Below are positions 1 through 64,000 of a stretch of DNA of 64,000 nucleotides, piece after piece. A program made the position numbers and the translations under genes. Source of the stretch: Planctomycetota bacterium (GTDB taxonomy: Bacteria > Planctomycetota > Phycisphaerae > Phycisphaerales > SM1A02). A model generated the notes under the pieces. It ran no database searches, was not told where the DNA came from, and saw only the letters and a list, made by a program, of their open reading frames with translations. Position 1 is the stretch's first letter, and the number at the start of each line of letters is the position of its first letter. The stretch spans positions 1 through 64,000 of the forward strand of contig VGXR01000007.1 of NCBI GenBank assembly GCA_016873255.1. Direction: 5' to 3'.

Positions 1-604
1 AGGCCAGCGAGTGCGCCGCCGCGGGCGTCACCACGATGGCCTCGACGTCCGGGTGCACGATCGGCCCGCCGGCGCTCGCGTTGTACGCGGTGCTCCCCAC
101 CGGCGTCGCCATGATGATGCCGTCGCCCTGGAACTCGGGCCCCTGGGCGCCGTCGAGGCGCAGCGCCAGCTCGATCATCCGGAACGGGGCGCCTGCCGTC
201 ACCACCGCGTCGTTCACCGCGAGCCCCTCGTAGCGCACCGCGCCGTCGGCGCCGCGCACCAGCACCGAGAGCACCATTCGCTGGCGCACGGATGGCTCGG
301 CGCCGAGCACCTCGGCGGCATGGCGCTCGAACTCGGCGGCATCGAACTCCGCGAGGAACCCGAGCCGCCCCGTGTTCACGCCCACCACGGGCACGCCGCG
401 GTCGACGAACTGCCGCAGCGCCGCCATGATGCTGCCGTCGCCGCCGACCACCACCGCGCGGTCCGCGCGAAGCGTCGGCGGCAGCGCCTCGTTCACGTCG
501 AACTCGCCGACGATCTCGGCGTGGCGCGCAAGCACCGCGCGCACCTTCGCGAGCACCTCGCCCGTGCCGGCACGCGCGCGGGCCGAGAGCAGCGCCGCGC
601 GCAT
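1..604 (-). CDS. nadK: NAD kinase, 3' part cut by window edge
   Basis: Cytosolic NAD kinase, which phosphorylates NAD+ to NADP+. About 201 residues are visible from the start codon; the C-terminus lies outside the window. The GGDGS nucleotide-binding motif and the following NTGRLGFLAEF segment are diagnostic of the family, and the downstream NDAVVTAG and GDGIIMATPVGSTAYNAS segments match its second conserved block. The start ATG (604-602) shares one base with the TGA of the upstream ABC ATPase gene (TGATG), so the two are probably translationally coupled. The function is clear from the motifs; only the missing end is unknown. Confidence 0.93.
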   Translation of the reverse strand, partial: MRAALLSARARAGTGEVLAKVRAVLARHAEIVGEFDVNEALPPTLRADRAVVVGGDGSIMAALRQFVDRGVPVVGVNTGRLGFLAEFDAAEFERHAAEVLGAEPSVRQRMVLSVLVRGADGAVRYEGLAVNDAVVTAGAPFRMIELALRLDGAQGPEFQGDGIIMATPVGSTAYNASAGGPIVHPDVEAIVVTPAAAHSLA

Positions 605-1554
605 CAGGCCACCATCCCCTTCGTCAGGCGCATGAACGCCGTCTCCAGGTTCACCGGTTCCTCGTGCATGGCCACCAGGCGGAAGCCGTTGGTCACGAGC
701 CGCGCGGGCAGGTCGCTGACCGGGGCCGGCGACTTCGGGTCGAGCATCACGTCGATGCGCGGGCGCTGGCCCTCGCGCGGCACCACCATGGCCTTCTGCA
801 CTCCGGGCACCTGCGACAGCATCTCGGCGGCTTCCTTGGCGCGGTCCTCGACCGTCACCTGCACCACCGCGCCGCCGCCCACCTTCTGCATGATGTCGCG
901 CACGCTCCCCGCGTAGATCAGCTCGCCGCGCTCGATGATGGCCACCATGTTGCAGATGTCCGCGAGCTCGTGCAGGATGTGGCTCGAGATGATGATGGTC
1001 TTCCCCATGCGGCGCAGCTCCTTCAGGAGCTCGCGCATCTCGATGCGGGCGCGCGGGTCGAGGCCCGACGCGGGCTCGTCCATCAGCAGCACCTTCGGGT
1101 CGTGCAGCAGCACGCGCGCCACGCTGAGGCGCTGCTGCATGCCGCGGCTCAGGCCGTTCACCTCGGCGTCGGCCTTGTAGTTCAGGTCGGTCAGGTCGAG
1201 CACGTCGCGGAGCGCCTGCTCGCGCTTCTCCCCGTGGATGCCGTAGCAGGCCGCGAAGAACTGCAGGTACTCCGTCACCAGCATGTCGTCGTAGGCGCCC
1301 ATGAAGTCGGGGACGTACCCGATGACCGGCCTGATGAGCGGGTTCTGGTAGCCGACCGTCTTCCCGTCGATGCGGGCCTCGCCCCACGTGGGCTTGAGGA
1401 GCGTCGCCAGGATCTTGATGGTGGTGGTCTTGCCGGCGCCGTTGGGCCCGATGAAGCCGCAGCAGGCCCCTTCCTCGATCTGCAGGTTGAGGTTGTTGAG
1501 GGCCGTCAGCTCACCGTACTTCTTGGTGAGGTTGATCGTCTCGATCATCGGCAT
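604..1554 (-). CDS. ABC transporter ATP-binding protein (ABC-2 export type)
   Basis: Cytoplasmic ATPase subunit of an ABC exporter, 316 aa. Walker A GPNGAGKT is at residues 36-43, the signature LSRGMQQR near 137, and Walker B VLLMDEP just after it, followed by the H-loop (ISSHILHEL). A C-terminal extension of about 85 residues follows the core, as in ATPases that work with ABC-2 permeases for gliding, lipid or copper export. No permease is recognisable next door unless the adjoining 861-aa membrane protein acts as partner. Substrate unknown. A TAGAAT hexamer (1564-1569) ends 9 nt before the ATG. Confidence 0.9.
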   Translation of the reverse strand: MPMIETINLTKKYGELTALNNLNLQIEEGACCGFIGPNGAGKTTTIKILATLLKPTWGEARIDGKTVGYQNPLIRPVIGYVPDFMGAYDDMLVTEYLQFFAACYGIHGEKREQALRDVLDLTDLNYKADAEVNGLSRGMQQRLSVARVLLHDPKVLLMDEPASGLDPRARIEMRELLKELRRMGKTIIISSHILHELADICNMVAIIERGELIYAGSVRDIMQKVGGGAVVQVTVEDRAKEAAEMLSQVPGVQKAMVVPREGQRPRIDVMLDPKSPAPVSDLPARLVTNGFRLVAMHEEPVNLETAFMRLTKGMVA

Positions 1555-1594
1555 GGTGACTCCATTCTAGGGTTCGCGCCCGCGCGGCGGCCCG

Positions 1595-4180
1595 TCACTT
1601 CGCCGCGGGCGCCGGCAGCGGTACCAGCGCGGCCGGCGGCGCCGGCAGCGGGAAGACCACGCGCACGAAGGTCTGCCCGTCCGCGCGCGGCTCGTCGCCG
1701 TCGATTGTGAACGGGAAGGGCAGGGCCACGGTGCCGTTGCCGGCGTCGTCCAGGCGGCCAAGCACCAGGAGGCACGGCTGCGAGAACCAGCGCGAGAGGT
1801 CGACGCCGCGCGCGAGGTCGCGTTCCACGCGGACGGCCTCGCCCCGGAAGCCCGTGGACTGCCCGCCGTCGCTCACGTAGAGGGGCGGCTGCAGCATGGC
1901 ATAGAGCTGGAGCATCTCGAGCCGCGCCGGCGGCTGCAGCACGCTCGAGGGGTCGTACACCGACAGCGCGCTCTGCAGCACCGGGTCGTACCAGAGCGCG
2001 CGAACCGTTGCCTCTGCGCTTGCGCGCCCGGCCATGCGGATCCCCGCCGGCACCGCCTTCGGCGTGGGCTGGTCGTCTCCGTAGAGGCTGGGGCCCACGT
2101 CGAGCGCGACGCCCGGATCCCATTGCGCCATGCGTGCCATGCGTGCGTAGCTCGGCATGCTCGCGCTCGGGACGATCAGCGGGACGGCGCCGGCCGCGAC
2201 GGTGCGCTCGGGCGGGCGGAACGGCGTCACGTGCACCAGCGTGACGTCGCGCAGCGGTCCGGGCAGCGAATGCGCCAGCGCACCGTGCAGCACGATCGTC
2301 GGGCGCTCGCCCCATGCGATGTCCTGCCGAAGCCTGCGCTCGGGCATCTCGCGCGGCGTTCCGTCCCACGCGGACAGGGGGCGTCCCACCCACTGCGCGG
2401 TCAGCACGGTGGCCGTGGCGCGGCTCGGGATGTCGTAGTCGGCCTGCGAACCGGCGGCCACCAGGTACGTCTCGCTGTCGGGAAACCCGCTCTGGTTGCC
2501 TGCCGGCGGCGGGAACCACGTGCCCACCACGTCCCCGCCGGGCGCGCCCTCGGACTTCCCGAGCGCCACGCGGGCCGTGCCGTAGCCCGGGAGCGCCACG
2601 CCCATCCAGCTCTGGACGCGCACCATCGAGCGCTCCTCGGCAGTCGCACCGGCCCACTCCACGCGGTCCACGAACGTCAGGTGCTGCACGCGGCTCGAGG
2701 TCAGCGCGAACACGCCGGTGGCGATCCACGCGAGCGCCGCCGCGCCAGAGGCCACCCCCAGGAACGCCAGCCACGCGAACTGCGGCCGCCTCATCGAGCG
2801 CAGGGCGAAGAACGAGCCGGGGCCCGCGAGCGCCCAGTACAGGGCGAACGCCGCGAGCAGCCCGAGCACGCCGATCGCGGCGCGGCTCTGCAGCCCGACC
2901 TGCGCGTTCACCAGCTCGCCGCCGTTTCCGGGGATGAGGTACCCGCCGCGGCCTTCGAGCCGCTTCTCCGCGGCAAGCGCGGCCCACATGGCAGGCGTCG
3001 GCGCATCCGCGCGCCGACCGAGGATGCGGTTCCAGAAGACGTCGGCCTGGGGCAGTCCCTCGGCGACCAGCGCGCGCCGGTCGAGCCCGTCCACGTCGAT
3101 GCCGACCACGGTGACGAACCCGAACCCGAACGGCCTGCGGACGACCAGCGCGCGTCCCTTGAGCGCGTCATCCGTCTCCAGCGTGCCGTTGCGCAGGCTC
3201 GCCCTCGTCGGTGCCATCACGAGCGGCGCGAAGCCGTTGCCCGCATCCTCGCCGAAGCTCCACACGGCGGTGCGGGCCGCATCGTTGCGGAGCGCGCGGT
3301 CCTTGGTGAGGACCGGCAGCAGCTCGCGGACCGGCACCGCGTCGTGCCGCGTGGCCTTCTCCGGCAGCGCCGGCGCGAACGGCGTCCGGCCGCGCTGGCC
3401 CGCCATGCCCCACGGGTCGCCGGACTCCGGGAGCACGATCACCAGGTTGCCGCCGCGCCTGGTCCAGTCGAGCACGGCGCGCGCCTGCTCGGATCCCAGG
3501 TTCTGCACCGGTGAGTTGGTCCAGACCAGCGTCTCGAAGCTCGCGAGGCCTTCCCAGCGGTCGGGCAGGTCCGATGCCGCGATGCCGCGCGCGACCTTCG
3601 TCAGCTCGTTCATCGACGCGATGGAGCTGAGGTTCGGCGTGGGCGTGGAGATGCCCGCAAGGCCCGCGCGGCCGTCGCCCACCACGCCGACGAGCGCCTC
3701 GTTCACCTCGACCGGCACCGCGGGATCCTCGGCCGAGGCGCCGTCGATGCGCCGCTCGCCGAGGACGCGCACCACTCTCCCGTCGTCCACCTCCACCACG
3801 CGCACCGTGGTCACCAGGTCGACCGCGCCCTGGGCGCTCGCGCTCAGGATCGGCATCACGCCGTACACCCAGCGTTCGGTGGGTGCGCCCGGCGCCAGCG
3901 CGGCGTCGCGGGCGTACCGCGCCACGTCGCCGTCGGCGTTGCGCACCGACCACTCGATGCGCGCCTGCACGGGTGCCTGCAGCCCGCTCGTCACCCGCAC
4001 GAGGAGCGCCGTCATGTCCCCGGGCCGCACGTGGTTGCCCACGCCCATGCGCACGAGCGCGATGTCCACGTCCGCCGCGTGCGCGACGGCCGCGCACAGC
4101 AGCGCCATGAGTGCCATGAGCGCCATGTGCGCCATGTGCGCCGGCATCCAGCGCGCGCGTCCAGGTGCGCGCAGGCTCAT
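1595..4180 (-). CDS. large exported membrane protein, glutamine-amidotransferase-like fold possible
   Basis: 861 aa, not assigned to a named family. The N-terminus has a signal-like hydrophobic stretch (residues 14-36, HMALMALMALLCAAVAHA) encoded by tandem 9-bp repeats. A long extracytoplasmic region follows; residues 235-256 (VLDWTRRGGNLVIVLPESG) resemble the strand and loop of class I glutamine-amidotransferase-like domains found in large planctomycete membrane proteins. Two membrane spans lie at about 433-452 and 468-492, then a second soluble region. The start at 4180 was chosen because it overlaps the stop of the upstream peptidase by 4 bp (ATGA). It ends 40 bp before the ABC ATPase gene, so the two may act together, but this is only context. 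Confidence 0.6.
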   Translation of the reverse strand: MSLRAPGRARWMPAHMAHMALMALMALLCAAVAHAADVDIALVRMGVGNHVRPGDMTALLVRVTSGLQAPVQARIEWSVRNADGDVARYARDAALAPGAPTERWVYGVMPILSASAQGAVDLVTTVRVVEVDDGRVVRVLGERRIDGASAEDPAVPVEVNEALVGVVGDGRAGLAGISTPTPNLSSIASMNELTKVARGIAASDLPDRWEGLASFETLVWTNSPVQNLGSEQARAVLDWTRRGGNLVIVLPESGDPWGMAGQRGRTPFAPALPEKATRHDAVPVRELLPVLTKDRALRNDAARTAVWSFGEDAGNGFAPLVMAPTRASLRNGTLETDDALKGRALVVRRPFGFGFVTVVGIDVDGLDRRALVAEGLPQADVFWNRILGRRADAPTPAMWAALAAEKRLEGRGGYLIPGNGGELVNAQVGLQSRAAIGVLGLLAAFALYWALAGPGSFFALRSMRRPQFAWLAFLGVASGAAALAWIATGVFALTSSRVQHLTFVDRVEWAGATAEERSMVRVQSWMGVALPGYGTARVALGKSEGAPGGDVVGTWFPPPAGNQSGFPDSETYLVAAGSQADYDIPSRATATVLTAQWVGRPLSAWDGTPREMPERRLRQDIAWGERPTIVLHGALAHSLPGPLRDVTLVHVTPFRPPERTVAAGAVPLIVPSASMPSYARMARMAQWDPGVALDVGPSLYGDDQPTPKAVPAGIRMAGRASAEATVRALWYDPVLQSALSVYDPSSVLQPPARLEMLQLYAMLQPPLYVSDGGQSTGFRGEAVRVERDLARGVDLSRWFSQPCLLVLGRLDDAGNGTVALPFPFTIDGDEPRADGQTFVRVVFPLPAPPAALVPLPAPAAK
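4102..4137. repeat. tandem 9-bp repeats inside a signal peptide
   Basis: Four consecutive 9-bp units of the form GCCATGNGN on the plus strand (4102, 4111, 4120, 4129). Read on the minus strand they encode alternating (A/T)HM and ALM tripeptides in the hydrophobic core of the signal peptide of the 861-aa membrane protein. Loss or gain of a unit would change the core by three residues without a frameshift. Confidence 0.8.
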
Positions 4181-5574
4181 GTCGCCATGGCCCCGAACTC
4201 CGCCAGCATCGCCGCGTGGCTGCGCGTGCCGTTCATGAAGCACTTGACCTCGAACTTCTCGTTCGGGCTGTGCACTCGGTCGTCGTCGAGCCCGAACCCC
4301 ACGAGCAGGCTCTCCACGCCGAGGATGCGCTGGATGCTCCCAACCGCGGGTATCGAGCCGCCCGTGCCGATCAGCGCGGCGTCGCGCCCGAACACCTGCC
4401 TCAGCGCGCGCGTGGCGCACTTGAGGTACGGCGAGTCGGTGCGCACGTGGATCGCCGGGTTCACCCCGTGCGAGTGCACCTCGAGCGAGTAGCCCGGCGG
4501 CACCTGCGCGCGCAGGTGCTCCTCCACGAGCTGCCGGATGCGCTCGGGGTCCTGCCCGGCCACCAGGCGGCAGCTGAACTTCACCGTGGCCTTCGAGGGG
4601 ATCACCGTCTTGGCACCCACGCCGGTGTAGCCGCCGAAGATCCCGTTGCAGTCGCAGGTCGGGCGGCTCCACACGCGCTCGAGGCAGCTGCGGCCCTTCT
4701 CACCCCACGGGTGTCGCACGCCGGCCTCTGCCAGGAACTCCTGCTCGCTGAACCCAAGCCGTGTCCAGCTGTCGAGCACCTCCTTCGAGGGCTCCGGGAT
4801 GCCGTCGTAGAAGCCCCTGATGGCCACGCGGCCGTCGGCATCGTGGAAGCTCGCGATCATGCTCGCGAGCGCATTGATCGGGTTGCGAAGGCTGCCGCCG
4901 TACATGCCGCTGTGCAGGTCGTGGCTTGGGCCGGTCAGCGTGGCCTCGAGGTAGCAGAGGCCGCGCAGGCTGGTGGTGATGGCCGGCGTGTCGATGTCCC
5001 ACATGCCCGTGTCGCTCACCACCGCCACGTCGCAGGCCAGCTGCGCAGCGTGCGACCGCATGAACGGCTCGAGGCTCGCGCTCCCGGACTCCTCCTCGCC
5101 CTCGATCATCAGCGTGACGGGGCAGGGCGGGCCGCCGGCCACCTCGTGCCAAGCGCGCAGGGCCTCGACGAACATCATCACCTGGCCCTTGTCGTCGACC
5201 GCGCCGCGCGCCACGATGCGCTTGCCGTGCGGCCCGTCGACGAGGCACGGCTCGAAAGGCGGGCTTTCCCAGAGCTCGAGCGGGTCCGCCGGCTGCACGT
5301 CGTAGTGGCCGTAGAAGAGCACGCGCGGCGCGCCGGCCTGCGTGCCCGGGTGGTGCGCAAGCACCATGGGGTGCCCGGCGGTCGGCACGCTCTCGGCGTT
5401 GAACCCCATCGTGCGGAGGTCGCGCACCATCCACTCGGCGCAGTGCGCCACGTCCTTGGAGTGCGCGGGGTCGGTGGAGACGCTCGGGATGCGCAGGAAG
5501 TCGCAGAGGCGCGCGACGGCCGCGCCCTCCCCGGAGTTCACGCGCGAAAGCACGGATGCAACGTTCGATGGCAT
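4177..5574 (-). CDS. M20-family metallopeptidase (dipeptidase)
   Basis: Zinc-dependent amidohydrolase of the M20/M25/M40 family, 465 aa, likely a cytosolic dipeptidase. GHYDVQP supplies the first His/Asp pair, ARGAVDDKGQ the bridging Asp, and EGEEESGS the catalytic Glu and the next metal ligand. The central dimerisation domain and the C-terminal GGSIPA segment with the late His (DRVHSPNEKF) are present, so the enzyme looks complete. Exact substrate (carnosine-like dipeptides, acyl-amino acids or succinyl-DAP) cannot be set from sequence; no lysine-pathway gene is nearby. A TACCCT hexamer ends exactly 7 nt before the ATG, suggesting a leaderless transcript. The gene overlaps the next one by ATGA. 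Confidence 0.88.
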   Translation of the reverse strand: MPSNVASVLSRVNSGEGAAVARLCDFLRIPSVSTDPAHSKDVAHCAEWMVRDLRTMGFNAESVPTAGHPMVLAHHPGTQAGAPRVLFYGHYDVQPADPLELWESPPFEPCLVDGPHGKRIVARGAVDDKGQVMMFVEALRAWHEVAGGPPCPVTLMIEGEEESGSASLEPFMRSHAAQLACDVAVVSDTGMWDIDTPAITTSLRGLCYLEATLTGPSHDLHSGMYGGSLRNPINALASMIASFHDADGRVAIRGFYDGIPEPSKEVLDSWTRLGFSEQEFLAEAGVRHPWGEKGRSCLERVWSRPTCDCNGIFGGYTGVGAKTVIPSKATVKFSCRLVAGQDPERIRQLVEEHLRAQVPPGYSLEVHSHGVNPAIHVRTDSPYLKCATRALRQVFGRDAALIGTGGSIPAVGSIQRILGVESLLVGFGLDDDRVHSPNEKFEVKCFMNGTRSHAAMLAEFGAMAT

Positions 5575-5581
5575 GGACGCT

Positions 5582-5587
5582 AGGGTA
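5582..5587 (-). promoter_or_regulatory. -10 hexamer TACCCT, leaderless geometry
   Basis: TACCCT on the minus strand with a 7-nt spacer (5575-5581) to the ATG of the M20 peptidase at 5574. No ribosome-binding site fits between them. Confidence 0.55.
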
Positions 5588-5610
5588 GCCGCGGTCCCGG
5601 TGCGGGTGGC

Positions 5611-5937
5611 TCAGGGAGCGGCCATGAGCAGCGCCGCCACGAGCGTTCCCGCGGCGGCCACGGCCACCCCGCCCACCACCAGCAGCCATCTCGCCGCGGC
5701 AGCATCGGCCCGGGCCTGCGCGACCGCTGCACCCTCGGGGACCTCGGACGCATCCAGCTCGAAGAGGCCCTCCATCTCGGCGTAGCTGCGAAGAGGGCGG
5801 GATATCAGGTCGCACCCGCAACGCGGGCACTCGTCGATCGACCCGGCGTTGATGGCCTCCGCGGCAAGGCCGCAGCCGACGCACCTGCGGCGCAGGTGCC
5901 GGCGCTCCAGGATCGGCGGGGCGCGATGCACGGACAT
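5611..5937 (-). CDS. small zinc-ribbon protein with C-terminal membrane anchor
   Basis: 108 aa, family not recognised. A CxxC...CxxC zinc ribbon sits near the N-terminus (CVGC about residues 19-22, CPRC about 37-40), and a single hydrophobic span covers the last 25 residues (LLVVGGVAVAAAGTLVAALLM), so the ribbon is probably cytoplasmic on a tail anchor. Two ATGs lie in tandem (5940 and 5937). I chose 5937 because the TACTGT hexamer upstream then sits exactly 7 nt away, as at other genes in this window. Function unknown. Confidence 0.65.
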   Translation of the reverse strand: MSVHRAPPILERRHLRRRCVGCGLAAEAINAGSIDECPRCGCDLISRPLRSYAEMEGLFELDASEVPEGAAVAQARADAAAARWLLVVGGVAVAAAGTLVAALLMAAP

Positions 5938-5943
5938 CATCGC

Positions 5944-5950
5944 TACAGTA
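5944..5950. promoter_or_regulatory. bidirectional -10 (TACAGTA)
   Basis: The 7-mer TACAGTA reads TACTGT on the minus strand, 7 nt before the zinc-ribbon gene start, and TACAGT on the plus strand, 57 nt before the 178-aa gene. One palindromic element may serve as -10 for both divergent genes. Confidence 0.4.
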
Positions 5951-6006
5951 GCCGCGGTCTGGCGGCATGCACGGTGTTTGCCGCCCGATTTCTCCCTGAA
6001 CCCGCC

Positions 6007-6543
6007 ATGCTTTCGTCCACGCACGACTGGATCCGCCACCTCCGCGCCGTGGCAGGCCCGGGAACCGATCCCGACCTCGACGCCGCGCCGCCGTGCGTGC
6101 TCGCGGGCGGCGGGCCGGACGAGGTCCTCTGGCCCGCAGCGCTGCCCGGCGCGGGGCCTCGGCTCCGGAGCGAGGCCGATCGGCTCCTTGCCGCCCGGCC
6201 CGGCACCTCCCTCGCGGACGGCAGCAGGTTCCTGGCGCTCGAGGTCTGGACCGAGTGCGAGCTGAGCGCCCTGCACGCGCTCTCGCGACTGGTGCGCGCC
6301 GAGCCGACGCCTGCGCGCGTCGCCCGCCTCGAGGAACTGCGCCGCTGGCACCTCGAGCACACGCAGCCTGACAACGCCACCAACCGCCCCTGGGCGCTCC
6401 ACGTGTTCGCGCGCGCGGGCGATGCGGAATCGTCCCTCTACGCAGAGACGCTCCTCCACAACGTGCGCGCCTCGGACGCGCGCCACGAGCCGCTCAGCCG
6501 CTGGATCGTGCTCGACGCCGTGCGTGAACTGTCGCTCGGCTGA
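6007..6543 (+). CDS. conserved-looking protein of unknown function
   Basis: 178 aa with no motif I recognise. It has no signal peptide or membrane span. The C-terminal half (from about residue 85) is mostly predicted helix, rich in Glu/Arg/Leu, and includes RRWHLEHTQPDNATNRPWALHVF-type repeat-like helices (split here: RRWHLEHTQPDN, then RPWALHVF), which could be a helical-repeat fold. The start at 6007 follows a region with no coding bias. It lies divergent from the zinc-ribbon gene and 39 bp upstream of a membrane protein gene, which has its own promoter-like hexamer. Confidence 0.6.
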   Translation: MLSSTHDWIRHLRAVAGPGTDPDLDAAPPCVLAGGGPDEVLWPAALPGAGPRLRSEADRLLAARPGTSLADGSRFLALEVWTECELSALHALSRLVRAEPTPARVARLEELRRWHLEHTQPDNATNRPWALHVFARAGDAESSLYAETLLHNVRASDARHEPLSRWIVLDAVRELSLG

Positions 6544-6569
6544 CGCGCACCGCGGCGGCGGCGTTCCCG

Positions 6570-6575
6570 TAGCAT
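6570..6575 (+). promoter_or_regulatory. -10 hexamer TAGCAT, leaderless geometry
   Basis: TAGCAT followed by exactly 7 nt (6576-6582) and the GTG start at 6583. It supports GTG as the true start of the 456-aa membrane protein. Confidence 0.5.
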
Positions 6576-6582
6576 TCCGCGC

Positions 6583-7953
6583 GTGGACCGTTCTGCCCGC
6601 ATCGCCGCATCGGATGTCGTGCCCTTCGCCCGCTTCGCATGGCTGGCCGGCTGCCTCGGCACCGCCGTGCAGCCCGCGCGCCTTGCCGTGGGCCTCCTGG
6701 CGGCGCTCCTCCTGTGGCTTCCGGGCATCGCCTGGGACCGCGCCATCGGCCCGCGCATCGACCCCCCGGGCCTCCTCGCCGAGCCCTGGGACGACCTCGA
6801 GCGCGATGACGCCCAGCGCACCCTCCGGCGCCTCGCCGTGCAGCACGTGCCCGAGATGGACTTCGAGGGTGCCACCATCCCGGCGGAGGACCTTGCCGCT
6901 GCGCTCGCCGCGCGCGCCGACTCCCTTGGCCGCGATCCCGAGGCCGAGCGCGTGCGCATGGCCGCGCGCCGTGCCGCCGGCCTCGTTCCGCTCGGCAGCT
7001 TCCAGGCGCTCTCGGCGGCGGAGGCCGAGGCCGCCAGCGCCATCGTCGACGGTGCGCTGGCCGTCGACGTGCGTCCGGTCGCGGCGGGTTTCCGCGCCGC
7101 GGTGATCGACATTCCCGTCGCATGCCTCGACCGCGACCCGGTGTTCGCGGTTGCGTTCGGCGCATGGGCCGTGCTTGCGCTGCTCGTCACGGGCGGCGCG
7201 TTCGCGCGCATGGAGGGCTCGCAGGTCGCGGGCCGCGGCGTCCTCTCCGCGCGCGATGCGCTCACCTTCGCGGCCGATCGCTGGACGGCACTGGTGCTCG
7301 CGTGGGTCGGCCCGGTCGGCATCGCCGCCGCGGTGGGCGTCCTTTGCTACGCGTGGGGCTTCCTGTTCCGCTCGGATGCGGGCAGCTGGGTCGGGGCGGC
7401 GCTGTACGCGCTGCCGCTCGTCGTCGGCGCGATCGCCGGGCTTGCGCTCGTCATCGCCTGCATCGGCGCGCCGCTTGCGCCTGCCGCCATCGCCTGCGAC
7501 GGACTGGACGCGCTGGACGCATCGCAGCGCGGCGCGGTCTACTTCCTGGCGCGCCCGCTCCTCTGGGTGCTGACGCTGCTGGCCATGATGGGCGTGGTGG
7601 CCATCGGGCTCGTCATCCTGCGCGTCTTCGGGTGGGCGCTCACCGCGTATCCCGCGGCGCTCGTCGACCTCGGCGCGGGCGGTGCCGCGCCCGTGCACTT
7701 GGTCCCGCTGTCCCCCGCGCGCTGGGCCATCCCGCTCGAGCCGCGCTCGGCGCTGGTGTGGTCGTGGGTGCTCCTGGTCGGCGTGGTGCTGACGGGGGCA
7801 TCCATCTCGCTGGTGGCCGGTGCGCTCACGCGCTCCTACCTCCTGCTGCGCGAGGCGTGCGATGGCCAGCCGGTCGACTCCACGTGGCCCTTCGAGGTGC
7901 CGCTCGATGCGACCGACGTGGCCCCGTCCGCGTCCGCTGCGCCCTCGGCATGA
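6583..7953 (+). CDS. multi-span membrane protein of unknown function
   Basis: 456 aa, GTG start. Hydrophobic segments occur near residues 35-50 (LAVGLLAALLLWLPGIAW), 185-205, 235-265, 275-310, 330-355 and 390-415, giving about six spans. The soluble loop between the first and second spans (about 55-180) carries the acidic segment EPWDDLERDDAQRTLRRL. I recognise no transporter or enzyme motif. The downstream gene starts within its stop codon (ATGA overlap at 7950-7953), so the two are almost certainly co-translated. The fold may resemble DUF4013/YIP1-type planctomycete membrane proteins, but this is a weak guess. Confidence 0.65.
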   Translation: MDRSARIAASDVVPFARFAWLAGCLGTAVQPARLAVGLLAALLLWLPGIAWDRAIGPRIDPPGLLAEPWDDLERDDAQRTLRRLAVQHVPEMDFEGATIPAEDLAAALAARADSLGRDPEAERVRMAARRAAGLVPLGSFQALSAAEAEAASAIVDGALAVDVRPVAAGFRAAVIDIPVACLDRDPVFAVAFGAWAVLALLVTGGAFARMEGSQVAGRGVLSARDALTFAADRWTALVLAWVGPVGIAAAVGVLCYAWGFLFRSDAGSWVGAALYALPLVVGAIAGLALVIACIGAPLAPAAIACDGLDALDASQRGAVYFLARPLLWVLTLLAMMGVVAIGLVILRVFGWALTAYPAALVDLGAGGAAPVHLVPLSPARWAIPLEPRSALVWSWVLLVGVVLTGASISLVAGALTRSYLLLREACDGQPVDSTWPFEVPLDATDVAPSASAAPSA

Positions 7954-8546
7954 ACGTCGTCCGCGACCGCATCGCGCGGCGCGCCGCCGCGCTGGTCGCC
8001 GCGGGGCGCGAGCACGATGTCCACCGGGCCATCCGCATCGCCGCCGAGTCGCTCGGCTTCATGCGCGGCGCTCCGCTCCCGTCCGACGGCGAGGTCCGCC
8101 GTCACCTGCAGGGCATGGCGCAGGAAGCGCTCGGCGCCGAGGGCTACCGTGCGCGGGTGGATGACACGCTTGCCTTCGCAGCAGAGGCCATGGAGCTTCT
8201 CGAACGCGCCTTCATGGGCCGGACGCTCCTCTGCGGCCGCGGCGCGCGCGGCCAGTTCGACGGCGGCGCGGAACTCCACGTGCGGCTCTACGCGCGCGCC
8301 GACCTCGCCGACGTCGCGCGCGTGCTCGTGGACGCGGGCTTCGACGAGCCGGCGTTCGAGACAGCGGACACCGTGCACGGCAAGGCCAATCGCCTGCGCA
8401 CCGCGCAGGACGGCATCGCGCTCGCGGTGATCCGCTGCCTTCCCGAGTGGTGGGGCGCGCGCGAGGAGGACCTCGTCACCGGGCGCAGGACCGCCACGCG
8501 GACGCTCGATGAGCTCCGCGACTCGCTGCCCCCCGCGCAGGGTTGA
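7950..8546 (+). CDS. protein of unknown function, nucleotidyltransferase-like
   Basis: 198 aa, coupled by a 4-bp overlap to the membrane protein upstream. The N-terminal half is helical (RRAAALVAAGREHDVHRAIRIA). The C-terminal half alternates strand and helix (GGAELHVRLYARADLADVARVL) and ends with ALAVIRCLPEWWG. The arrangement loosely recalls minimal nucleotidyltransferase-fold proteins, but the catalytic GS...DxD signature is not visible, so no activity is claimed. It converges on the S1-protein gene, whose stop begins at the very next base (8547). Confidence 0.6.
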   Translation: MNVVRDRIARRAAALVAAGREHDVHRAIRIAAESLGFMRGAPLPSDGEVRRHLQGMAQEALGAEGYRARVDDTLAFAAEAMELLERAFMGRTLLCGRGARGQFDGGAELHVRLYARADLADVARVLVDAGFDEPAFETADTVHGKANRLRTAQDGIALAVIRCLPEWWGAREEDLVTGRRTATRTLDELRDSLPPAQG

Positions 8547-9836
8547 TCAGCCCAGCCCGCCCTTCAGGTCGCGGCCGGAGAACCTGGCGCGCAGCTTGCG
8601 CATCACCGGGTCGTCCTCGCGCAGCGCCGGCGCCGGCTTGCCGTCGCGGCCGCCCGAGCGCTCCGGCATCGCCGGACGGTCGAGAAGCTGCTTGCGGCTC
8701 AGCGAGATGCGCTTGCGGTTGGCGTCCACGGAGAGCACCTTCACCTGCAGCACCTCGCCGACGGTCAGCACCTTCGCCGGCGTCGGGATGCGCTCGTGCG
8801 CCACTTCGCTCACGTGGATCAGGCCCTCGACGCCGGGCGCGAGCTCGACGAACGCGCCGAACTCGGTGAGCTTGGTGACGCGGCCGGTCACCGTGCCGCC
8901 GGCCTCGATCTCCTCCATGGCCGCCAGCGCCGGGTCGGCGATGGTCTGCTTGAGGCCAAGCCCGATCTTCACGGGCTTCGCCTCGCGGTTGAGCTTCAGC
9001 ACCTTCACCTGGACCACCTGGCCGAGCTTCACCACCTCGGACGGGTCCTTGATGCGCGTGTACGACATGTCGCCGATGTGGATCAGCCCGTCCACGCCGC
9101 CGATGTCGGCGAACGCGCCGTAGCTCTGGATGCTGGTGATGGTGGCGGTGCGCACCTGGCCCACCTCGAGCTCGGCGAGCACCTTGTCGCGCATGCGCGC
9201 GCGCTCCTCGAGGAGCACGGCCCTGCGGGAAAGCACCATGCGGCCCTTTTCCCGGCGCAATTCGATGATCTTGCAGGGGAACTTCTCGCCGAGGAACACC
9301 GAGATGTCCTCGATGTGGCGGATGTCCACCTGGCTCGAGGGCATGAACGCCTTGTGGTGCAAGACCTCCATGTCGAGGCCTCCCTTGTTCATGCCCACGC
9401 AGCGGGCCTCGACGATCATGCCGGCGCTGAGGCTGTCCAGCTCGCCCTTGTGCGTGGCTCCCGGGCGGCTGACCACCCAGAGGCCCTCGAACGGGTCGAA
9501 GCGCTCGTCGAAGAACTCGTGCTCCTCGCCCGGCTTCGGTTCCTCCGCGAACTGCGCCACCGGGCAGACGCCCTGTCGGTTGGGGCCGAACTCGATGAAG
9601 ACCTCGCCGTCATGGACGCGGAAGACCTTGCCCTTGCGGAGGACGCGCTCGCCCTTCACGGCGGCGCCTCGGCCGGCCGCGGAGCTGCCTTCCACCATCG
9701 CTTCGAGGCTCATGCCGCCGAGCGCCTCCTCGATCTCGCGCATGAGCTCGGCATCGAGCGCGGCGCGGTCGGGCGAGCCTGAGGGCGGAGGAGGGGTCGG
9801 GGTGGGGGTGGGGGCGGACGGGTTCGTCTGGTCCAT
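8547..9836 (-). CDS. rpsA: S1-domain RNA-binding protein (ribosomal protein bS1-like)
   Basis: 429 aa with four S1/OB-fold repeats: about 70-140 (divergent), 150-220, 230-305 and 312-385. The third and fourth carry the classic GAFADIGGVDGLIHIGDMS and GAFVELAPGVEGLIHVSEV cores. This is the usual form of bS1 in this kind of bacterium; it helps mRNA bind the 30S subunit. E. coli S1 has six repeats, so this one is short. The N-terminus is a Pro/Thr-rich low-complexity tract (PTPTPTPPPP). The ATG at 9836 was chosen because upstream sequence has no coding character; a TACCCT hexamer (9892-9897) lies about 55 nt upstream. Confidence 0.85.
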   Translation of the reverse strand: MDQTNPSAPTPTPTPPPPSGSPDRAALDAELMREIEEALGGMSLEAMVEGSSAAGRGAAVKGERVLRKGKVFRVHDGEVFIEFGPNRQGVCPVAQFAEEPKPGEEHEFFDERFDPFEGLWVVSRPGATHKGELDSLSAGMIVEARCVGMNKGGLDMEVLHHKAFMPSSQVDIRHIEDISVFLGEKFPCKIIELRREKGRMVLSRRAVLLEERARMRDKVLAELEVGQVRTATITSIQSYGAFADIGGVDGLIHIGDMSYTRIKDPSEVVKLGQVVQVKVLKLNREAKPVKIGLGLKQTIADPALAAMEEIEAGGTVTGRVTKLTEFGAFVELAPGVEGLIHVSEVAHERIPTPAKVLTVGEVLQVKVLSVDANRKRISLSRKQLLDRPAMPERSGGRDGKPAPALREDDPVMRKLRARFSGRDLKGGLG

Positions 9837-10088
9837 GGGGAGCCTGCGGAGGTTGCGCGTGCCCGCGGTTCCGGCCGCGGGCGAGCGCGAAAGGGTACCC
9901 AAACCGACGGGGAACCCGCACCCGTCGGCACGCGAATCCTCCCCTGAAGACCTCGCGAAGCCGGGGCCCGGGCCCCCCGGGGACCCGAGGGCCGGACGCG
10001 GTATTATCGCAGGGCTTTCGTCCGTGCGGACCCAAACGGCGCGCCGGCGGCAGAGCAACCCCTACCCAGTCAGGAGCCCACGGTTCAC
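9837..10088. promoter_or_regulatory. divergent intergenic region, rpsA-like / pilM-like
   Basis: 252 bp between divergent genes. On the minus strand TACCCT (9892-9897) could be the -10 for the S1 gene. On the plus strand TATTAT (10002-10007) could be the -10 for the PilM-like gene, leaving a leader of about 75 nt ending in an AGGAG ribosome-binding site (10072-10076). No good -35 is visible for either. Confidence 0.4.
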
Positions 10089-12221
10089 ATGGCAAAGGCA
10101 AAGGCAGCTTGGGGCATCGAGGTCGGCAGCGCGGCGGTCAAGGCCGTGCGCCTCGAGCGCGACGGCTCGGACATCCGGGTAGCGGACTTCATCGTCATCC
10201 CCCATTCGAAGGTCCTGACCACCCCCGACCTGAACGTCGAGGAGATGCTGCGCATGTCGCTCGGTGGGTTCATGGCGCAGAAGACCATCGAAGGCGCCGC
10301 CGTGGTGGTGGGTGTCCCCGGCAACGAGGGCCTCGCGCGCTTCGCCAAGCTTCCCCCCATCCCGAAGAAGCAGGTCCCGCCGACCGTGCTCTTTGAGGCC
10401 AAGCAGCAGATCCCGTTCCCGCTCGAGGAGGTCGAGTGGGACTACCACCTGTTCAGCTCCGACGATTCCCCCGAGTACGAGGTGGGCATTTTCGCGATTC
10501 TCAAGGAGAAAATCGCGCAACGGCTGTCGCTCTACAAGGAACTGCAGCTGCGTCCCACGGCCATGACCCTCGGTCCCATCGCCGTCTACAACGCGATGAT
10601 GTACGACCGGGACCTCGGCAAGGGCGAGAAGCCGGTCATCGCGTTCCTCGACATCGGCACCCGCGCCACGGACCTGGTGGTGATCCAGGCCGGCCGCGCG
10701 TGGATCCGCACCTTCCCGGTGGGCGGGCACCACTTCACCGAGGCCATCGCGTCGGCGTTCAACACCCCCTACGGCAAGGCCGACCGGCTCAAGGCCGAGG
10801 CCGCCACGCACAAGTACGCCAAGCAGCTCATGCAGGCCATGCGCCCGGTGTTCGATGACCTGCTGCAGGAAGTGCAGCGGTCGCTCGGGCACTACCAGTC
10901 GCTGCACCCGGACACCCCCGTGACGCAGGTGGTTGGGCTCGGAAGCACGTTCCGCATTCCCGGCCTCCGCAAGTACCTGAGCGACCAGCTGCAGGTCGAG
11001 ATCCGCCGCCTCGAGGAGTTCGAGAAGGTGAAGGTCGAGGGCAGCGCGGCATCGGACTTCGCGGCCAACGCGATGAACCTGGCCACGGCCATCGGCCTTG
11101 CCCTGCAGGGGCTCGGCATGACGGAGATCAGCACGAACCTCTCGCCCGTCTCCAACCTGCGCGAGCAGGTCTGGAGCCGCAAGGCGCGCTGGTTCGTGGC
11201 GGCGGCGCTGCTGATGTGCGCGGGTTCGGCGCTGCTCTTCTATCGCCCCGGCGGCTCGGTCGGGCCGGAGGTCGCAAGCGCGGTCACGCGTGCGGAACGC
11301 GAGGCGGACGGTCACAAGAAGCAGCTTGACGAAGCCAAGGCGTCGGCCGACGTCGGCGCCCGCGCCAACAACTTCCTGTTCACGCTCGAGGACCGCAAGG
11401 TCTGGCCGTGGCTCGTGGCAGACGTCAACGCGGCCATCGCCTCGGCGGGCCCGCAGGATGCCTTGACCGGTGCCTTTGACCCGGCCAATCCCCCGGTGCC
11501 GTACGCGCAGTGGCAGACCGTGGAACTCTCGGAGCTCTCGGGCCGCTACAAGCTGGCCACGGGCGGTGCCGCGCCCAAGCGCACCGTCGAGGTGACGATG
11601 CGCGTCATCGTGCCCCGCGACGAGAAGGCTGCCAAGGAGTTCGTGCAGCAGAGCGTCATCGGGTGGCTCAACAAGAACGCGGACCGCAAGGATGCACCGT
11701 ACGTCATCGTGATCCCCGAGAAGGGCATCGTCCCGCAGTTCGCCGCGCTGGGCGCCTCGCCCGATGCCGAGCGTCCATCGCAGGGCGGTTCCTCCGGCGG
11801 CAACGAGGAAGCGCCCCAGGAAGTGACGCAGGGCAGCGGTGGTTCCGCGGCCATGGGCAGCCGCAACACCTCGGGCGGGTCCATCAACCGATCCAAGGGC
11901 CAGCTCGGCGGGTCGGGCTTCGGGTCGACCGTCACCGCCGACGACCCCGCCATCACCGGCGAGGGCGGCGGATCGGGCGGCGGCGGCGCCGGCGGCAAGG
12001 GAAGCCGCAAGGCCGCCCGCGTTGCCATCAAGTCCACCGCGGCCGAGCCCGTCAACATCGATGCCGATGCGGCCATCCCGTCGGCGCCGAACCCGTATGC
12101 GGGCCGCGCCGCCACCACCGCCACCATCCGGTTCACCGTCGAACTGCGCCCGCCGGTCGGGCGCGAGATCGCCCCGGCCCCGGCCGGCGACGGCGCCACG
12201 CCCGAAGGAGAGCAGCAGTGA
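10089..12221 (+). CDS. pilM: PilM-PilN fusion, type IV pilus-like assembly protein
   Basis: 710 aa. Residues 1-345 are a PilM actin-like ATPase: WGIEVGSAAVKAV (8-20), the IPFPLEEVEWDY segment (108-119), DIGTRATDL (188-196) and the adenosine-side motif VVGLGSTFRIPGL (281-293). PilM normally sits in the cytoplasm and binds the N-terminal INLLP peptide of the membrane protein PilN. Here NLSP at 350-353 followed by basic residues and a membrane span (about 368-385) continue in the same chain, so PilN appears fused to PilM. The periplasmic remainder (386-710) includes a Gly/Ser-rich stretch. The next gene overlaps by GTGA. No secretion ATPase or secretin is in the window. Confidence 0.85.
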   Translation: MAKAKAAWGIEVGSAAVKAVRLERDGSDIRVADFIVIPHSKVLTTPDLNVEEMLRMSLGGFMAQKTIEGAAVVVGVPGNEGLARFAKLPPIPKKQVPPTVLFEAKQQIPFPLEEVEWDYHLFSSDDSPEYEVGIFAILKEKIAQRLSLYKELQLRPTAMTLGPIAVYNAMMYDRDLGKGEKPVIAFLDIGTRATDLVVIQAGRAWIRTFPVGGHHFTEAIASAFNTPYGKADRLKAEAATHKYAKQLMQAMRPVFDDLLQEVQRSLGHYQSLHPDTPVTQVVGLGSTFRIPGLRKYLSDQLQVEIRRLEEFEKVKVEGSAASDFAANAMNLATAIGLALQGLGMTEISTNLSPVSNLREQVWSRKARWFVAAALLMCAGSALLFYRPGGSVGPEVASAVTRAEREADGHKKQLDEAKASADVGARANNFLFTLEDRKVWPWLVADVNAAIASAGPQDALTGAFDPANPPVPYAQWQTVELSELSGRYKLATGGAAPKRTVEVTMRVIVPRDEKAAKEFVQQSVIGWLNKNADRKDAPYVIVIPEKGIVPQFAALGASPDAERPSQGGSSGGNEEAPQEVTQGSGGSAAMGSRNTSGGSINRSKGQLGGSGFGSTVTADDPAITGEGGGSGGGGAGGKGSRKAARVAIKSTAAEPVNIDADAAIPSAPNPYAGRAATTATIRFTVELRPPVGREIAPAPAGDGATPEGEQQ

Positions 12222-13660
12222 GTTCGCCGCTTGACAAACTCAAGGACAGCTTCGCCAAGCTGCAGTCCATCGGCAAGAAGGGCGGCGGTGGCGATGCGGA
12301 CTCCGCGCCGCAGGGCGGCGGCAAGATGGACCCGAAGGCCGTGCTTGCGTGGGTGAAGTCGCACCCGGCGATCGTGGCGTCGGTCGCGCTGATGGTGGTC
12401 GTGCCCGCCGCGGCGTGGTGGTTCGCCGGCGGAATCCATGCCGAGAAGGACGCGGCGGCGGCGGCCCGTGCGCAGAAGCACGGCGCGCTCGAGAAGTTCG
12501 AGAAGACCTCGTTCGAGCTGGCGCTTCCCGGGCAGGCCCCGCAGCAGCTGACGGGCGTGGTCAACGCTGCCACGGTCAAGCAGTACAAGGAGCTCACCGA
12601 GAAGTTCCAGGGCGACGCGCTGGCGATCCAGGAGGCTGCCATCGCGCGCAATCGCCGCGACCGGCAGGGCCTGGTGGCCGACATCAAGGTCACCCCCGAG
12701 AACAGCAACACCATCGCCGACCGTGTCTACGGCGCGGTCATCGCGCAGGCCAAGAAGGACCTCAAGCGCATCCGCGCCGGCATGCCCCCGTCGGACGAGA
12801 GCCTGCTCGACCAGTTGCAGCGCGCGCAGGACCAGTTCATCGCAACCGAGCGCAAGCCCGACCGCAAGTCGCTCAACGCCGAGCAGATCGAGCTGCTTCG
12901 CAAGAAGCTGGTGGAGAAGCGCCTGCAGCTCTACACCGACGCCGCGGCCGGCGTGTCGCTCTACGCCGACCTTGCCGACCTGGGGCTTCCGGCGTCGTCG
13001 GAGGAGGCAGGCACTCCGCCCTCCGAGTCGCGGATGTTCCTCTGGCAGTGGCGGCTGTGGGTGATCCAGGACACCCTCGATGCGCTGGCCTCGGCCAATG
13101 CGGCATCCAAGTCCGTCGTGGACGCGCCCGTCAAGCGGCTCGTCTCGCTGTCCGTCCGCGAGGACGCGCTGCCCAAGGCGGCCGCTCCCGCCGGTGGCGA
13201 AGCGGCCCCGCCCGCCGACGGCGCGCCAGCCGAGGGGGCCGCGGCTCCGGCCGAGGCTGCCGCGTTCCCGCCCATCGACCCCAAGCAGCCCGTGTCGTAC
13301 GACTTCGCCAAGTCGATGACCGGCCGCGTGCCCAATGCGCTCTACGACGTGCGGTTCGCCACCGTGCAGCTGGTGGTGGCCACCGAGCGTATCCCCGAGG
13401 TGCTCGACGCCATCGCGCGCCAGAACCTCATGACCGTGGTCAACGTGGACCTCCGGCCCGCCGACGCATTCGATGCGGCGGACGAGGGCTTCATCTACGG
13501 ACCGCGCCCCGTTTCGCAGCTGCGGCTGACCATCGAGTCGCTGTGGATGCGCCCGTGGGTCGCCAAGCTGATGCCGGCGGAGCTCCAGAAGCTGAAGGGC
13601 ACCGACGGACGCACCACCGATGACCCGGCGCCGGCGCCTCCTGCCGAGCCGACCACATGA
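12218..13660 (+). CDS. PilO-like inner-membrane protein of the pilus module
   Basis: 480 aa with GTG start, chosen because it overlaps the PilM-N stop by 4 bp and follows an AAGGAG site (12204-12209). A short basic cytoplasmic segment, one membrane span (about 51-70), a long charged helical region (about 75-270) likely to be coiled coil, an Ala/Pro-rich linker (about 320-350) and a C-terminal alpha/beta domain with VRFATVQLVVATERIPEVL. Span, coiled coil and small C-terminal ferredoxin-like domain is the layout of PilO/GspM proteins, which pair with PilN. Direct sequence similarity is too weak to assign the symbol. Confidence 0.65.
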   Translation: MSSPLDKLKDSFAKLQSIGKKGGGGDADSAPQGGGKMDPKAVLAWVKSHPAIVASVALMVVVPAAAWWFAGGIHAEKDAAAAARAQKHGALEKFEKTSFELALPGQAPQQLTGVVNAATVKQYKELTEKFQGDALAIQEAAIARNRRDRQGLVADIKVTPENSNTIADRVYGAVIAQAKKDLKRIRAGMPPSDESLLDQLQRAQDQFIATERKPDRKSLNAEQIELLRKKLVEKRLQLYTDAAAGVSLYADLADLGLPASSEEAGTPPSESRMFLWQWRLWVIQDTLDALASANAASKSVVDAPVKRLVSLSVREDALPKAAAPAGGEAAPPADGAPAEGAAAPAEAAAFPPIDPKQPVSYDFAKSMTGRVPNALYDVRFATVQLVVATERIPEVLDAIARQNLMTVVNVDLRPADAFDAADEGFIYGPRPVSQLRLTIESLWMRPWVAKLMPAELQKLKGTDGRTTDDPAPAPPAEPTT

Positions 13661-13700
13661 CCAGGCCTGACGCAGCAACCTCTGAAGGCGGAGCCACGCG

Positions 13701-15743
13701 ATGAAGCTCAAGGGAATCAACATTTTCGAGCAGCACGTCGAGAAGTTCGTGCTTGCCGCTGCGGTGCTCGGCGTGGCCGGCATCGCGGCGTGGCAGTTCC
13801 TCAGCGTGCCGATGGTCAAGGTCGGCAGCAAGACCCTCGCGCCGTCCGAGGTCGACGACGAGCTCGAGCGGAAGGCCAAGGCCCTCCAGGCCAAGCTCGG
13901 CGAGGACTTCAAGGGCGACGGCGTCGTGCGCATCCCGAATGACGCGGTCGCGACGGTGTCCGACGGGTTCCGCGCCAGCCTCTCGGCCGGCACCTCGCCC
14001 GTGCAGGCCCTGGTCGTGACGTCCCCGAACTTCAATGGCCTGCTCGTGGCCGGCAACGCCTCCGCATCCGACGTCTGGTACTACGTGCCGAAGGTCGCCG
14101 CGCTGCAGATCCGCGCCGTGCAGGAGACCGCCGACGCCCTGACCAAGGAGTCTGCCGAGGAGGCGAAGAAGGCATCGGCCGTGCTCGCGGCCCGTCCTGA
14201 CTTCGCGACCATCGATGGCCCGCGCGACGTGGTGTGGACCACCCCCGTGGCCCGCATCGACCTCAAGGCGCTGCGCGACGAGCTCGCGCGCTCCAACGCC
14301 GAGGCCGCCCCCCCGCAGCGGCAGATCCCCGGCGTGTGGTACCAGGAGACCCCGTACGTGGTCGACATGGTGTTCGAGCGCCGCGAGCGCACCGAGGGCG
14401 GATGGAGCGCGCCCAAGGTGGTGCCCGTCTTCGCAGCGCGCACCGAGGAGCTCGCGTTCCGCGCCAAGCTGGAGGGCGCCACCGCGGACCTTCGCGACGA
14501 GGTGTTCTCCCTCCTGGGCTCCGACGAGAACCAGAAGGAGATCCTCCAGCCGACCTTCTACGAGACCGTGAACTCTGCGTTCGTCTCGCCCACCGTCCTC
14601 GCGGATGCGGGGCAGGCAGGCGGCGCGCCGGTTCCCGGAACCGATGCCGGCGCGACGCGTCGCCGCATGCAGATGCAGACGCAGCTCCAGCAGAAGCAGC
14701 GCCGTGCCGAGTCCCTCCGCCTGGAGGTCGAGAAGCTCGGTGGGCTCTGGGACGAGGCTGCGGAGAAGCGGGCCGAGGAAGACCGCAAGCGCGACGAGAA
14801 GGAGCGCAAGGATGCCGAGAAGGGCGGCGGAAAGACGGGCGGCGGCGCCGGCGGCGGCGGTCCGGGCGGCGGTCCCGGCGGGTCGATGAGCGGCAAGAAC
14901 AACGCGCAGTCGGACAACGCCGAGCGCGATGCCAAGCGCCAGGCCGCCGAGCGCAAGTCAAAGTCCGCCGTCCTGCGCCGCATCTACGCCGAGATCGCCG
15001 ACCTCGAGAAGGAGCTCGGCCTCGCATCGACGGTCCCGACGGCCAACTCCAAGGCCGTCAAGGCTCCTTCGCTCGCTTCGATGGACGAGCTCCTGGTGTG
15101 GGGCCACGACCTCGAGGTGAAGCCCGGACAGACGTACCAGTACCGCTGCGTCGCCCGCGTCTACAACCCGTTCTTCGGCAAGGGCAACCAGCTCGTGAAG
15201 GAGCAGGAGGCCACGGGCCTGCCCGCGGCATTCACCATCGACTCCGCTGCGAGCGAGTGGTCGTCGCCCATCACCGTCTCGCCCGATGTTCGCTACTTCG
15301 TGACGCGCGCCATCGTGGGCGACGGCCCCATGGGCACCGGATCCGCGCAAGTCGAGGTGTACAAGCTCCTCGGCGGCCAGTGGCGGCGCGCGGAGCTGAG
15401 CGTGCATTCGGGCGAGCGCATCGGTCGCCCCGACGACCGCGGCGGTGCGATGGTCGACTTCGGCACGGAGTACTTCCTCGTCGACGTGATCGAGGACCTC
15501 GACCCGGATCGCTCCGGGGGCTCGTCGCGTGAGCGCCGGCTGGGCATGGCTGTCATCGCGCCGATGTCGGGGCAGGGCGCCGAGATCCGCATCCCGGCGA
15601 TGGACCTGGACAACGTCGACCGGCTGCGCCTCAAGGAGCAGGCCGATGCAGCCAAGGGCGCTCCCGCAGCGGCAAGCGCGGACAACGCCGCGTCGCCCAA
15701 GGGTGGCGGTCCCGGCGCGCCCAAGGGGCCTGGCGCGGGCTGA
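13701..15743 (+). CDS. third membrane protein of the pilus-like module
   Basis: 680 aa, family not recognised. One N-terminal membrane span (about 16-34) after a short cytoplasmic piece, so the bulk is periplasmic. Residues about 315-375 are a strongly charged coiled coil (Gln/Arg/Glu/Lys-rich), interrupted by a glycine-rich loop near 375-395 and resuming to about 435. The last third has beta-rich segments such as VKPGQTYQYRCVARVYNPF. It lies 40 bp after the PilO-like gene, is followed by a strong hairpin, and so is the last gene of the operon. By position it could replace PilP or GspC, but I see no motif that proves it. Confidence 0.6.
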   Translation: MKLKGINIFEQHVEKFVLAAAVLGVAGIAAWQFLSVPMVKVGSKTLAPSEVDDELERKAKALQAKLGEDFKGDGVVRIPNDAVATVSDGFRASLSAGTSPVQALVVTSPNFNGLLVAGNASASDVWYYVPKVAALQIRAVQETADALTKESAEEAKKASAVLAARPDFATIDGPRDVVWTTPVARIDLKALRDELARSNAEAAPPQRQIPGVWYQETPYVVDMVFERRERTEGGWSAPKVVPVFAARTEELAFRAKLEGATADLRDEVFSLLGSDENQKEILQPTFYETVNSAFVSPTVLADAGQAGGAPVPGTDAGATRRRMQMQTQLQQKQRRAESLRLEVEKLGGLWDEAAEKRAEEDRKRDEKERKDAEKGGGKTGGGAGGGGPGGGPGGSMSGKNNAQSDNAERDAKRQAAERKSKSAVLRRIYAEIADLEKELGLASTVPTANSKAVKAPSLASMDELLVWGHDLEVKPGQTYQYRCVARVYNPFFGKGNQLVKEQEATGLPAAFTIDSAASEWSSPITVSPDVRYFVTRAIVGDGPMGTGSAQVEVYKLLGGQWRRAELSVHSGERIGRPDDRGGAMVDFGTEYFLVDVIEDLDPDRSGGSSRERRLGMAVIAPMSGQGAEIRIPAMDLDNVDRLRLKEQADAAKGAPAAASADNAASPKGGGPGAPKGPGAG

Positions 15744-15770
15744 TCAGGCATCGCACAAGTTGTGCACATT

Positions 15771-15805
15771 CAGCTGGTCCGCGCGTGCGCGGACCAGCTG
15801 CCTTT
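15771..15805 (+). terminator. intrinsic terminator of the pilus-like operon
   Basis: A perfect inverted repeat (14-bp arms at 15771-15784 and 15787-15800, effectively 13 bp with a 4-nt loop) followed by CCTTTT. It lies 27 bp after the stop codon of the 680-aa gene. Confidence 0.8.
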
Positions 15806-15879
15806 TCAGCTAATAACGCGAGCGGACGTTGCTGATAATTCGATCTGCGGAATTTCCGCACGGGAGCGCCCCAACCCCC

Positions 15880-15907
15880 TTGACGGCATGGGTGGTTTCG
15901 ATAGCAT
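15880..15907 (+). promoter_or_regulatory. likely rRNA promoter
   Basis: TTGACG (15880-15885), a 16-bp spacer and TAGCAT (15902-15907) make the best sigma-70-like pair in the 420-bp gap before 23S. The transcript would have a leader of about 250 nt. CTTTCTTTGAC (about 15940-15949) vaguely resembles a boxA antitermination site; a TTGACA here (15945-15950) has no matching -10. The rest of the gap holds no gene I can support. Confidence 0.55.
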
Positions 15908-16163
15908 TGCCGATCCCCATTCGCTTCTCGCGCATGGGCTTTCTTTGACAAGTGAAGTGTTGGTCGTGCGCAACCGGACACGCATGCAGCCCAGGGATTC
16001 CCCGAAGCCAGCTGCGACCGGACGCGCAAGATTGAATTGAACCGAGAACGATCTCGAGTAACGAGTCGTCGGCGCGCGTGAGTTGTTCGACGCGCGTGCG
16101 ATTGTCCGGATCCGCAAAGTCCGGACGTGGCATGCCCAGCCCCGCAGGGGGTCAGGTAGGCAT

Positions 16164-18930
<2,767 letters not shown>

Positions 18931-19040
18931 GTCTACCGGATTCCCTCCGGTGGACATCCAGACTCGAGCTTGAGATTCGTTCTTGGTCCCGTCAATGGGG
19001 GCCTCAATTCAGTCGAACGACCAACCCTTCACGCAATCAG

Positions 19041-19068
19041 CCGTGGCCGGCCGGAAGGCCGGCCACGG
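19041..19068 (+). other. 12-bp hairpin with GGAA tetraloop before 5S
   Basis: Perfect 12-bp arms (19041-19052 and 19057-19068) closed by a GGAA (GNRA-type) loop, ending 3 nt before the 5S gene. There is no T-tract, so it is more likely a processing or protein-binding element in the 23S-5S spacer than a terminator. Confidence 0.6.
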
Positions 19069-19071
19069 ATT

Positions 19072-19180
19072 TGCCGGTGAACACAAGCAAGGGGAAACAC
19101 CTGTTCCCATCCCGAACACAGCAGTTAAGCCCTTGCTGCCGATGATACTGCTCCGCGGGAAAGTAGGTCACTGCCGGCTT
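19072..19180 (+). rRNA. rrf: 5S ribosomal RNA
   Basis: About 109 nt. The core CCCATCCCGAACACAGCAGT matches the loop B/helix III region of 5S, and GCCGATGATACTGC plus GGGAAAGTAGGTCACTGC match helices IV-V. The ends come from pairing of GCCGGTG at the 5' side with TGCCGGC at the 3' side. It lies 141 bp after 23S and is followed directly by an intrinsic terminator. Confidence 0.93.
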
Positions 19181-19183
19181 CAT

Positions 19184-19221
19184 GAGCCCCGCCAGGTACG
19201 CCTGGCGGGGCTCTCATTTTT
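19184..19221 (+). terminator. rRNA operon terminator
   Basis: Perfect 13-bp stem (19184-19196 with 19201-19213), TACG loop, then TCATTTTT. It closes the 23S-5S transcript. Confidence 0.9.
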
Positions 19222-19477
19222 GGCGAAGTGTTCACGGATTCCCGTCATTGGCCCTGAAGCCTTGAGTTCGCCCGGCCGATCTGCTTCAATACGCGGGCCG
19301 CGCGTTCTCCCGCGCGCGGCTCGGTCTCTCCTGACGGGGGCGGTGGAACGCGTGTTCCAGCCGGTTTGCTCGGACGTCCGGGGAATCGTTTGCCGGGGTG
19401 CGGCCTTTCCACGCCGCAGTGCGCTCGATGGCGTTTGCACCACGCCGACTCTCGAAGCAGGAACCTCTCCCGTGCCA
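19222..19477. other. intergenic region upstream of the first RRM gene
   Basis: 256 bp with no gene I can support. It presumably holds the promoter of the RRM gene at 19478, but no convincing -35/-10 pair stands out. Confidence 0.4.
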
Positions 19478-20356
19478 ATGTTCAAGGTCTATGTCGGGAA
19501 CCTCGACCCCCGCACCACCGTCGAGACGCTGAAGCCGTACTTCGAGCCCTTCGGGGACTCGGTGGACGAGATCATCGTCGCGCTCGACGGTGAAGGGCAG
19601 CCCCGCGGATTCGCCATCGTGCTCTTCCGCGACGCGCAGAAGGGGCAGCTCGCCATCGAGACGCTGATGGGCAAGCGCATCAACGGTCGCGAGGTCCAGA
19701 TCAACGAGGCCGTCAAGAAGGGAAAGAAGACGAAGTCCGTCGAGAAGGGGCCCCGCAACTCTCCGCTCGGGCCGCGCGCGTTCCAGCGCCCGGGCTCCGC
19801 TCGTCCGGGTGGGTCCCGTCCCGGAACGGGCGGACCGATGGGCGGTCGACCAGGCTTCGGTGCGTCGGCTGGCGGTGGCCGGGGCGGCCCCGGTGGCGGC
19901 ATGCGCGGCCCCGGGTCCTCCGGCGGCTTCAATCGCAATCCCCGACGCGGCCCTGGATTCGGTCCGACCGACGGCGCGCCCCGCGGCGTTGGTGGCGCTC
20001 CGGGCAGCGGCCCATCCGGCGCGAGCGGCCCGGGCGGTGCTGGTGGCCCCGGCGTTGGCCCCGGCTCTCGAATGCTCGGCGGCGGCAGCAGGCCGCTCGG
20101 CGGAGGCGGAATGGCGCGGCCGGGTGCGCCGCGTCCACCCATGCCGGGGCAGGGTGCGCCGGCAAGCCGCCCGCTCGGCGGTGGCGTTCGCCCCCTCGGC
20201 GGCCCCGTCCGCCCAGCAAGCCCCGGCAGCACCGGTGCCTCGAGGCCTCCGGTGCCTCCCGCGCCGCCGGCAGCCTCACCCGCAGCTCCGAAAGCCTCGG
20301 ACGACGCATCAGCCCCGCGGCCCCGCGCGGTCAAGAAGAAGCCCCCGACCGAATAA
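19478..20356 (+). CDS. RRM RNA-binding protein with long Gly/Pro/Arg tail
   Basis: 292 aa. An N-terminal RRM (about 1-80) has RNP2 VYVGNL (4-9) and RNP1 RGFAIVLF (43-50). A basic linker (KKGKKTKS) leads to a tail of about 200 residues made almost wholly of Gly, Pro, Arg, Ser and Ala, with recurring SRPLGGG / VRPLGGP units and a basic end (RAVKKKPPTE). Bacterial RRM proteins are usually 80-150 aa, so the tail is unusual and looks intrinsically disordered. ATG 19478 was chosen because it begins the RRM and follows an AGGAAC site. It lies just after the rRNA operon and has its own terminator. Confidence 0.85.
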   Translation: MFKVYVGNLDPRTTVETLKPYFEPFGDSVDEIIVALDGEGQPRGFAIVLFRDAQKGQLAIETLMGKRINGREVQINEAVKKGKKTKSVEKGPRNSPLGPRAFQRPGSARPGGSRPGTGGPMGGRPGFGASAGGGRGGPGGGMRGPGSSGGFNRNPRRGPGFGPTDGAPRGVGGAPGSGPSGASGPGGAGGPGVGPGSRMLGGGSRPLGGGGMARPGAPRPPMPGQGAPASRPLGGGVRPLGGPVRPASPGSTGASRPPVPPAPPAASPAAPKASDDASAPRPRAVKKKPPTE

Positions 20357-20377
20357 CGACCTGCATGCCGGGCCAAT

Positions 20378-20417
20378 CGCAGTGGCCGGAAACCTTGGTT
20401 TCCGGCCACTGCGCTTT
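20378..20417 (+). terminator. intrinsic terminator after the long-tailed RRM gene
   Basis: A 16-bp perfect stem (20378-20393 with 20398-20413), CTTG loop, then CTTT. The T-tract is short but the stem is strong. Confidence 0.8.
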
Positions 20418-20452
20418 GGCATTTCCCTCACGCTGCTCTCCCCGAGGCGTGG

Positions 20453-20458
20453 TATCCT
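20453..20458 (+). promoter_or_regulatory. probable -10 of the short RRM gene
   Basis: TATCCT, which would give a leader of about 95 nt containing the inverted repeat at 20492-20558. No clear -35. Confidence 0.4.
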
Positions 20459-20491
20459 TTCCCACGAAGCAACTCGGGCTGATGTCAGGAC

Positions 20492-20558
20492 CGTTCGTTG
20501 TTTTCAGGCACGAGGCGCCGCCTGGGTCGGGCGCTTGAACTTGTTGGAGCAACGAACG
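20492..20558 (+). promoter_or_regulatory. leader hairpin that can hide the ribosome-binding site
   Basis: CGTTCGTTG (20492-20500) is the exact complement of CAACGAACG (20550-20558), which ends one base before the ATG at 20560. The next four bases, TTTT (20501-20504), can pair by U-G and U-A with the Shine-Dalgarno GGAG (20546-20549). The 13-bp stem would cover the whole initiation region, with a 41-nt loop. This looks like a translational switch (temperature, protein binding or autoregulation). Confidence 0.55.
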
Positions 20559-20559
20559 A

Positions 20560-20994
20560 ATGTTTCGGATCTACGTCGGCAATTTGAGTTTTCGCACCAC
20601 CCCGGAGGGCCTCCGGGAGCACTTCGCCGTTCACGGCGAGGTCCTTGACGTCTTCATCGGCACCGATCGCGAGACCGGCCGCTCGCGCGGCTTCGGCTTC
20701 GTGACCATGGCCGACAAGGACGCTGGCAGCAAGGCCATCACCGAGCTGAACGGCAAGGACTTCGAGGGCCGTCCCCTCGTCGTCAACGAGGCCCAGCCCC
20801 GCGCCGAGCGTGGCCCGGGCGGCGGTGGCGGCGGCGGTGGCTTCCGCGGCGGCCGTGGCGGCGGCGGCGGCTACGGTGGTGGCGGTGGCGGTCGTGGTGG
20901 CTACGGTGGCGGCGGCGGCGGCGGCGGTGATTTCAACCGCGGCCCGCGCCGTGAGCGTGGCGACCGCCGCAGCGATCGCGACAGCGAGTGGTGA
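20560..20994 (+). CDS. glycine-rich RRM RNA-binding protein
   Basis: 144 aa. RRM at residues 1-80 with RNP2 IYVGNL (4-9) and RNP1 RGFGFVTM (43-50), then a glycine-rich tail with RGG and YGGGGGG repeats and a charged end (RRERGDRRSDRDSEW). This is the layout of cyanobacterial Rbp and plant GRP proteins, single-stranded RNA binders often induced by cold. The leader can form a hairpin over the ribosome-binding site, so its translation is probably controlled. It is the second RRM gene in 1.5 kb; the RRMs differ, so this is an old duplication or a separate origin. Confidence 0.9.
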   Translation: MFRIYVGNLSFRTTPEGLREHFAVHGEVLDVFIGTDRETGRSRGFGFVTMADKDAGSKAITELNGKDFEGRPLVVNEAQPRAERGPGGGGGGGGFRGGRGGGGGYGGGGGGRGGYGGGGGGGGDFNRGPRRERGDRRSDRDSEW

Positions 20995-21021
20995 TCCGCC
21001 CGCGGGCACGCGGCCCGATCG

Positions 21022-21552
21022 ATGGATGACGCGTTCGCCATCCTCGGCTTGGAGCGTCGGTTCGACCTGACGCCCTCCGAGGTCTCGGCAGCGCACCTGC
21101 GCGCAGTCGCGCGCATGCATCCCGACCGTGCGGCGGACCCCGTCGAGCGAGATCGCCTGGTTCGGGCCTCGGCTGCTGCCGGGGCCGCGAAGCAGCGTCT
21201 GATGGATGAATCTTCCCGCGCCGAGGAACTCCTTGAGTTCCTCGGCGCGCGGTCTTTGCTCGGTGCGCCGCTGCCGCCCTCCTTCCTCATGGAGACCATG
21301 GCGCTTCGCGAGGAAATCGAGACGGTTGCCGCTGCCCCCGACGACGGGCGGCGTGCGTCACTCGCGTCCCGCATCGACTCGATGCTGCGCGAGGAGCGGT
21401 CCGTCCTCCTGCGGGCCTTCGGCGTCGCGCTGCCCGGAGGGGCCATCGCCACCGGGCCGATCGCGGTGGAGGAAACCCGGCAGGCGGCCGCAGCGCTCGT
21501 GCGACTGCGTTACCTGCTGCGGATGGCGTCGAGCCTCGCCGCGGACCCGTAG
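21022..21552 (+). CDS. hscB: HscB-like J-domain co-chaperone
   Basis: 176 aa. An N-terminal J domain with HPD at residues 33-35 and FDLTPSEVSAAHL in helix I-II, then a C-terminal helical domain with LPPSFLMETMALREEIE, which matches the HscB domain that binds the IscU scaffold in Fe-S cluster assembly. It would stimulate an Hsp70 (HscA) in the cytosol. No isc genes are adjacent. It starts 27 bp after the RRM gene on the same strand. The zinc-binding N-terminal cysteines of some HscB proteins are absent. Confidence 0.75.
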   Translation: MDDAFAILGLERRFDLTPSEVSAAHLRAVARMHPDRAADPVERDRLVRASAAAGAAKQRLMDESSRAEELLEFLGARSLLGAPLPPSFLMETMALREEIETVAAAPDDGRRASLASRIDSMLREERSVLLRAFGVALPGGAIATGPIAVEETRQAAAALVRLRYLLRMASSLAADP

Positions 21553-21634
21553 CCCTGGGCCCACGGGACGGCGCCGATCGAGCCGTCTGCCACCCCCTCA
21601 CCGCCTGCAGGGTGGTGGCACCCGCAGCCCCCGC

Positions 21635-21640
21635 TATACT
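21635..21640 (+). promoter_or_regulatory. -10 of tRNA-Ile
   Basis: TATACT, ending 12 nt before the tRNA. The -35 region is weak (TGGTGG). Confidence 0.5.
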
Positions 21641-21652
21641 CGTCGATCCGAC

Positions 21653-21726
21653 GGGCTAGTAGCTCAGCTGGCTAGAGCACACCCCTGATAAGGGTGAGGT
21701 CGAAGGTTCGAGTCCTTTCTGGCCCA
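21653..21726 (+). tRNA. tRNA-Ile (GAT)
   Basis: 74 nt with a complete cloverleaf: acceptor GGGCTAG/CTGGCCC, D arm GCTC...GAGC, anticodon stem CACCC/GGGTG with loop CTGATAA (anticodon GAT), T loop TTCGAGT and discriminator A. CCA is not encoded. This tRNA usually lies in a 16S-23S spacer; here it is a stand-alone gene 2.7 kb from the 23S-5S unit. Confidence 0.97.
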
Positions 21727-21733
21727 TTGGTCG

Positions 21734-21763
21734 CCGCGGCGCCCCCATCCCGGGGCGCCGCGG
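21734..21763 (+). terminator. possible terminator after tRNA-Ile
   Basis: A perfect 12-bp GC-rich stem (21734-21745 with 21752-21763) and 6-nt loop. The following TGCGTTC is a poor T-tract, so termination may be partial or factor-assisted. Confidence 0.5.
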
Positions 21764-21870
21764 TGCGTTCGGGGTCGGCGCTCCGCAGCCGCAGCGGCTC
21801 CCTATCATTCGCGCCCTCGATGTGGTCCGGGGCCGGACCGCATCAGAGCACAGCAACACGGAGACACGAA

Positions 21871-22839
21871 GTGCGACGCGCCAAGATCTCGATCATCGGA
21901 GCCGGAAACGTCGGAGCCACCTGCGCCCACTGGGCCGCCGCCAAGGAGCTCGGCGACATCATCCTGGTCGACATCCCCGACCGCGTCGGCGTGGCGCAGG
22001 GCAAGGCGCTCGACCTCGCGCAGTGCGGACCGATCGAGCGGTTCGACGCCAGCATCGTCGGCACCTCGGACTACAAGGACACGGCGAACTCGGACGTGGT
22101 GGTCATCACCGCCGGCATGCCCCGCAAGCCCGGCATGAGCCGCGACGACCTGATCGGCGTGAACGTCAAGATCGTCAAGGACGTCACCGAGCAGGTGGCC
22201 AAGCACTCGCCGAACGCGGTGCTCATCGTCGTCAGCAACCCGCTCGACGCCATGGTCTACACCGCCTGGAAGGTGTCGGGCTTCCCGACGCACCGCATCC
22301 TCGGCCAGGCCGGCGCACTGGACGTGGCGCGGTTCCGCACCTTCCTCGCCATGAAGCTCGGCTGCTCGATCGAGGACATCACCTCGCTCCTCCTCGGCGG
22401 CCACGGCGACGACATGGTGCCGCTGCCGCGCTTCACGAGCGTGGCGGGCATCCCCATCGACCAGCTGCTCTCGCAGGCCGACATCACCGAGTGCGTGGAG
22501 CGCGCCAAGGTCGGCGGCGGCGAGATCGTCAAGCTCATGGGCACCAGCGCCTACTACGCGCCGGCGAGCGGCTCCATCCAGATGGTCGAGGCCATCGTGA
22601 AGGACAAGAAGCGCATCATCCCGTGCGCCGCCTACTGCGAGGACGACTACGGGGTCGCCCCCGGCCAGAAGGGCAAGGGCTACTTCGTCGGCGTGCCCGT
22701 GGTGCTCGGCGCCAAGGGCATGGAGAAGGTGGTCCCCATCAAGATGACCGCGGACGAGTCCAAGCTGATGGCCGAGAGCGTCAGCCACGTGAAGGACCTC
22801 GTGGGCACCGTGCAGAAGATGTTCCCCGAGCTGGCCTGA
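21871..22839 (+). CDS. mdh: malate dehydrogenase
   Basis: 322 aa, cytosolic NAD-dependent malate dehydrogenase of the LDH-like type (TCA cycle). The dinucleotide fold GAGNVGATCA ends in ILVDI, whose Asp points to NAD rather than NADP. The active-site loop GMPRKPGMSRDDL carries Arg where lactate dehydrogenases have Gln, and the catalytic His is in GGHGDDMVP. GTG at 21871 was chosen because the glycine motif then sits at the usual distance from the N-terminus and a GGAGA site (21861-21865) precedes it. TATCAT (21803-21808) is a possible -10. Confidence 0.94.
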   Translation: MRRAKISIIGAGNVGATCAHWAAAKELGDIILVDIPDRVGVAQGKALDLAQCGPIERFDASIVGTSDYKDTANSDVVVITAGMPRKPGMSRDDLIGVNVKIVKDVTEQVAKHSPNAVLIVVSNPLDAMVYTAWKVSGFPTHRILGQAGALDVARFRTFLAMKLGCSIEDITSLLLGGHGDDMVPLPRFTSVAGIPIDQLLSQADITECVERAKVGGGEIVKLMGTSAYYAPASGSIQMVEAIVKDKKRIIPCAAYCEDDYGVAPGQKGKGYFVGVPVVLGAKGMEKVVPIKMTADESKLMAESVSHVKDLVGTVQKMFPELA

Positions 22840-22865
22840 TCCGGCCCGGCCCCCGCACCGCATCC

Positions 22866-22902
22866 CGCCGCCCGCGGTCCCGGGCCGCGGGCGGCGTTCT
22901 CT
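22866..22902 (+). terminator. terminator after mdh
   Basis: Perfect 12-bp stem (22866-22877 with 22885-22896), 7-nt loop, followed by TTCTCT. Confidence 0.6.
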
Positions 22903-22959
22903 CGGGGCGTTGGGCCCGCGTTTTGGAGCGACGGGTCGCGGAGGGTCGATGACCTCCGG

Positions 22960-23634
22960 ATGCGCATGCCCCGTGCCGCCGTCCTCGTTGATCCGGGCTG
23001 GATGTTCCTGGTTGCCGGCCTGGTGCTCGTGGCGTCGGCGGCGCTCGTCCCCGCCACCTACGACCTGTGGGTGATGCGCGCGCAGCTCAAGCACCTCGAG
23101 GCCCAGGAGCGCGAGAACGCGGGCCGCCTGGCCGCGTACGAGCGGTTCATCGGCGACCTCGCCGCTGCCGATCCCCAGCTCGTGCGCCGCCTTGCCGCCA
23201 GCCAGCTGAACCTCGTTCCCCGCGGGGAGCGGCCGATGATCGTCGCCTCCTCCGCGCAGCGCCCGCCGCTCGACTGGGTGGAGGCGTCCGTGCAGCCGGT
23301 GCAGGCCACCGTGGTGCCGTTCCCGGATTCCCTCCTGAGCCGCCTGACCCTCGGCCGCAAGGCGCTCTGGATCGCAGGCGCCGGTGCCATGTGCATCTTC
23401 CTCGGGTTGCTGTCGGCGCCCCTGCGCATGCGGCTTCCCACCCGTCCGTCGCTCGAGGAGGCCGGCGCCCGCGCCGCGCGCGCGCTGGGGGTCCCGGCAC
23501 CGGCTGTTCTCGCCGGTGCTGGGCCGTCGCTGCCCGCCGCGCATGCCGATTCGCAGTCGAGCGCCGTGCCTTCGGTGCGCATCGGGGGTGATGCGCTGCC
23601 CGAGCACGACCCCGCTCCGCACGGCGCGGACTGA
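22960..23634 (+). CDS. bitopic membrane protein with coiled coil, unknown function
   Basis: 224 aa, family not recognised. A first membrane span (about residues 14-33), then a periplasmic helix with heptad character (RAQLKHLEAQERENAGRLAA, about 41-60), a soluble middle, a second span (about 134-152) and a low-complexity cytoplasmic tail rich in Ala/Pro. The span-plus-coil start recalls FtsL/DivIC-type division proteins, but the second span argues against it. A second ATG (22966) is possible. It stands alone between mdh and dprA. Confidence 0.6.
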   Translation: MRMPRAAVLVDPGWMFLVAGLVLVASAALVPATYDLWVMRAQLKHLEAQERENAGRLAAYERFIGDLAAADPQLVRRLAASQLNLVPRGERPMIVASSAQRPPLDWVEASVQPVQATVVPFPDSLLSRLTLGRKALWIAGAGAMCIFLGLLSAPLRMRLPTRPSLEEAGARAARALGVPAPAVLAGAGPSLPAAHADSQSSAVPSVRIGGDALPEHDPAPHGAD

Positions 23635-23675
23635 GAACTTCCGCCGGGTCCGCCGTGGCCTTTCCGCGCCCTCGC

Positions 23676-23681
23676 TAGGGT
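23676..23681 (+). promoter_or_regulatory. -10 hexamer TAGGGT, near-leaderless
   Basis: TAGGGT with a 6-nt spacer to the dprA ATG at 23688. Confidence 0.45.
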
Positions 23682-23687
23682 GGCGGC

Positions 23688-24908
23688 ATGCCGCGACAAC
23701 CCTCCGACATTCCCGATGCAGCGCTCCGCATGGTGCTTGCCGCCGAGGCAGGCCCGTCCTTTCACCACGACGCGCTCCTGCGCCTGGGCTCCTTCGATGC
23801 CGTCGCTTCGGCGCCCCTCGCCGCGCTGGCCGGGTGCGGCCGGGCGGCGGCCGGGCGGCTCGAGCAGATCCACCGCGGGATGCGCGCGGCCGATCCGGAT
23901 GCGGAGCGGCGTGCCATGGAGGCGTGTGGGGTGGTGGGCATCCTGCTCGGCGACCCTGACTACCCGCCGCTCCTTGCGCCACTTCCGCTGCCCCCGGTCC
24001 TGCTCTGGGTACGAGGCCGGGTGCAGGCCTGCGCCGAGGATGCGGTGGCGGTGGTCGGGGCCCGGCGTGCCACGGCATACGGCGAAGGGCAGGCCTCGAG
24101 GTTCGCGGCCTCGCTGGCAGGGCACGGGATGGCCATCGTGTCGGGCGGTGCGCGCGGCGTCGACGCGGCGGCGCATCGCGCGGCGTTGCGCGTCGGGGGG
24201 ACCACCGTGGCGGTGCTCGGCTGCGGCCTCGGAGACCCGTACCCGGAGGAGCATGCGGGACTGTTCGGGTCGATCGTGGATGCGGGCGGGCTGCTCGTGA
24301 GCGAGTTCCCGGTGCGGCGGCCGCCGCGGCCGGCGAACTTCCCGCGTCGCAACCGCATCATCTCCGGGCTGTCGCTGACCGTGGTGGTGGTCGAGGCGGG
24401 CGTCGCGAGCGGCGCCTTGGTGACCGCACGTCATGCCATCGACGATCACCAGCGCGAGCCCTGCGCAGTGCCGGGGCCCGTGGACAGCCCGCGATCGGCC
24501 GGTTGCAACGCCGCCATCCGCGACGGATGGGCGCACTGCGTTCTTGACCCCGAGGACGTGCTGCGGATCGCGGGGTCGGCGACCGAGCGCATCGGGCGAG
24601 CGGCGGGCGTGCGCCCCGACCTCGACGGGCTCGGCATCCCAACCGAACTGCGTGAGCCGGTGATGCGCGCCACCGAGCTGCTGGCACGTCGGCCGCGCAT
24701 CCCGACCGAACGGCTTGCCGATGAGCTCGGGATCGACCACGACCGCGCGCGATCGGTCCGGGTGTTCGCGGCGCTGGTGCGGTCGCGCATCACGGACGCG
24801 CCCGGCCCGGCCCGTCGCACGTCGGTGGCGGCCCCCGATGCGAGCATCCGCAGGAGCCCGGGCGTCGGCGCGCCCGGCCCCGCCGATCAGGTCCAGCCGA
24901 TGGCGTAG
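23688..24908 (+). CDS. dprA: DNA-processing protein DprA
   Basis: 406 aa. DprA binds incoming single-stranded DNA and loads RecA during natural transformation. An N-terminal helical (SAM-like) region precedes the Rossmann-like core with VVGARRATAYG, VSGGARGVDAAAH, NFPRRNRIISGLS and EAGVASGALVTARHA, all in the family order. A C-terminal winged-helix domain (about 310-365; RPRIPTERLADELGIDHDRA) is present, as in longer DprA proteins. Its 3' end overlaps the convergent mlaE gene by 22 bp. With the pilus-like module at 10-15.7 kb it hints at competence, but no ComEA or ComEC is seen. Confidence 0.92.
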   Translation: MPRQPSDIPDAALRMVLAAEAGPSFHHDALLRLGSFDAVASAPLAALAGCGRAAAGRLEQIHRGMRAADPDAERRAMEACGVVGILLGDPDYPPLLAPLPLPPVLLWVRGRVQACAEDAVAVVGARRATAYGEGQASRFAASLAGHGMAIVSGGARGVDAAAHRAALRVGGTTVAVLGCGLGDPYPEEHAGLFGSIVDAGGLLVSEFPVRRPPRPANFPRRNRIISGLSLTVVVVEAGVASGALVTARHAIDDHQREPCAVPGPVDSPRSAGCNAAIRDGWAHCVLDPEDVLRIAGSATERIGRAAGVRPDLDGLGIPTELREPVMRATELLARRPRIPTERLADELGIDHDRARSVRVFAALVRSRITDAPGPARRTSVAAPDASIRRSPGVGAPGPADQVQPMA

Positions 24909-25744
24909 AAGATCGTCGAGAAGAACAGGTCGCTCAGGATCACGAAGATCACCGTCTGCACCACGGTCTCGGTGGTTGCGCGGCCCACGCCGGCGGCACC
25001 GCCCGTGACGCGCAGGCCGTTGTGGCAGGCGATGAGGCCCAGGAGCAGGCCGAACACGCCGGCCTTCAGGAGGCCCGTGACGAAGTCGGTCATCTTCAGC
25101 TGCGCGATGGTGTTCGACACGTAGAGGTCGTAGGGAACGCCCAGGGCCGTGGTTCCGACCACCATGCCGAAGAACACTGCCGTCAGGTCGCTGACCACGG
25201 CAAGCGCCAGCAGGCTCGACACCGTCGCCACGAGGCGCGGCACCACCAGGTAGCGCACGGGATTGAGGCCCATGGCCTCGAGCGCCTCCACCTCCTCGCC
25301 CACCACCATGGTTCCGAGCTCCGCGGCGATGGACGCGCCCGCGAAGCCCACCATCACGATGGCGGCGATGAGCGGGCCGAGCTCGCGAAACACCGCCACG
25401 CCGATGAGGTTGGCGACCTTGTCCGTCTGCCCGTACTCCTCGAGCGTGGGGGACGTCTGCAGCGCGAGGATGATGCCGATCGAGCCGCTGACGAGCATCA
25501 CGATGGAGATCGAGCGGACGCCCACGCGCACGATCTGCGCGGTGATGGCGCTGGTGCCCATGCGCACCTTCCGAGACACGAACCCGCGCCATGCCCAGCT
25601 GACGGTGTCCTCGCCGAGGTAGAACAGGGCGCCGCAGAGGTCGAACACCGCGGCCCAGAATCCGATCCACCGGTCGAGGAGCGCCACCGGCCCCCTCGGG
25701 GCCGGCGGAGCGTTGGGGGCGGCTGGGGCGGTCGGGTCGGCCAT
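24887..25744 (-). CDS. mlaE: MlaE-family ABC permease
   Basis: 285 aa inner-membrane permease of the MlaE/Ttg2B/TGD1 family, which moves phospholipids between the membranes of diderm bacteria. About five or six hydrophobic segments are visible, and the family core FRELGPLIAAIVMVGFAGA followed by AELGTMVVGEEVEALEAMG is intact. The start at 25744 (MADPTAP) was preferred over one at 25768 because the latter would overlap the upstream gene by 20 bp. The upstream gene is a STAS protein, the fold of MlaB. MlaF (ATPase) and MlaD are not in the window. Confidence 0.9.
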   Translation of the reverse strand: MADPTAPAAPNAPPAPRGPVALLDRWIGFWAAVFDLCGALFYLGEDTVSWAWRGFVSRKVRMGTSAITAQIVRVGVRSISIVMLVSGSIGIILALQTSPTLEEYGQTDKVANLIGVAVFRELGPLIAAIVMVGFAGASIAAELGTMVVGEEVEALEAMGLNPVRYLVVPRLVATVSSLLALAVVSDLTAVFFGMVVGTTALGVPYDLYVSNTIAQLKMTDFVTGLLKAGVFGLLLGLIACHNGLRVTGGAAGVGRATTETVVQTVIFVILSDLFFSTIFYAIGWT

Positions 25745-25748
25745 CGGT

Positions 25749-26093
25749 TCAGGCCTCGAGCGCCGCATCCACCGTGGGCACCATCCGGAAGACCTCGGTC
25801 AGCCGGGCGATCTCGAAGATGCCGCGCACGCGGTCGTTGGCTGCCGCGAGGTAGAGCTGGCTTCCCCCGCGCTGGGAGAGCTGGAGCCCCTGGACGAGGA
25901 CCGCAAGCCCCGGGCTGCTCAGGAAGGTGGTCTGCGAAAGGTCCACCACGGTGCGCGGCTGCTTGCGCGCGATGGCGTCGGCCAGGCCCTTGCGGAACGG
26001 GTCGATGTTCACCGCGGACACGTCGCCGACCACCGCAACCACGGCAGCGCCGGGCCGGACATCGACGGAAATGCGCAGTTCGTGCATCGCCAT
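25749..26093 (-). CDS. STAS-domain protein (MlaB-like or anti-sigma antagonist)
   Basis: 114 aa single STAS domain. VVAVVGDVSAVNIDPF is the first strand-helix unit and VVDLSQTTFLSSPGLAVLV the conserved turn that holds the phosphorylatable Ser in SpoIIAA-type proteins; here SS replaces the usual DS. It ends 4 bp before the mlaE start, so it may be the MlaB partner that stabilises the MlaFE complex. An anti-sigma antagonist role is the alternative; no anti-sigma kinase is adjacent. ATG 26093 is chosen by domain length; ATG 26087 is also possible. TAACAT ends 10 nt upstream. Confidence 0.75.
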   Translation of the reverse strand: MAMHELRISVDVRPGAAVVAVVGDVSAVNIDPFRKGLADAIARKQPRTVVDLSQTTFLSSPGLAVLVQGLQLSQRGGSQLYLAAANDRVRGIFEIARLTEVFRMVPTVDAALEA

Positions 26094-26139
26094 GGAGGTC
26101 GGGATGTTAGCGGGGAGGGGGTGGCCCCGGGAGGCCGGG

Positions 26140-26466
26140 TCAGGGATGCGCCCGCACCCAATCGGCCCAGCGCGCGATGGCCTGCTGCCGGTCCGGGGAC
26201 GGGTCATCGAAGCGGTACCCGAGCGTCTCGCCCGTCATTCGCCGAAGCGCCCCGATCGCCGCCACGCGCACCGCCGCGTCGTCGGAGGAGAGGTTCTCCA
26301 CGATCCGCGGGAGGTCCTGCCTGCGGCCCTCGGCCGCGCTCCGCTCGATGGCGGCGATGCGCGATGCCGGGGATCCGTCGGAGTACGAGGGTGTCTCGCG
26401 GGCCGCGCACGCGGCGGGCAGGAGCATCCCGCCGGCGGCGATGGCGGCACATGCCAGGCTGCGCAT
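26140..26466 (-). CDS. small exported HEAT-repeat protein, possible lipoprotein
   Basis: 108 aa. A signal sequence (MRSLACAAIAAGGMLLPAAC) ends in a cysteine at residue 20 that could be lipidated, although PAAC is an imperfect lipobox. Residues 45-80 (LPRIVENLSSDDAAVRVAAI) form a HEAT-like helix pair, and the C-terminus ends RWADWVRAHP, typical of planctomycete secreted HEAT proteins. A TACACT hexamer ends exactly 7 nt before the ATG. Function unknown; probably periplasmic protein binding. Confidence 0.65.
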   Translation of the reverse strand: MRSLACAAIAAGGMLLPAACAARETPSYSDGSPASRIAAIERSAAEGRRQDLPRIVENLSSDDAAVRVAAIGALRRMTGETLGYRFDDPSPDRQQAIARWADWVRAHP

Positions 26467-26473
26467 GGCTCGG

Positions 26474-26479
26474 AGTGTA
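26474..26479 (-). promoter_or_regulatory. -10 hexamer TACACT, leaderless geometry
   Basis: TACACT with a 7-nt spacer (26467-26473) to the ATG at 26466 of the small HEAT protein. It lies between this gene and the divergent guaA, only 35 bp apart. Confidence 0.55.
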
Positions 26480-26501
26480 GGGCGGGCGCGGCACTTGTAG
26501 G

Positions 26502-28067
26502 ATGCCCCGCCTTCCGATGCAGAATGCCACCGAGACAGTGCTGATCCTCGACTTCGGCAGCCAGTTCGCGCAGCTGATCGCTCGCCGCGTGCGCGAGCTC
26601 GGCGTCTTCAGCCTGTTGGTGGCGCCCGGGACCCCCCTCGAGAAGATCCGTTCGCTCGGGGCAAAGGGCATCATCCTCTCGGGCGGCCCCTCGAGCGTCT
26701 TCGAGGAGGGCGCGCCGCGCTGCGACCCGGGCGTGCTCGACCTCGGCATCCCCGTGCTGGGCATCTGCTACGGCATGCAGCTGGGGTGCCACATGCTGGG
26801 GTTCGAGGTCAGCCCCGCGGAGACGCGCGAGTACGGCCGCGCGCACCTGGACGTGCGCGACGGCAACGGCCTCATGCACGGGCTGCCGGCCCGCACCACG
26901 GTGTGGATGAGCCACGGCGACCAGGTGCGCGACGCGCACGGCGACCTGGCGATCCTTGCGTCGACCGACACGTGCCCCGTGGCGGCGGTGGCGCACCGCT
27001 CGAAGCCGTTCTTCGGCGTGCAGTTCCACCCCGAGGTGACGCACACCCCGCACGGCATCGACATCCTCCGCAACTTCCTGTACGACGCGTGCGGCTGCCA
27101 GGGCAACTGGAGGATGGCGGACTTCCTCGAGCGCGAGTCGGCGCGGATCCGCGCCGATGTCGGGAGCGACCGCGTGATCTGCGGGCTCTCGGGCGGCGTC
27201 GACTCGAGCGTGGTGGCGGCGCTGCTCGCGCGGGCGATCGGCGACCGGCTGACCTGCATCTTCGTGGACAACGGCCTGCTGCGAAACGGCGAGCGCGACC
27301 TGGTGGAGAGCACCTTCCGGGGTGCCTTCGACGTGGATCTTCGCGTGGTGGACGCGTCGCGCGAGTTCCTCGGCGACCTGCGGGGCATCACCGACCCCCA
27401 GGAGAAGCGCCGCCGCATCGGGCACCGCTTCATCGACGTGTTCCGCAAGGCCGCCAAGGACGTGGGGCCGGACGCGCGGTGGCTCGCGCAGGGCACGCTC
27501 TACCCGGACGTCATCGAGAGCGGCGCGAGCCTCGCGGGCACCGCCGCCAACATCAAGCTGCACCACAACGTGGGCGGCCTGCCCTCGGAGCTCGGGTTCC
27601 GGCTGGTGGAGCCGCTCCGTGACCTCTTCAAGGACGAGGTGCGCCGCCTCGGCGAGGTGCTTGCGCTCCCGCCGCAGATCGTCTGGCGCCACCCGTTCCC
27701 GGGCCCGGGCCTCGCGGTGCGCGTGCTCGGGGAAGTCACCGAGGATCGCCTGGCGATCCTGCGTGACTGCGACGAGATCCTGCTCGAGGAGATCGTGTCC
27801 GAGGACCTGTACCGGTCCACCAGCCAGGTGTTCGCGGTGCTGCTCCCCGTCAAGAGCGTCGGCGTGATGGGCGATGGCCGCACCTACGACTCGGTGGTTG
27901 CGCTTCGTGCCGTGACCACCGAGGACTTCATGACCGCCGACTGGGCGCGGCTGCCCTACGACGTGCTGGCCCGGATCTCCAACCGGATCATCAACGAGGT
28001 CAAGGGCGTCAACCGCGTCGTCTACGACATCTCGAGCAAGCCGCCCGCCACCATCGAGTGGGAGTGA
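26502..28067 (+). CDS. guaA: GMP synthase (glutamine-hydrolysing)
   Basis: 521 aa cytosolic enzyme that converts XMP to GMP. The N-terminal class I amidotransferase has the catalytic Cys in GICYGMQLG and the His/Glu pair in QFHPEVTHT. The ATP-pyrophosphatase domain has the P-loop LSGGVDSSV, and the C-terminal dimerisation domain ends in [16 protein letters not shown]. Two ATGs are possible, 26502 and 26517 (MQNATETV); a TAGGAT hexamer at 26498-26503 overlaps the first, which favours the second if it is the -10. The enzyme looks complete. Its end runs into a 14-bp tandem repeat. Confidence 0.96.
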
Positions 28068-28080
28068 CCGCGGTGCCCGG

Positions 28081-28150
28081 CCCGGCGCCTCAGGCCCGGC
28101 GCCTCAGGCCCGGCGCCTCAGGCCCGGCGCCTCAGGACCGGTGCCTCAGG
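28081..28150. repeat. tandem 14-bp repeat between convergent genes
   Basis: Four perfect copies of CCCGGCGCCTCAGG (28081, 28095, 28109, 28123) followed by a variant ACCGGTGCCTCAGG (28137-28150) and a partial copy. Every unit contains TCA, a TGA stop on the minus strand, and the last full unit supplies the stop codon (28146-28148) of the DegT-family gene. The array fills the gap after guaA. Confidence 0.9.
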
Positions 28151-29336
28151 ACCGGTGCGCACCGCCGGTGCGCGCGAGTGCCACCTCGAGCACGTCGCAG
28201 ACCGTCTCCACGTCCTCGGACGTCATCGTGTTGTAGAAGGGCAGGGCGATGACCCGTGCCGCGGCGCCCTCGGCCACGGGGAACTGCCCGGGCTCGGTGC
28301 CCACCAGCGTCCGGACCTGCGGGAGGAGCGATGCCGCCGGGTAGTAGTTGGCCGCGCCGATGTCCTGCCGGTGCAGCACGCCGATGATGCGGTCGCGGTC
28401 GTCGGCGGTGAAGCGCGTCGACAGGCGGACCACGAAGTTGGCCCAGCTGACGCCGGCGCCGTCGGGCACCGTCGGAAGGACGATGTCGGGGTTGGCGGCC
28501 AGCCGCCGCAGGTACGCGTTGGCCACCTCCTGGCGCCGGGCGATGGTGGCGTCGAGCCTGCGCACCTGCGCGCAGCCGAGGGCTGCCGCAAGCTCGCTCA
28601 TGCGCGCGTCGTAGCCGCCGAGGGTGGCGTGCTCGATGATCGCGCCGATGTCGCGGGGCTGGCCGGCGAAGCTCATCCGGTCCACCCGGCCCTGGCTGCG
28701 CAGCGCCCGGCATGCCGCGGCGAGGTTGTCGTCGTGCGTGACCACCATGCCTCCCTCGGCCGTGGTCACCTGGCGGTTGGTCCAGAAGCCGATGCAGGCG
28801 ATCCGGCCGAAGCGGCCGGCGTTGTCGTCGCCGAGGGTGGTGCCGAGCGCCTCGCTCGCGTTCTCCACCATCGGGATCTCCATCCGCGAGCAGAGTGCGA
28901 TCAGCTCCGGGAGCATCGCCGGATTGCCGAAGGTCAGCGCCGCGAGCATGGCCTTGGTCTTCTTGCCGATCCGCCGCGCTGCCTCCGCGGGGTCCATGTT
29001 CAGGCTGAGCGGGTCGACGTCCACGAAGACCGGCCGCGCGCCGACGTTGAGCACCGAGTGCGCCATGCCGCTGAAGCCGAAGGCGGGCACCAGCACCTCG
29101 TCGCCGGGCCCGGCCCCGACCGCGCGGAGCGCGACCTCGATGGCCACCGCACCGGAGGCCACGCCCACCCCGAACGGCCGGCGCGTGCGTTCCGCCACCA
29201 GCTGCTCGAACTCGAGGAGCCGCGGGCCGAGGGTCAGCGCGCCGCGGCGCAGGGTCTCCGCCACCAGCTCGATGTCCTCCTCGAGGATCTCGGGCTTGTT
29301 CAGCGGGATCACGGTGCTCGCCGTCCGGTCGGTCAT
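28146..29336 (-). CDS. DegT/DnrJ/EryC1-family protein lacking PLP catalytic residues
   Basis: 396 aa with the full fold of sugar aminotransferases (fold type I): IPLNKPEILEEDIELV at the start, GDEVLVPAFGFSGMAHSVL, and the TTAEGGMVVTHDD block. The residues that make the family PLP enzymes are changed. The Schiff-base Lys, normally in NKQ(I/V)TTGEGG, is Arg188 (WTNRQVTTAEGG). The Asp that pairs with the pyridine nitrogen is Asn159 (VENASEALG). The phosphate-binding GT(S/A) is GAV (62-64). The frame is open and full length, so it is not a decayed gene; a non-catalytic, sensory or altered role is likely. It overlaps the upstream gene by ATGA. Confidence 0.82.
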   Translation of the reverse strand: MTDRTASTVIPLNKPEILEEDIELVAETLRRGALTLGPRLLEFEQLVAERTRRPFGVGVASGAVAIEVALRAVGAGPGDEVLVPAFGFSGMAHSVLNVGARPVFVDVDPLSLNMDPAEAARRIGKKTKAMLAALTFGNPAMLPELIALCSRMEIPMVENASEALGTTLGDDNAGRFGRIACIGFWTNRQVTTAEGGMVVTHDDNLAAACRALRSQGRVDRMSFAGQPRDIGAIIEHATLGGYDARMSELAAALGCAQVRRLDATIARRQEVANAYLRRLAANPDIVLPTVPDGAGVSWANFVVRLSTRFTADDRDRIIGVLHRQDIGAANYYPAASLLPQVRTLVGTEPGQFPVAEGAAARVIALPFYNTMTSEDVETVCDVLEVALARTGGAHRS

Positions 29337-30886
29337 GGTCCCTTCGCTCCTTGGGCGGGTGGCGCCACGGCCAGGCGCTCGATTGCACCATCGGCCAGTC
29401 CCTTGGCGCGCGCGTAGAACCACGCGGCCTGCAGCGCATGCGAGGGGTCGAGGTCGCCGCCGCCTGCGCCCGCCCGTCCGAGGACATCGAGGTCGGCATC
29501 CGTGAGCGGAGCTCCGCGCCGCGCAAGCGCGAGGGCCGCAAGGCCCTCGCCGGCACGGGGAAGGGAGCCCCGGCGGGCCCGTGCGATCTCCTGCGCCTGC
29601 GGTGCCTGGCTGTCGCAGATGCCCTGCATGGCCGCGACGAGGAGGTCGGGCTCCGCGGCAAGGCGTTCAAGCAGCGCCGCGGCCGCGGCCGGGTCGGCCT
29701 CGACGAGCTCTCGCGCGAGTCCGGAGATGAGCGCCGCGGTCGGCCGATCATCGGGGTCGGACGTCTCCAGTCGCGTGAGGAGGTGCTTCCAGACCGGCAG
29801 TGCCTGCTCGGGCGGCAGTTCCGTGGCGCGCACCATGGCCCACTCCGCGCTTGCCTGGTGGCCGGACTCGAGGAGCCCGATCAGGGCGTCGGCCGGCGGT
29901 GCCTTGGAGGCAAGCGATGCTCCTGCCGTGGCGATGGCCTCCAGCGCGGGAGTGCCGTTTCGAACCTCGTCGAATGCCGTCGGCGGCACGCCGCGCTCGG
30001 CGTTGGCGAGGAGCTGCATCGCGGAGCGCATCAGCGCAAGCTGGGACCGGTTCGCCTTCGCCCGGGCGCGCCACGCCTCCACGCCGAGCGGCGTGTCCAG
30101 CCGGATGGCGGCGCCGATGGCGGCCACGCGCGCGTCATCTGACCCGCCCTGGGCATCGGTCAGCTCGAGGAGCCTGCGCGCCGCGGGCTTCACGTCGAAC
30201 AGCATGGCCGCCTCGGCGATGGCGCGGATGGCCTCGTCGCGGTCCACCGGCGCCAAGGCCGCGATCCGTGCGCGGCACGCGCCCCAGGCAGCCGCCTTCG
30301 GGTCCGCGTCCACGCCGTTGCCGCCGGCCGCAAGGAGCAGCGCCGCGAACCCGGCGGCGATTGCGTCCTTCGAGGCCGCGATCTCGCGCATGCGCGAGGC
30401 ATCCCACGGCTCGCCGCGGCGCGACAGCTCGGCCATCAGCGTCAGCTGCGAGGCTTCCGAGAGGTCCTTGCAGGCCAGGAGCGGCACGATGGACGTCTCG
30501 CGGAGGAGGCCCGAGACATTCGCCTCGCGCACCACGTCCGCGCGCTCGTCGGCCGAGGCCAGCGCCGCGAAGAGCTGCGCATCAACGCCCTTCTTCGAGA
30601 GGAGCGCCTGGCCGAGCACGCCGTACACCCGGGTTAGGGGCCCGGCGCCGCGCGCCATGGCACGGAAGAGCGCATCGGCCGAGGGGTCGCCGGCGCCGGC
30701 GAGGTTGGCCGCGAGCGAGCCGATGCGCGGGTCATCGCCGTCGAACGCCTCGACGACGGCATTCACCGATGCCTTCCCGAGATCGACCTTCTCGTAGAAC
30801 TGCGCTCGTGCCGTGCTTGTAGGAAGCGCCACGGCGAGCGACGCGGCGAGCGTTCGCAGGACGTGGGCGGCTCGTGCCGTGGCCAT
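29333..30886 (-). CDS. secreted alpha-helical repeat protein
   Basis: 517 aa, family not named. A signal peptide (about residues 1-29, ending STARAQ) is followed by helix pairs rich in Ala and Leu throughout (for example DPRIGSLAANLAGAGDPSAD and ASKDAIAAGFAALLLAAGG), as in HEAT- or TPR-like solenoids. No catalytic motif or membrane anchor is visible. It lies 9 bp after the DnaA-like gene and overlaps the DegT-like gene by 4 bp, so all three form one operon, an unexpected mix of cytosolic and exported products. Confidence 0.7.
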   Translation of the reverse strand: MATARAAHVLRTLAASLAVALPTSTARAQFYEKVDLGKASVNAVVEAFDGDDPRIGSLAANLAGAGDPSADALFRAMARGAGPLTRVYGVLGQALLSKKGVDAQLFAALASADERADVVREANVSGLLRETSIVPLLACKDLSEASQLTLMAELSRRGEPWDASRMREIAASKDAIAAGFAALLLAAGGNGVDADPKAAAWGACRARIAALAPVDRDEAIRAIAEAAMLFDVKPAARRLLELTDAQGGSDDARVAAIGAAIRLDTPLGVEAWRARAKANRSQLALMRSAMQLLANAERGVPPTAFDEVRNGTPALEAIATAGASLASKAPPADALIGLLESGHQASAEWAMVRATELPPEQALPVWKHLLTRLETSDPDDRPTAALISGLARELVEADPAAAAALLERLAAEPDLLVAAMQGICDSQAPQAQEIARARRGSLPRAGEGLAALALARRGAPLTDADLDVLGRAGAGGGDLDPSHALQAAWFYARAKGLADGAIERLAVAPPAQGAKGP

Positions 30887-30895
30887 CCGCGGAGT

Positions 30896-32344
30896 CTATC
30901 GGGACGCCCGGGTGCGCCGTTCCACGCCGCGCTTCACGGTCTCCACGAGCTCCCGCACGCTGCGGGACGCCGGTGCCCGGTCATCGGCCGGCAGTTCCTC
31001 GCCGCGGCCGAGCATGTCGCGGACGCGCTTGGCGGCCGCGTGCGCGCTCGAATGCGCGTTGCGCCCGAGGTGGCGCGCGATCTCCGGGAAGCTCAGCGTG
31101 GTCATCTCGCGGGCGAGGTGCACCACGACGCCGCGCGCGAGCACGACGCGCCAGTGGCGCCCGCTTGCCGCGAGGTCGTCGCGGCTGACGCCGAGCTCGT
31201 CGCAGGTGGCTTCCACGATCGCCGCGATCCGCGGCGGCGCGCCGCGCACGGCCGCGTCGCCGAGCCCGAGCGCGCGCTCCACGAGGCTGAGGGTGGCGAT
31301 GCCGCCGAGGTCCTCGAGGAGGAGCGCGGCCGCGATGCGCGCGAGCGCACCCTCGATCTCGCGCACGCTGCCGATGGCACGGTCGCCGATCATGCGCGCA
31401 GCCGCCGGCTCGAGCGCGATGCCGCGCTCCTCGGCGATGCGGGTGACCAGCGCCTCGCGGGTGCTGCGGTCGGGGGCCTCGACCTGCACCACCATGCCTG
31501 CGAGCATGCGGCTGACCAGCGCCTCGCTGAAGGACCGGAGCGCGCGGGGGTGCGCGTCAGTGACGATCGCGATGCGCGCGCCGCCCAGGCCGATGGCGTC
31601 GATCGTGTGGAGGAACTCCACCTGCGTGGCGCCCTTGTTCGACAGGAAGTGGACATCGTCGATGGCCAGGAGGTCGAGCTTGCGCACCTTGGCGCGGAAT
31701 ACCTCGATGGTGCCGCCGCGGACCGCCTGGATGTAGTCGTTGGTGAACTGCTCGCCGGTGGTGTAGCGGATGCGCTCCGGCGGGTGCAGCTCGCGACGCC
31801 GCGCGCACAGGCCCTGCAGGAGGTGCGTCTTGCCGACGCCGCAGCCGCCGTGCAGGAGGATGCCGCGGATGCCACCGAGCTCGTCCTCGGCGAGCCGCCG
31901 CGCGGCCTCGTAGGCGATGCGGTTGGACTCGCCGACCACGAAGTCCGCGAGCCGGCGCCAGCGCGGCTGGTCCCGGCGCGCGGCCGGCACCAGGGCCACC
32001 TCGCGCGGGGCAGGGGAGGCGGCGGCGTCCGGCGCCACCAGCCCCGGCGCGTCGAGCACGGTCACGGCCACCGACTCGAGGCCCACGTCGGCGGCGACCG
32101 ACGCGAGGTCGTCGCGGAAGTTGCGCTCGATCCAGTCCGCCGCGAACCTGCTCGGGGCCATGACCTCCAGGCAACGGCCGTCGATGCGAAGCCGGGCGGG
32201 CTCCGCGAACCACATGCGGTAACGAGCCGCGCCGATCCGGGCTGCCAGGCGGCGCTCGATGGACGACTCGGTCGGGATGTCTGCGTTGCTGCGGCGTGCG
32301 TCGGGTGCGGCGTTCGTCTCGAGGGTTGCGCTGGCCGTGGACAC
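30896..32344 (-). CDS. dnaA: DnaA-like replication initiator with altered DNA-binding signature
   Basis: 482 aa with all four DnaA domains. Domain I: ARYRMWFAEPARL to WIERNF (about 38-76). AAA+ domain: Walker A GGCGVGKTH (166-174), Walker B LLAIDD (225-230), sensor II VREIEGAL (327-334). Domain IV: the basic helix region, then GRNAHSSAHAAAKRV (427-441), where most DnaA proteins have GGRDHTTVLHA. Asp433, His439 and both threonines (E. coli numbering) are replaced. A tail of about 38 residues follows. GTG 32344 begins domain I at the usual distance. No dnaN or gyrB is adjacent. It may be the only DnaA with shifted specificity, or a paralogue. Confidence 0.82.
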   Translation of the reverse strand: MSTASATLETNAAPDARRSNADIPTESSIERRLAARIGAARYRMWFAEPARLRIDGRCLEVMAPSRFAADWIERNFRDDLASVAADVGLESVAVTVLDAPGLVAPDAAASPAPREVALVPAARRDQPRWRRLADFVVGESNRIAYEAARRLAEDELGGIRGILLHGGCGVGKTHLLQGLCARRRELHPPERIRYTTGEQFTNDYIQAVRGGTIEVFRAKVRKLDLLAIDDVHFLSNKGATQVEFLHTIDAIGLGGARIAIVTDAHPRALRSFSEALVSRMLAGMVVQVEAPDRSTREALVTRIAEERGIALEPAAARMIGDRAIGSVREIEGALARIAAALLLEDLGGIATLSLVERALGLGDAAVRGAPPRIAAIVEATCDELGVSRDDLAASGRHWRVVLARGVVVHLAREMTTLSFPEIARHLGRNAHSSAHAAAKRVRDMLGRGEELPADDRAPASRSVRELVETVKRGVERRTRASR

Positions 32345-32366
32345 GGGGTCGAGGTCCTGTCAGGTC

Positions 32367-32402
32367 TGGCCGCCGAGGCGGCGTGATGGCCGCCGAAGCG
32401 GC
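32367..32402. repeat. twin palindromes upstream of the DnaA-like gene
   Basis: TGGCCGCCGAGGCGGC (32367-32382) recurs at 32387-32402 with one change, exactly 20 bp on. The first contains a perfect palindrome, GCCGCC-GA-GGCGGC. They lie 23-58 bp before the GTG start of the DnaA-like gene, a fitting place for an operator, two helical turns apart. Confidence 0.6.
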
Positions 32403-32783
32403 AAGACGCAGCCGCACGCGCCCGGCCGAGGCCGGGGCGGCGCCCGGCACGAATCGGGCGCAGCGCGTGCGACGAGATTGAGGATCATCCATGTCCCGGG
32501 CTCGGGCGGTCGGCTCCACCGACACGCCCGGCCCCGGCGATCCGCCCACGCGGCGGCCAACGGGCTTGAGAGCTCGCCGGCGCCAGTGGGGCGCCGCTCG
32601 GGCGGCACCGCCGTTCGTCACGCTTCCTGCGCGACCGGACGGAAGAGTAGCGGCACTGTCGCGCAGTGCAAGCGCGCGTGCGCACGGTTCCCCGAGCAAT
32701 CATCCGTAAGTCCCGCGCGTGGTTGCGTTTCGCGCTCCAACATCAATTTCATCCACCGTCGCGGGCGTCCGATGCGAGTCGGT

Positions 32784-32792
32784 TGTGGACAA
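32784..32792 (-). promoter_or_regulatory. DnaA-box-like 9-mer
   Basis: TTGTCCACA on the minus strand, one change from the consensus TTATCCACA. It lies just inside the intergenic region next to the GNAT gene end. It is a single site, so it may be chance. Confidence 0.4.
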
Positions 32793-32798
32793 CTGGCT

Positions 32799-33773
32799 TC
32801 ACTTGACACTCGCCGCGGGCGCACGGTAGAGCGACGGCTGCGCCACGAAGGCCTCGCGGCGGCGGACCGTGCGGAACCCGAGTCGCGCATAGAGCGCAAC
32901 GGCCGGCGTGTTGCGCTGGTCCACGGCGAGCGCCATCACGCGCTCCGGACGTTGCTGCACCAGGCCAAGGCCGTGCAGCATCAGTGCACGACCAAGTCCG
33001 CGCCCGCGCGCCTCCGGCGCCAGGCCGAGGTAGACCACTTCCACGGAGTCGGTCGCGTGCGACGGTGCCAGGAGCAGCGCACCGACCGTGCGTCCGTCGC
33101 GGAAGGCGAGTGTCCAGAGGTCGGGGTCGTGCTCGCCGGCGGCGAGGTGACCCTCGAGGATGTCGCTCGTGGTCCGCATCTCCGCAAGTCCCGGGCAGTC
33201 GAGCGTCTCGACGTAGGTGCGCGCGAGCAGTTCCTCGAGCACCCCGCGTTCGGATTGGTGCCACGGGCGCAACGAGATGCCGTCCGGGCAGGGTGCCTGC
33301 GCGGGGGCCGCGTCCCGAAGCGGCCGCTCCATGTAGTCGAGGGACGCGAGGTGCCGCAGCCCGCCCGCCGTCCACGCCCGGGAGCGCAGTGCCTCGCTCG
33401 GTGCCGAGAGCGCCTGGATCAGGCGGACGTCGGGCAGGTGCGAAGCCTCGGCCAGCACGAAGTCCACCAGTCGGCCGACGGAGGCCGCGTTGCCGTGGTC
33501 CGTGGGGGCAGTGGCCATGAGGAGCGCCGAACGCCCCGGGTGCGGGACGAGCAATGCCGCCGCCTCGAGTTGGCCGTCCTCGCCGTGCGCGGTCCAGAGA
33601 AGCGACAGGTCGATGCCCTGCGCCTCGGCTCGCTGCTCGAACCCCGGGTGGGCCACGGTCCCCGGGCCGAGCACGGATGCAAGGGCCTCTGACCGCACGC
33701 TGCCCACCGCCCGCCCCAGCCGCAGCGGCGGGGGCGCGGGTTCTCCGAGACCGAAGAGGCCGCGAAATGACAC
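32799..33773 (-). CDS. GNAT-family N-acetyltransferase, probably two-domain
   Basis: 324 aa. The C-terminal half (about 165-320) is a clear GNAT domain: acetyl-CoA pyrophosphate loop RGRGLG (256-261) after VVYLGLAPEA, and NTPAVALYARLGF (288-300). The N-terminal half has a weaker alpha/beta pattern that could be a degenerate second GNAT, as in MshD-type proteins. Substrate unknown. I chose GTG 33773: a TACGCT hexamer ends 6 nt upstream and the divergent gene's promoter then stays outside the reading frame. ATG 33821 would add 16 residues and overlap the divergent start codon. Confidence 0.8.
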   Translation of the reverse strand: MSFRGLFGLGEPAPPPLRLGRAVGSVRSEALASVLGPGTVAHPGFEQRAEAQGIDLSLLWTAHGEDGQLEAAALLVPHPGRSALLMATAPTDHGNAASVGRLVDFVLAEASHLPDVRLIQALSAPSEALRSRAWTAGGLRHLASLDYMERPLRDAAPAQAPCPDGISLRPWHQSERGVLEELLARTYVETLDCPGLAEMRTTSDILEGHLAAGEHDPDLWTLAFRDGRTVGALLLAPSHATDSVEVVYLGLAPEARGRGLGRALMLHGLGLVQQRPERVMALAVDQRNTPAVALYARLGFRTVRRREAFVAQPSLYRAPAASVK

Positions 33774-33779
33774 GGGAAG

Positions 33780-33785
33780 AGCGTA
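33780..33785 (-). promoter_or_regulatory. -10 hexamer TACGCT, near-leaderless
   Basis: TACGCT with a 6-nt spacer to the GTG at 33773 of the GNAT gene. Confidence 0.4.
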
Positions 33786-33806
33786 ACCGCGGCCGATTGG
33801 GATCCG

Positions 33807-33812
33807 TAGAAT
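33807..33812 (+). promoter_or_regulatory. -10 hexamer TAGAAT, leaderless geometry
   Basis: TAGAAT with a 7-nt spacer (33813-33819) to the ATG at 33820 of the secreted protein gene. Confidence 0.55.
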
Positions 33813-33819
33813 CCGGGTC

Positions 33820-34491
33820 ATGTCTTCTTCGCTTCCGTCGCTGGCCCGAGTCGCCTCGATTGCCGCTGCCGCCGCCTTCGCAGGTGTCCTCGCGGGGGTC
33901 GGGCCCGTGGCTCCGATGCAGCAGTCCGGCCCGGCTTCCAAGGCCGCGGACTCGCTCATCCCCAAGGTGAAGCCCGCCACGCCCAACGACCTCGACTTCC
34001 GCCCGGGCGCCCTGCGCCTGGTGACAGACTCGGAGACCGGGTCGCGGTTCTGGGTGTTCACCTACGTGATCGCCAACAAGACCGGCAAGTCGCAGCGCTT
34101 CTCGCCGCGGTTCGAGCTTCTCATGGGTGACGGCACCGTCCTGGAGGCAGGCCGCGACGTGCCGGTCGATGCCGCACGGCGCATGCAGTCGGCGGCCGCC
34201 GGGCCGCGCGCGCTCGACCAGTTCCAGGTGATGGGGGAGATCCCGGACGGCGAGTCGAACGCCCGCGAGGGCTTCGTGGTCTGGCCGGCCAGGGGCGATG
34301 CCAAGGAAATGACGCTCTTCGTGGCGGGAACCAGCGCGGCCTTCGACCGCCGCACGGACCCGGCCACCGGCAAGGAAGGCCTGATCCGTCGGACCTGGAG
34401 CCGCCGTTACAGCGTGTCCGGAAGCACCGACCCGCGGTCGTCCGCCGAGGCATCGTTCGACCCGATCGGCGATGCCTGGATCATGCGCTGA
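33820..34491 (+). CDS. secreted protein of unknown function
   Basis: 223 aa, family not recognised. An N-terminal signal sequence (about 1-32, with VASIAAAAAFAGVLAGVG) precedes a mature domain that looks beta-rich (ALRLVTDSETGSRFWVFTYV, ANKTGKSQRFSPRFELL), reminiscent of an immunoglobulin-like domain. The phrase IANKTGK...FELLMGDGTV is the type of sequence seen in planctomycete exported proteins. No cysteine or anchor. It is the only gene of its transcript, divergent from the GNAT gene by 46 bp. Confidence 0.65.
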   Translation: MSSSLPSLARVASIAAAAAFAGVLAGVGPVAPMQQSGPASKAADSLIPKVKPATPNDLDFRPGALRLVTDSETGSRFWVFTYVIANKTGKSQRFSPRFELLMGDGTVLEAGRDVPVDAARRMQSAAAGPRALDQFQVMGEIPDGESNAREGFVVWPARGDAKEMTLFVAGTSAAFDRRTDPATGKEGLIRRTWSRRYSVSGSTDPRSSAEASFDPIGDAWIMR

Positions 34492-34573
34492 CGCTGCGGC
34501 CGGCCCCCGCCACTGCCGCAAAACGGATCCGATAAGCGGCGGCGCCCCCTTCCGCTGATCGCGAGCCGTGCCA

Positions 34574-34602
34574 TTGAGGTAGCGCCGGGGTTTCGCTACA
34601 CT
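34574..34602 (+). promoter_or_regulatory. rpmA promoter
   Basis: TTGAGG (34574-34579), a 17-bp spacer and TACACT (34597-34602). This gives a leader of about 38 nt with a strong AGAAGGAGA ribosome-binding site (34632-34640), in contrast to the leaderless genes nearby. Confidence 0.65.
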
Positions 34603-34647
34603 TCCCGACTCGCGCGAATGCGCGTCTTTGCAGAAGGAGACTTTGCC

Positions 34648-34920
34648 GTGGCACACAAGAAGGGACAGGGCTCGACCCAGAACGGACGCGATTCGAACCC
34701 GCAGTTCCGTGGCATCAAGCTCTACGGTGGCGAGTTCGCCAAGAGCGGTTCCATCATCGTGCGCCAGTGCGGCACGCGTTGGAAGCCCGGCTACCTGGTC
34801 AAGCTCTGCAGCGACCACACCCTGATGGCCCTCGCCGAGGGCACCGTCCGCTTCCGCGGTCGCATGGTGGACGTGATTCCGTCCGACCCGTCGACCCCGC
34901 GGCTGGCGATCGACCGCTGA
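34648..34920 (+). CDS. rpmA: 50S ribosomal protein bL27
   Basis: 90 aa. bL27 reaches the peptidyl-transferase centre with its N-terminus. VAHKKGQGSTQNGRDSNPQ and GSIIVRQCGTRWKPG match the family closely. The GTG start at 34648 was chosen because mature bL27 begins AHKKG and a strong ribosome-binding site lies 8 nt before; an ATG at 34618 would add ten unrelated residues. bL21 (rplU), its usual upstream partner, is missing; ObgE, its usual downstream partner, is present after a terminator. Confidence 0.96.
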   Translation: MAHKKGQGSTQNGRDSNPQFRGIKLYGGEFAKSGSIIVRQCGTRWKPGYLVKLCSDHTLMALAEGTVRFRGRMVDVIPSDPSTPRLAIDR

Positions 34921-34944
34921 TCCGCCGCTGAACCGATCACCACG

Positions 34945-34976
34945 CCGCGCAGGTCGTCCGATCTGCGCGGTTTTTC
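34945..34976 (+). terminator. terminator between rpmA and obgE
   Basis: CCGCGCAG (34945-34952) pairs with CTGCGCGG (34963-34970), with further pairing inside, then TTTTTC. It should end the rpmA transcript before obgE. Confidence 0.8.
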
Positions 34977-34989
34977 TTCCCCCGCCGCC

Positions 34990-36009
34990 ATGAACGTCTT
35001 CGTCGACACCGCCGTCGTGACCGTCCGCTCCGGCAAGGGCGGCGACGGCTGCACGCACCTGCGTCAGGAGAAGAACCGTCCCAAGGGCGGCCCCGACGGC
35101 GGCGACGGCGGTCGCGGCGGGGACGTGACGGTGGTGGCCGATCCGCACCTCGACACGCTGATCGAGTTCTCGTACCGCGGCCACTTCTTCGCCCAGGACG
35201 GCGAGCGCGGCCTGCAGAAGAGCTGCCACGGCGGCGACGGACAGGGCGTTGAGATCCGGCTGCCGGTGGGCACCACGGTGTCCGACGCGGACACCGGCGA
35301 GTTCCTGGTGGACCTGGTGCAGCCCGGGCAGCGCGCGGTGGTGGCTCCCGGCGGCAAGGGCGGGCTGGGCAACGAGCACTTCAAGGGTCCCCTGAAGCAG
35401 ACCCCTACGGAATGCACCCCGGGCGAGCCGGCCATCGAGCGCAGGCTGCTGTTCGAGCTCAAGCTCATCGCCGACATCGGCCTCGTGGGGCTTCCCAACG
35501 CCGGCAAGAGCACGCTGCTGCGTGCCGTGAGCCGCGCAAACGCCAAGGTGGGCGCCTACCCGTTCACCACCCTCAGCCCCCAGCTTGGGATCGCGGAGCT
35601 GGACATGGAGCGCAGGCTCGTGTTCGCCGACCTTCCGGGACTCATCGAGGGTGCGTCGGAGGGCGCGGGCCTCGGGCACGACTTCCTCCGCCACATCGAG
35701 CGCACGCGCGCCATCGTGCACCTGGTGGACATCGCGCCGCTCGACGGCAGCGACCCCGTGCAGAACTGGAGGACCATCCGCGGCGAGCTGCTCGGCTTCT
35801 CCGCGGAGCTGGCCGAGAAGCCGGAGCTGGTGGTGCTGAACAAGCTCGACCTGGTGCCCGCGGAGGAGCGCGACGCACGGATCGAGCGTTTCGCCGGTGC
35901 CATCGGCATGAGGCGGGGCGAGCGCCCCGTCTGCATCTCGGGCGCCACCGGCCAGGGGGTCCGCGAGATGCTCGAGGCGGCGTGGAAGCTCGCCGGCAAG
36001 GCGTCCTGA
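34990..36009 (+). CDS. obgE: GTPase Obg (ribosome assembly)
   Basis: 339 aa. The glycine-rich Obg fold covers residues 1-158 (SGKGGDG, GGPDGGDGGRGGDV, APGGKGGLGN). The G domain follows, with G1 GLPNAGKST (167-175), switch II DLPGLIEGASEGAGLGHDF and G4 LNKLD. The variable C-terminal OCT domain of some Obg proteins is absent. Obg helps mature the 50S subunit and responds to ppGpp. The ATG lies just 14 bp after the rpmA terminator with no clear ribosome-binding site, so how it is expressed is unclear; read-through is possible. Confidence 0.95.
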   Translation: MNVFVDTAVVTVRSGKGGDGCTHLRQEKNRPKGGPDGGDGGRGGDVTVVADPHLDTLIEFSYRGHFFAQDGERGLQKSCHGGDGQGVEIRLPVGTTVSDADTGEFLVDLVQPGQRAVVAPGGKGGLGNEHFKGPLKQTPTECTPGEPAIERRLLFELKLIADIGLVGLPNAGKSTLLRAVSRANAKVGAYPFTTLSPQLGIAELDMERRLVFADLPGLIEGASEGAGLGHDFLRHIERTRAIVHLVDIAPLDGSDPVQNWRTIRGELLGFSAELAEKPELVVLNKLDLVPAEERDARIERFAGAIGMRRGERPVCISGATGQGVREMLEAAWKLAGKAS

Positions 36010-36033
36010 GTCGCTGCCCCGGGGGCGGGCGGG

Positions 36034-37470
36034 CTAGCGGCAGAGCAGGAGGTAGCGCTCGAAGACGGCCACGACCTGGTCGTGCCAGGTGTCGCTGAGG
36101 GCCAGTCCCGCAAGTTCCGCCGCGAGGTCGGTGCGCGCATCGAGCCGGATGACGCGCCCGCCGCCCGCGCGGGCGATGTCGGGGAAGTGCTTGACCTCCG
36201 CGGGCTGCCGCTCGTCGCGGGCGCTGAGGACGTACGTCGTGATGCCGCGCGCGCGGGCCTCGCGGGCCATATCCACGCAGCGTGTGCCCCAGCCGGGCGT
36301 CGGCGGTGCGTCTCCCACCAGCACCATGACCTGCTGCGCGTCCGTCCGCCACGTGAACCGCCCGTAGGCCACCTTGAGCGCCTCCTGCACCAGTTCCGGC
36401 TCGTCGCCGCCGCCCTCGGCCGAGAGCTTCCACAGGCGCTCGCGGACCACCGATGGCTCGGCGGCGAAGTCCCAGCCGAGGGTCTTGAAGTCGTCCTGCT
36501 GGTCGCGGTAGCCGACGATGCCGACGCGCAGCCCGGCCGTGACCGCGTTGACGAAGCGCATCAGGTCGTCGATGCCCGCCTGCGCCTGCGCGATCTCGCC
36601 GGCCATGCTGCCCGTGCAGTCGATGGCGACGCCGAGGTCGATCGGCCGCCTGAAGAGCGTGTCGAGGGCACCCGCGAAGCGGACGAACGCGCCGTCGTCG
36701 AGCTTCGCCACGGCGTTGTCCTCGCCGGGCCCGGCCTTTCGCGCCGGCACCACGGCGTCGATCCGCATGCTGCCCCGGTTGCGGTCGAGCCAGATGCGCC
36801 ACTTCCAGTCCTGGCGCGAGTCGCGCGCGCCGGTGAGCGCCGCGATTCGGGGGCTGAGCGCGCCGCCGTCGTCGCGGTCGAGTCGTGCGATCACCGAGCG
36901 GAGCGTGTCCTTGCCGAAGTCGGCGAGGCGCTCGTCGCACCGGCCCGGTCCCTGGCCCTGGAGCGCGCCGATGAGCTCCACCGCGAGCAGGCGCTCGGAG
37001 TTGTCTTCGCTGCGGGCGAGGATGCGCGCGCCGCGCTCGATGCGTGCCGCGTCGAGCTGCCAGCCGCAGCGGAGCATGTTCCGCAGGACGCGTGGGTCCT
37101 GCTCGGCGTCGCCGAGCGCCGGGTTGGCATCGATGCCGGCGCGCGCGCACGACAGCACCGCCGCGCTCCGCACGCGCGGGTCGGGGTCGACGGCGAGCGC
37201 CAGCAGGAACTCGCGTGCGGCGACGGTCCCCGGCCGCTCGAGGCGCATGGCGGACACCATCCTCCGCAGCCATGATCCGTGCACGGCCATCGAGCGCAGC
37301 GAGGCCTTGCCGGCATCGGCATCGAGCTCGGCGGCGCCCGGCGGGCGTTCCGTTGCGGCAGGCGGCGTCGGGACGGTCGGCGGCGCGGGATCCTGCGGCG
37401 CTGCGTGGGCCGCGAGCGCGAGCGCCGCGGGCGCAGCTGCGTTCACGGCCCATCGCGCGCGGCCCGCCAC
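36034..37470 (-). CDS. exported von Willebrand factor A-domain protein
   Basis: 478 aa, GTG start 2 bp after the upstream stop codon. An N-terminal hydrophobic segment (about 8-23) looks like a signal sequence, then a Pro-rich linker. Residues about 60-230 are helical (HEAT-like). The vWA domain begins near 276 with DLGVAIDCTGSMAGEI, whose D284-x-T286-x-S288 is a MIDAS metal site of the DxT/SxS kind, and continues through VMVLVGDAPPTPGWG. Such proteins bind protein partners through Mg2+. No MoxR ATPase is adjacent. Probably the last gene of the mutS operon. Confidence 0.75.
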   Translation of the reverse strand: MAGRARWAVNAAAPAALALAAHAAPQDPAPPTVPTPPAATERPPGAAELDADAGKASLRSMAVHGSWLRRMVSAMRLERPGTVAAREFLLALAVDPDPRVRSAAVLSCARAGIDANPALGDAEQDPRVLRNMLRCGWQLDAARIERGARILARSEDNSERLLAVELIGALQGQGPGRCDERLADFGKDTLRSVIARLDRDDGGALSPRIAALTGARDSRQDWKWRIWLDRNRGSMRIDAVVPARKAGPGEDNAVAKLDDGAFVRFAGALDTLFRRPIDLGVAIDCTGSMAGEIAQAQAGIDDLMRFVNAVTAGLRVGIVGYRDQQDDFKTLGWDFAAEPSVVRERLWKLSAEGGGDEPELVQEALKVAYGRFTWRTDAQQVMVLVGDAPPTPGWGTRCVDMAREARARGITTYVLSARDERQPAEVKHFPDIARAGGGRVIRLDARTDLAAELAGLALSDTWHDQVVAVFERYLLLCR

Positions 37471-37472
37471 GG

Positions 37473-38057
37473 TCAGTCCCCGTGCTGCTGCCGGAGGCGT
37501 GGCGAGAGCCGCAGCATCAGCTGCACGCGCTCGAATTCGTCGATCCACCCCTGCAGCGTGGCGGCGGCCTCGTCGGCGCCGACCGCGGCACCGGGGAGCG
37601 GGCACGACGCGCCGAGCTGGCGCGCGGCCATCGCCCGGTACCGCGCGAGCGTGCGGTCGCCCATCAGCGCGCAGAACTCGAAGTCCTCGGCGCACCAGAC
37701 AACCGTGGGAACGCGCGTGCCGGCATTGATCCGCAGGTCCTCGGCCAGCTGCATGTGCGCGGCCTGCTCGAGGAACCTGACGTCGGCCGCCGGGCAGGCG
37801 GCACCGATGGCCGCGAGCATGGGGCACTGCACCGCGCAGTCGCCGCACCAGGCACCGGTCAGCACGATCACGTTCATGCGCCGGGTGAACGAGGCGAGGA
37901 GCCGCCCCTGCGCATCGGTCGTGCGCGCGGCGGCGACGTGCGCGCCCCATCCCGCGGTGCGCGACGCGTTTGCGGCGAGGTAGTCGTTCCAGCCGAGGCC
38001 GGCGGCGTGGGCGCGGCGCCAGCGTTCGGTGTCGGGGAGCGTTGCGGAGTCAAGCAT
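37473..38057 (-). CDS. thioredoxin-family protein
   Basis: 194 aa with a thioredoxin fold and active site WCGDC (Cys71, Cys74), preceded by MNVIVLTGA and followed by a third nearby cysteine (Cys78). CGDC rather than CGPC is typical of the family annotated as thioredoxin-like DUF255/YbbN relatives. No signal peptide, so cytosolic. ATG 38057 overlaps the mutS stop by 8 bp. It probably reduces disulphides in a protein partner; the neighbours (mutS, vWA) do not show which. Confidence 0.8.
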   Translation of the reverse strand: MLDSATLPDTERWRRAHAAGLGWNDYLAANASRTAGWGAHVAAARTTDAQGRLLASFTRRMNVIVLTGAWCGDCAVQCPMLAAIGAACPAADVRFLEQAAHMQLAEDLRINAGTRVPTVVWCAEDFEFCALMGDRTLARYRAMAARQLGASCPLPGAAVGADEAAATLQGWIDEFERVQLMLRLSPRLRQQHGD

Positions 38058-40764
38058 GGTCGGTGGGCTCCGCGGAGGCCGCGGCGCGAAGGGCGCGCAG
38101 CAGGTCGAAGGCCTGCAGCGGCGTGAGGTTGTCGAGGTCCGCGCCGCGAAGCGCGACGAGGGCAGGGTGCGGCTCGGCCGTCGGGGCGGCGACCGGCTCG
38201 AAGAGCGGCATGGCGTCGGCGGGCGCGGTGCGCGTTCGGGCGCGACCGGTGCGCGGCTGCGTCTGCACCTCGAGGGTGCCGAGCACCTCCTTGGCCCGTG
38301 CCACCACGCCGCGCGGGATGCCGGCAAGCTGCGCCACGTGGATCCCGTAGCTTCGGTCGGTGGAACCTGCCAGGATCCGGTGGAGGAACACCACCTCGCC
38401 CTTCCACTCGCGCACCGCCACGTGCAGGTTGCGCACGCCCGCGATGCGGGCGGAGAGGTCGGTCAGCTCGTGGTAGTGCGTGGCGAAGAGCGTCCGCGCG
38501 CCCGTGGCCGCCAGGTGCTCGGTGATGGCCCAGGCAAGGCTGAGGCCATCGAGGGTGCTCGTGCCGCGCCCGATCTCGTCGAGCACGACCAGCGACCGCC
38601 GCGTGGCGTGGTTGAGGATGCGCGCGGTCTCGGTCATCTCGACCATGAACGTCGACTGGCCGGAGTGCAGCTCGTCGCTTGCGCCGATGCGCGTGAAGAT
38701 TCGGTCCGCGATGCCGACGACGGCCCGCTCCGCGGGCACGAAGCTGCCGAGGTGCGCAAGCAGGGCGATCAGCGCGGCCTGGCGGATGTAGGTGCTCTTG
38801 CCGGCCATGTTGGGACCCGTGATGAGCGCGAGGGTCGCAGGCTGCGCCGACGTCCCGAGCTCGGCGTCGTTCGGCACGAATCGGTCCCGCAGCAGCTCGT
38901 CGAGCACCGGATGGCGGCCGCCGGCGATCTCGAGCACGGGTTCGTCGACCATTTCGGGGCGCACCCACCGGTGGCGTGCCGCCGTCTCGGCGAGGCTCGC
39001 CACCGCATCGAGGCTTGCCACCGCGTCGGCGAAGCGCGCGAGGTCCGCGAGGTGCGCCGCGGCTTCTTCGCACAGCGCCTCGAAGATCGCGCGCTCGCGG
39101 GCGTTGGCGCGGCCCTCCGCGGAGAGGACCTTGTCCTCGAACGACTTGAGCTCGGGCGTCACGTAGCGCTCGGCGTTGCGGAGCGTCTGGCGGCGCGTGA
39201 ATTCCGCCGGCGCCTTGGCCGAGTGCGCGTTGGTGACCTCGATGTAGTAGCCGAAGACCCGGTTGTAGCCGATCTTGAGGCTCGCGATGCCGGTGCGCTC
39301 CGCGAGCTCTGCCTGGTAGCGCGCCATCCACGCCGCGGCGTCGCGCTGGAGCGACCTGCACTCGTCGAGCTCGGGGTCGGCGCCGTCGCGCACGAGCCCG
39401 CCCTCGCGGAGGTGCGCCGGCGGCTGGTCGACGCAGGTCGCCCCGATGCGGGCGGTGAGCGGAGCGACGCGCGTGGCCGCTTCCTCGAGCGCGGAGCGGG
39501 CGCCCGCGAAGGCGGGCGAGTCCCCCAGCGCCGCCGCGATGCGGCCCGCGAGCGACATCGAGCGCCCGAGCGCCACGAGGTCGCGCGGCGTGGAGCGGCC
39601 CATCGACATGCGCCCGGCGATGCGCGCCACGTCCTGCACGCCCTCGCAGGCGGCGCGCAGCTCCTCGCGCATGCGCTCGTCGGCCACCAGCGTGGCCACC
39701 GCGTCCTGGCGCGCACGGATGGCGGCGCGGTCGCCGAGCGGCGCGCAGGTCCATTCGCGCAGGAGCCGCCGGCCCATCGGGGTGCGCCCGCGCTGGAGCA
39801 CCGAGAGGAGCGTGCCCTCGGTGCCGCCCGAGCGCAGCGTGCGCTCCACCTCGAGGCTGCGCAGCGTGGTTGCGTCGAGCACCAGGTTCGCCGCGCGGCC
39901 GCCTCGACGCGGGGGGCGCAGGTGCGCAAGCGGCCGCACCGCGCGGCCCGACGCCGCGGGATCGGCCCCGAGCCCGCGGTGCGCGTCGAGCAGGTGGCGG
40001 AGCAGGGCGCCCGCGGCCACGGCGGCGGCGGAGTCGTCGGCGAGCTCGAAGGGCTCGAGCGTCCGCACCGCGAAGTGCTCCTTGAGCGTGGCGGCCGCAT
40101 CGGCGGCGCGGAACATCCAGCCCGGGGCCTCCAGTGCGGGACAGCCGAGGGCGCGGCCGAGCCGCACCGACGGGCGGTCAGTGTCCTCGCGGTCGCCCTC
40201 GGCGACCAGCAGCTCGCTGGGTGCGATGCGGGCCAGCGTGTCCTCCAGCCCCGCCACCGTGCACTCCTCGACGGCGAACTCGCCGGTCGACACCTCGACA
40301 ACCGCGACGGCGGCCCGGTCTCCCGGGGCGCTGCCGGCCGTCCAAGCGCACGCGATCCGGTTGGCTCGAGATTCGTCGAGCAGGCTCTCGTCCACCAGCG
40401 TGCCGGGCGAAAGAACGCGGGTGACCCCGCGCTCCACCACGCCCTTGGCCTCGGACGGGTCCTGCAGCTGCTCGCAGACCGCAACACGGAAGCCCTGTTC
40501 CACCAGGCGGCGGAGGTAGCCCTCCACCGAGTGGAACGGCACCCCGGCCATCGGCTGGCCCTTGGTGCGCTCCGTCAGCGTGATGCCGAGCGTGCGGTGC
40601 GCCGTGACGGCGTCCTCGTCGAACAGCTCGTAGAAGTCCCCCATCCGGAACAGCAGCAGGCACCCGGGATGCTCCCGCTTGAAGCGGTCGTACTGCCGCA
40701 TGGCGGGGGTGTCGCGGTTGTAGGCGCGCGGTGCGGTCTCGGCTGACGGTTCGCCGGCGGACAT
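38050..40764 (-). CDS. mutS: DNA mismatch repair protein MutS
   Basis: 904 aa. The mismatch-reading Phe-x-Glu motif is in FRMGDFYELF near residue 40-50. Connector, lever and clamp domains follow, and the ATPase has Walker A GPNMAGKST, the LHSGQSTFMVEM loop, Walker B LVVLDEIGRG and the THYHELTDL His motif. A C-terminal extension resembling the beta-clamp/tetramer region ends the protein (ALVALRGADLDNLTPLQAFDLL). ATG 40764 (MSAGEPS) was chosen; a TACCAT hexamer ends 8 nt upstream. No mutL is in the window. Confidence 0.96.
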   Translation of the reverse strand: MSAGEPSAETAPRAYNRDTPAMRQYDRFKREHPGCLLLFRMGDFYELFDEDAVTAHRTLGITLTERTKGQPMAGVPFHSVEGYLRRLVEQGFRVAVCEQLQDPSEAKGVVERGVTRVLSPGTLVDESLLDESRANRIACAWTAGSAPGDRAAVAVVEVSTGEFAVEECTVAGLEDTLARIAPSELLVAEGDREDTDRPSVRLGRALGCPALEAPGWMFRAADAAATLKEHFAVRTLEPFELADDSAAAVAAGALLRHLLDAHRGLGADPAASGRAVRPLAHLRPPRRGGRAANLVLDATTLRSLEVERTLRSGGTEGTLLSVLQRGRTPMGRRLLREWTCAPLGDRAAIRARQDAVATLVADERMREELRAACEGVQDVARIAGRMSMGRSTPRDLVALGRSMSLAGRIAAALGDSPAFAGARSALEEAATRVAPLTARIGATCVDQPPAHLREGGLVRDGADPELDECRSLQRDAAAWMARYQAELAERTGIASLKIGYNRVFGYYIEVTNAHSAKAPAEFTRRQTLRNAERYVTPELKSFEDKVLSAEGRANARERAIFEALCEEAAAHLADLARFADAVASLDAVASLAETAARHRWVRPEMVDEPVLEIAGGRHPVLDELLRDRFVPNDAELGTSAQPATLALITGPNMAGKSTYIRQAALIALLAHLGSFVPAERAVVGIADRIFTRIGASDELHSGQSTFMVEMTETARILNHATRRSLVVLDEIGRGTSTLDGLSLAWAITEHLAATGARTLFATHYHELTDLSARIAGVRNLHVAVREWKGEVVFLHRILAGSTDRSYGIHVAQLAGIPRGVVARAKEVLGTLEVQTQPRTGRARTRTAPADAMPLFEPVAAPTAEPHPALVALRGADLDNLTPLQAFDLLRALRAAASAEPTDHA

Positions 40765-40772
40765 CGGGTGCG

Positions 40773-40778
40773 ATGGTA
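40773..40778 (-). promoter_or_regulatory. -10 hexamer TACCAT, near-leaderless
   Basis: TACCAT with an 8-nt spacer to the mutS ATG at 40764. Confidence 0.4.
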
Positions 40779-40803
40779 CGGCGGGGTGCCGCGCGGGCGG
40801 CCG

Positions 40804-40838
40804 CAAAAGCGACGCAGCCCGCCGGGGGGCGGGCTGCG
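40804..40838 (-). terminator. terminator after tRNA-Ala
   Basis: An 11-bp stem (40813-40823 with 40828-40838) and 4-nt loop, followed on the minus strand by TCGCTTTTGC. It separates the tRNA from mutS. Confidence 0.8.
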
Positions 40839-40862
40839 CTCCGGGCCCGAGGGCCCGTCAGG

Positions 40863-40935
40863 TGGAGTGGATGAGGATCGAACTCACAACCTCCTCGATG
40901 CGACCGAGGCGCTCTTCCAATTGAGCTACCACCCC
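40863..40935 (-). tRNA. tRNA-Ala (CGC)
   Basis: 73 nt with acceptor GGGGTGG/CCACTCC, D arm GCTC...GAGC, anticodon stem CCTCG/CGAGG with loop GTCGCAT (anticodon CGC), T loop TTCGATC and discriminator A. The third acceptor pair is G-U, the hallmark of alanine tRNAs. CCA is not encoded. The CGC anticodon serves GCG, a favoured codon in this GC-rich DNA. Confidence 0.95.
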
Positions 40936-40952
40936 ATGCGGTCGAACGAAGG

Positions 40953-40981
40953 AGTTTAGCCGGGGCGGCGCGGCGCCGCAA
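40953..40981 (-). promoter_or_regulatory. tRNA-Ala promoter
   Basis: On the minus strand TTGCGG (40976-40981), a 17-bp spacer and TAAACT (40953-40958), with transcription expected to start about 10 nt before the mature tRNA. Confidence 0.6.
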
Positions 40982-41064
40982 GCAGCGGACGCTCGCGCGC
41001 CCCGCGGGATTCAGCCTGTTTCCTGCGGTGAAGTATCGTTCGCGACCTGCCCGAGGGGCACCCC

Positions 41065-42039
41065 ATGGCACTAGAGACCGCCCTCATCGCCTACTGCGCC
41101 TGCATCGTGGTCGCCTCCGCCGCGGGGGGGCTGGTGCCGGTGCTGCTGCGCCTGAACCACCGGCGCATGCAGTTCGGGCTGGGCTTCGTGTCCGGGATGA
41201 TGCTCGGCGTGGCGATCTTCCACATGGTGCCGCACGCGCTGATGGCGCGGCTGGGGCAGGCCCCGCAGCCCGGGCATGCGCACGGCGCCCTCGACCCGCT
41301 GATGCTGGCCATCGCGCTCGGGTTCCTCGCGATGTTCTTCCTGCAGCGGTTCGCGCACTTCCACCAGCACGAGGCGCCGGAGCCCGCCTGCGATGACCCG
41401 ATGCACGGGCACGACGGCCATCACCACCACCATCATGGCGATGCGCCGGTGGGCCGCTTGACCTGGGCGGGGGCGGCGGTGGGCATGGGGCTGCACTCGC
41501 TCCTCGAGGGAGTGGCGCTCGCGGCGAGCATGGCCGCGGCCGCCGATGGCAAAGGGGGTGCGGCGCTCGCGGGCCTCGGCACCTTCCTCGTGATCCTCCT
41601 GCACAAGCCCTTCGACGCCATGACCGTGGCCACGCTCTGCCATGCGGGCGGCGGCAGCCGCGGCAAGGTGCTGGCCGTGAACGCCTGCTTTGCGCTCCTG
41701 GTTCCGGTGGGGGTCCTCCTCTTCCGCGCGGGGGTGCCTGCCCTCGGCGGGACCGACGTGGCCGTGCCGTACGCGCTTGCGTTCTCCGCGGGCACCTTCC
41801 TGTGCATCGCGGCCGCAGACCTCCTGCCCGAGGTGCACTTCCACCGGCACGACCGGATCGGCCTCTCGCTGGCGCTGCTCCTGGGCGTCGGCCTGGCGCT
41901 CGCGGTCGGCCGCCTGGAGGCGGCGGCGCACGATGCGCACGCCGGACATGACCACGGTGCGGCCGTGGATCCCCACGCAGGCCATGATCATGCCGGCGAC
42001 GACCACGCGGGCCACGACCATGCCGGCCACAAACACTGA
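41065..42039 (+). CDS. ZIP-family metal transporter with His-rich loops
   Basis: 324 aa inner-membrane ZIP transporter (zinc or other divalent metal uptake). About eight hydrophobic segments are present. The metal-site helices carry GMGLHSLLEGVAL and LHKPFDAMTV; the second has HKPFD where many ZIPs have HxxPEG. A cytoplasmic loop holds HGHDGHHHHHHGD (about 114-126) and the C-terminus is a His/Asp tail made of AGHDH units. Both could buffer or sense metal. A GAGGGG site (41054-41059) precedes the ATG. TATCGT (41036-41041) may be its -10. Confidence 0.88.
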   Translation: MALETALIAYCACIVVASAAGGLVPVLLRLNHRRMQFGLGFVSGMMLGVAIFHMVPHALMARLGQAPQPGHAHGALDPLMLAIALGFLAMFFLQRFAHFHQHEAPEPACDDPMHGHDGHHHHHHGDAPVGRLTWAGAAVGMGLHSLLEGVALAASMAAAADGKGGAALAGLGTFLVILLHKPFDAMTVATLCHAGGGSRGKVLAVNACFALLVPVGVLLFRAGVPALGGTDVAVPYALAFSAGTFLCIAAADLLPEVHFHRHDRIGLSLALLLGVGLALAVGRLEAAAHDAHAGHDHGAAVDPHAGHDHAGDDHAGHDHAGHKH

Positions 42040-42066
42040 CCTAGACTGCCCCCCCCGGAGCTGCCC

Positions 42067-42249
42067 ATGAAGGCCGAACGAGTGATTGCCGAACTGAACC
42101 GCCTGCGCCAGGACCTTGACAAGGACCCCAAGGACCCGGAGTGGTTCACGCTGCACCACGTGTTCTGCTTCGTCTCCTACAAGATGGGCGACTTCCAGAA
42201 GTACCTCGACGAGGCCGTGAAGCCCGGCGACGAGCCCGACTTCGACTGA
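42067..42249 (+). CDS. small acidic protein of unknown function
   Basis: 60 aa (MKAERVIAELNRL start, EPDFD end). It is predicted to be helical at first, then has HHVFCFVSYKMGDFQKYLDE, a compact aromatic segment. A GGAG site sits 7 nt upstream. It lies 27 bp after the ZIP gene and 16 bp before ileS on the same strand, so it may be co-transcribed with ileS. Coding bias and the ribosome-binding site support a real gene. Confidence 0.7.
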   Translation: MKAERVIAELNRLRQDLDKDPKDPEWFTLHHVFCFVSYKMGDFQKYLDEAVKPGDEPDFD

Positions 42250-42265
42250 CCGCGCAAGGCGCACC

Positions 42266-45079
42266 ATGCCTGACTACAAGAGCACGCTGAACCTCCCGAA
42301 GACCGACTTCGCCATGAAGGCCAACCTGGCCCAGGCGGAGCCGCAGACGGTCAAGCGCTGGCAGGACGAGCGGCTCTACGAGGCCGTGCAGGAGGCGCGC
42401 GCGGATGCGCCGCTCTTCGCCTTCCACGACGGCCCGCCGTACGCGAACGGGTCGATCCACCTCGGGCACCTTCTGAACAAGGTGCTCAAGGACATCGTGG
42501 TGCGGTCGCGGCTCATGGACGGGATGCGCGTGCCCTATGTGCCGGGCTGGGACTGCCATGGGCTGCCCATCGAGCACAAGGTGGTCACCGAGATGAACGA
42601 GAAGGGCAAGCTCCAGAAGGTGCTTGAGCTGCCCGACGACCAGCGGCGCATGGTGATCCGGCGCGAGTGCCAGGCCTACGCCGAGAAGTTCGTCAAGCTG
42701 CAGGCCGGGCAGATGCAGCGGCTCCTGACGCTTGCCGACTACGGCAACCCGTACCTGACCATGAAGCCCGCCTTCGAGGGCGCGGTGATCGAGGACTTCG
42801 CCGACCTCGTGGAACAGGGTCTCGTGTACCGCGCGCTGAAGCCCGTCCACTGGTCGATCGCCAACCGCACGGCGCTCGCCGAGGCCGAGCTCGAGTACGA
42901 GGACCGGCAGGACCTGTCGGTGTACGTCGACTTCGAGGCGGCCGACCGCGAGGCGGTCGAGAAGGCGTTCGGCTGCGAGCTCGACTGCACGCCGAGCTTC
43001 ACGATCTGGACCACGACCCCGTGGACGCTCCCCGCGAACCTGGCGATCGCGGTGCACCCCGGCTACCGCTACGCGGTGGCCGAGGTGGACGGCAACCTCG
43101 CCATCATGGCGAGCGACCTGCTGGCCAAGGTCACCAAGCTCGCCGGCAGCGAGCAGGTGCGCGTGGTCGCCGAGACCGACGGCTCGAAGCTCGTGGGCCT
43201 GGCCTACCGCCACCCGTTCTGCGACCGGCAGGGCCGCGTGGTGGCCGCCGACTACGTGACCCTCGAGGACGGCACGGGCCTGGTGCACACCGCGCCCGGA
43301 CACGGTGCCGAGGACTATCGCACGGGCCTGAAGGAGGGCCTCGACACCTACTGCCCGGTGCGCGACGACGGCACCTACGACGACACGGTGCCCGCATGGC
43401 TTCGCGGCAAGAGCGTGTGGGATGCCAACAAGGAGGTCGTCGAGCACCTCCGCCAGAGCGGCCACCTGTACCACGACCACGTCTTCACGCACTCGTACCC
43501 GCACGACTGGCGATCGAAGACGCCCGTCATCTTCCGCGCGACCGAGCAGTGGTTCATCGGCGTCGACCGCCCGACCCGGCGCGAGGGCCGCAGCCTGCGC
43601 GCGCTTGCGCTCGATGCCACGGGCAAGGGCTCCGCGGAGGGCGGGGTGGACTTCGTGCCGGCGTGGGGCCGCAACCGCATGCGCGGCATGCTCGAGAGCC
43701 GTCCCGACTGGTGCATCAGCAGGCAGCGCGCGTGGGGCCTGCCGATCCCCGCGTTCCGCACTGCCGACGGGCAGGTGGTCCTCACCCCTGCGAGCGTGCG
43801 CGCCGTGGCCAAGCGCTTCCGCGAGAAGGGAAGCGATGCGTGGTTCACGGAGGGGCCGGCAGAGCTGCTTGCCCATTGGAACCCCGCAGCGGACCCGGAC
43901 GCGCCGAAGGGCGTGACCGCCGGAGACCTCGCCAAGCTCTACGACATCTTCGACGTGTGGTTCGAGTCGGGGTCGAGCTGGAACGCCGTGCTGCGCGAAC
44001 GCGGCCTGGGCTACCCGGCCGACCTGTACCTGGAAGGCTCGGACCAGCACCGCGGCTGGTTCCAGCTGAGCCTGCTGCCGGCGCTCGGTGCCACGGGCGT
44101 GCCGCCCTTCAAGGCGCTCGTGACCCACGGTTTCATCGTGGACAAGGACGGCAAGAAGATGTCCAAGAGCCTCGGCAACACCATCGAGGTGGAGGAACTC
44201 CTCAAGCAGGCCGGCGCCGAGGTGTGCCGCTGGTGGGCGTCGAGCGTCCCCTACGAGGGCGACATCAAGGTCGACATGAGCTTCTTCGCCACCGCGGGCG
44301 AGGGCTATCGCAAGGTGCGCAACACGCTGCGCTACCTCCTCAGCAACCTGCACGACTTCGTGCCGGCCGCCGACGAGGCTGCGCAGGTCGCTCGCATCGA
44401 CCCGGGCTCGATCGACGGCTGGGCGCTCGGCGAGTTGGCCGGGGTGCAGGCGCAGGTGCTCGCCGCGTACCGGGCGTCGGACTTCCGCGCCGTGCACGTG
44501 GCGCTCTTCGACTTCTGCAACGCGACGCTGAGCGCCGAGTGGTTCGCCGCCACGAAGGACAGGCTGTACTGCGACCGAGCCGACAGCCCGCGCCGCCGCG
44601 CCACCCAGCGCGCGATGAACGCCGTGGCCGAGGGCCTGATCCGGATGCTCGCACCCGTGCTCCCGCACACGGCCGACGAGGCCTGGCGCGCGCTCAAGGG
44701 CGCCGGCGCACGGAACGTGGTGTTCGAGCGGCACGCGCCCCTTGCCTTCACGGCGTCCGCCGGCTGGCCCGCGGCGTTCGCCGCGCGCGACGCGGCGCTC
44801 AAGGCGCTGGAGTCTGCCAAGGCGCAGGGCATCGAGAACCCGCTGGATGCGGGGCTGGTGCTGCCGGACCCGGATGGGGCGCTGCGCCCGTTCGCGGCGG
44901 ACCTCGCCGACCTCATGGGCGTGAGCCGCGTGGAGCTCGACCCTGCGGCCAAGTCCGTGGCCGTGCGGGACCTGCGCGAGGAGCCCCGCTGCGAGCGCAG
45001 CCGCAAGCGCGACGGCACCGTGCGCCAGCGCCCCGACGGCGGGATGCTCAGCGACCGTGACGCGGCGGCGGTGGGCTGA
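42266..45079 (+). CDS. ileS: isoleucyl-tRNA synthetase
   Basis: 937 aa class I enzyme that charges tRNA-Ile. The HIGH motif is HLGH (65-68), GWDCHGLPIE follows, the editing domain has TTPWTLPANLAI, and KMSKS is at about 631-635. The anticodon-binding region is complete. The usual C-terminal zinc ribbon (CxxC...CxxC) is degenerate: the protein ends with CERSRKRDGT and MLSDRDAAAVG, so three of four cysteines are replaced. The gene for tRNA-Ile(GAT) is 20 kb upstream. This is the bacterial, mupirocin-sensitive type by overall layout, judged roughly. Confidence 0.96.
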   Translation: MPDYKSTLNLPKTDFAMKANLAQAEPQTVKRWQDERLYEAVQEARADAPLFAFHDGPPYANGSIHLGHLLNKVLKDIVVRSRLMDGMRVPYVPGWDCHGLPIEHKVVTEMNEKGKLQKVLELPDDQRRMVIRRECQAYAEKFVKLQAGQMQRLLTLADYGNPYLTMKPAFEGAVIEDFADLVEQGLVYRALKPVHWSIANRTALAEAELEYEDRQDLSVYVDFEAADREAVEKAFGCELDCTPSFTIWTTTPWTLPANLAIAVHPGYRYAVAEVDGNLAIMASDLLAKVTKLAGSEQVRVVAETDGSKLVGLAYRHPFCDRQGRVVAADYVTLEDGTGLVHTAPGHGAEDYRTGLKEGLDTYCPVRDDGTYDDTVPAWLRGKSVWDANKEVVEHLRQSGHLYHDHVFTHSYPHDWRSKTPVIFRATEQWFIGVDRPTRREGRSLRALALDATGKGSAEGGVDFVPAWGRNRMRGMLESRPDWCISRQRAWGLPIPAFRTADGQVVLTPASVRAVAKRFREKGSDAWFTEGPAELLAHWNPAADPDAPKGVTAGDLAKLYDIFDVWFESGSSWNAVLRERGLGYPADLYLEGSDQHRGWFQLSLLPALGATGVPPFKALVTHGFIVDKDGKKMSKSLGNTIEVEELLKQAGAEVCRWWASSVPYEGDIKVDMSFFATAGEGYRKVRNTLRYLLSNLHDFVPAADEAAQVARIDPGSIDGWALGELAGVQAQVLAAYRASDFRAVHVALFDFCNATLSAEWFAATKDRLYCDRADSPRRRATQRAMNAVAEGLIRMLAPVLPHTADEAWRALKGAGARNVVFERHAPLAFTASAGWPAAFAARDAALKALESAKAQGIENPLDAGLVLPDPDGALRPFAADLADLMGVSRVELDPAAKSVAVRDLREEPRCERSRKRDGTVRQRPDGGMLSDRDAAAVG

Positions 45080-45112
45080 GGGCTTGTCGACGAGGGTATC
45101 CTTACCCTGGAA

Positions 45113-45898
45113 GTGCTCCCTCAATCCCTGAATCGCTCGAGCGCGTCCTGGTTGCCGGTCTTCCTTGCCACTGTATCGGTCGCCCTTTCGGCCTGTGCGC
45201 CGTCCTGGATGACGCGCGCTTCCAAGCTGATGGACGCGAAGGATTTCGACGGCGCGTATGCGGTGGCGGCAGACGCGCAGCAGGCGAACACATCGCCCAC
45301 GAATTACATGGCCGCCTACTTTGCGGGTGTCGCCGCATTCAAGTCCAACCGGCTCGATCTCGCGGAGGAGCACCTGCGGTTCGCCTCGTCGACGGAGGCG
45401 TCGAATCCGGCCTGGGTTCAGTTCCAGGCGTGGGAGGCCATTGCGTTCGTCAAGCTGCAAATCGCGTTCTCGCAGATGAGCGGGCAGCGCGATGCGGACA
45501 TCAAGGGGTCGCCGGATGCTCTGGCTGCTTATTACCGGCGAGCGTCCGCGACCATGGCCGATGCCGATGCCGCGATGTCCATGGCCATCGACATTGCTGC
45601 CAATGCGGGCGCCGAGGAGGATGCGAAGCAACTCAGGGTGAAGCGGGCCGGCATGCGCCGGATTCGCGACAACATCACCGCGATGAGCGAGTTGCGTGAC
45701 CTTTCCGACGCCATCAGGCGCGGCGGGTCGGCCGAGCTGGCCATCTATGACGCGATGATCAAGCGCATCGACGCCATCTTCGCCGCGAAGGACGACCTCT
45801 GCGAAGAGTGCGATGCCAAGAAGCGGAGTGAGGAAGGGGACGCCGCGGAGTCGGGCGATGCCGGGCCGAAGCCTGCCGGCGGCCCGCCCGTTAGCTGA
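45113..45898 (+). CDS. probable lipoprotein with TPR-like helices
   Basis: 261 aa, GTG start. The signal sequence ends in LSAC (lipobox, Cys near residue 28), so it is probably anchored in a membrane. Two or three helix pairs resemble TPRs ([36 protein letters not shown]). The C-terminus is acidic and disordered, with a CEEC pair. TATCCT and TACCCT hexamers lie 10 and 4 nt before the GTG. Function unknown. Its end overlaps the convergent CsaA-like gene by 8 bp. Confidence 0.65.
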
Positions 45899-46307
45899 CC
45901 TTCGACCCGGCCTTCACCGGGCTGGCGACGGTGAGCACCACCACGTTGCGCTCGTCGGCGCCGGGCTTGGCGTCGGCTGCGGGGGCTGCGCCGTCCTTCA
46001 GGTCGCTGGCTGCGAGCACCATTCCCTGGCTCACCTCGCCGCGCAGCATCCGGGGCTCGAGGTTGGCCACGATGACGACCTGCTTGCCCACGAGCTGCTC
46101 GGGTGCGTACCACGCCTTGATGCCCGCGCACACCTGGCGCCCCGACGGCGTGCCGTCGTCGAGCGTGAGCTTGAGGAGCTTGTCGGCGTTCGGGTGCGGC
46201 TCGGCCTTGATCACCGTGGCCACGCGGAAGTCGATCTTCGCGAAGAGGTCGTACGGGATGCTGGGCAGGGCATCGGCTGCGGCGCCGGCCGGGGCAGTGG
46301 ACGTCAT
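45891..46307 (-). CDS. tRNA-binding (CsaA / MetRS C-terminal-like) protein
   Basis: 138 aa OB-fold protein. The core [24 protein letters not shown], then [30 protein letters not shown] and the [13 protein letters not shown] segment is the tRNA-binding domain of CsaA and of the MetRS C-terminus. A free-standing copy may act in trans with MetRS or as a chaperone. AAGGAAAG lies just before the ATG. The ppiD-like gene ends 14 bp upstream on the same strand, so they may be co-transcribed. Confidence 0.88.
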
Positions 46308-46321
46308 GGTCTTTCCTTGCG

Positions 46322-48232
46322 TCAGAATGCGGGGGCGTCGGGCGACATGGCGCGGTCCGGGCCATCCGGGTTCTTCAGCGTGAACCCGGTGCGCTTCGAC
46401 ATGGCCTCGAAGCCGAAGGCCTTCGTTGGGTCCATGCGCGGCTCGTCCTGCATGAGGGTGGACGACAGCGCCCCGGCCTGCTCCATGGACGCGAAGTCCT
46501 CGGCGGTGAGCGGACGCACCTCGTTCACGCGCGCGACGATCACCGCGAGCTTGGAGGGCACGGCGGCCACGACGATGCGGTCGGCCTCGGGCTGCGCCGT
46601 GACCGGCGGCTCGGAGGGCAGCGACACGGCCTTCGCGACCACCGCGCGGATGGCGTCGACGTCCTGGCCGGCCAGCGGCATGCTCCCGGGGAAGCGCATG
46701 CGGTACTGGCGCAGGACAGCCGGGTCCGCCAGGTGCACGCCGGGTGCCGGCTGCACGGCTGATCCGTAGGCCTTGGCGACGGAGTCGAGGCCGTCCTTTC
46801 GGGCCATCTCGGCGATCGCGTCGACCTTGGCCGCCAGCGCGTCGTAGCGCGCCTGCGCGGTGGCATCCTTCGTGACCGCGTCCACCACCTCGGCCATGGA
46901 ACCCGGCTCGTGGGAGGCCTGCGCCTCGGTCACGCGCCAGATGACCAGGTCGCCCGAGGGCGTTCGCGACACGGGGCCGACCACGCCGGACTGGAGCGCG
47001 AGGCGACCATCGGGCTTCACGTCACGCAGCTCGGCGACCATCCGCGAGATGGGCATTGCCTGCCCGAACTCGTCGGACGTGGCCCTGCCCAGGAACGGGT
47101 TGCCGGAGATGTCGGCGACGGCCAGCCATGCGTCGCCCGCGGCCTGCGGCTCGGGCAACTGCAGCGAGAACTTCGAGGCCAGCTCGCCGCGCAGCGCACC
47201 GAGCGCGGGCGCCTTGTCCTTCCAGTCCGCCGGCAGCTTGGCGATGCCCGCATCCACGGGGACGTCCTTGAGGGCCATGCGCGACCACTCGCGCACTGCC
47301 GCGGCGATGCGGTCGGCGCGTTCCTTGGAGAGGCGGCCTTCCACCGCGGCACGCACCGCGGGCGCGTGCGCCTCGAAGGAGGGCAGGGGCTTGTCCGGCG
47401 CGAGGTCCGCGGCCGCCACGCCATAGGCCGCGGGGTTGCGGCGGAACTCCTTGCGAAGCTCCACGGCCCCGAGCGACGGGTCCGACTCGAGGCTGCGGGT
47501 GATGGCGCCGGCGGGGACCAGGAGCCACTCCACCCGGAAGCGGTCTGGGAACTTGTAGCCGATGCCGCCCGGCCCGGATCCCGGCAGGCTGGACTTGCCC
47601 TTCTCGTACGTGGCCGCCAGCTGGTCGGCGGTGGGCGGCGCCACCTGCACCGCGTCGCCGACCGCGTTGGCATCGATCGGCACCACGTCGCAGGACACGT
47701 CCGTGAGCAGCTCGCGGGCGCCCAGCTGGGCGCGTGCCGCGGACATCCGGCCGGAACCCATCGCCATGCGGACCAGCCGCTCGACGCCGCGGAGGTTCGC
47801 GAGGGTCTGCAGGACGGCCTGCGGCTGCGTCCGTGCGCTGGCGGCAAGGCTGCCGAGCAGCTGGTCTCCGGAGACGCCCTGGCGTGCCGCGATGGCGTCG
47901 AGCGTCGCACGGCCGTCGGCCATGCCGCCCACCATGCCGGCATCCCGCGCTTCCTTGACGAGCAGCCACCAGTGCTCGGGCTTCTTGTCGACGCCCAGAC
48001 CCTTGGAGATGGAGTCGCCGAGCAGTTCCAGCACGGCCAACTCGCCGCGGAGGTCCTGCAGGTCGCCCAGCGTCAGCGAGGCGCCGTCGGCGGTGACCGC
48101 GTACACGGTGGAGGGCTGCGCGTTGAAGCGGCTGCACTGCGTCACCGCGCTGGGGGCCAGGAAGACCACCAGGAGCAGGCTGCTCACGACGACCAGGATC
48201 TGGCGGTTGTACTTCTGGATGTGCTTGAGCAT
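46322..48232 (-). CDS. PpiD/SurA-like periplasmic folding factor
   Basis: 636 aa. A single N-terminal span (about 11-29, [17 protein letters not shown]) anchors a large periplasmic part, the layout of PpiD. Residues about 50-200 are helical like the SurA/PpiD N-terminal chaperone domain. A short stretch near 400-440 ([32 protein letters not shown]) resembles the end of a parvulin domain, but the full catalytic motif is not evident. I therefore favour a chaperone of this group, possibly without isomerase activity. Confidence 0.6.
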
Positions 48233-48263
48233 GGCGAAGCCGTGAGTCTACGGGAATCGGCCC

Positions 48264-48302
48264 GAAAAAGGCCGAAGCGCGCCGCATGGGCGCGCTTCGG
48301 GC
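48264..48302 (-). terminator. rpsD terminator
   Basis: A 12-bp stem (48272-48283 with 48289-48300) followed on the minus strand by CCTTTTTC. It ends the rpsD transcript ahead of the PpiD-like gene. Confidence 0.85.
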
Positions 48303-48358
48303 GGTCGGTGGCGGGTCGGGCCAGGCGGCGCCAATCGGGCCCCGCGGGGCCCCGCCGA

Positions 48359-48958
48359 TCAGCGGTAGAACTCGACGATCAGGTTGGTGTTGACGTCGAA
48401 GGGGATCTGGTCCGAGGAGGGCATCGTGAGCACCTTGGCGCGCAGCTCCGCGGGGTTCACTTCCACCCAGCCGGGGACCTGGTGCCCCTGGAGGCTCTCC
48501 ATCTGCTCGCGGCAGGTCTTGTGCAGCTTCTCCTTGACGGTCACCACGTCGCCGACCTTCAGCTGGAAGCTGGGGCGGTCGACCTTGGCGCCGTTGACGC
48601 GGATGTTGCCGTGGGCCACGAGCTGGCGTGCCGCCCAGATGGAGCGGACGAACCCGGCGCGGCGCACGACGTTGTCGAGGCGACGCTCGAGGAGCTGCAG
48701 CAGCACCTCGCCGGTGTTGCCCTTGGTGCGGCCGGCTTCCTCCATGTAGCGGCGGAACTGGCGCTCGAGCACGTTGTAGTGGTAGCGAAGCTTCTGCTTC
48801 TCGTCCTTGCGGATGCCGTAGGGCTTGGCGCGCTTGCCGCGGAGGCCGTGGGGCCCGGGCGGGGTGAGCGCGCGCTTGGAGGTGTGCTTCGGGAGATCCG
48901 CGATCGGAACACCGACGCGTCGGGAGAGCTTGACCTTGGGGCCGAGGTAGCGAGCCAT
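48359..48958 (-). CDS. rpsD: 30S ribosomal protein uS4
   Basis: 199 aa. uS4 nucleates 30S assembly on 16S rRNA. MARYLGPKVKLSRRVG, KPYGIRKDEKQKLRYHYNV and the S4 RNA-binding domain (ERRLDNVVRRAGF, GNIRVNGAKVDRPSF) are all standard. The N-terminal cysteines found in zinc-type S4 are absent. It is alone, not in an alpha operon with rpsM, rpsK and rpoA. It has its own promoter (49040-49068) and terminator, with a leader of about 75 nt where S4 might autoregulate. Confidence 0.97.
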   Translation of the reverse strand: MARYLGPKVKLSRRVGVPIADLPKHTSKRALTPPGPHGLRGKRAKPYGIRKDEKQKLRYHYNVLERQFRRYMEEAGRTKGNTGEVLLQLLERRLDNVVRRAGFVRSIWAARQLVAHGNIRVNGAKVDRPSFQLKVGDVVTVKEKLHKTCREQMESLQGHQVPGWVEVNPAELRAKVLTMPSSDQIPFDVNTNLIVEFYR

Positions 48959-49039
48959 TCTTCGTCCTGAACCTTCGTTCGTCGTGGCCCCGGCGGCGTG
49001 CCGGAGGCCGTCCCCGCGCCGATCGCGGGGGAACGGCGA

Positions 49040-49068
49040 AGTAAACCACAAAGCCGCGTTTCCCGCAA
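49040..49068 (-). promoter_or_regulatory. rpsD promoter
   Basis: On the minus strand TTGCGG (49063-49068), a 17-bp spacer and TTTACT (49040-49045), the best pair upstream of rpsD. Confidence 0.6.
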
Positions 49069-49107
49069 TGCCTCGGCGGCCCCGGCCTGCCTGCTGTTCT
49101 CGGACGC

Positions 49108-51024
49108 TCAGTACGCGCGGCGCTCGTCGCCGCGCCGCCAGTTGAGGAACGCGGTGTTGAGGACGCGGTAGCCCCCCGGCGTCGGGTAGTCGCCGGTGAA
49201 GTACCAGTCGCCCGTGGAGGCGGGCATCGCCGCGCGGAGGCCGTCGATGGTCTGGTAGAGCACGTCGAGCCTGCCGGGCCAGCGAAGGTCGGCGGGCCGG
49301 ATGAGCTGCGCGACCTTCGCGCCGATCTCCTCGGTGGAGAACGGCTCGTAGATGGCGCGGACCTCGTTGCGCATGCGGTCCGCGGGCAGGTCGGCCTGCA
49401 GCGCGCACCGCGCCTCGACCTCCTCCACCACCCGGCCCAGGCCCCGCTCGGCGAGCAGGGAGACGGCGGCCTCGAAGGCGATGAACCGGCCGAGCTGGCT
49501 CATGTCGATGCCGTAGCAGTCGGGGTACAGGATCGGCGGAGCGCTGCTCACGATCACGATGCGGGCCGGGTCGAGCCGCGAGAGCATGGTGATGATCGAC
49601 TCGCGCAGCGTCATGCCACGCACGATGGAGTCGTCGATCACCACGAGCGTGTCGCCCGGACGGACCGTCCCGCGGGTGATGTCGTAGACGTGGCTGATGA
49701 GGTCCTTGCGCGCGCCGTCGGCGGTGATGAAGGTGCGGAGCTTCTGGTCCTTCGTGGCCACCTTCTCGGCACGGATGCGTGGATGCACCAGCCGGCGCAC
49801 GTCGGCCTCGGTGGCCTTGCCCGACCGCACCAGGGACCAGAGCTCGCCCGCGGCGCGCTCGGCCGAGAGCCGCTCCAGCTCCTGCAGCAGGCCGAGGTAC
49901 GCGGTCTCGCTGGTGTTGGGGATGAACCCGAAGACGGTGCGCTCGATGTTCCAGTCCACGGCCTCGAGCACCCGGCGCGCCAGGTTTCGGCCGAGTGACT
50001 TGCGCTCCTCGTAGATCTCGTGGTCGTTGCCGCGGCTGAAGTAGATGCGCTCGAACGCGCAGTGGCGCGGCGCTGCCTCGGGGAGCACGCGCTCCACGGA
50101 CGTGCGGCCGTCGGCCTTCATCGCCAGCGCGTGGCCGGGCGGCACCTCGTGCACCGCCGAGGGCGGAACCCCGAACGTCACGCACAGCGCGGGCCGCTCG
50201 CTCGCCACGGCGATGGCCTCGGGGGCCTCCACCCAGAACGCGGGGCGAATGCCGTGCGCGTCGCGGAGGACGAACGCGTCGCCGTTGCCGAGGATGCCGC
50301 CGAGCACGTAGCCCCCGTCGAAGGTCTCGACGGCGCGGCGCAGCACGCGCGCGAGGTCGATCTCGTGCGACACCGTGGACGCCAGCTGCTCGCCCTCGAG
50401 GTTGCGGAAGCTCCCGGGGCCCGCCGTGCCGGCCAGGAAGTCGTGCTCGCGGTCGAGGAAGTGGCCGATCCTCTCGAGGACCACGCCCGTGTCCGCGTCG
50501 CCCACCGGGTTGATCCCGAGCGCCACCAGCCGGCGGAACAGGTCGCCGGAGTTCGTCAGGTTGAAGTTCCCGGCGAGCGCGAGGTTTCGGCTGGCCACGC
50601 TGTGCCTGCGCAGGTACGGGTGGCAGAGGGCGTTGCCCGATCCCGAGTGCGTCCCGTAGCGCAGGTGGCCGAGCATCACCTCGCCGAGGAACGGGATGCG
50701 CCGCTTCAGCTCCACCGGATGCATGCGGCGGAGGTCCGCGGACGCGAGCCTCGAGGCCGGGCCGAGGGCATCGGCGAAGATCCGCTCCACCGGCCCGCGC
50801 TTGGCCGACCGCAGCCGGTCGATGAACTGCTCGCCCGGCGGCATGTCGCGCTTCACGACCGCGATGCCTGCGCCGTCCTGCCCGCGATTGTGCTGCTTCT
50901 CCATCAGCAGGTAGAGCCGCCGAAGCCCCCAGAGCGCATCGTCCAGCTCGGATTGGAACCACTCGACCGGCTTCTTCAGCCGGATGAGCGCAAGTCCGCA
51001 TTCGTGCGTGAGGCGGTCGCCCAT
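49108..51024 (-). CDS. purF: amidophosphoribosyltransferase-like protein (long PurF)
   Basis: 638 aa. PurF makes phosphoribosylamine from PRPP and glutamine, the first step of purine synthesis. The N-terminal glutaminase has its Cys in HECGLALIRL (Cys9, after a short propeptide) and the GHLRYGTHSGSGNA segment. The PRPP site is VVIDDSIVRGMTLRESI. At about 640 residues it is longer than E. coli PurF (505), matching a long subgroup; the extra length is mainly in the middle and the C-terminus. A second, ordinary PurF elsewhere in the genome cannot be ruled out. TAGCCT ends 12 nt before the ATG. Confidence 0.85.
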   Translation of the reverse strand: MGDRLTHECGLALIRLKKPVEWFQSELDDALWGLRRLYLLMEKQHNRGQDGAGIAVVKRDMPPGEQFIDRLRSAKRGPVERIFADALGPASRLASADLRRMHPVELKRRIPFLGEVMLGHLRYGTHSGSGNALCHPYLRRHSVASRNLALAGNFNLTNSGDLFRRLVALGINPVGDADTGVVLERIGHFLDREHDFLAGTAGPGSFRNLEGEQLASTVSHEIDLARVLRRAVETFDGGYVLGGILGNGDAFVLRDAHGIRPAFWVEAPEAIAVASERPALCVTFGVPPSAVHEVPPGHALAMKADGRTSVERVLPEAAPRHCAFERIYFSRGNDHEIYEERKSLGRNLARRVLEAVDWNIERTVFGFIPNTSETAYLGLLQELERLSAERAAGELWSLVRSGKATEADVRRLVHPRIRAEKVATKDQKLRTFITADGARKDLISHVYDITRGTVRPGDTLVVIDDSIVRGMTLRESIITMLSRLDPARIVIVSSAPPILYPDCYGIDMSQLGRFIAFEAAVSLLAERGLGRVVEEVEARCALQADLPADRMRNEVRAIYEPFSTEEIGAKVAQLIRPADLRWPGRLDVLYQTIDGLRAAMPASTGDWYFTGDYPTPGGYRVLNTAFLNWRRGDERRAY

Positions 51025-51088
51025 GGAGGGCCCATGAGGCTATCCGCGCGAGGGTGCGCGGGGACGCGGCGGAACACGGGCCGCCCGC

Positions 51089-51907
51089 TCAGGCGTCGAA
51101 GAGCGTGGCGAGTGCGAGGCCCTCGGCCGGCTCGAGGACGCGCGAGGGCTTGCGCTGCGACGTGACCACGAGCCGGGCGGCGAGTGCCGGCGCGCGCTCG
51201 TGGTAGAGGCGGTCGAGGAGCCGAGGGCAGTTGCACTCTCGCGAGAGGTGCAGCAGCACCAGCGCCGAGAGGGGCTGCGCCCGGTGGATGGTCTCGGCGA
51301 TCCCGAGCGCCTGCTCGTTGGAGAGGTGCCCGCTTCCACCCATGATGCGCTCGATGAGGAACGGCGACCGCCGCGATGCCAGCTGCATGGGCGGGTCGTA
51401 GTTGCTCTCGAGGAGCAGGACGTCGGCGCCGCGGAGGAACTGCACGAGGCGCTCGGTCGGCCGGCCGCAGTCGGTGGCGTGCGCCGCGCACCGGTTGCCC
51501 ACGGAGATGCGGAACGCGGTGGACCCGAGCGAGTCGTGGGGTATGGGGAGCGGCTCGAAGCGGATGCCGGCGCAGTCGAAGGCGTCGTCGAACGCGTCGA
51601 TCCAGCCGCGCTCGAAGCCCCGGCCGCGCACGGCGTCGACGTGGCGCCGGCGCACCAGGAGCCGGGGTCCCGCAAGCCCGCCGATGGAGCGCGTCCAGCC
51701 CGTGTGCAGGTGGTCGGAGTCGGGGTGGGTGAGCACAACCGCGCGGACGTCAGCGGGGCGGAACCCCATCGACTCCATGCGGCGTCGCGTGTCGCGCGGC
51801 GAGAAGCCGCAGTCGACGAGCACCGTGCCGGCGGGCCCCTCCACTGCCACGCAGTTGCCCGAGCTTCCCGACCCGAGCACGCAGAGCCGGAAGGGGGCTG
51901 CCGTCAT
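51089..51907 (-). CDS. WalJ/YycJ-like metallo-beta-lactamase-fold hydrolase
   Basis: 272 aa. CVLGSGSSGNC at the start, LVDCGFSPRDTRRRM, LLLESNYD and GHLSNEQAL match the WalJ/YycJ group of MBL-fold hydrolases, thought to be exonucleases linked to DNA repair. The metal-binding HxHxDH motif is THPDSDH (61-66), with Asp63 in place of the second His, so the first metal site differs. The start overlaps the lpxA stop by ATGA. Cytosolic. Confidence 0.8.
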   Translation of the reverse strand: MTAAPFRLCVLGSGSSGNCVAVEGPAGTVLVDCGFSPRDTRRRMESMGFRPADVRAVVLTHPDSDHLHTGWTRSIGGLAGPRLLVRRRHVDAVRGRGFERGWIDAFDDAFDCAGIRFEPLPIPHDSLGSTAFRISVGNRCAAHATDCGRPTERLVQFLRGADVLLLESNYDPPMQLASRRSPFLIERIMGGSGHLSNEQALGIAETIHRAQPLSALVLLHLSRECNCPRLLDRLYHERAPALAARLVVTSQRKPSRVLEPAEGLALATLFDA

Positions 51908-52797
51908 CCGAGGCCTTCGGCCGCCGCATCGCCCTTGCCGGGGCGGGCCACGAGCCCACGCGTGCTCCGGCCGGCACCGTGGCAGATGCCGCGCTTGCTC
52001 GACCTGATGAAGGCGACGTACTCGGCGACCACGGGGTCGGACGCCCGTGTCTCGAGCTCGGCAAGCGCCTGCTGCGGCGTGCAGCCCCTGCGGTAGATCG
52101 TGCGGTAGACCCACCGCACCGCGGCGATGGTCGAGGCATCCGCGCCCGACCGGCGGAGGCCGACCACGTTGATGCTGCCGGCGACGTTCACCGCCGTGCA
52201 CACGAACCACGGCAGCAGGTCCTTGACGGTGCCCGAGAGCCCGCCCACCAACGAGTGGTGGCCGAGCCGCACGAACTGGTGGATGGCCGCGCACCCGCCG
52301 ATGATGACCTTGTCGTCGACGATCACGTGGCCGCCCAGCACGGCACCGGAGCCGATGATGCAGCCGTTGCCGACGACGCCGTCGTGGCCGAGGTGCGTGT
52401 TGGTCATCCAGTAGTTGGCGTCGCCGATCCGCGTCGGCTCGGATGTCTTGCCTCGGTGCACCGTGGTGCCCTCGCGGAAGACGTTGCGGTGCCCGACCAC
52501 GCATCCCGGGCCCGGGGTGTTGGGGTCGAAGCCGATGTCCTGCGGCGCGAATCCGAGGCAGACCTGCGGGTAGAGGACGTTGCCGTCGCCGACCGAGATC
52601 GGGCCGTTGACCGTGGCGCTGGCGATCAGCGTGCATCCGGCGCCGATCCGGACCGGGCCCACGGTCCCGAGCACCAGGCAGCCGGGGCCGACCTTCGTGC
52701 CGGCGCCGATCTCGACGTCGCCCTCGAGGATGGCGGTGGGATGCACGGAGGCCTCGCGGTGGACGCGGGGCACGGGGACTGCTTCGGCGGCGGGCAT
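51904..52797 (-). CDS. lpxA: UDP-N-acetylglucosamine acyltransferase LpxA
   Basis: 297 aa. First enzyme of lipid A synthesis, adding a 3-hydroxyacyl chain from ACP to UDP-GlcNAc. A long left-handed beta-helix of hexapeptide repeats, catalytic His in TNTHLGHDGVVG (His135 by alignment to E. coli His125), IHQFVRLGHHSLVGG, and a C-terminal helical domain with RTIYRRGCTPQQAL. It shows that the host makes lipid A or a related molecule. lpxC, lpxD and fabZ are not adjacent. TAGCAT ends exactly 7 nt before the ATG. Confidence 0.93.
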   Translation of the reverse strand: MPAAEAVPVPRVHREASVHPTAILEGDVEIGAGTKVGPGCLVLGTVGPVRIGAGCTLIASATVNGPISVGDGNVLYPQVCLGFAPQDIGFDPNTPGPGCVVGHRNVFREGTTVHRGKTSEPTRIGDANYWMTNTHLGHDGVVGNGCIIGSGAVLGGHVIVDDKVIIGGCAAIHQFVRLGHHSLVGGLSGTVKDLLPWFVCTAVNVAGSINVVGLRRSGADASTIAAVRWVYRTIYRRGCTPQQALAELETRASDPVVAEYVAFIRSSKRGICHGAGRSTRGLVARPGKGDAAAEGLG

Positions 52798-52804
52798 CGG
52801 AGGG

Positions 52805-52810
52805 ATGCTA
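52805..52810 (-). promoter_or_regulatory. -10 hexamer TAGCAT of lpxA, leaderless geometry
   Basis: TAGCAT with a 7-nt spacer (52798-52804) to the lpxA ATG at 52797. Confidence 0.55.
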
Positions 52811-52824
52811 CGGCCCTCCGCGGC

Positions 52825-52830
52825 TAGGCT
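52825..52830 (+). promoter_or_regulatory. -10 hexamer TAGGCT of lipB, leaderless geometry
   Basis: TAGGCT with a 7-nt spacer (52831-52837) to the lipB ATG at 52838. It is 14 bp from the lpxA hexamer on the other strand, so the two promoters overlap. Confidence 0.55.
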
Positions 52831-52837
52831 TCAACGG

Positions 52838-53533
52838 ATGGCGACCGGCCATGAATTCGTCACGGAGCGGCTCGGGCGCATGCCCTACGCGCAGGCGCTG
52901 GCGCTGCAGCGCGAGCGGCACGAGGCGCTGGTGGCGGGACGCGCGACCGGCGTGCCGCACCGCATCCTGCTGGTTGAGCACCCGCCGGTGGTGACGGTGA
53001 CCCGGCGGCCGGATGCACCCTCGCACGTGCTTGCCGACGACGCGCGCCTGGCGGCGCTGGGGGTGGAGCGGTGCGAGACCGATCGCGGCGGCGACGTGAC
53101 CTACCACGGTCCGGGGCAGGCGGTGGCCTACCCGATCGTCGACCTTCAGCGGCTGGGGCTCGGCATCCACGCGTACATCCGCGCGCTGGAAGAGGCCGCG
53201 ATCCGCACCTGCGCGGCATGGGGAGTGGCGTGCGCCCGCGAGGCAGGGGTCACGGGCGTCTGGACGGCGCCCACGGGCGACCGGCCCGCGCGCAAGATCG
53301 CCGCCATCGGGGTGCGGGTGTCGCGATCGGCCACGCTGCACGGGATCGCGCTCAACGTCGACCCCGACCTCGGTCACTTCGGGCTGATCGTGCCGTGCGG
53401 GCTCCACGGGCGCGAGGTCACCTCGCTGCGCGCGGAGGCGGGCGGCCGCTGCCCGGCGCTCGAGGAGGCGTCGGAGCGGCTGGGCGCGGAGATCGCGGCC
53501 GCGCTCACTCGTCCTTCAGCGAAAGCTCCTTGA
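52838..53533 (+). CDS. lipB: octanoyl-ACP:protein transferase LipB
   Basis: 231 aa. LipB moves octanoyl from ACP to lipoyl domains, the first step of lipoate synthesis. RGGDVTYHGPGQ (83-94), the catalytic Lys in KIAAIGVRVSR (Lys153) and the catalytic Cys in VPCGL (Cys187) are all present. The start is set by the domain and by the TAGGCT hexamer exactly 7 nt before. No lipA follows. Its last 29 bp overlap the 3' end of the convergent OmpH-like gene. Confidence 0.95.
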   Translation: MATGHEFVTERLGRMPYAQALALQRERHEALVAGRATGVPHRILLVEHPPVVTVTRRPDAPSHVLADDARLAALGVERCETDRGGDVTYHGPGQAVAYPIVDLQRLGLGIHAYIRALEEAAIRTCAAWGVACAREAGVTGVWTAPTGDRPARKIAAIGVRVSRSATLHGIALNVDPDLGHFGLIVPCGLHGREVTSLRAEAGGRCPALEEASERLGAEIAAALTRPSAKAP

Positions 53534-54224
53534 GGAGCTCGGTCGTGAGGTCGATCGCGTCGGGGTAGTGGAGGAACGTGCGCACCTGCACGGCGAGCAT
53601 CGCATCGGCGGGGGTATTGCTCTCGAACGCCTGCGCGGTGGGGACGAAGCGCAGCACCAGGTCGACCTTGCCGCGCTCGGCCACCACGTCGACGGCGGCC
53701 GTCATCTCGCGGTAGGCCTTCTCGATCTGCTCGGCCTGCAGCTCGGAGAGCTTCTCGCCGATCTCCTTGCGCCAGCCCTCGACCTCCTTGAAGAAGCCCT
53801 CCACCTCGGTGCGGCCCTGCTCGAAGTCGGGGTTCTTGGGGTCGAGGTCCTTGTACTTGGCCTCGAGCTCCGAGTAGCGCTTGCGGAACTCCTCTTCCTT
53901 GCCCTTGGCCTGCTCCTCGAGGCGCTTGCGCTCGTCCTCGAACCGCTCGCTCTTGAGCAGGAGCTTCATGGTCTTGTCGCTGTTGACCGCGCCCACGCTC
54001 CACGCGCGCGAGGTGGGCTGGTCGCCGAAGGCGAGCCGGCCGTCGGCGTTGCGCAGCTGCAGGTTGGCGTCCTTGCCCTTGAGGATCAGGGCGTCGGCCG
54101 GGCCGAGGTCCTCGGGCGCGGGCACGGGAACGGCCACGGCGGGGCGCGCGGTGCCGCGGAGGAGGGCGAAGGCGGCCACGCCGGCGAGGGCTGACCAGAG
54201 GGCGACGCGTTCGAGGTGGCGCAT
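53505..54224 (-). CDS. OmpH/Skp-like periplasmic chaperone
   Basis: 239 aa. An N-terminal hydrophobic export signal (about 6-23) is followed by a long charged coiled coil (about 90-170, with LLLKSERFEDERKRLEEQA and YREMTAAVDVVAERGKVDLVL), the hallmark of Skp/OmpH proteins that escort outer-membrane proteins. The region before the coil (30-85) is longer than in E. coli Skp. An SD-like GGAGAC (54230-54235) sits in the end of lepA; the genes are 2 bp apart, so they are co-transcribed. Confidence 0.8.
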   Translation of the reverse strand: MRHLERVALWSALAGVAAFALLRGTARPAVAVPVPAPEDLGPADALILKGKDANLQLRNADGRLAFGDQPTSRAWSVGAVNSDKTMKLLLKSERFEDERKRLEEQAKGKEEEFRKRYSELEAKYKDLDPKNPDFEQGRTEVEGFFKEVEGWRKEIGEKLSELQAEQIEKAYREMTAAVDVVAERGKVDLVLRFVPTAQAFESNTPADAMLAVQVRTFLHYPDAIDLTTELLKELSLKDE

Positions 54225-54226
54225 GT

Positions 54227-56035
54227 TCAGTCTCCCTGGTCGAGGATGGCCATGAACGCTTCCTGCGGGATCGACACGGTGCCGATCTGCTTCATGCGCT
54301 TCTTGCCGGCCTTCTGCTTCTCGAGCAGCTTCCGCTTGCGGCTGACGTCACCGCCGTAGCACTTGGCGATGACGTTCTTGCGCATCGACTTGATGCTCTC
54401 CCGGGCGATGATCTTGCCGCCGATCGCCGCCTGCAGCGGGATCTCGAACTGGTGGCGGTCGATCTGCTCCTTGAGCTTCTGCAGGATCTGGCGGCTGCGC
54501 TGCTCCGCGAAGTCGCGGTGGCAGATCAGCGCGAGCGCCTCGACGGGGTCGCCGTTCACGAGGATCTGCACCTTGACGAGGTTGTCGGCCCGGTACGAGG
54601 TGATCTCGTAGTCCATGGTGCCGTAGCCGCGCGTGACGCTCTTCAGCTTGTCGTAGAAGTCGTAGATGATCTCGGCGAGCGGGAGCTCGTAGATGAGCAT
54701 CTGCCGGTCCTCGCCGATCGCCACCTGGCTCTGGAAGAGGCCGCGGCGGTTGTCGCACAGCTTCATCAGGTCGCCGATGTTGTCGTTGGGGCAGATGATC
54801 TCGATCTTGACGATCGGCTCGCGGATCTCCTGCACGATGCCCATGTCCGGGAGGTCGGCGGGGTTGTGGATCTCGACCTCCTCGCCGTCGCTCTTCAGCA
54901 CCCGGTAGCTGACGGTGGGGGCCGTCTGCACGATGCTGACGTTGCCCTCGCGCTCGAGGCGCTCCTGCACGATGTCCATGTGCAGCAGCCCGAGGAAGCC
55001 GCAGCGGAAGCCGAAGCCGAGGGCCTCGGAGTGCTGCGTCTCGAAGGTGAAGCTCGCGTCGTTGATGTGCAGCTTCTCCATGGCCTCGCGCAGCGCCTCG
55101 AAGTCGGCGCGCTTGCCCGTGCCCTCCTCGTCGGTGGCGGGGTAGAAGTCGCAGTACACCATCTGCTTCGGCTCCTCGTAGCCGGGCAGGGAGTCGGTCG
55201 CCGGGTCGTTCTCGAGGGTGACCGTGTCGCCGACGCGCACGTCGGCGAGGCTCTTGATGCTGGCGCACAGGTAGCCCACCTGCGCGAAGTTCAGCTCCTT
55301 CATCTTCTGCGGGAACGGCGTGTTGCGGCCGAGGTCGGTGACGCCGAAGGTGCGCCCCGAGCCCATCATGCGGATCTTGTCGCCGACGCGGATCCGGCCG
55401 TCGAAGACGCGGATGTACACCACGACTCCGCGGTACTCGTCGTACTTGCAGTCGAAGATCAGCGCGCGCAGCTGGTTCATGCGCTGCTGCGGCGGGGGCG
55501 GCAGGCGCTCGACGATGCGGTCGAGGAGCTCGTTGATGCCCTTGCCGCTCTTGGCGCTGACCTGCAGGCAGTCCTCGGCGGGCAGGCCGAACACCTGCTC
55601 CACCTCCATCGCCACCTTGTCGGGGTTGGCGGCGGGCAGGTCGATCTTGTTGATGACCGGGATCAGCGAAAGGTCGTTGGACACCGCGAGGTACGCGTTG
55701 GCCACGGTCTGCGCCTGCACGCCCTGCGAGCTGTCCACCACCAGGATGGCGCCCTCGCACGCCTTGAGGGCGCGGCTCACCTCGTAGGTGAAGTCGACGT
55801 GCCCGGGCGTGTCGATGAAGTTGAGCTCGTAGTCCTCGCCCTGGTAGCGGTGCGTCACGGTGACGGCCGAGGCCTTGATGGTGATGCCGCGCTCGCGCTC
55901 GAGGTCCATCGAGTCGAGCATCTGCGCGCGGGCCTCGCGCTCGCTCACCGCCTTGGTGGCCTGGAGCAGCCGGTCGGCCAGCGTGCTCTTGCCGTGGTCG
56001 ATGTGGGCGATGATGGAGAAGTTGCGGATGCGCAC
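54227..56035 (-). CDS. lepA: elongation factor 4 (LepA)
   Basis: 602 aa ribosomal GTPase that back-translocates or aids initiation. G1 AHIDHGKST (9-17), switch I RGITIKA, G3 DTPGHVDF, G4 NKIDLPAA and the LepA C-terminal domain (ADNLVKVQILVNGDPVEAL, KKRMKQIG) are all present. GTG 56035 starts the G domain at the usual place. A TAGAAT hexamer (56048-56053) ends 12 nt upstream. Confidence 0.97.
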   Translation of the reverse strand: MRIRNFSIIAHIDHGKSTLADRLLQATKAVSEREARAQMLDSMDLERERGITIKASAVTVTHRYQGEDYELNFIDTPGHVDFTYEVSRALKACEGAILVVDSSQGVQAQTVANAYLAVSNDLSLIPVINKIDLPAANPDKVAMEVEQVFGLPAEDCLQVSAKSGKGINELLDRIVERLPPPPQQRMNQLRALIFDCKYDEYRGVVVYIRVFDGRIRVGDKIRMMGSGRTFGVTDLGRNTPFPQKMKELNFAQVGYLCASIKSLADVRVGDTVTLENDPATDSLPGYEEPKQMVYCDFYPATDEEGTGKRADFEALREAMEKLHINDASFTFETQHSEALGFGFRCGFLGLLHMDIVQERLEREGNVSIVQTAPTVSYRVLKSDGEEVEIHNPADLPDMGIVQEIREPIVKIEIICPNDNIGDLMKLCDNRRGLFQSQVAIGEDRQMLIYELPLAEIIYDFYDKLKSVTRGYGTMDYEITSYRADNLVKVQILVNGDPVEALALICHRDFAEQRSRQILQKLKEQIDRHQFEIPLQAAIGGKIIARESIKSMRKNVIAKCYGGDVSRKRKLLEKQKAGKKRMKQIGTVSIPQEAFMAILDQGD

Positions 56036-56050
56036 GGAGAACCACGCATT

Positions 56051-56476
56051 CTAGCGGGATTCGCCGAGCGCCGAACCGCATTCCGGGCAGGATGCGGGCG
56101 GCTTCGGGCCCAGCGGGTGGCCGCACTCGACGCAGGCGGGGTGCCCGAGCGAGGCAAGCGACAGGCGCACGAAGCGGACGTAGGTTCGCCGCATCGCCAC
56201 CGCGAAGGCCACGTGCTGCAGGAGCATGTACGCAAGGAAGGCGAGGCCGGCGACCGCCAGCGACGCGGCCGGGTGGCCGTCCCAGCCGTGCACGATGAGG
56301 TACGGGAGCGCCAGCAGCAGCGGCACCGGAAGCAGCGAGATCCACGTGAACGTCCAGCACGCGCGCCAGTCGCGCAGCATGCGCACGTTGGCCTCGACGT
56401 GAAGCACCACCTGCTCGCGCAGCGACAGCCGCAGCGAGGGGTCATGGAAGCGGGGCCACCAGTTCCAGTCAGCCAT
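56051..56476 (-). CDS. membrane protein with C-terminal zinc ribbon
   Basis: 141 aa, family not recognised. Two membrane spans (about 45-63 and 70-92) and a cytoplasmic C-terminal ribbon with CVECGHPLG and CPECGSALG. Its start overlaps the stop of the upstream gene by 8 bp, so they are coupled. It is the second membrane-tethered zinc-ribbon protein in the window; the ribbons differ. Function unknown. Confidence 0.7.
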   Translation of the reverse strand: MADWNWWPRFHDPSLRLSLREQVVLHVEANVRMLRDWRACWTFTWISLLPVPLLLALPYLIVHGWDGHPAASLAVAGLAFLAYMLLQHVAFAVAMRRTYVRFVRLSLASLGHPACVECGHPLGPKPPASCPECGSALGESR

Positions 56477-57299
56477 CCGCGCTCGGCTTTGCCGGCGCCG
56501 GGGCTCCGGATGCCGGCGCCGGCGCGGGCGGCGCCGGGGCCTTCGGCGCAGGGGGCGGCGCCTCGGCGTCCGGGCCCCCGGGCGGCGGGCTGAGCGGGGG
56601 CCGGGTCATTCGGCCGCCGCGGGACTCGAGCGTCCACTGGCCATCGGCGCCCTTCGTGCAGCGGAGGCTGGTGAGTTCCACGGCGGTGGTGTCGGGGGCA
56701 AGCGTGAGCACGTCGCCCTCGCTGTTCCAGTTGCCCGAGTGCTCGGTGATCCCCTGCGCGGGACCGGTGCGGCGCCATTCGTACCGTCCGTTGTCGAGGA
56801 CGAGGAGCTGCTCCTGCGGCGAGATCCACGCACCGAGCATCTCGTCGGCCATCACCCGCGGCGGCGACGGGACGGAGCGGAAGTCGCCCATGCCCTCGCG
56901 CACCAGTTCCGTGATGCCGCCGTCCTTCTGCAGGTTGACCCGGAAGCGGGTCCCGGGCTTGGAGCGGTAGGGTTCGAGGTCGAAGAAGACGTAGTTGGTG
57001 CGGCGCCACGCACCGACCTCGACGGGCCGCTTGAAGCGGTCCTGCGAGACCCACAGCCGGTAGGCACCGTTGCCCTCGAGCGTGAGCAGCTCCTTGCCGT
57101 TGGTCCACCAGCCGTCGATGCGCTCGGGCCGCGCGGGGTCGAAGTCGAGCGGCGCGTCGGGGGTCCGCTTGGAGTTCTGCGCGGGTGCCGCGGCCGCGGC
57201 AAGCGCTGCCGCGAGGAAGGGCGCCGCAAGGAAGGGCGACGCAAGGAAGGGCGCCGCGAGGAAGGGCGTGGGGAGGAGGCTGCGTGGGGCGGTCATCAT
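56469..57299 (-). CDS. secreted protein with repeated signal peptide
   Basis: 276 aa. The signal sequence contains three to four copies of an FLAAP-like unit (PTPFLAAPFLASPFLAAPFL, then an Ala run to APAQ), encoded by 15-bp DNA repeats. The mature part looks beta-rich (ELLTLEGNGAYRLWVSQDRF, NGRYEWRRTGPAQG, NWNSEGDVLTL) and ends in a long Pro/Ala tail. Two ATGs in tandem, 57299 and 57296, follow a GAGGAA site. It resembles lipocalin-like or META-type beta proteins only vaguely; function unknown. Confidence 0.65.
   Translation of the reverse strand: MMTAPRSLLPTPFLAAPFLASPFLAAPFLAAALAAAAAPAQNSKRTPDAPLDFDPARPERIDGWWTNGKELLTLEGNGAYRLWVSQDRFKRPVEVGAWRRTNYVFFDLEPYRSKPGTRFRVNLQKDGGITELVREGMGDFRSVPSPPRVMADEMLGAWISPQEQLLVLDNGRYEWRRTGPAQGITEHSGNWNSEGDVLTLAPDTTAVELTSLRCTKGADGQWTLESRGGRMTRPPLSPPPGGPDAEAPPPAPKAPAPPAPAPASGAPAPAKPSADG
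57213..57269. repeat. 15-bp tandem repeat encoding a signal peptide core
   Basis: Units of GAGGAAGGGCGCCGC or AAGGAAGGGCGMCGC at 57213, 57228, 57243 and a partial fourth at 57258. On the minus strand each encodes five residues (A-A/S-P-F-L). Changes in copy number would alter the length of the hydrophobic core in frame. Confidence 0.85.
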
Positions 57300-57319
57300 G
57301 GTTCCTCTACGCAGGCGGT

Positions 57320-58882
57320 TCAGGTGCGTATCACCGGAAGCACCACTTTTCGCTCGATGTCCGAGGTGGGCTGCGCCACCAGGTCGTAGCCATCGCTGCC
57401 GACGGCGGTGCATCGGACCAGTTCGCCGGGCGAGAGCCGCTCGCGCGAGACCACGTAGGTGAGCGAGTCGATCTGCGGGGCCTGGTGGTAGCAGCGCCCA
57501 ACGTGCAGGGTGGTGCCGTCTGCCACGCCGGCGGTCGCGCGGCCCGCCGTGCCTCCCGCGGCAGGACCGTCGACGAGGACGTCGAACTGCGCGCGCTGCT
57601 CGCCCTGGAACGCGGCGTTCTCGAAGGCGATCTCCTGCTGCGCGAGCATGAGCTCGCGCTCGCGCTCGTGCTTCACGGCGTCGGGCACGTGGAGCGCGGG
57701 GTCGGCATCCATGGTTCCCGCGGGGGTGCCTTCCTCGGGCGAGTAGCGGAACACGCCCATGGCATCGAAGCCGAAGTCGCGCACGAACTCGAGGAGCTCG
57801 GCGTGGTCCTCCGCCGTCTCGCCGGGGAAGCCGGTGATGAACGTGGTGCGGATGGCCATGCCCGGGATGCGCTCGCGCAGCTTCCCGAGGAGCTCCGCCT
57901 GCTGGCGCCTGCTCGTGTGGCGCCGCATCGCCTTCAGCATGCGGTCGCTCATGTGCTGCAGCGGCATGTCGATGTACTTGACGACCGTCTCGAGCGAGGC
58001 GATCGTGTCGATCATCTCGTCGGTGAAGTTCGACGGGTACGCGTACATCAGGCGCACCCAGCCGGCGCCGTGCTCCCGGACGGCGCGGTCGACGGCGCGG
58101 AGCATGCCGGAGAGGCCCTCGCCGTAGCCGATGTCGTCGCCGAAGCTGGTGGTGTCCTGGCCGATCAGGTTGAGCTCGAAGGCGCCGTCGGCGAGCAGCG
58201 CGCGGGCCTCGGAGACGATGGTCTCCACGGGCTTGGAGCGCATCTTCCCGCGGATGGAGGGGATGGTGCAGAAGGCGCAGCGCTGGTTGCATCCTTCGCT
58301 GACGCGCAGGTAGGCCCAGTGGCGCGGGGTGAGTCGCAGGCGGTTGGAGTCGTCCTCCCAGTAGCCGATGCCCTTCCCGTCCTTGCCGTTGACCGTGAGG
58401 CCCGCCGTCTTGAGCCCGCGCTCCGCCGCCGCCTGGAGCGCGTTCCCCGAGATCCAGTAGCGGGGCTCGGCGCCGCCGCCCGCGCCCGGCGCGGCGTTGG
58501 CCTCGCGCGCGGCGGGCCCGCGCACCGCGTCGAGGACGTGGTCGCGGTCGAAGACGCCGATCATGGCGTCGATGCCGGGCGCCCACTCGAGCATCTTGGC
58601 CCGGTGGCGCTGCACGAGGCAGCCGGCCACCACCACGCGCCGGGTCTTGCCGGCGTGCTTGCGCTCGAGGGCCTCGCGGATCACCTCGAGGCTCTCGTCC
58701 TTCGAGGCCTCGAGGAAGCCGCAGGTGTTGATGACGATGGCATCGGCTCCGTCGTGGTCGGAGACCAGCCGCAGGCCGTCCTGCGCGAGCACGCCGAGCA
58801 TCTTCTCGCTGTCGACGAGGTTCTTCGGGCAGCCGAGGCTGACGAAGGCCACGGAACGGATCTGGTCGGCGGTGGCGGTCAC
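57320..58882 (-). CDS. rimO: ribosomal protein uS12 methylthiotransferase RimO
   Basis: 520 aa radical-SAM enzyme that methylthiolates an Asp of uS12. The N-terminal UPF0004 domain has FVSLGCPKNLVDSEKML and VINTCGFLEASKDES; the radical-SAM cluster is EGCNQRCAFC; GFPGETAEDH and a C-terminal TRAM domain follow. An insert of about 50 residues near 125-175 (Ala/Gly-rich, with WISGNALQAAAERGLK) separates the first two domains and is longer than usual. GTG 58882; TAGAAT (58892-58897) ends 9 nt before. Confidence 0.95.
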   Translation of the reverse strand: MTATADQIRSVAFVSLGCPKNLVDSEKMLGVLAQDGLRLVSDHDGADAIVINTCGFLEASKDESLEVIREALERKHAGKTRRVVVAGCLVQRHRAKMLEWAPGIDAMIGVFDRDHVLDAVRGPAAREANAAPGAGGGAEPRYWISGNALQAAAERGLKTAGLTVNGKDGKGIGYWEDDSNRLRLTPRHWAYLRVSEGCNQRCAFCTIPSIRGKMRSKPVETIVSEARALLADGAFELNLIGQDTTSFGDDIGYGEGLSGMLRAVDRAVREHGAGWVRLMYAYPSNFTDEMIDTIASLETVVKYIDMPLQHMSDRMLKAMRRHTSRRQQAELLGKLRERIPGMAIRTTFITGFPGETAEDHAELLEFVRDFGFDAMGVFRYSPEEGTPAGTMDADPALHVPDAVKHERERELMLAQQEIAFENAAFQGEQRAQFDVLVDGPAAGGTAGRATAGVADGTTLHVGRCYHQAPQIDSLTYVVSRERLSPGELVRCTAVGSDGYDLVAQPTSDIERKVVLPVIRT

Positions 58883-58908
58883 GGGAGCGTGATTCTAGGC
58901 CCGCGCGC

Positions 58909-59436
58909 TCAGGCCACGAAGTGGGCGAGCATGGTGCGCCATTCGCCGTAGCGGTAGGGGACGGCGTGCTCCTCGTGCAGCGCGCGCAGGCGCGCGAGCA
59001 TGCGCTCGGACAGCTCCTCCTGCCATCCCGCGGCCCTCGGGTCGCAGAAGTACGCGCGGCAGCCCACCGGGCGGAATGCGTGCACGCCGCAGCGGCCTGC
59101 CTCGAGGAACGGGCAGTCGTCGCGGAGCGCGGCGGCGCGGACGTCCTCGGCGGTGGGCGTGCGCGCGGCGGCGCGCAGCGTCCACGCGGCCTCGAGCCCG
59201 GTGACGTACAGGAGGTGACCCCACTCGCCGAACCTGCAGCAGCGTCCGCTGGCGTCGCACACGGGCGCGAGCGCGGCGGTCGCCTCGGCCATGTCGCGGT
59301 GGATCGCGCGCAGGCCCTCGTCGACCGCGGGAGCGAACGCCGCCTCGGCCCACCGTGCCGCAAGCTCCGCTGCGTCGGGGGGCAGCGCGGCGAACGGGTC
59401 GCGCGGCTGCCCGGGCGCGCGACCGGGCCCGGTCAC
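58909..59436 (-). CDS. YkgJ-type cysteine-cluster protein, second copy
   Basis: 175 aa. CCRFGEWGHLLYVTG, then CPFLEAGRCGVHAFRPVGC and YFCDPR show a cysteine cluster of the CxxxxxxxC...C kind seen in YkgJ/UPF0153 proteins, which probably bind zinc or an Fe-S cluster. GTG 59436 overlaps the stop of the preceding YkgJ gene (GTGA). Function unknown; the adjacent genes are the other YkgJ protein and rimO. Confidence 0.75.
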   Translation of the reverse strand: MTGPGRAPGQPRDPFAALPPDAAELAARWAEAAFAPAVDEGLRAIHRDMAEATAALAPVCDASGRCCRFGEWGHLLYVTGLEAAWTLRAAARTPTAEDVRAAALRDDCPFLEAGRCGVHAFRPVGCRAYFCDPRAAGWQEELSERMLARLRALHEEHAVPYRYGEWRTMLAHFVA

Positions 59437-59915
59437 CGCGCCCAGCTCCCGCCGCCGGCCTTGTCCTTCTCGACCGCGATGCGGATGGTCACCAGGTCGT
59501 GGACCGGCCCCATGTCCATGCCGGGGCAGGGCACGTGCTTCTTGGTGTCCTCCCAGGCCTTGCGGCTGCGGAGGTTGCCCTCCCAGAACGGCCAGGTGCG
59601 GCACTGCTCCGGGCGCGCCTCGTAGAGACCGCAGACGGCCTTGCCGGGGATGGAGTTGCGGTCGAGGAAGATGCAGTCGTTGCCGAACTCGGTCTGCTTC
59701 TCGCGCAGCGACCGCTGGCGGCCGACCTTGCGCGAGTACCGCGACAGGAACTCGTCGAGCGGAAGGCCGACCTTGTCGGCCATCGCCTGGCCCTCGTCCA
59801 GCGAGAACAGCACCACGCCCTCGGGACCCGTGCAGCAGTTGCCGCACATCGTGCACTCGAAGCGCAGTCCGTCGCGGTACCAGGGCTCGCCCTTGCCGGG
59901 CGGGGTGGAAGGCAT
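59433..59915 (-). CDS. YkgJ-family cysteine-cluster protein
   Basis: 160 aa. CTMCGNCCTG near residue 20, then CIFLDR, CGLYEARPEQCRTWPFW and a late CPG give the full YkgJ/UPF0153 pattern, a putative metal or Fe-S binding protein. I chose ATG 59915 (MPSTPPGKGEPW) over ATG 59924 because the TACGAT hexamer (59923-59928) then ends exactly 7 nt upstream and would otherwise overlap the start codon. Cytosolic; function unknown. Confidence 0.8.
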   Translation of the reverse strand: MPSTPPGKGEPWYRDGLRFECTMCGNCCTGPEGVVLFSLDEGQAMADKVGLPLDEFLSRYSRKVGRQRSLREKQTEFGNDCIFLDRNSIPGKAVCGLYEARPEQCRTWPFWEGNLRSRKAWEDTKKHVPCPGMDMGPVHDLVTIRIAVEKDKAGGGSWAR

Positions 59916-59922
59916 GTGCATC

Positions 59923-59928
59923 ATCGTA
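59923..59928 (-). promoter_or_regulatory. -10 hexamer TACGAT, leaderless geometry
   Basis: TACGAT with a 7-nt spacer (59916-59922) to the ATG at 59915 of the YkgJ gene. Confidence 0.5.
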
Positions 59929-59949
59929 GGGGCTCGGCGCGCGGCGCCC

Positions 59950-59992
59950 GGAAAGGCGAAAGGGCGCGACGGTCGGCTGGACCGTCGCGCCC
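59950..59992 (-). terminator. terminator of rpoC
   Basis: Perfect 13-bp stem (59962-59974 with 59980-59992), 5-nt loop, followed on the minus strand by TTTCGCCTTT. Confidence 0.8.
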
Positions 59993-60044
59993 GTGGTTTC
60001 GTGAGCCGTGCGCCGGTGCCGAAGCAACCGGTGACGGACCTCGG

Positions 60045-64000
<3,956 letters not shown>

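Follow-up and report, generated by a model that had tools for sequence, protein, structure and literature searches.

The window, a 64,000-nucleotide stretch of planctomycete DNA (contig VGXR01000007.1), carries on its minus strand a single open reading frame that translates into 396 amino acids with zero internal stops, in agreement with an earlier note on this DNA, and the plus strand of the same interval (28146-29336) is likewise open. The start of this gene (referred to as P0002) shares 4 nt with the stop of the gene upstream, and a plausible ribosome-binding site precedes it. P0002 matched Pfam family PF01041 over residues 17-383 (E=1.5e-93), and its AlphaFold2 model (pLDDT 92.4) found its best PDB matches in ArnB and perosamine synthase (TM-score 0.87), so that both profile match and fold-type-I structure place it by homology in the DegT/DnrJ/EryC1/StrS family. 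Against the NCBIfam PseC model, P0002 scored 233 bits and its lysine-bearing orthologues 331-353 bits (cut-off 423.5), and the search for the function of the parent in NCBIfam thus yielded PseC and ArnB matches below threshold only. The locus and its neighbouring genes are listed in Table 1, in which K-type denotes the lysine-bearing relatives and Arg clade the 22 orthologues grouping with P0002.

Table 1. Features of the DegT locus, in coordinates of the window
Feature	Position	Strand	Basis or state
DegT-fold gene (P0002), lysine-less, 396 aa	28146..29336	-	ORF, PF01041, AlphaFold2 model, PDB matches
Residues 298-389 of the C-terminal domain, conserved across the K, Arg and eroded forms	28170..28445	-	Entropy comparison
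Asp243 codon, in place of Asn at the amino-donor carboxylate position	28608..28610	-	Alignment column
Flexible loop over the active site, residues 217-231	28644..28688	-	Newly invariant D219, R220, S222, Q226; invariant R217, G231
Arg188 codon, in place of the Schiff-base lysine	28773..28775	-	R in all 22 Arg-clade rows, K in all 34 K-type rows
Asn159 codon, in place of the Asp under the pyridine nitrogen	28860..28862	-	N 16 / H 6 of 22 in Arg clade; D in 33/34 K-type rows
Ala63 codon, in place of the phosphate-binding Thr	29148..29150	-	Arg clade A 11 / G 7 / S 4; T in 32/34 K-type rows
Upstream repeat-like protein, probably secreted, no Pfam family	29333..30886	-	ORF, profile search, gene order
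Second dnaA-like gene of the conserved string	30896..32344	-	DnaA_N, ATPase and C-terminal domains
GNAT acetyltransferase gene, member of the same string, start uncertain	32799..34061	-	Gene order, profile search

The replacements of the Schiff-base lysine, the pyridine-nitrogen Asp and the phosphate-binding Thr that the earlier note had read from P0002 stood up to alignment, in which Arg188, Asn159 and Ala63 fall in the Lys, Asp and Thr columns of the K-type relatives. The Asp and Lys columns are conserved across the solved sugar aminotransferases (PMC5936713), and neither of these hallmarks of a DegT-family PLP aminotransferase was found in any Arg-clade sequence, all 22 having Arg at 188 and Asn or His at 159. 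A fourth substitution, overlooked in the earlier note, affects residue 243. When its column is matched through the alignment to the solved sugar aminotransferases, the equivalents are Lys241 in ArnB and Asn in PseC and perosamine synthase, at a position that binds the carboxylate of the amino donor (PMC5936713). Asp occupies this position in 22/22 Arg-clade sequences and in 9/9 sequences of the eroded clade described below, and in 0/34 K types, 33 of which have Asn.

Arg188 is invariant among the 22 orthologues, which span eight genera, and the codons CGC, CGA, CGT and CGG are all used for it. Every same-genus orthologue found that covers the site has both Arg188 and Asn159 (78-83% identity, many independent assemblies), and substitutions shared in this way rule out a sequencing error or a local mutation. 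In the orthologue alignment for which the earlier note had called, the close orthologues all had Arg188, and Lys together with Asp appeared only in more distant positional orthologues, which indicates an old in-place replacement rather than a local mutation. Although fold and family membership of P0002 are intact, it is hardly credible that it works as an ordinary PLP aminotransferase without the lysine, as the Lys, the N1 aspartate, the phosphate-site Thr and the amino-donor residue are all altered together. Compared with ArnB, PseC and GDP-perosamine synthase, P0002 is alike in fold, domain order and length, but differs in these four replaced positions and in an active-site loop that has become newly fixed. 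The aminotransferase annotation of the lysine-less genes is probably wrong.

Most checked genomes of the order have in common the gene string obg-rpmA-x / GNAT-dnaA-repeat protein-DegT. Two dnaA genes are present in most checked relatives, the second one neighbouring DegT, and the divergent DegT members were confirmed near this same second dnaA gene. The repeat-like protein evolves fast, its sequences being about 30% identical within the family, and yet its gene immediately precedes DegT in nearly every genome of that family. Outside the order the string was absent and no conserved DegT neighbourhood was found, so that the gene order does not have to reflect a functional link to DegT. A K-type query returned a match in 118/150 genomes of the class, nearly always in single copy, and the K-type sequences listed from in and beyond the order all have the Lys and nearly all the Asp. 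Positional orthology and a class-wide, single-copy parent with Lys and Asp together argue that an inherited core gene was altered in place, and against a stray paralogue. Within the order, the positional Lys- and Asp-bearing orthologues of the Phycisphaerae occupy the same place as P0002; they are about 40-52% identical to it and have the C-terminal signature residues in common with it, but they possess the full PLP machinery and a variable active-site loop.

The lysine-less form occurs in 18 genera of one Phycisphaerales family, its sequence sources including MAGs. In a quick tree built without the active-site columns, in which the eroded rows have long branches, 32 lysine-less sequences formed a clade (SH-aLRT 98) that consists of genus g3, nine eroded sequences from seven genera and the 22-member Arg clade (SH-aLRT 99). 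Genus g3 is intermediate, having Arg and Asn but keeping Thr63, and the eroded sequences carry S, G, D or R at position 188, mostly G, S or D. Two further genera, g19 (Thr/Ala) and g48 (Ser), were placed outside this clade. A single clade of all 35 lysine-less sequences was nevertheless not rejected (p-AU 0.51); several independent losses were thus not upheld, and the tree is consistent with a lysine that may have been lost once. Elsewhere, an orthologue in genus g51 (L076:7814-8980) keeps the Lys, with the phosphate-site motif (GSAAAA) and Asn243 already lost, and is possibly the start of another loss. Another sequence, from family f5 (L109:1504-2646), keeps Lys188 and has Val at the N1-aspartate position.

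Among the closest pairs, dN/dS (Nei-Gojobori) was 0.02-0.08 in the Arg clade, 0.07-0.10 in the K types (plus one low-divergence pair at 0.20) and 0.14-0.21 in the eroded clade; since pairs were few and dS was often high, the ranking alone is used, in which the Arg clade lies not above the K types and below the eroded clade, a sign of strong purifying selection on it. The clade of P0002 has thereby the marks of a selected pseudoenzyme, catalytic residues having been lost with the open frame and purifying selection kept, and a pseudogene is ruled out by the frame, dN/dS and the synonymous codon turnover at Arg188. That the gene is a decaying relic heading for loss might be read from the existence of the eroded clade, with its dN/dS values and a residue 188 that is mostly G, S or D, and from one genome (G062) in which the only DegT match lies on a different contig from the dnaA gene. 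However, the Arg clade combines its dN/dS values with a frame that is intact throughout and with a gain of invariant residues, and the eroded members too keep fold, frame, gene order and C-terminal conservation (pLDDT 91.4 for the AlphaFold2 model of one of them). Decay is therefore a very improbable account of the gene, and for the Arg clade it is already contradicted.

Several of the gained residues lie in the active-site loop. Mean entropy over residues 214-232 was 0.90 bit in the Arg clade vs 2.26 bits in the K types, in a comparison of unequal, related samples (an equal-size comparison was also made) that is soft for the loop because the alignment of K-type with Arg-type loops contains gaps. 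The four newly invariant loop residues of Table 1 are variable in the K types, E67 and F223 are near-invariant in the Arg clade and replace variable or different K-type residues, and H322 is a further new residue of the Arg clade that, like E67, has reached near or full fixation. The loop is the lowest-confidence internal loop of the P0002 model, and its equivalent in Spr1654 adjoins the substrate diphosphate and the amino donor (PMC5936713). The earlier note's suggestion of a selected, non-aminotransferase role gains support from the shared substitutions, the very low dN/dS and these newly invariant residues.

In the eroded clade, pocket and loop are no longer conserved, whereas the C-terminal stretches stay almost at the conservation of the K types, which the paralogues do not. 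Over residues 298-327, 353-368 and 369-389, entropy was 1.00, 1.01 and 1.13 bits in the eroded rows and 0.81, 0.70 and 0.78 bits in the K rows, the samples again being unequal and related; the C-terminal stretches of the paralogues gave 1.7-1.8 bits. The orthogroup has, in addition, a signature of R53, E153, R178, R323 and H324 that few if any paralogues share; about half of the Arg-clade sequences still have H324.

The best-known lysine-less relatives, ColD, E1 (RfbH) and SpnQ, use His and PMP (PMC8987622), and they resemble P0002 in their fold and in a PLP lysine that has been naturally replaced. P0002 might be a PMP-dependent enzyme of this kind, with Arg188 acting as the catalytic His. Active lysine-less DegT relatives do exist (PMC8987622), and the Arg clade mostly retains the aromatic residue at 88 and retains Glu162 and Glu194. 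The five E1/RfbH relatives that were examined from the same phylum, however, have His and keep Asp159, Ser63 and Asn243, whereas the P0002 clade has Arg and is changed at all three sites, being without Asp159 and Asn243 throughout and mostly without a hydroxyl at 63 (Ser in four). Arg, moreover, shuttles protons poorly at a pH close to neutral. Because lysine-less E1 relatives retain this PMP site, ColD/E1-type chemistry is disfavoured and appears unlikely for P0002, and the analogy to ColD drawn in the earlier note did not hold as a mechanism.

A lysine-less subunit could also heterodimerise with a Lys-bearing DegT paralogue, given that in DegT proteins the active sites are located at the interface of the dimer (PMC5936713) and that SPT1, without the PLP lysine, pairs with the lysine-bearing SPT2 (SPT1/LCB1 with SPT2/LCB2; PMC6148460). 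The genome of P0002 does encode two Lys-bearing DegT paralogues, but both are merely 34% identical to P0002 and located elsewhere, and one of them is ArnB-like, lies in an arn-type operon and is missing from many lysine-less genomes. Strict thresholds nearly always gave one match per genome, so no paired close paralogue was seen. P0002 resembles SPT1/LCB1 in being related to PLP enzymes, having no lysine and yet being maintained by selection (PMC6148460); it differs in that no paired close paralogue was seen, and we consider such a heterodimer improbable, if slightly less so than the PMP-dependent enzyme. ArnB orthologues (>=59% identity) were found in 16/32 lysine-less and 0/24 lysine-bearing genomes; as these counts amount to at most two independent contrasts, no functional replacement by the ArnB paralogue is deduced from them. 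An arn-type operon was observed in a planctomycete at about 8900-15700 of locus L196 (G000 C3:52000-71000), its open reading frames, judged by eye, comprising ArnB and ArnC-like, ArnA-like, ArnD-like and ArnT-like proteins.

Taken together, these sequence comparisons lead us to favour, with a probability of roughly 0.55, the reading that P0002 has become a pseudo-aminotransferase independent of PLP, in which the ligand pocket is remodelled and the C-terminal domain retains a non-catalytic role. Its ancestor would have been the PLP-dependent DegT-family aminotransferase, probably one acting on sugars, that occurs class-wide in single copy, and an in-place descendant of it would have lost the PLP machinery in one Phycisphaerales family. 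P0002 would then neither transaminate nor bind PLP covalently as an internal aldimine, and it may still bind PMP non-covalently. Less certainly, and judging by conservation, the old pocket of the Arg clade might still bind a ligand through Arg188, Asp243 and the loop at 217-231 that has become conserved; a nucleotide sugar or some other anion is a candidate, and the Arg-clade protein would then be a sensor, a scaffold or a PLP-free enzyme. The invariant loop could instead serve dimer stability or a partner protein. More tentatively still, the Arg clade might specifically be a PLP-free enzyme or sensor, in which Arg188, Asp243, Glu67 and the 217-231 loop would form a ligand or catalytic site that is new among the DegT proteins described so far. 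The C-terminal domain would keep an older non-catalytic interaction, and this interaction is proposed as the reason why the eroded orthologues have been retained.

Searches of the openly licensed literature found no description of such a lysine-less clade. The known cases in which DegT proteins have naturally lost the PLP lysine are mainly Lys-to-His changes that leave the cofactor in place. At the DegT locus of these bacteria, one fixed genome position shows every stage, from the active-looking parent through the intermediate genus g3 to the Arg clade and a retained eroded clade. As all of these stages are present among living relatives, the transition from an enzyme to a selected non-enzyme is directly testable at this locus.
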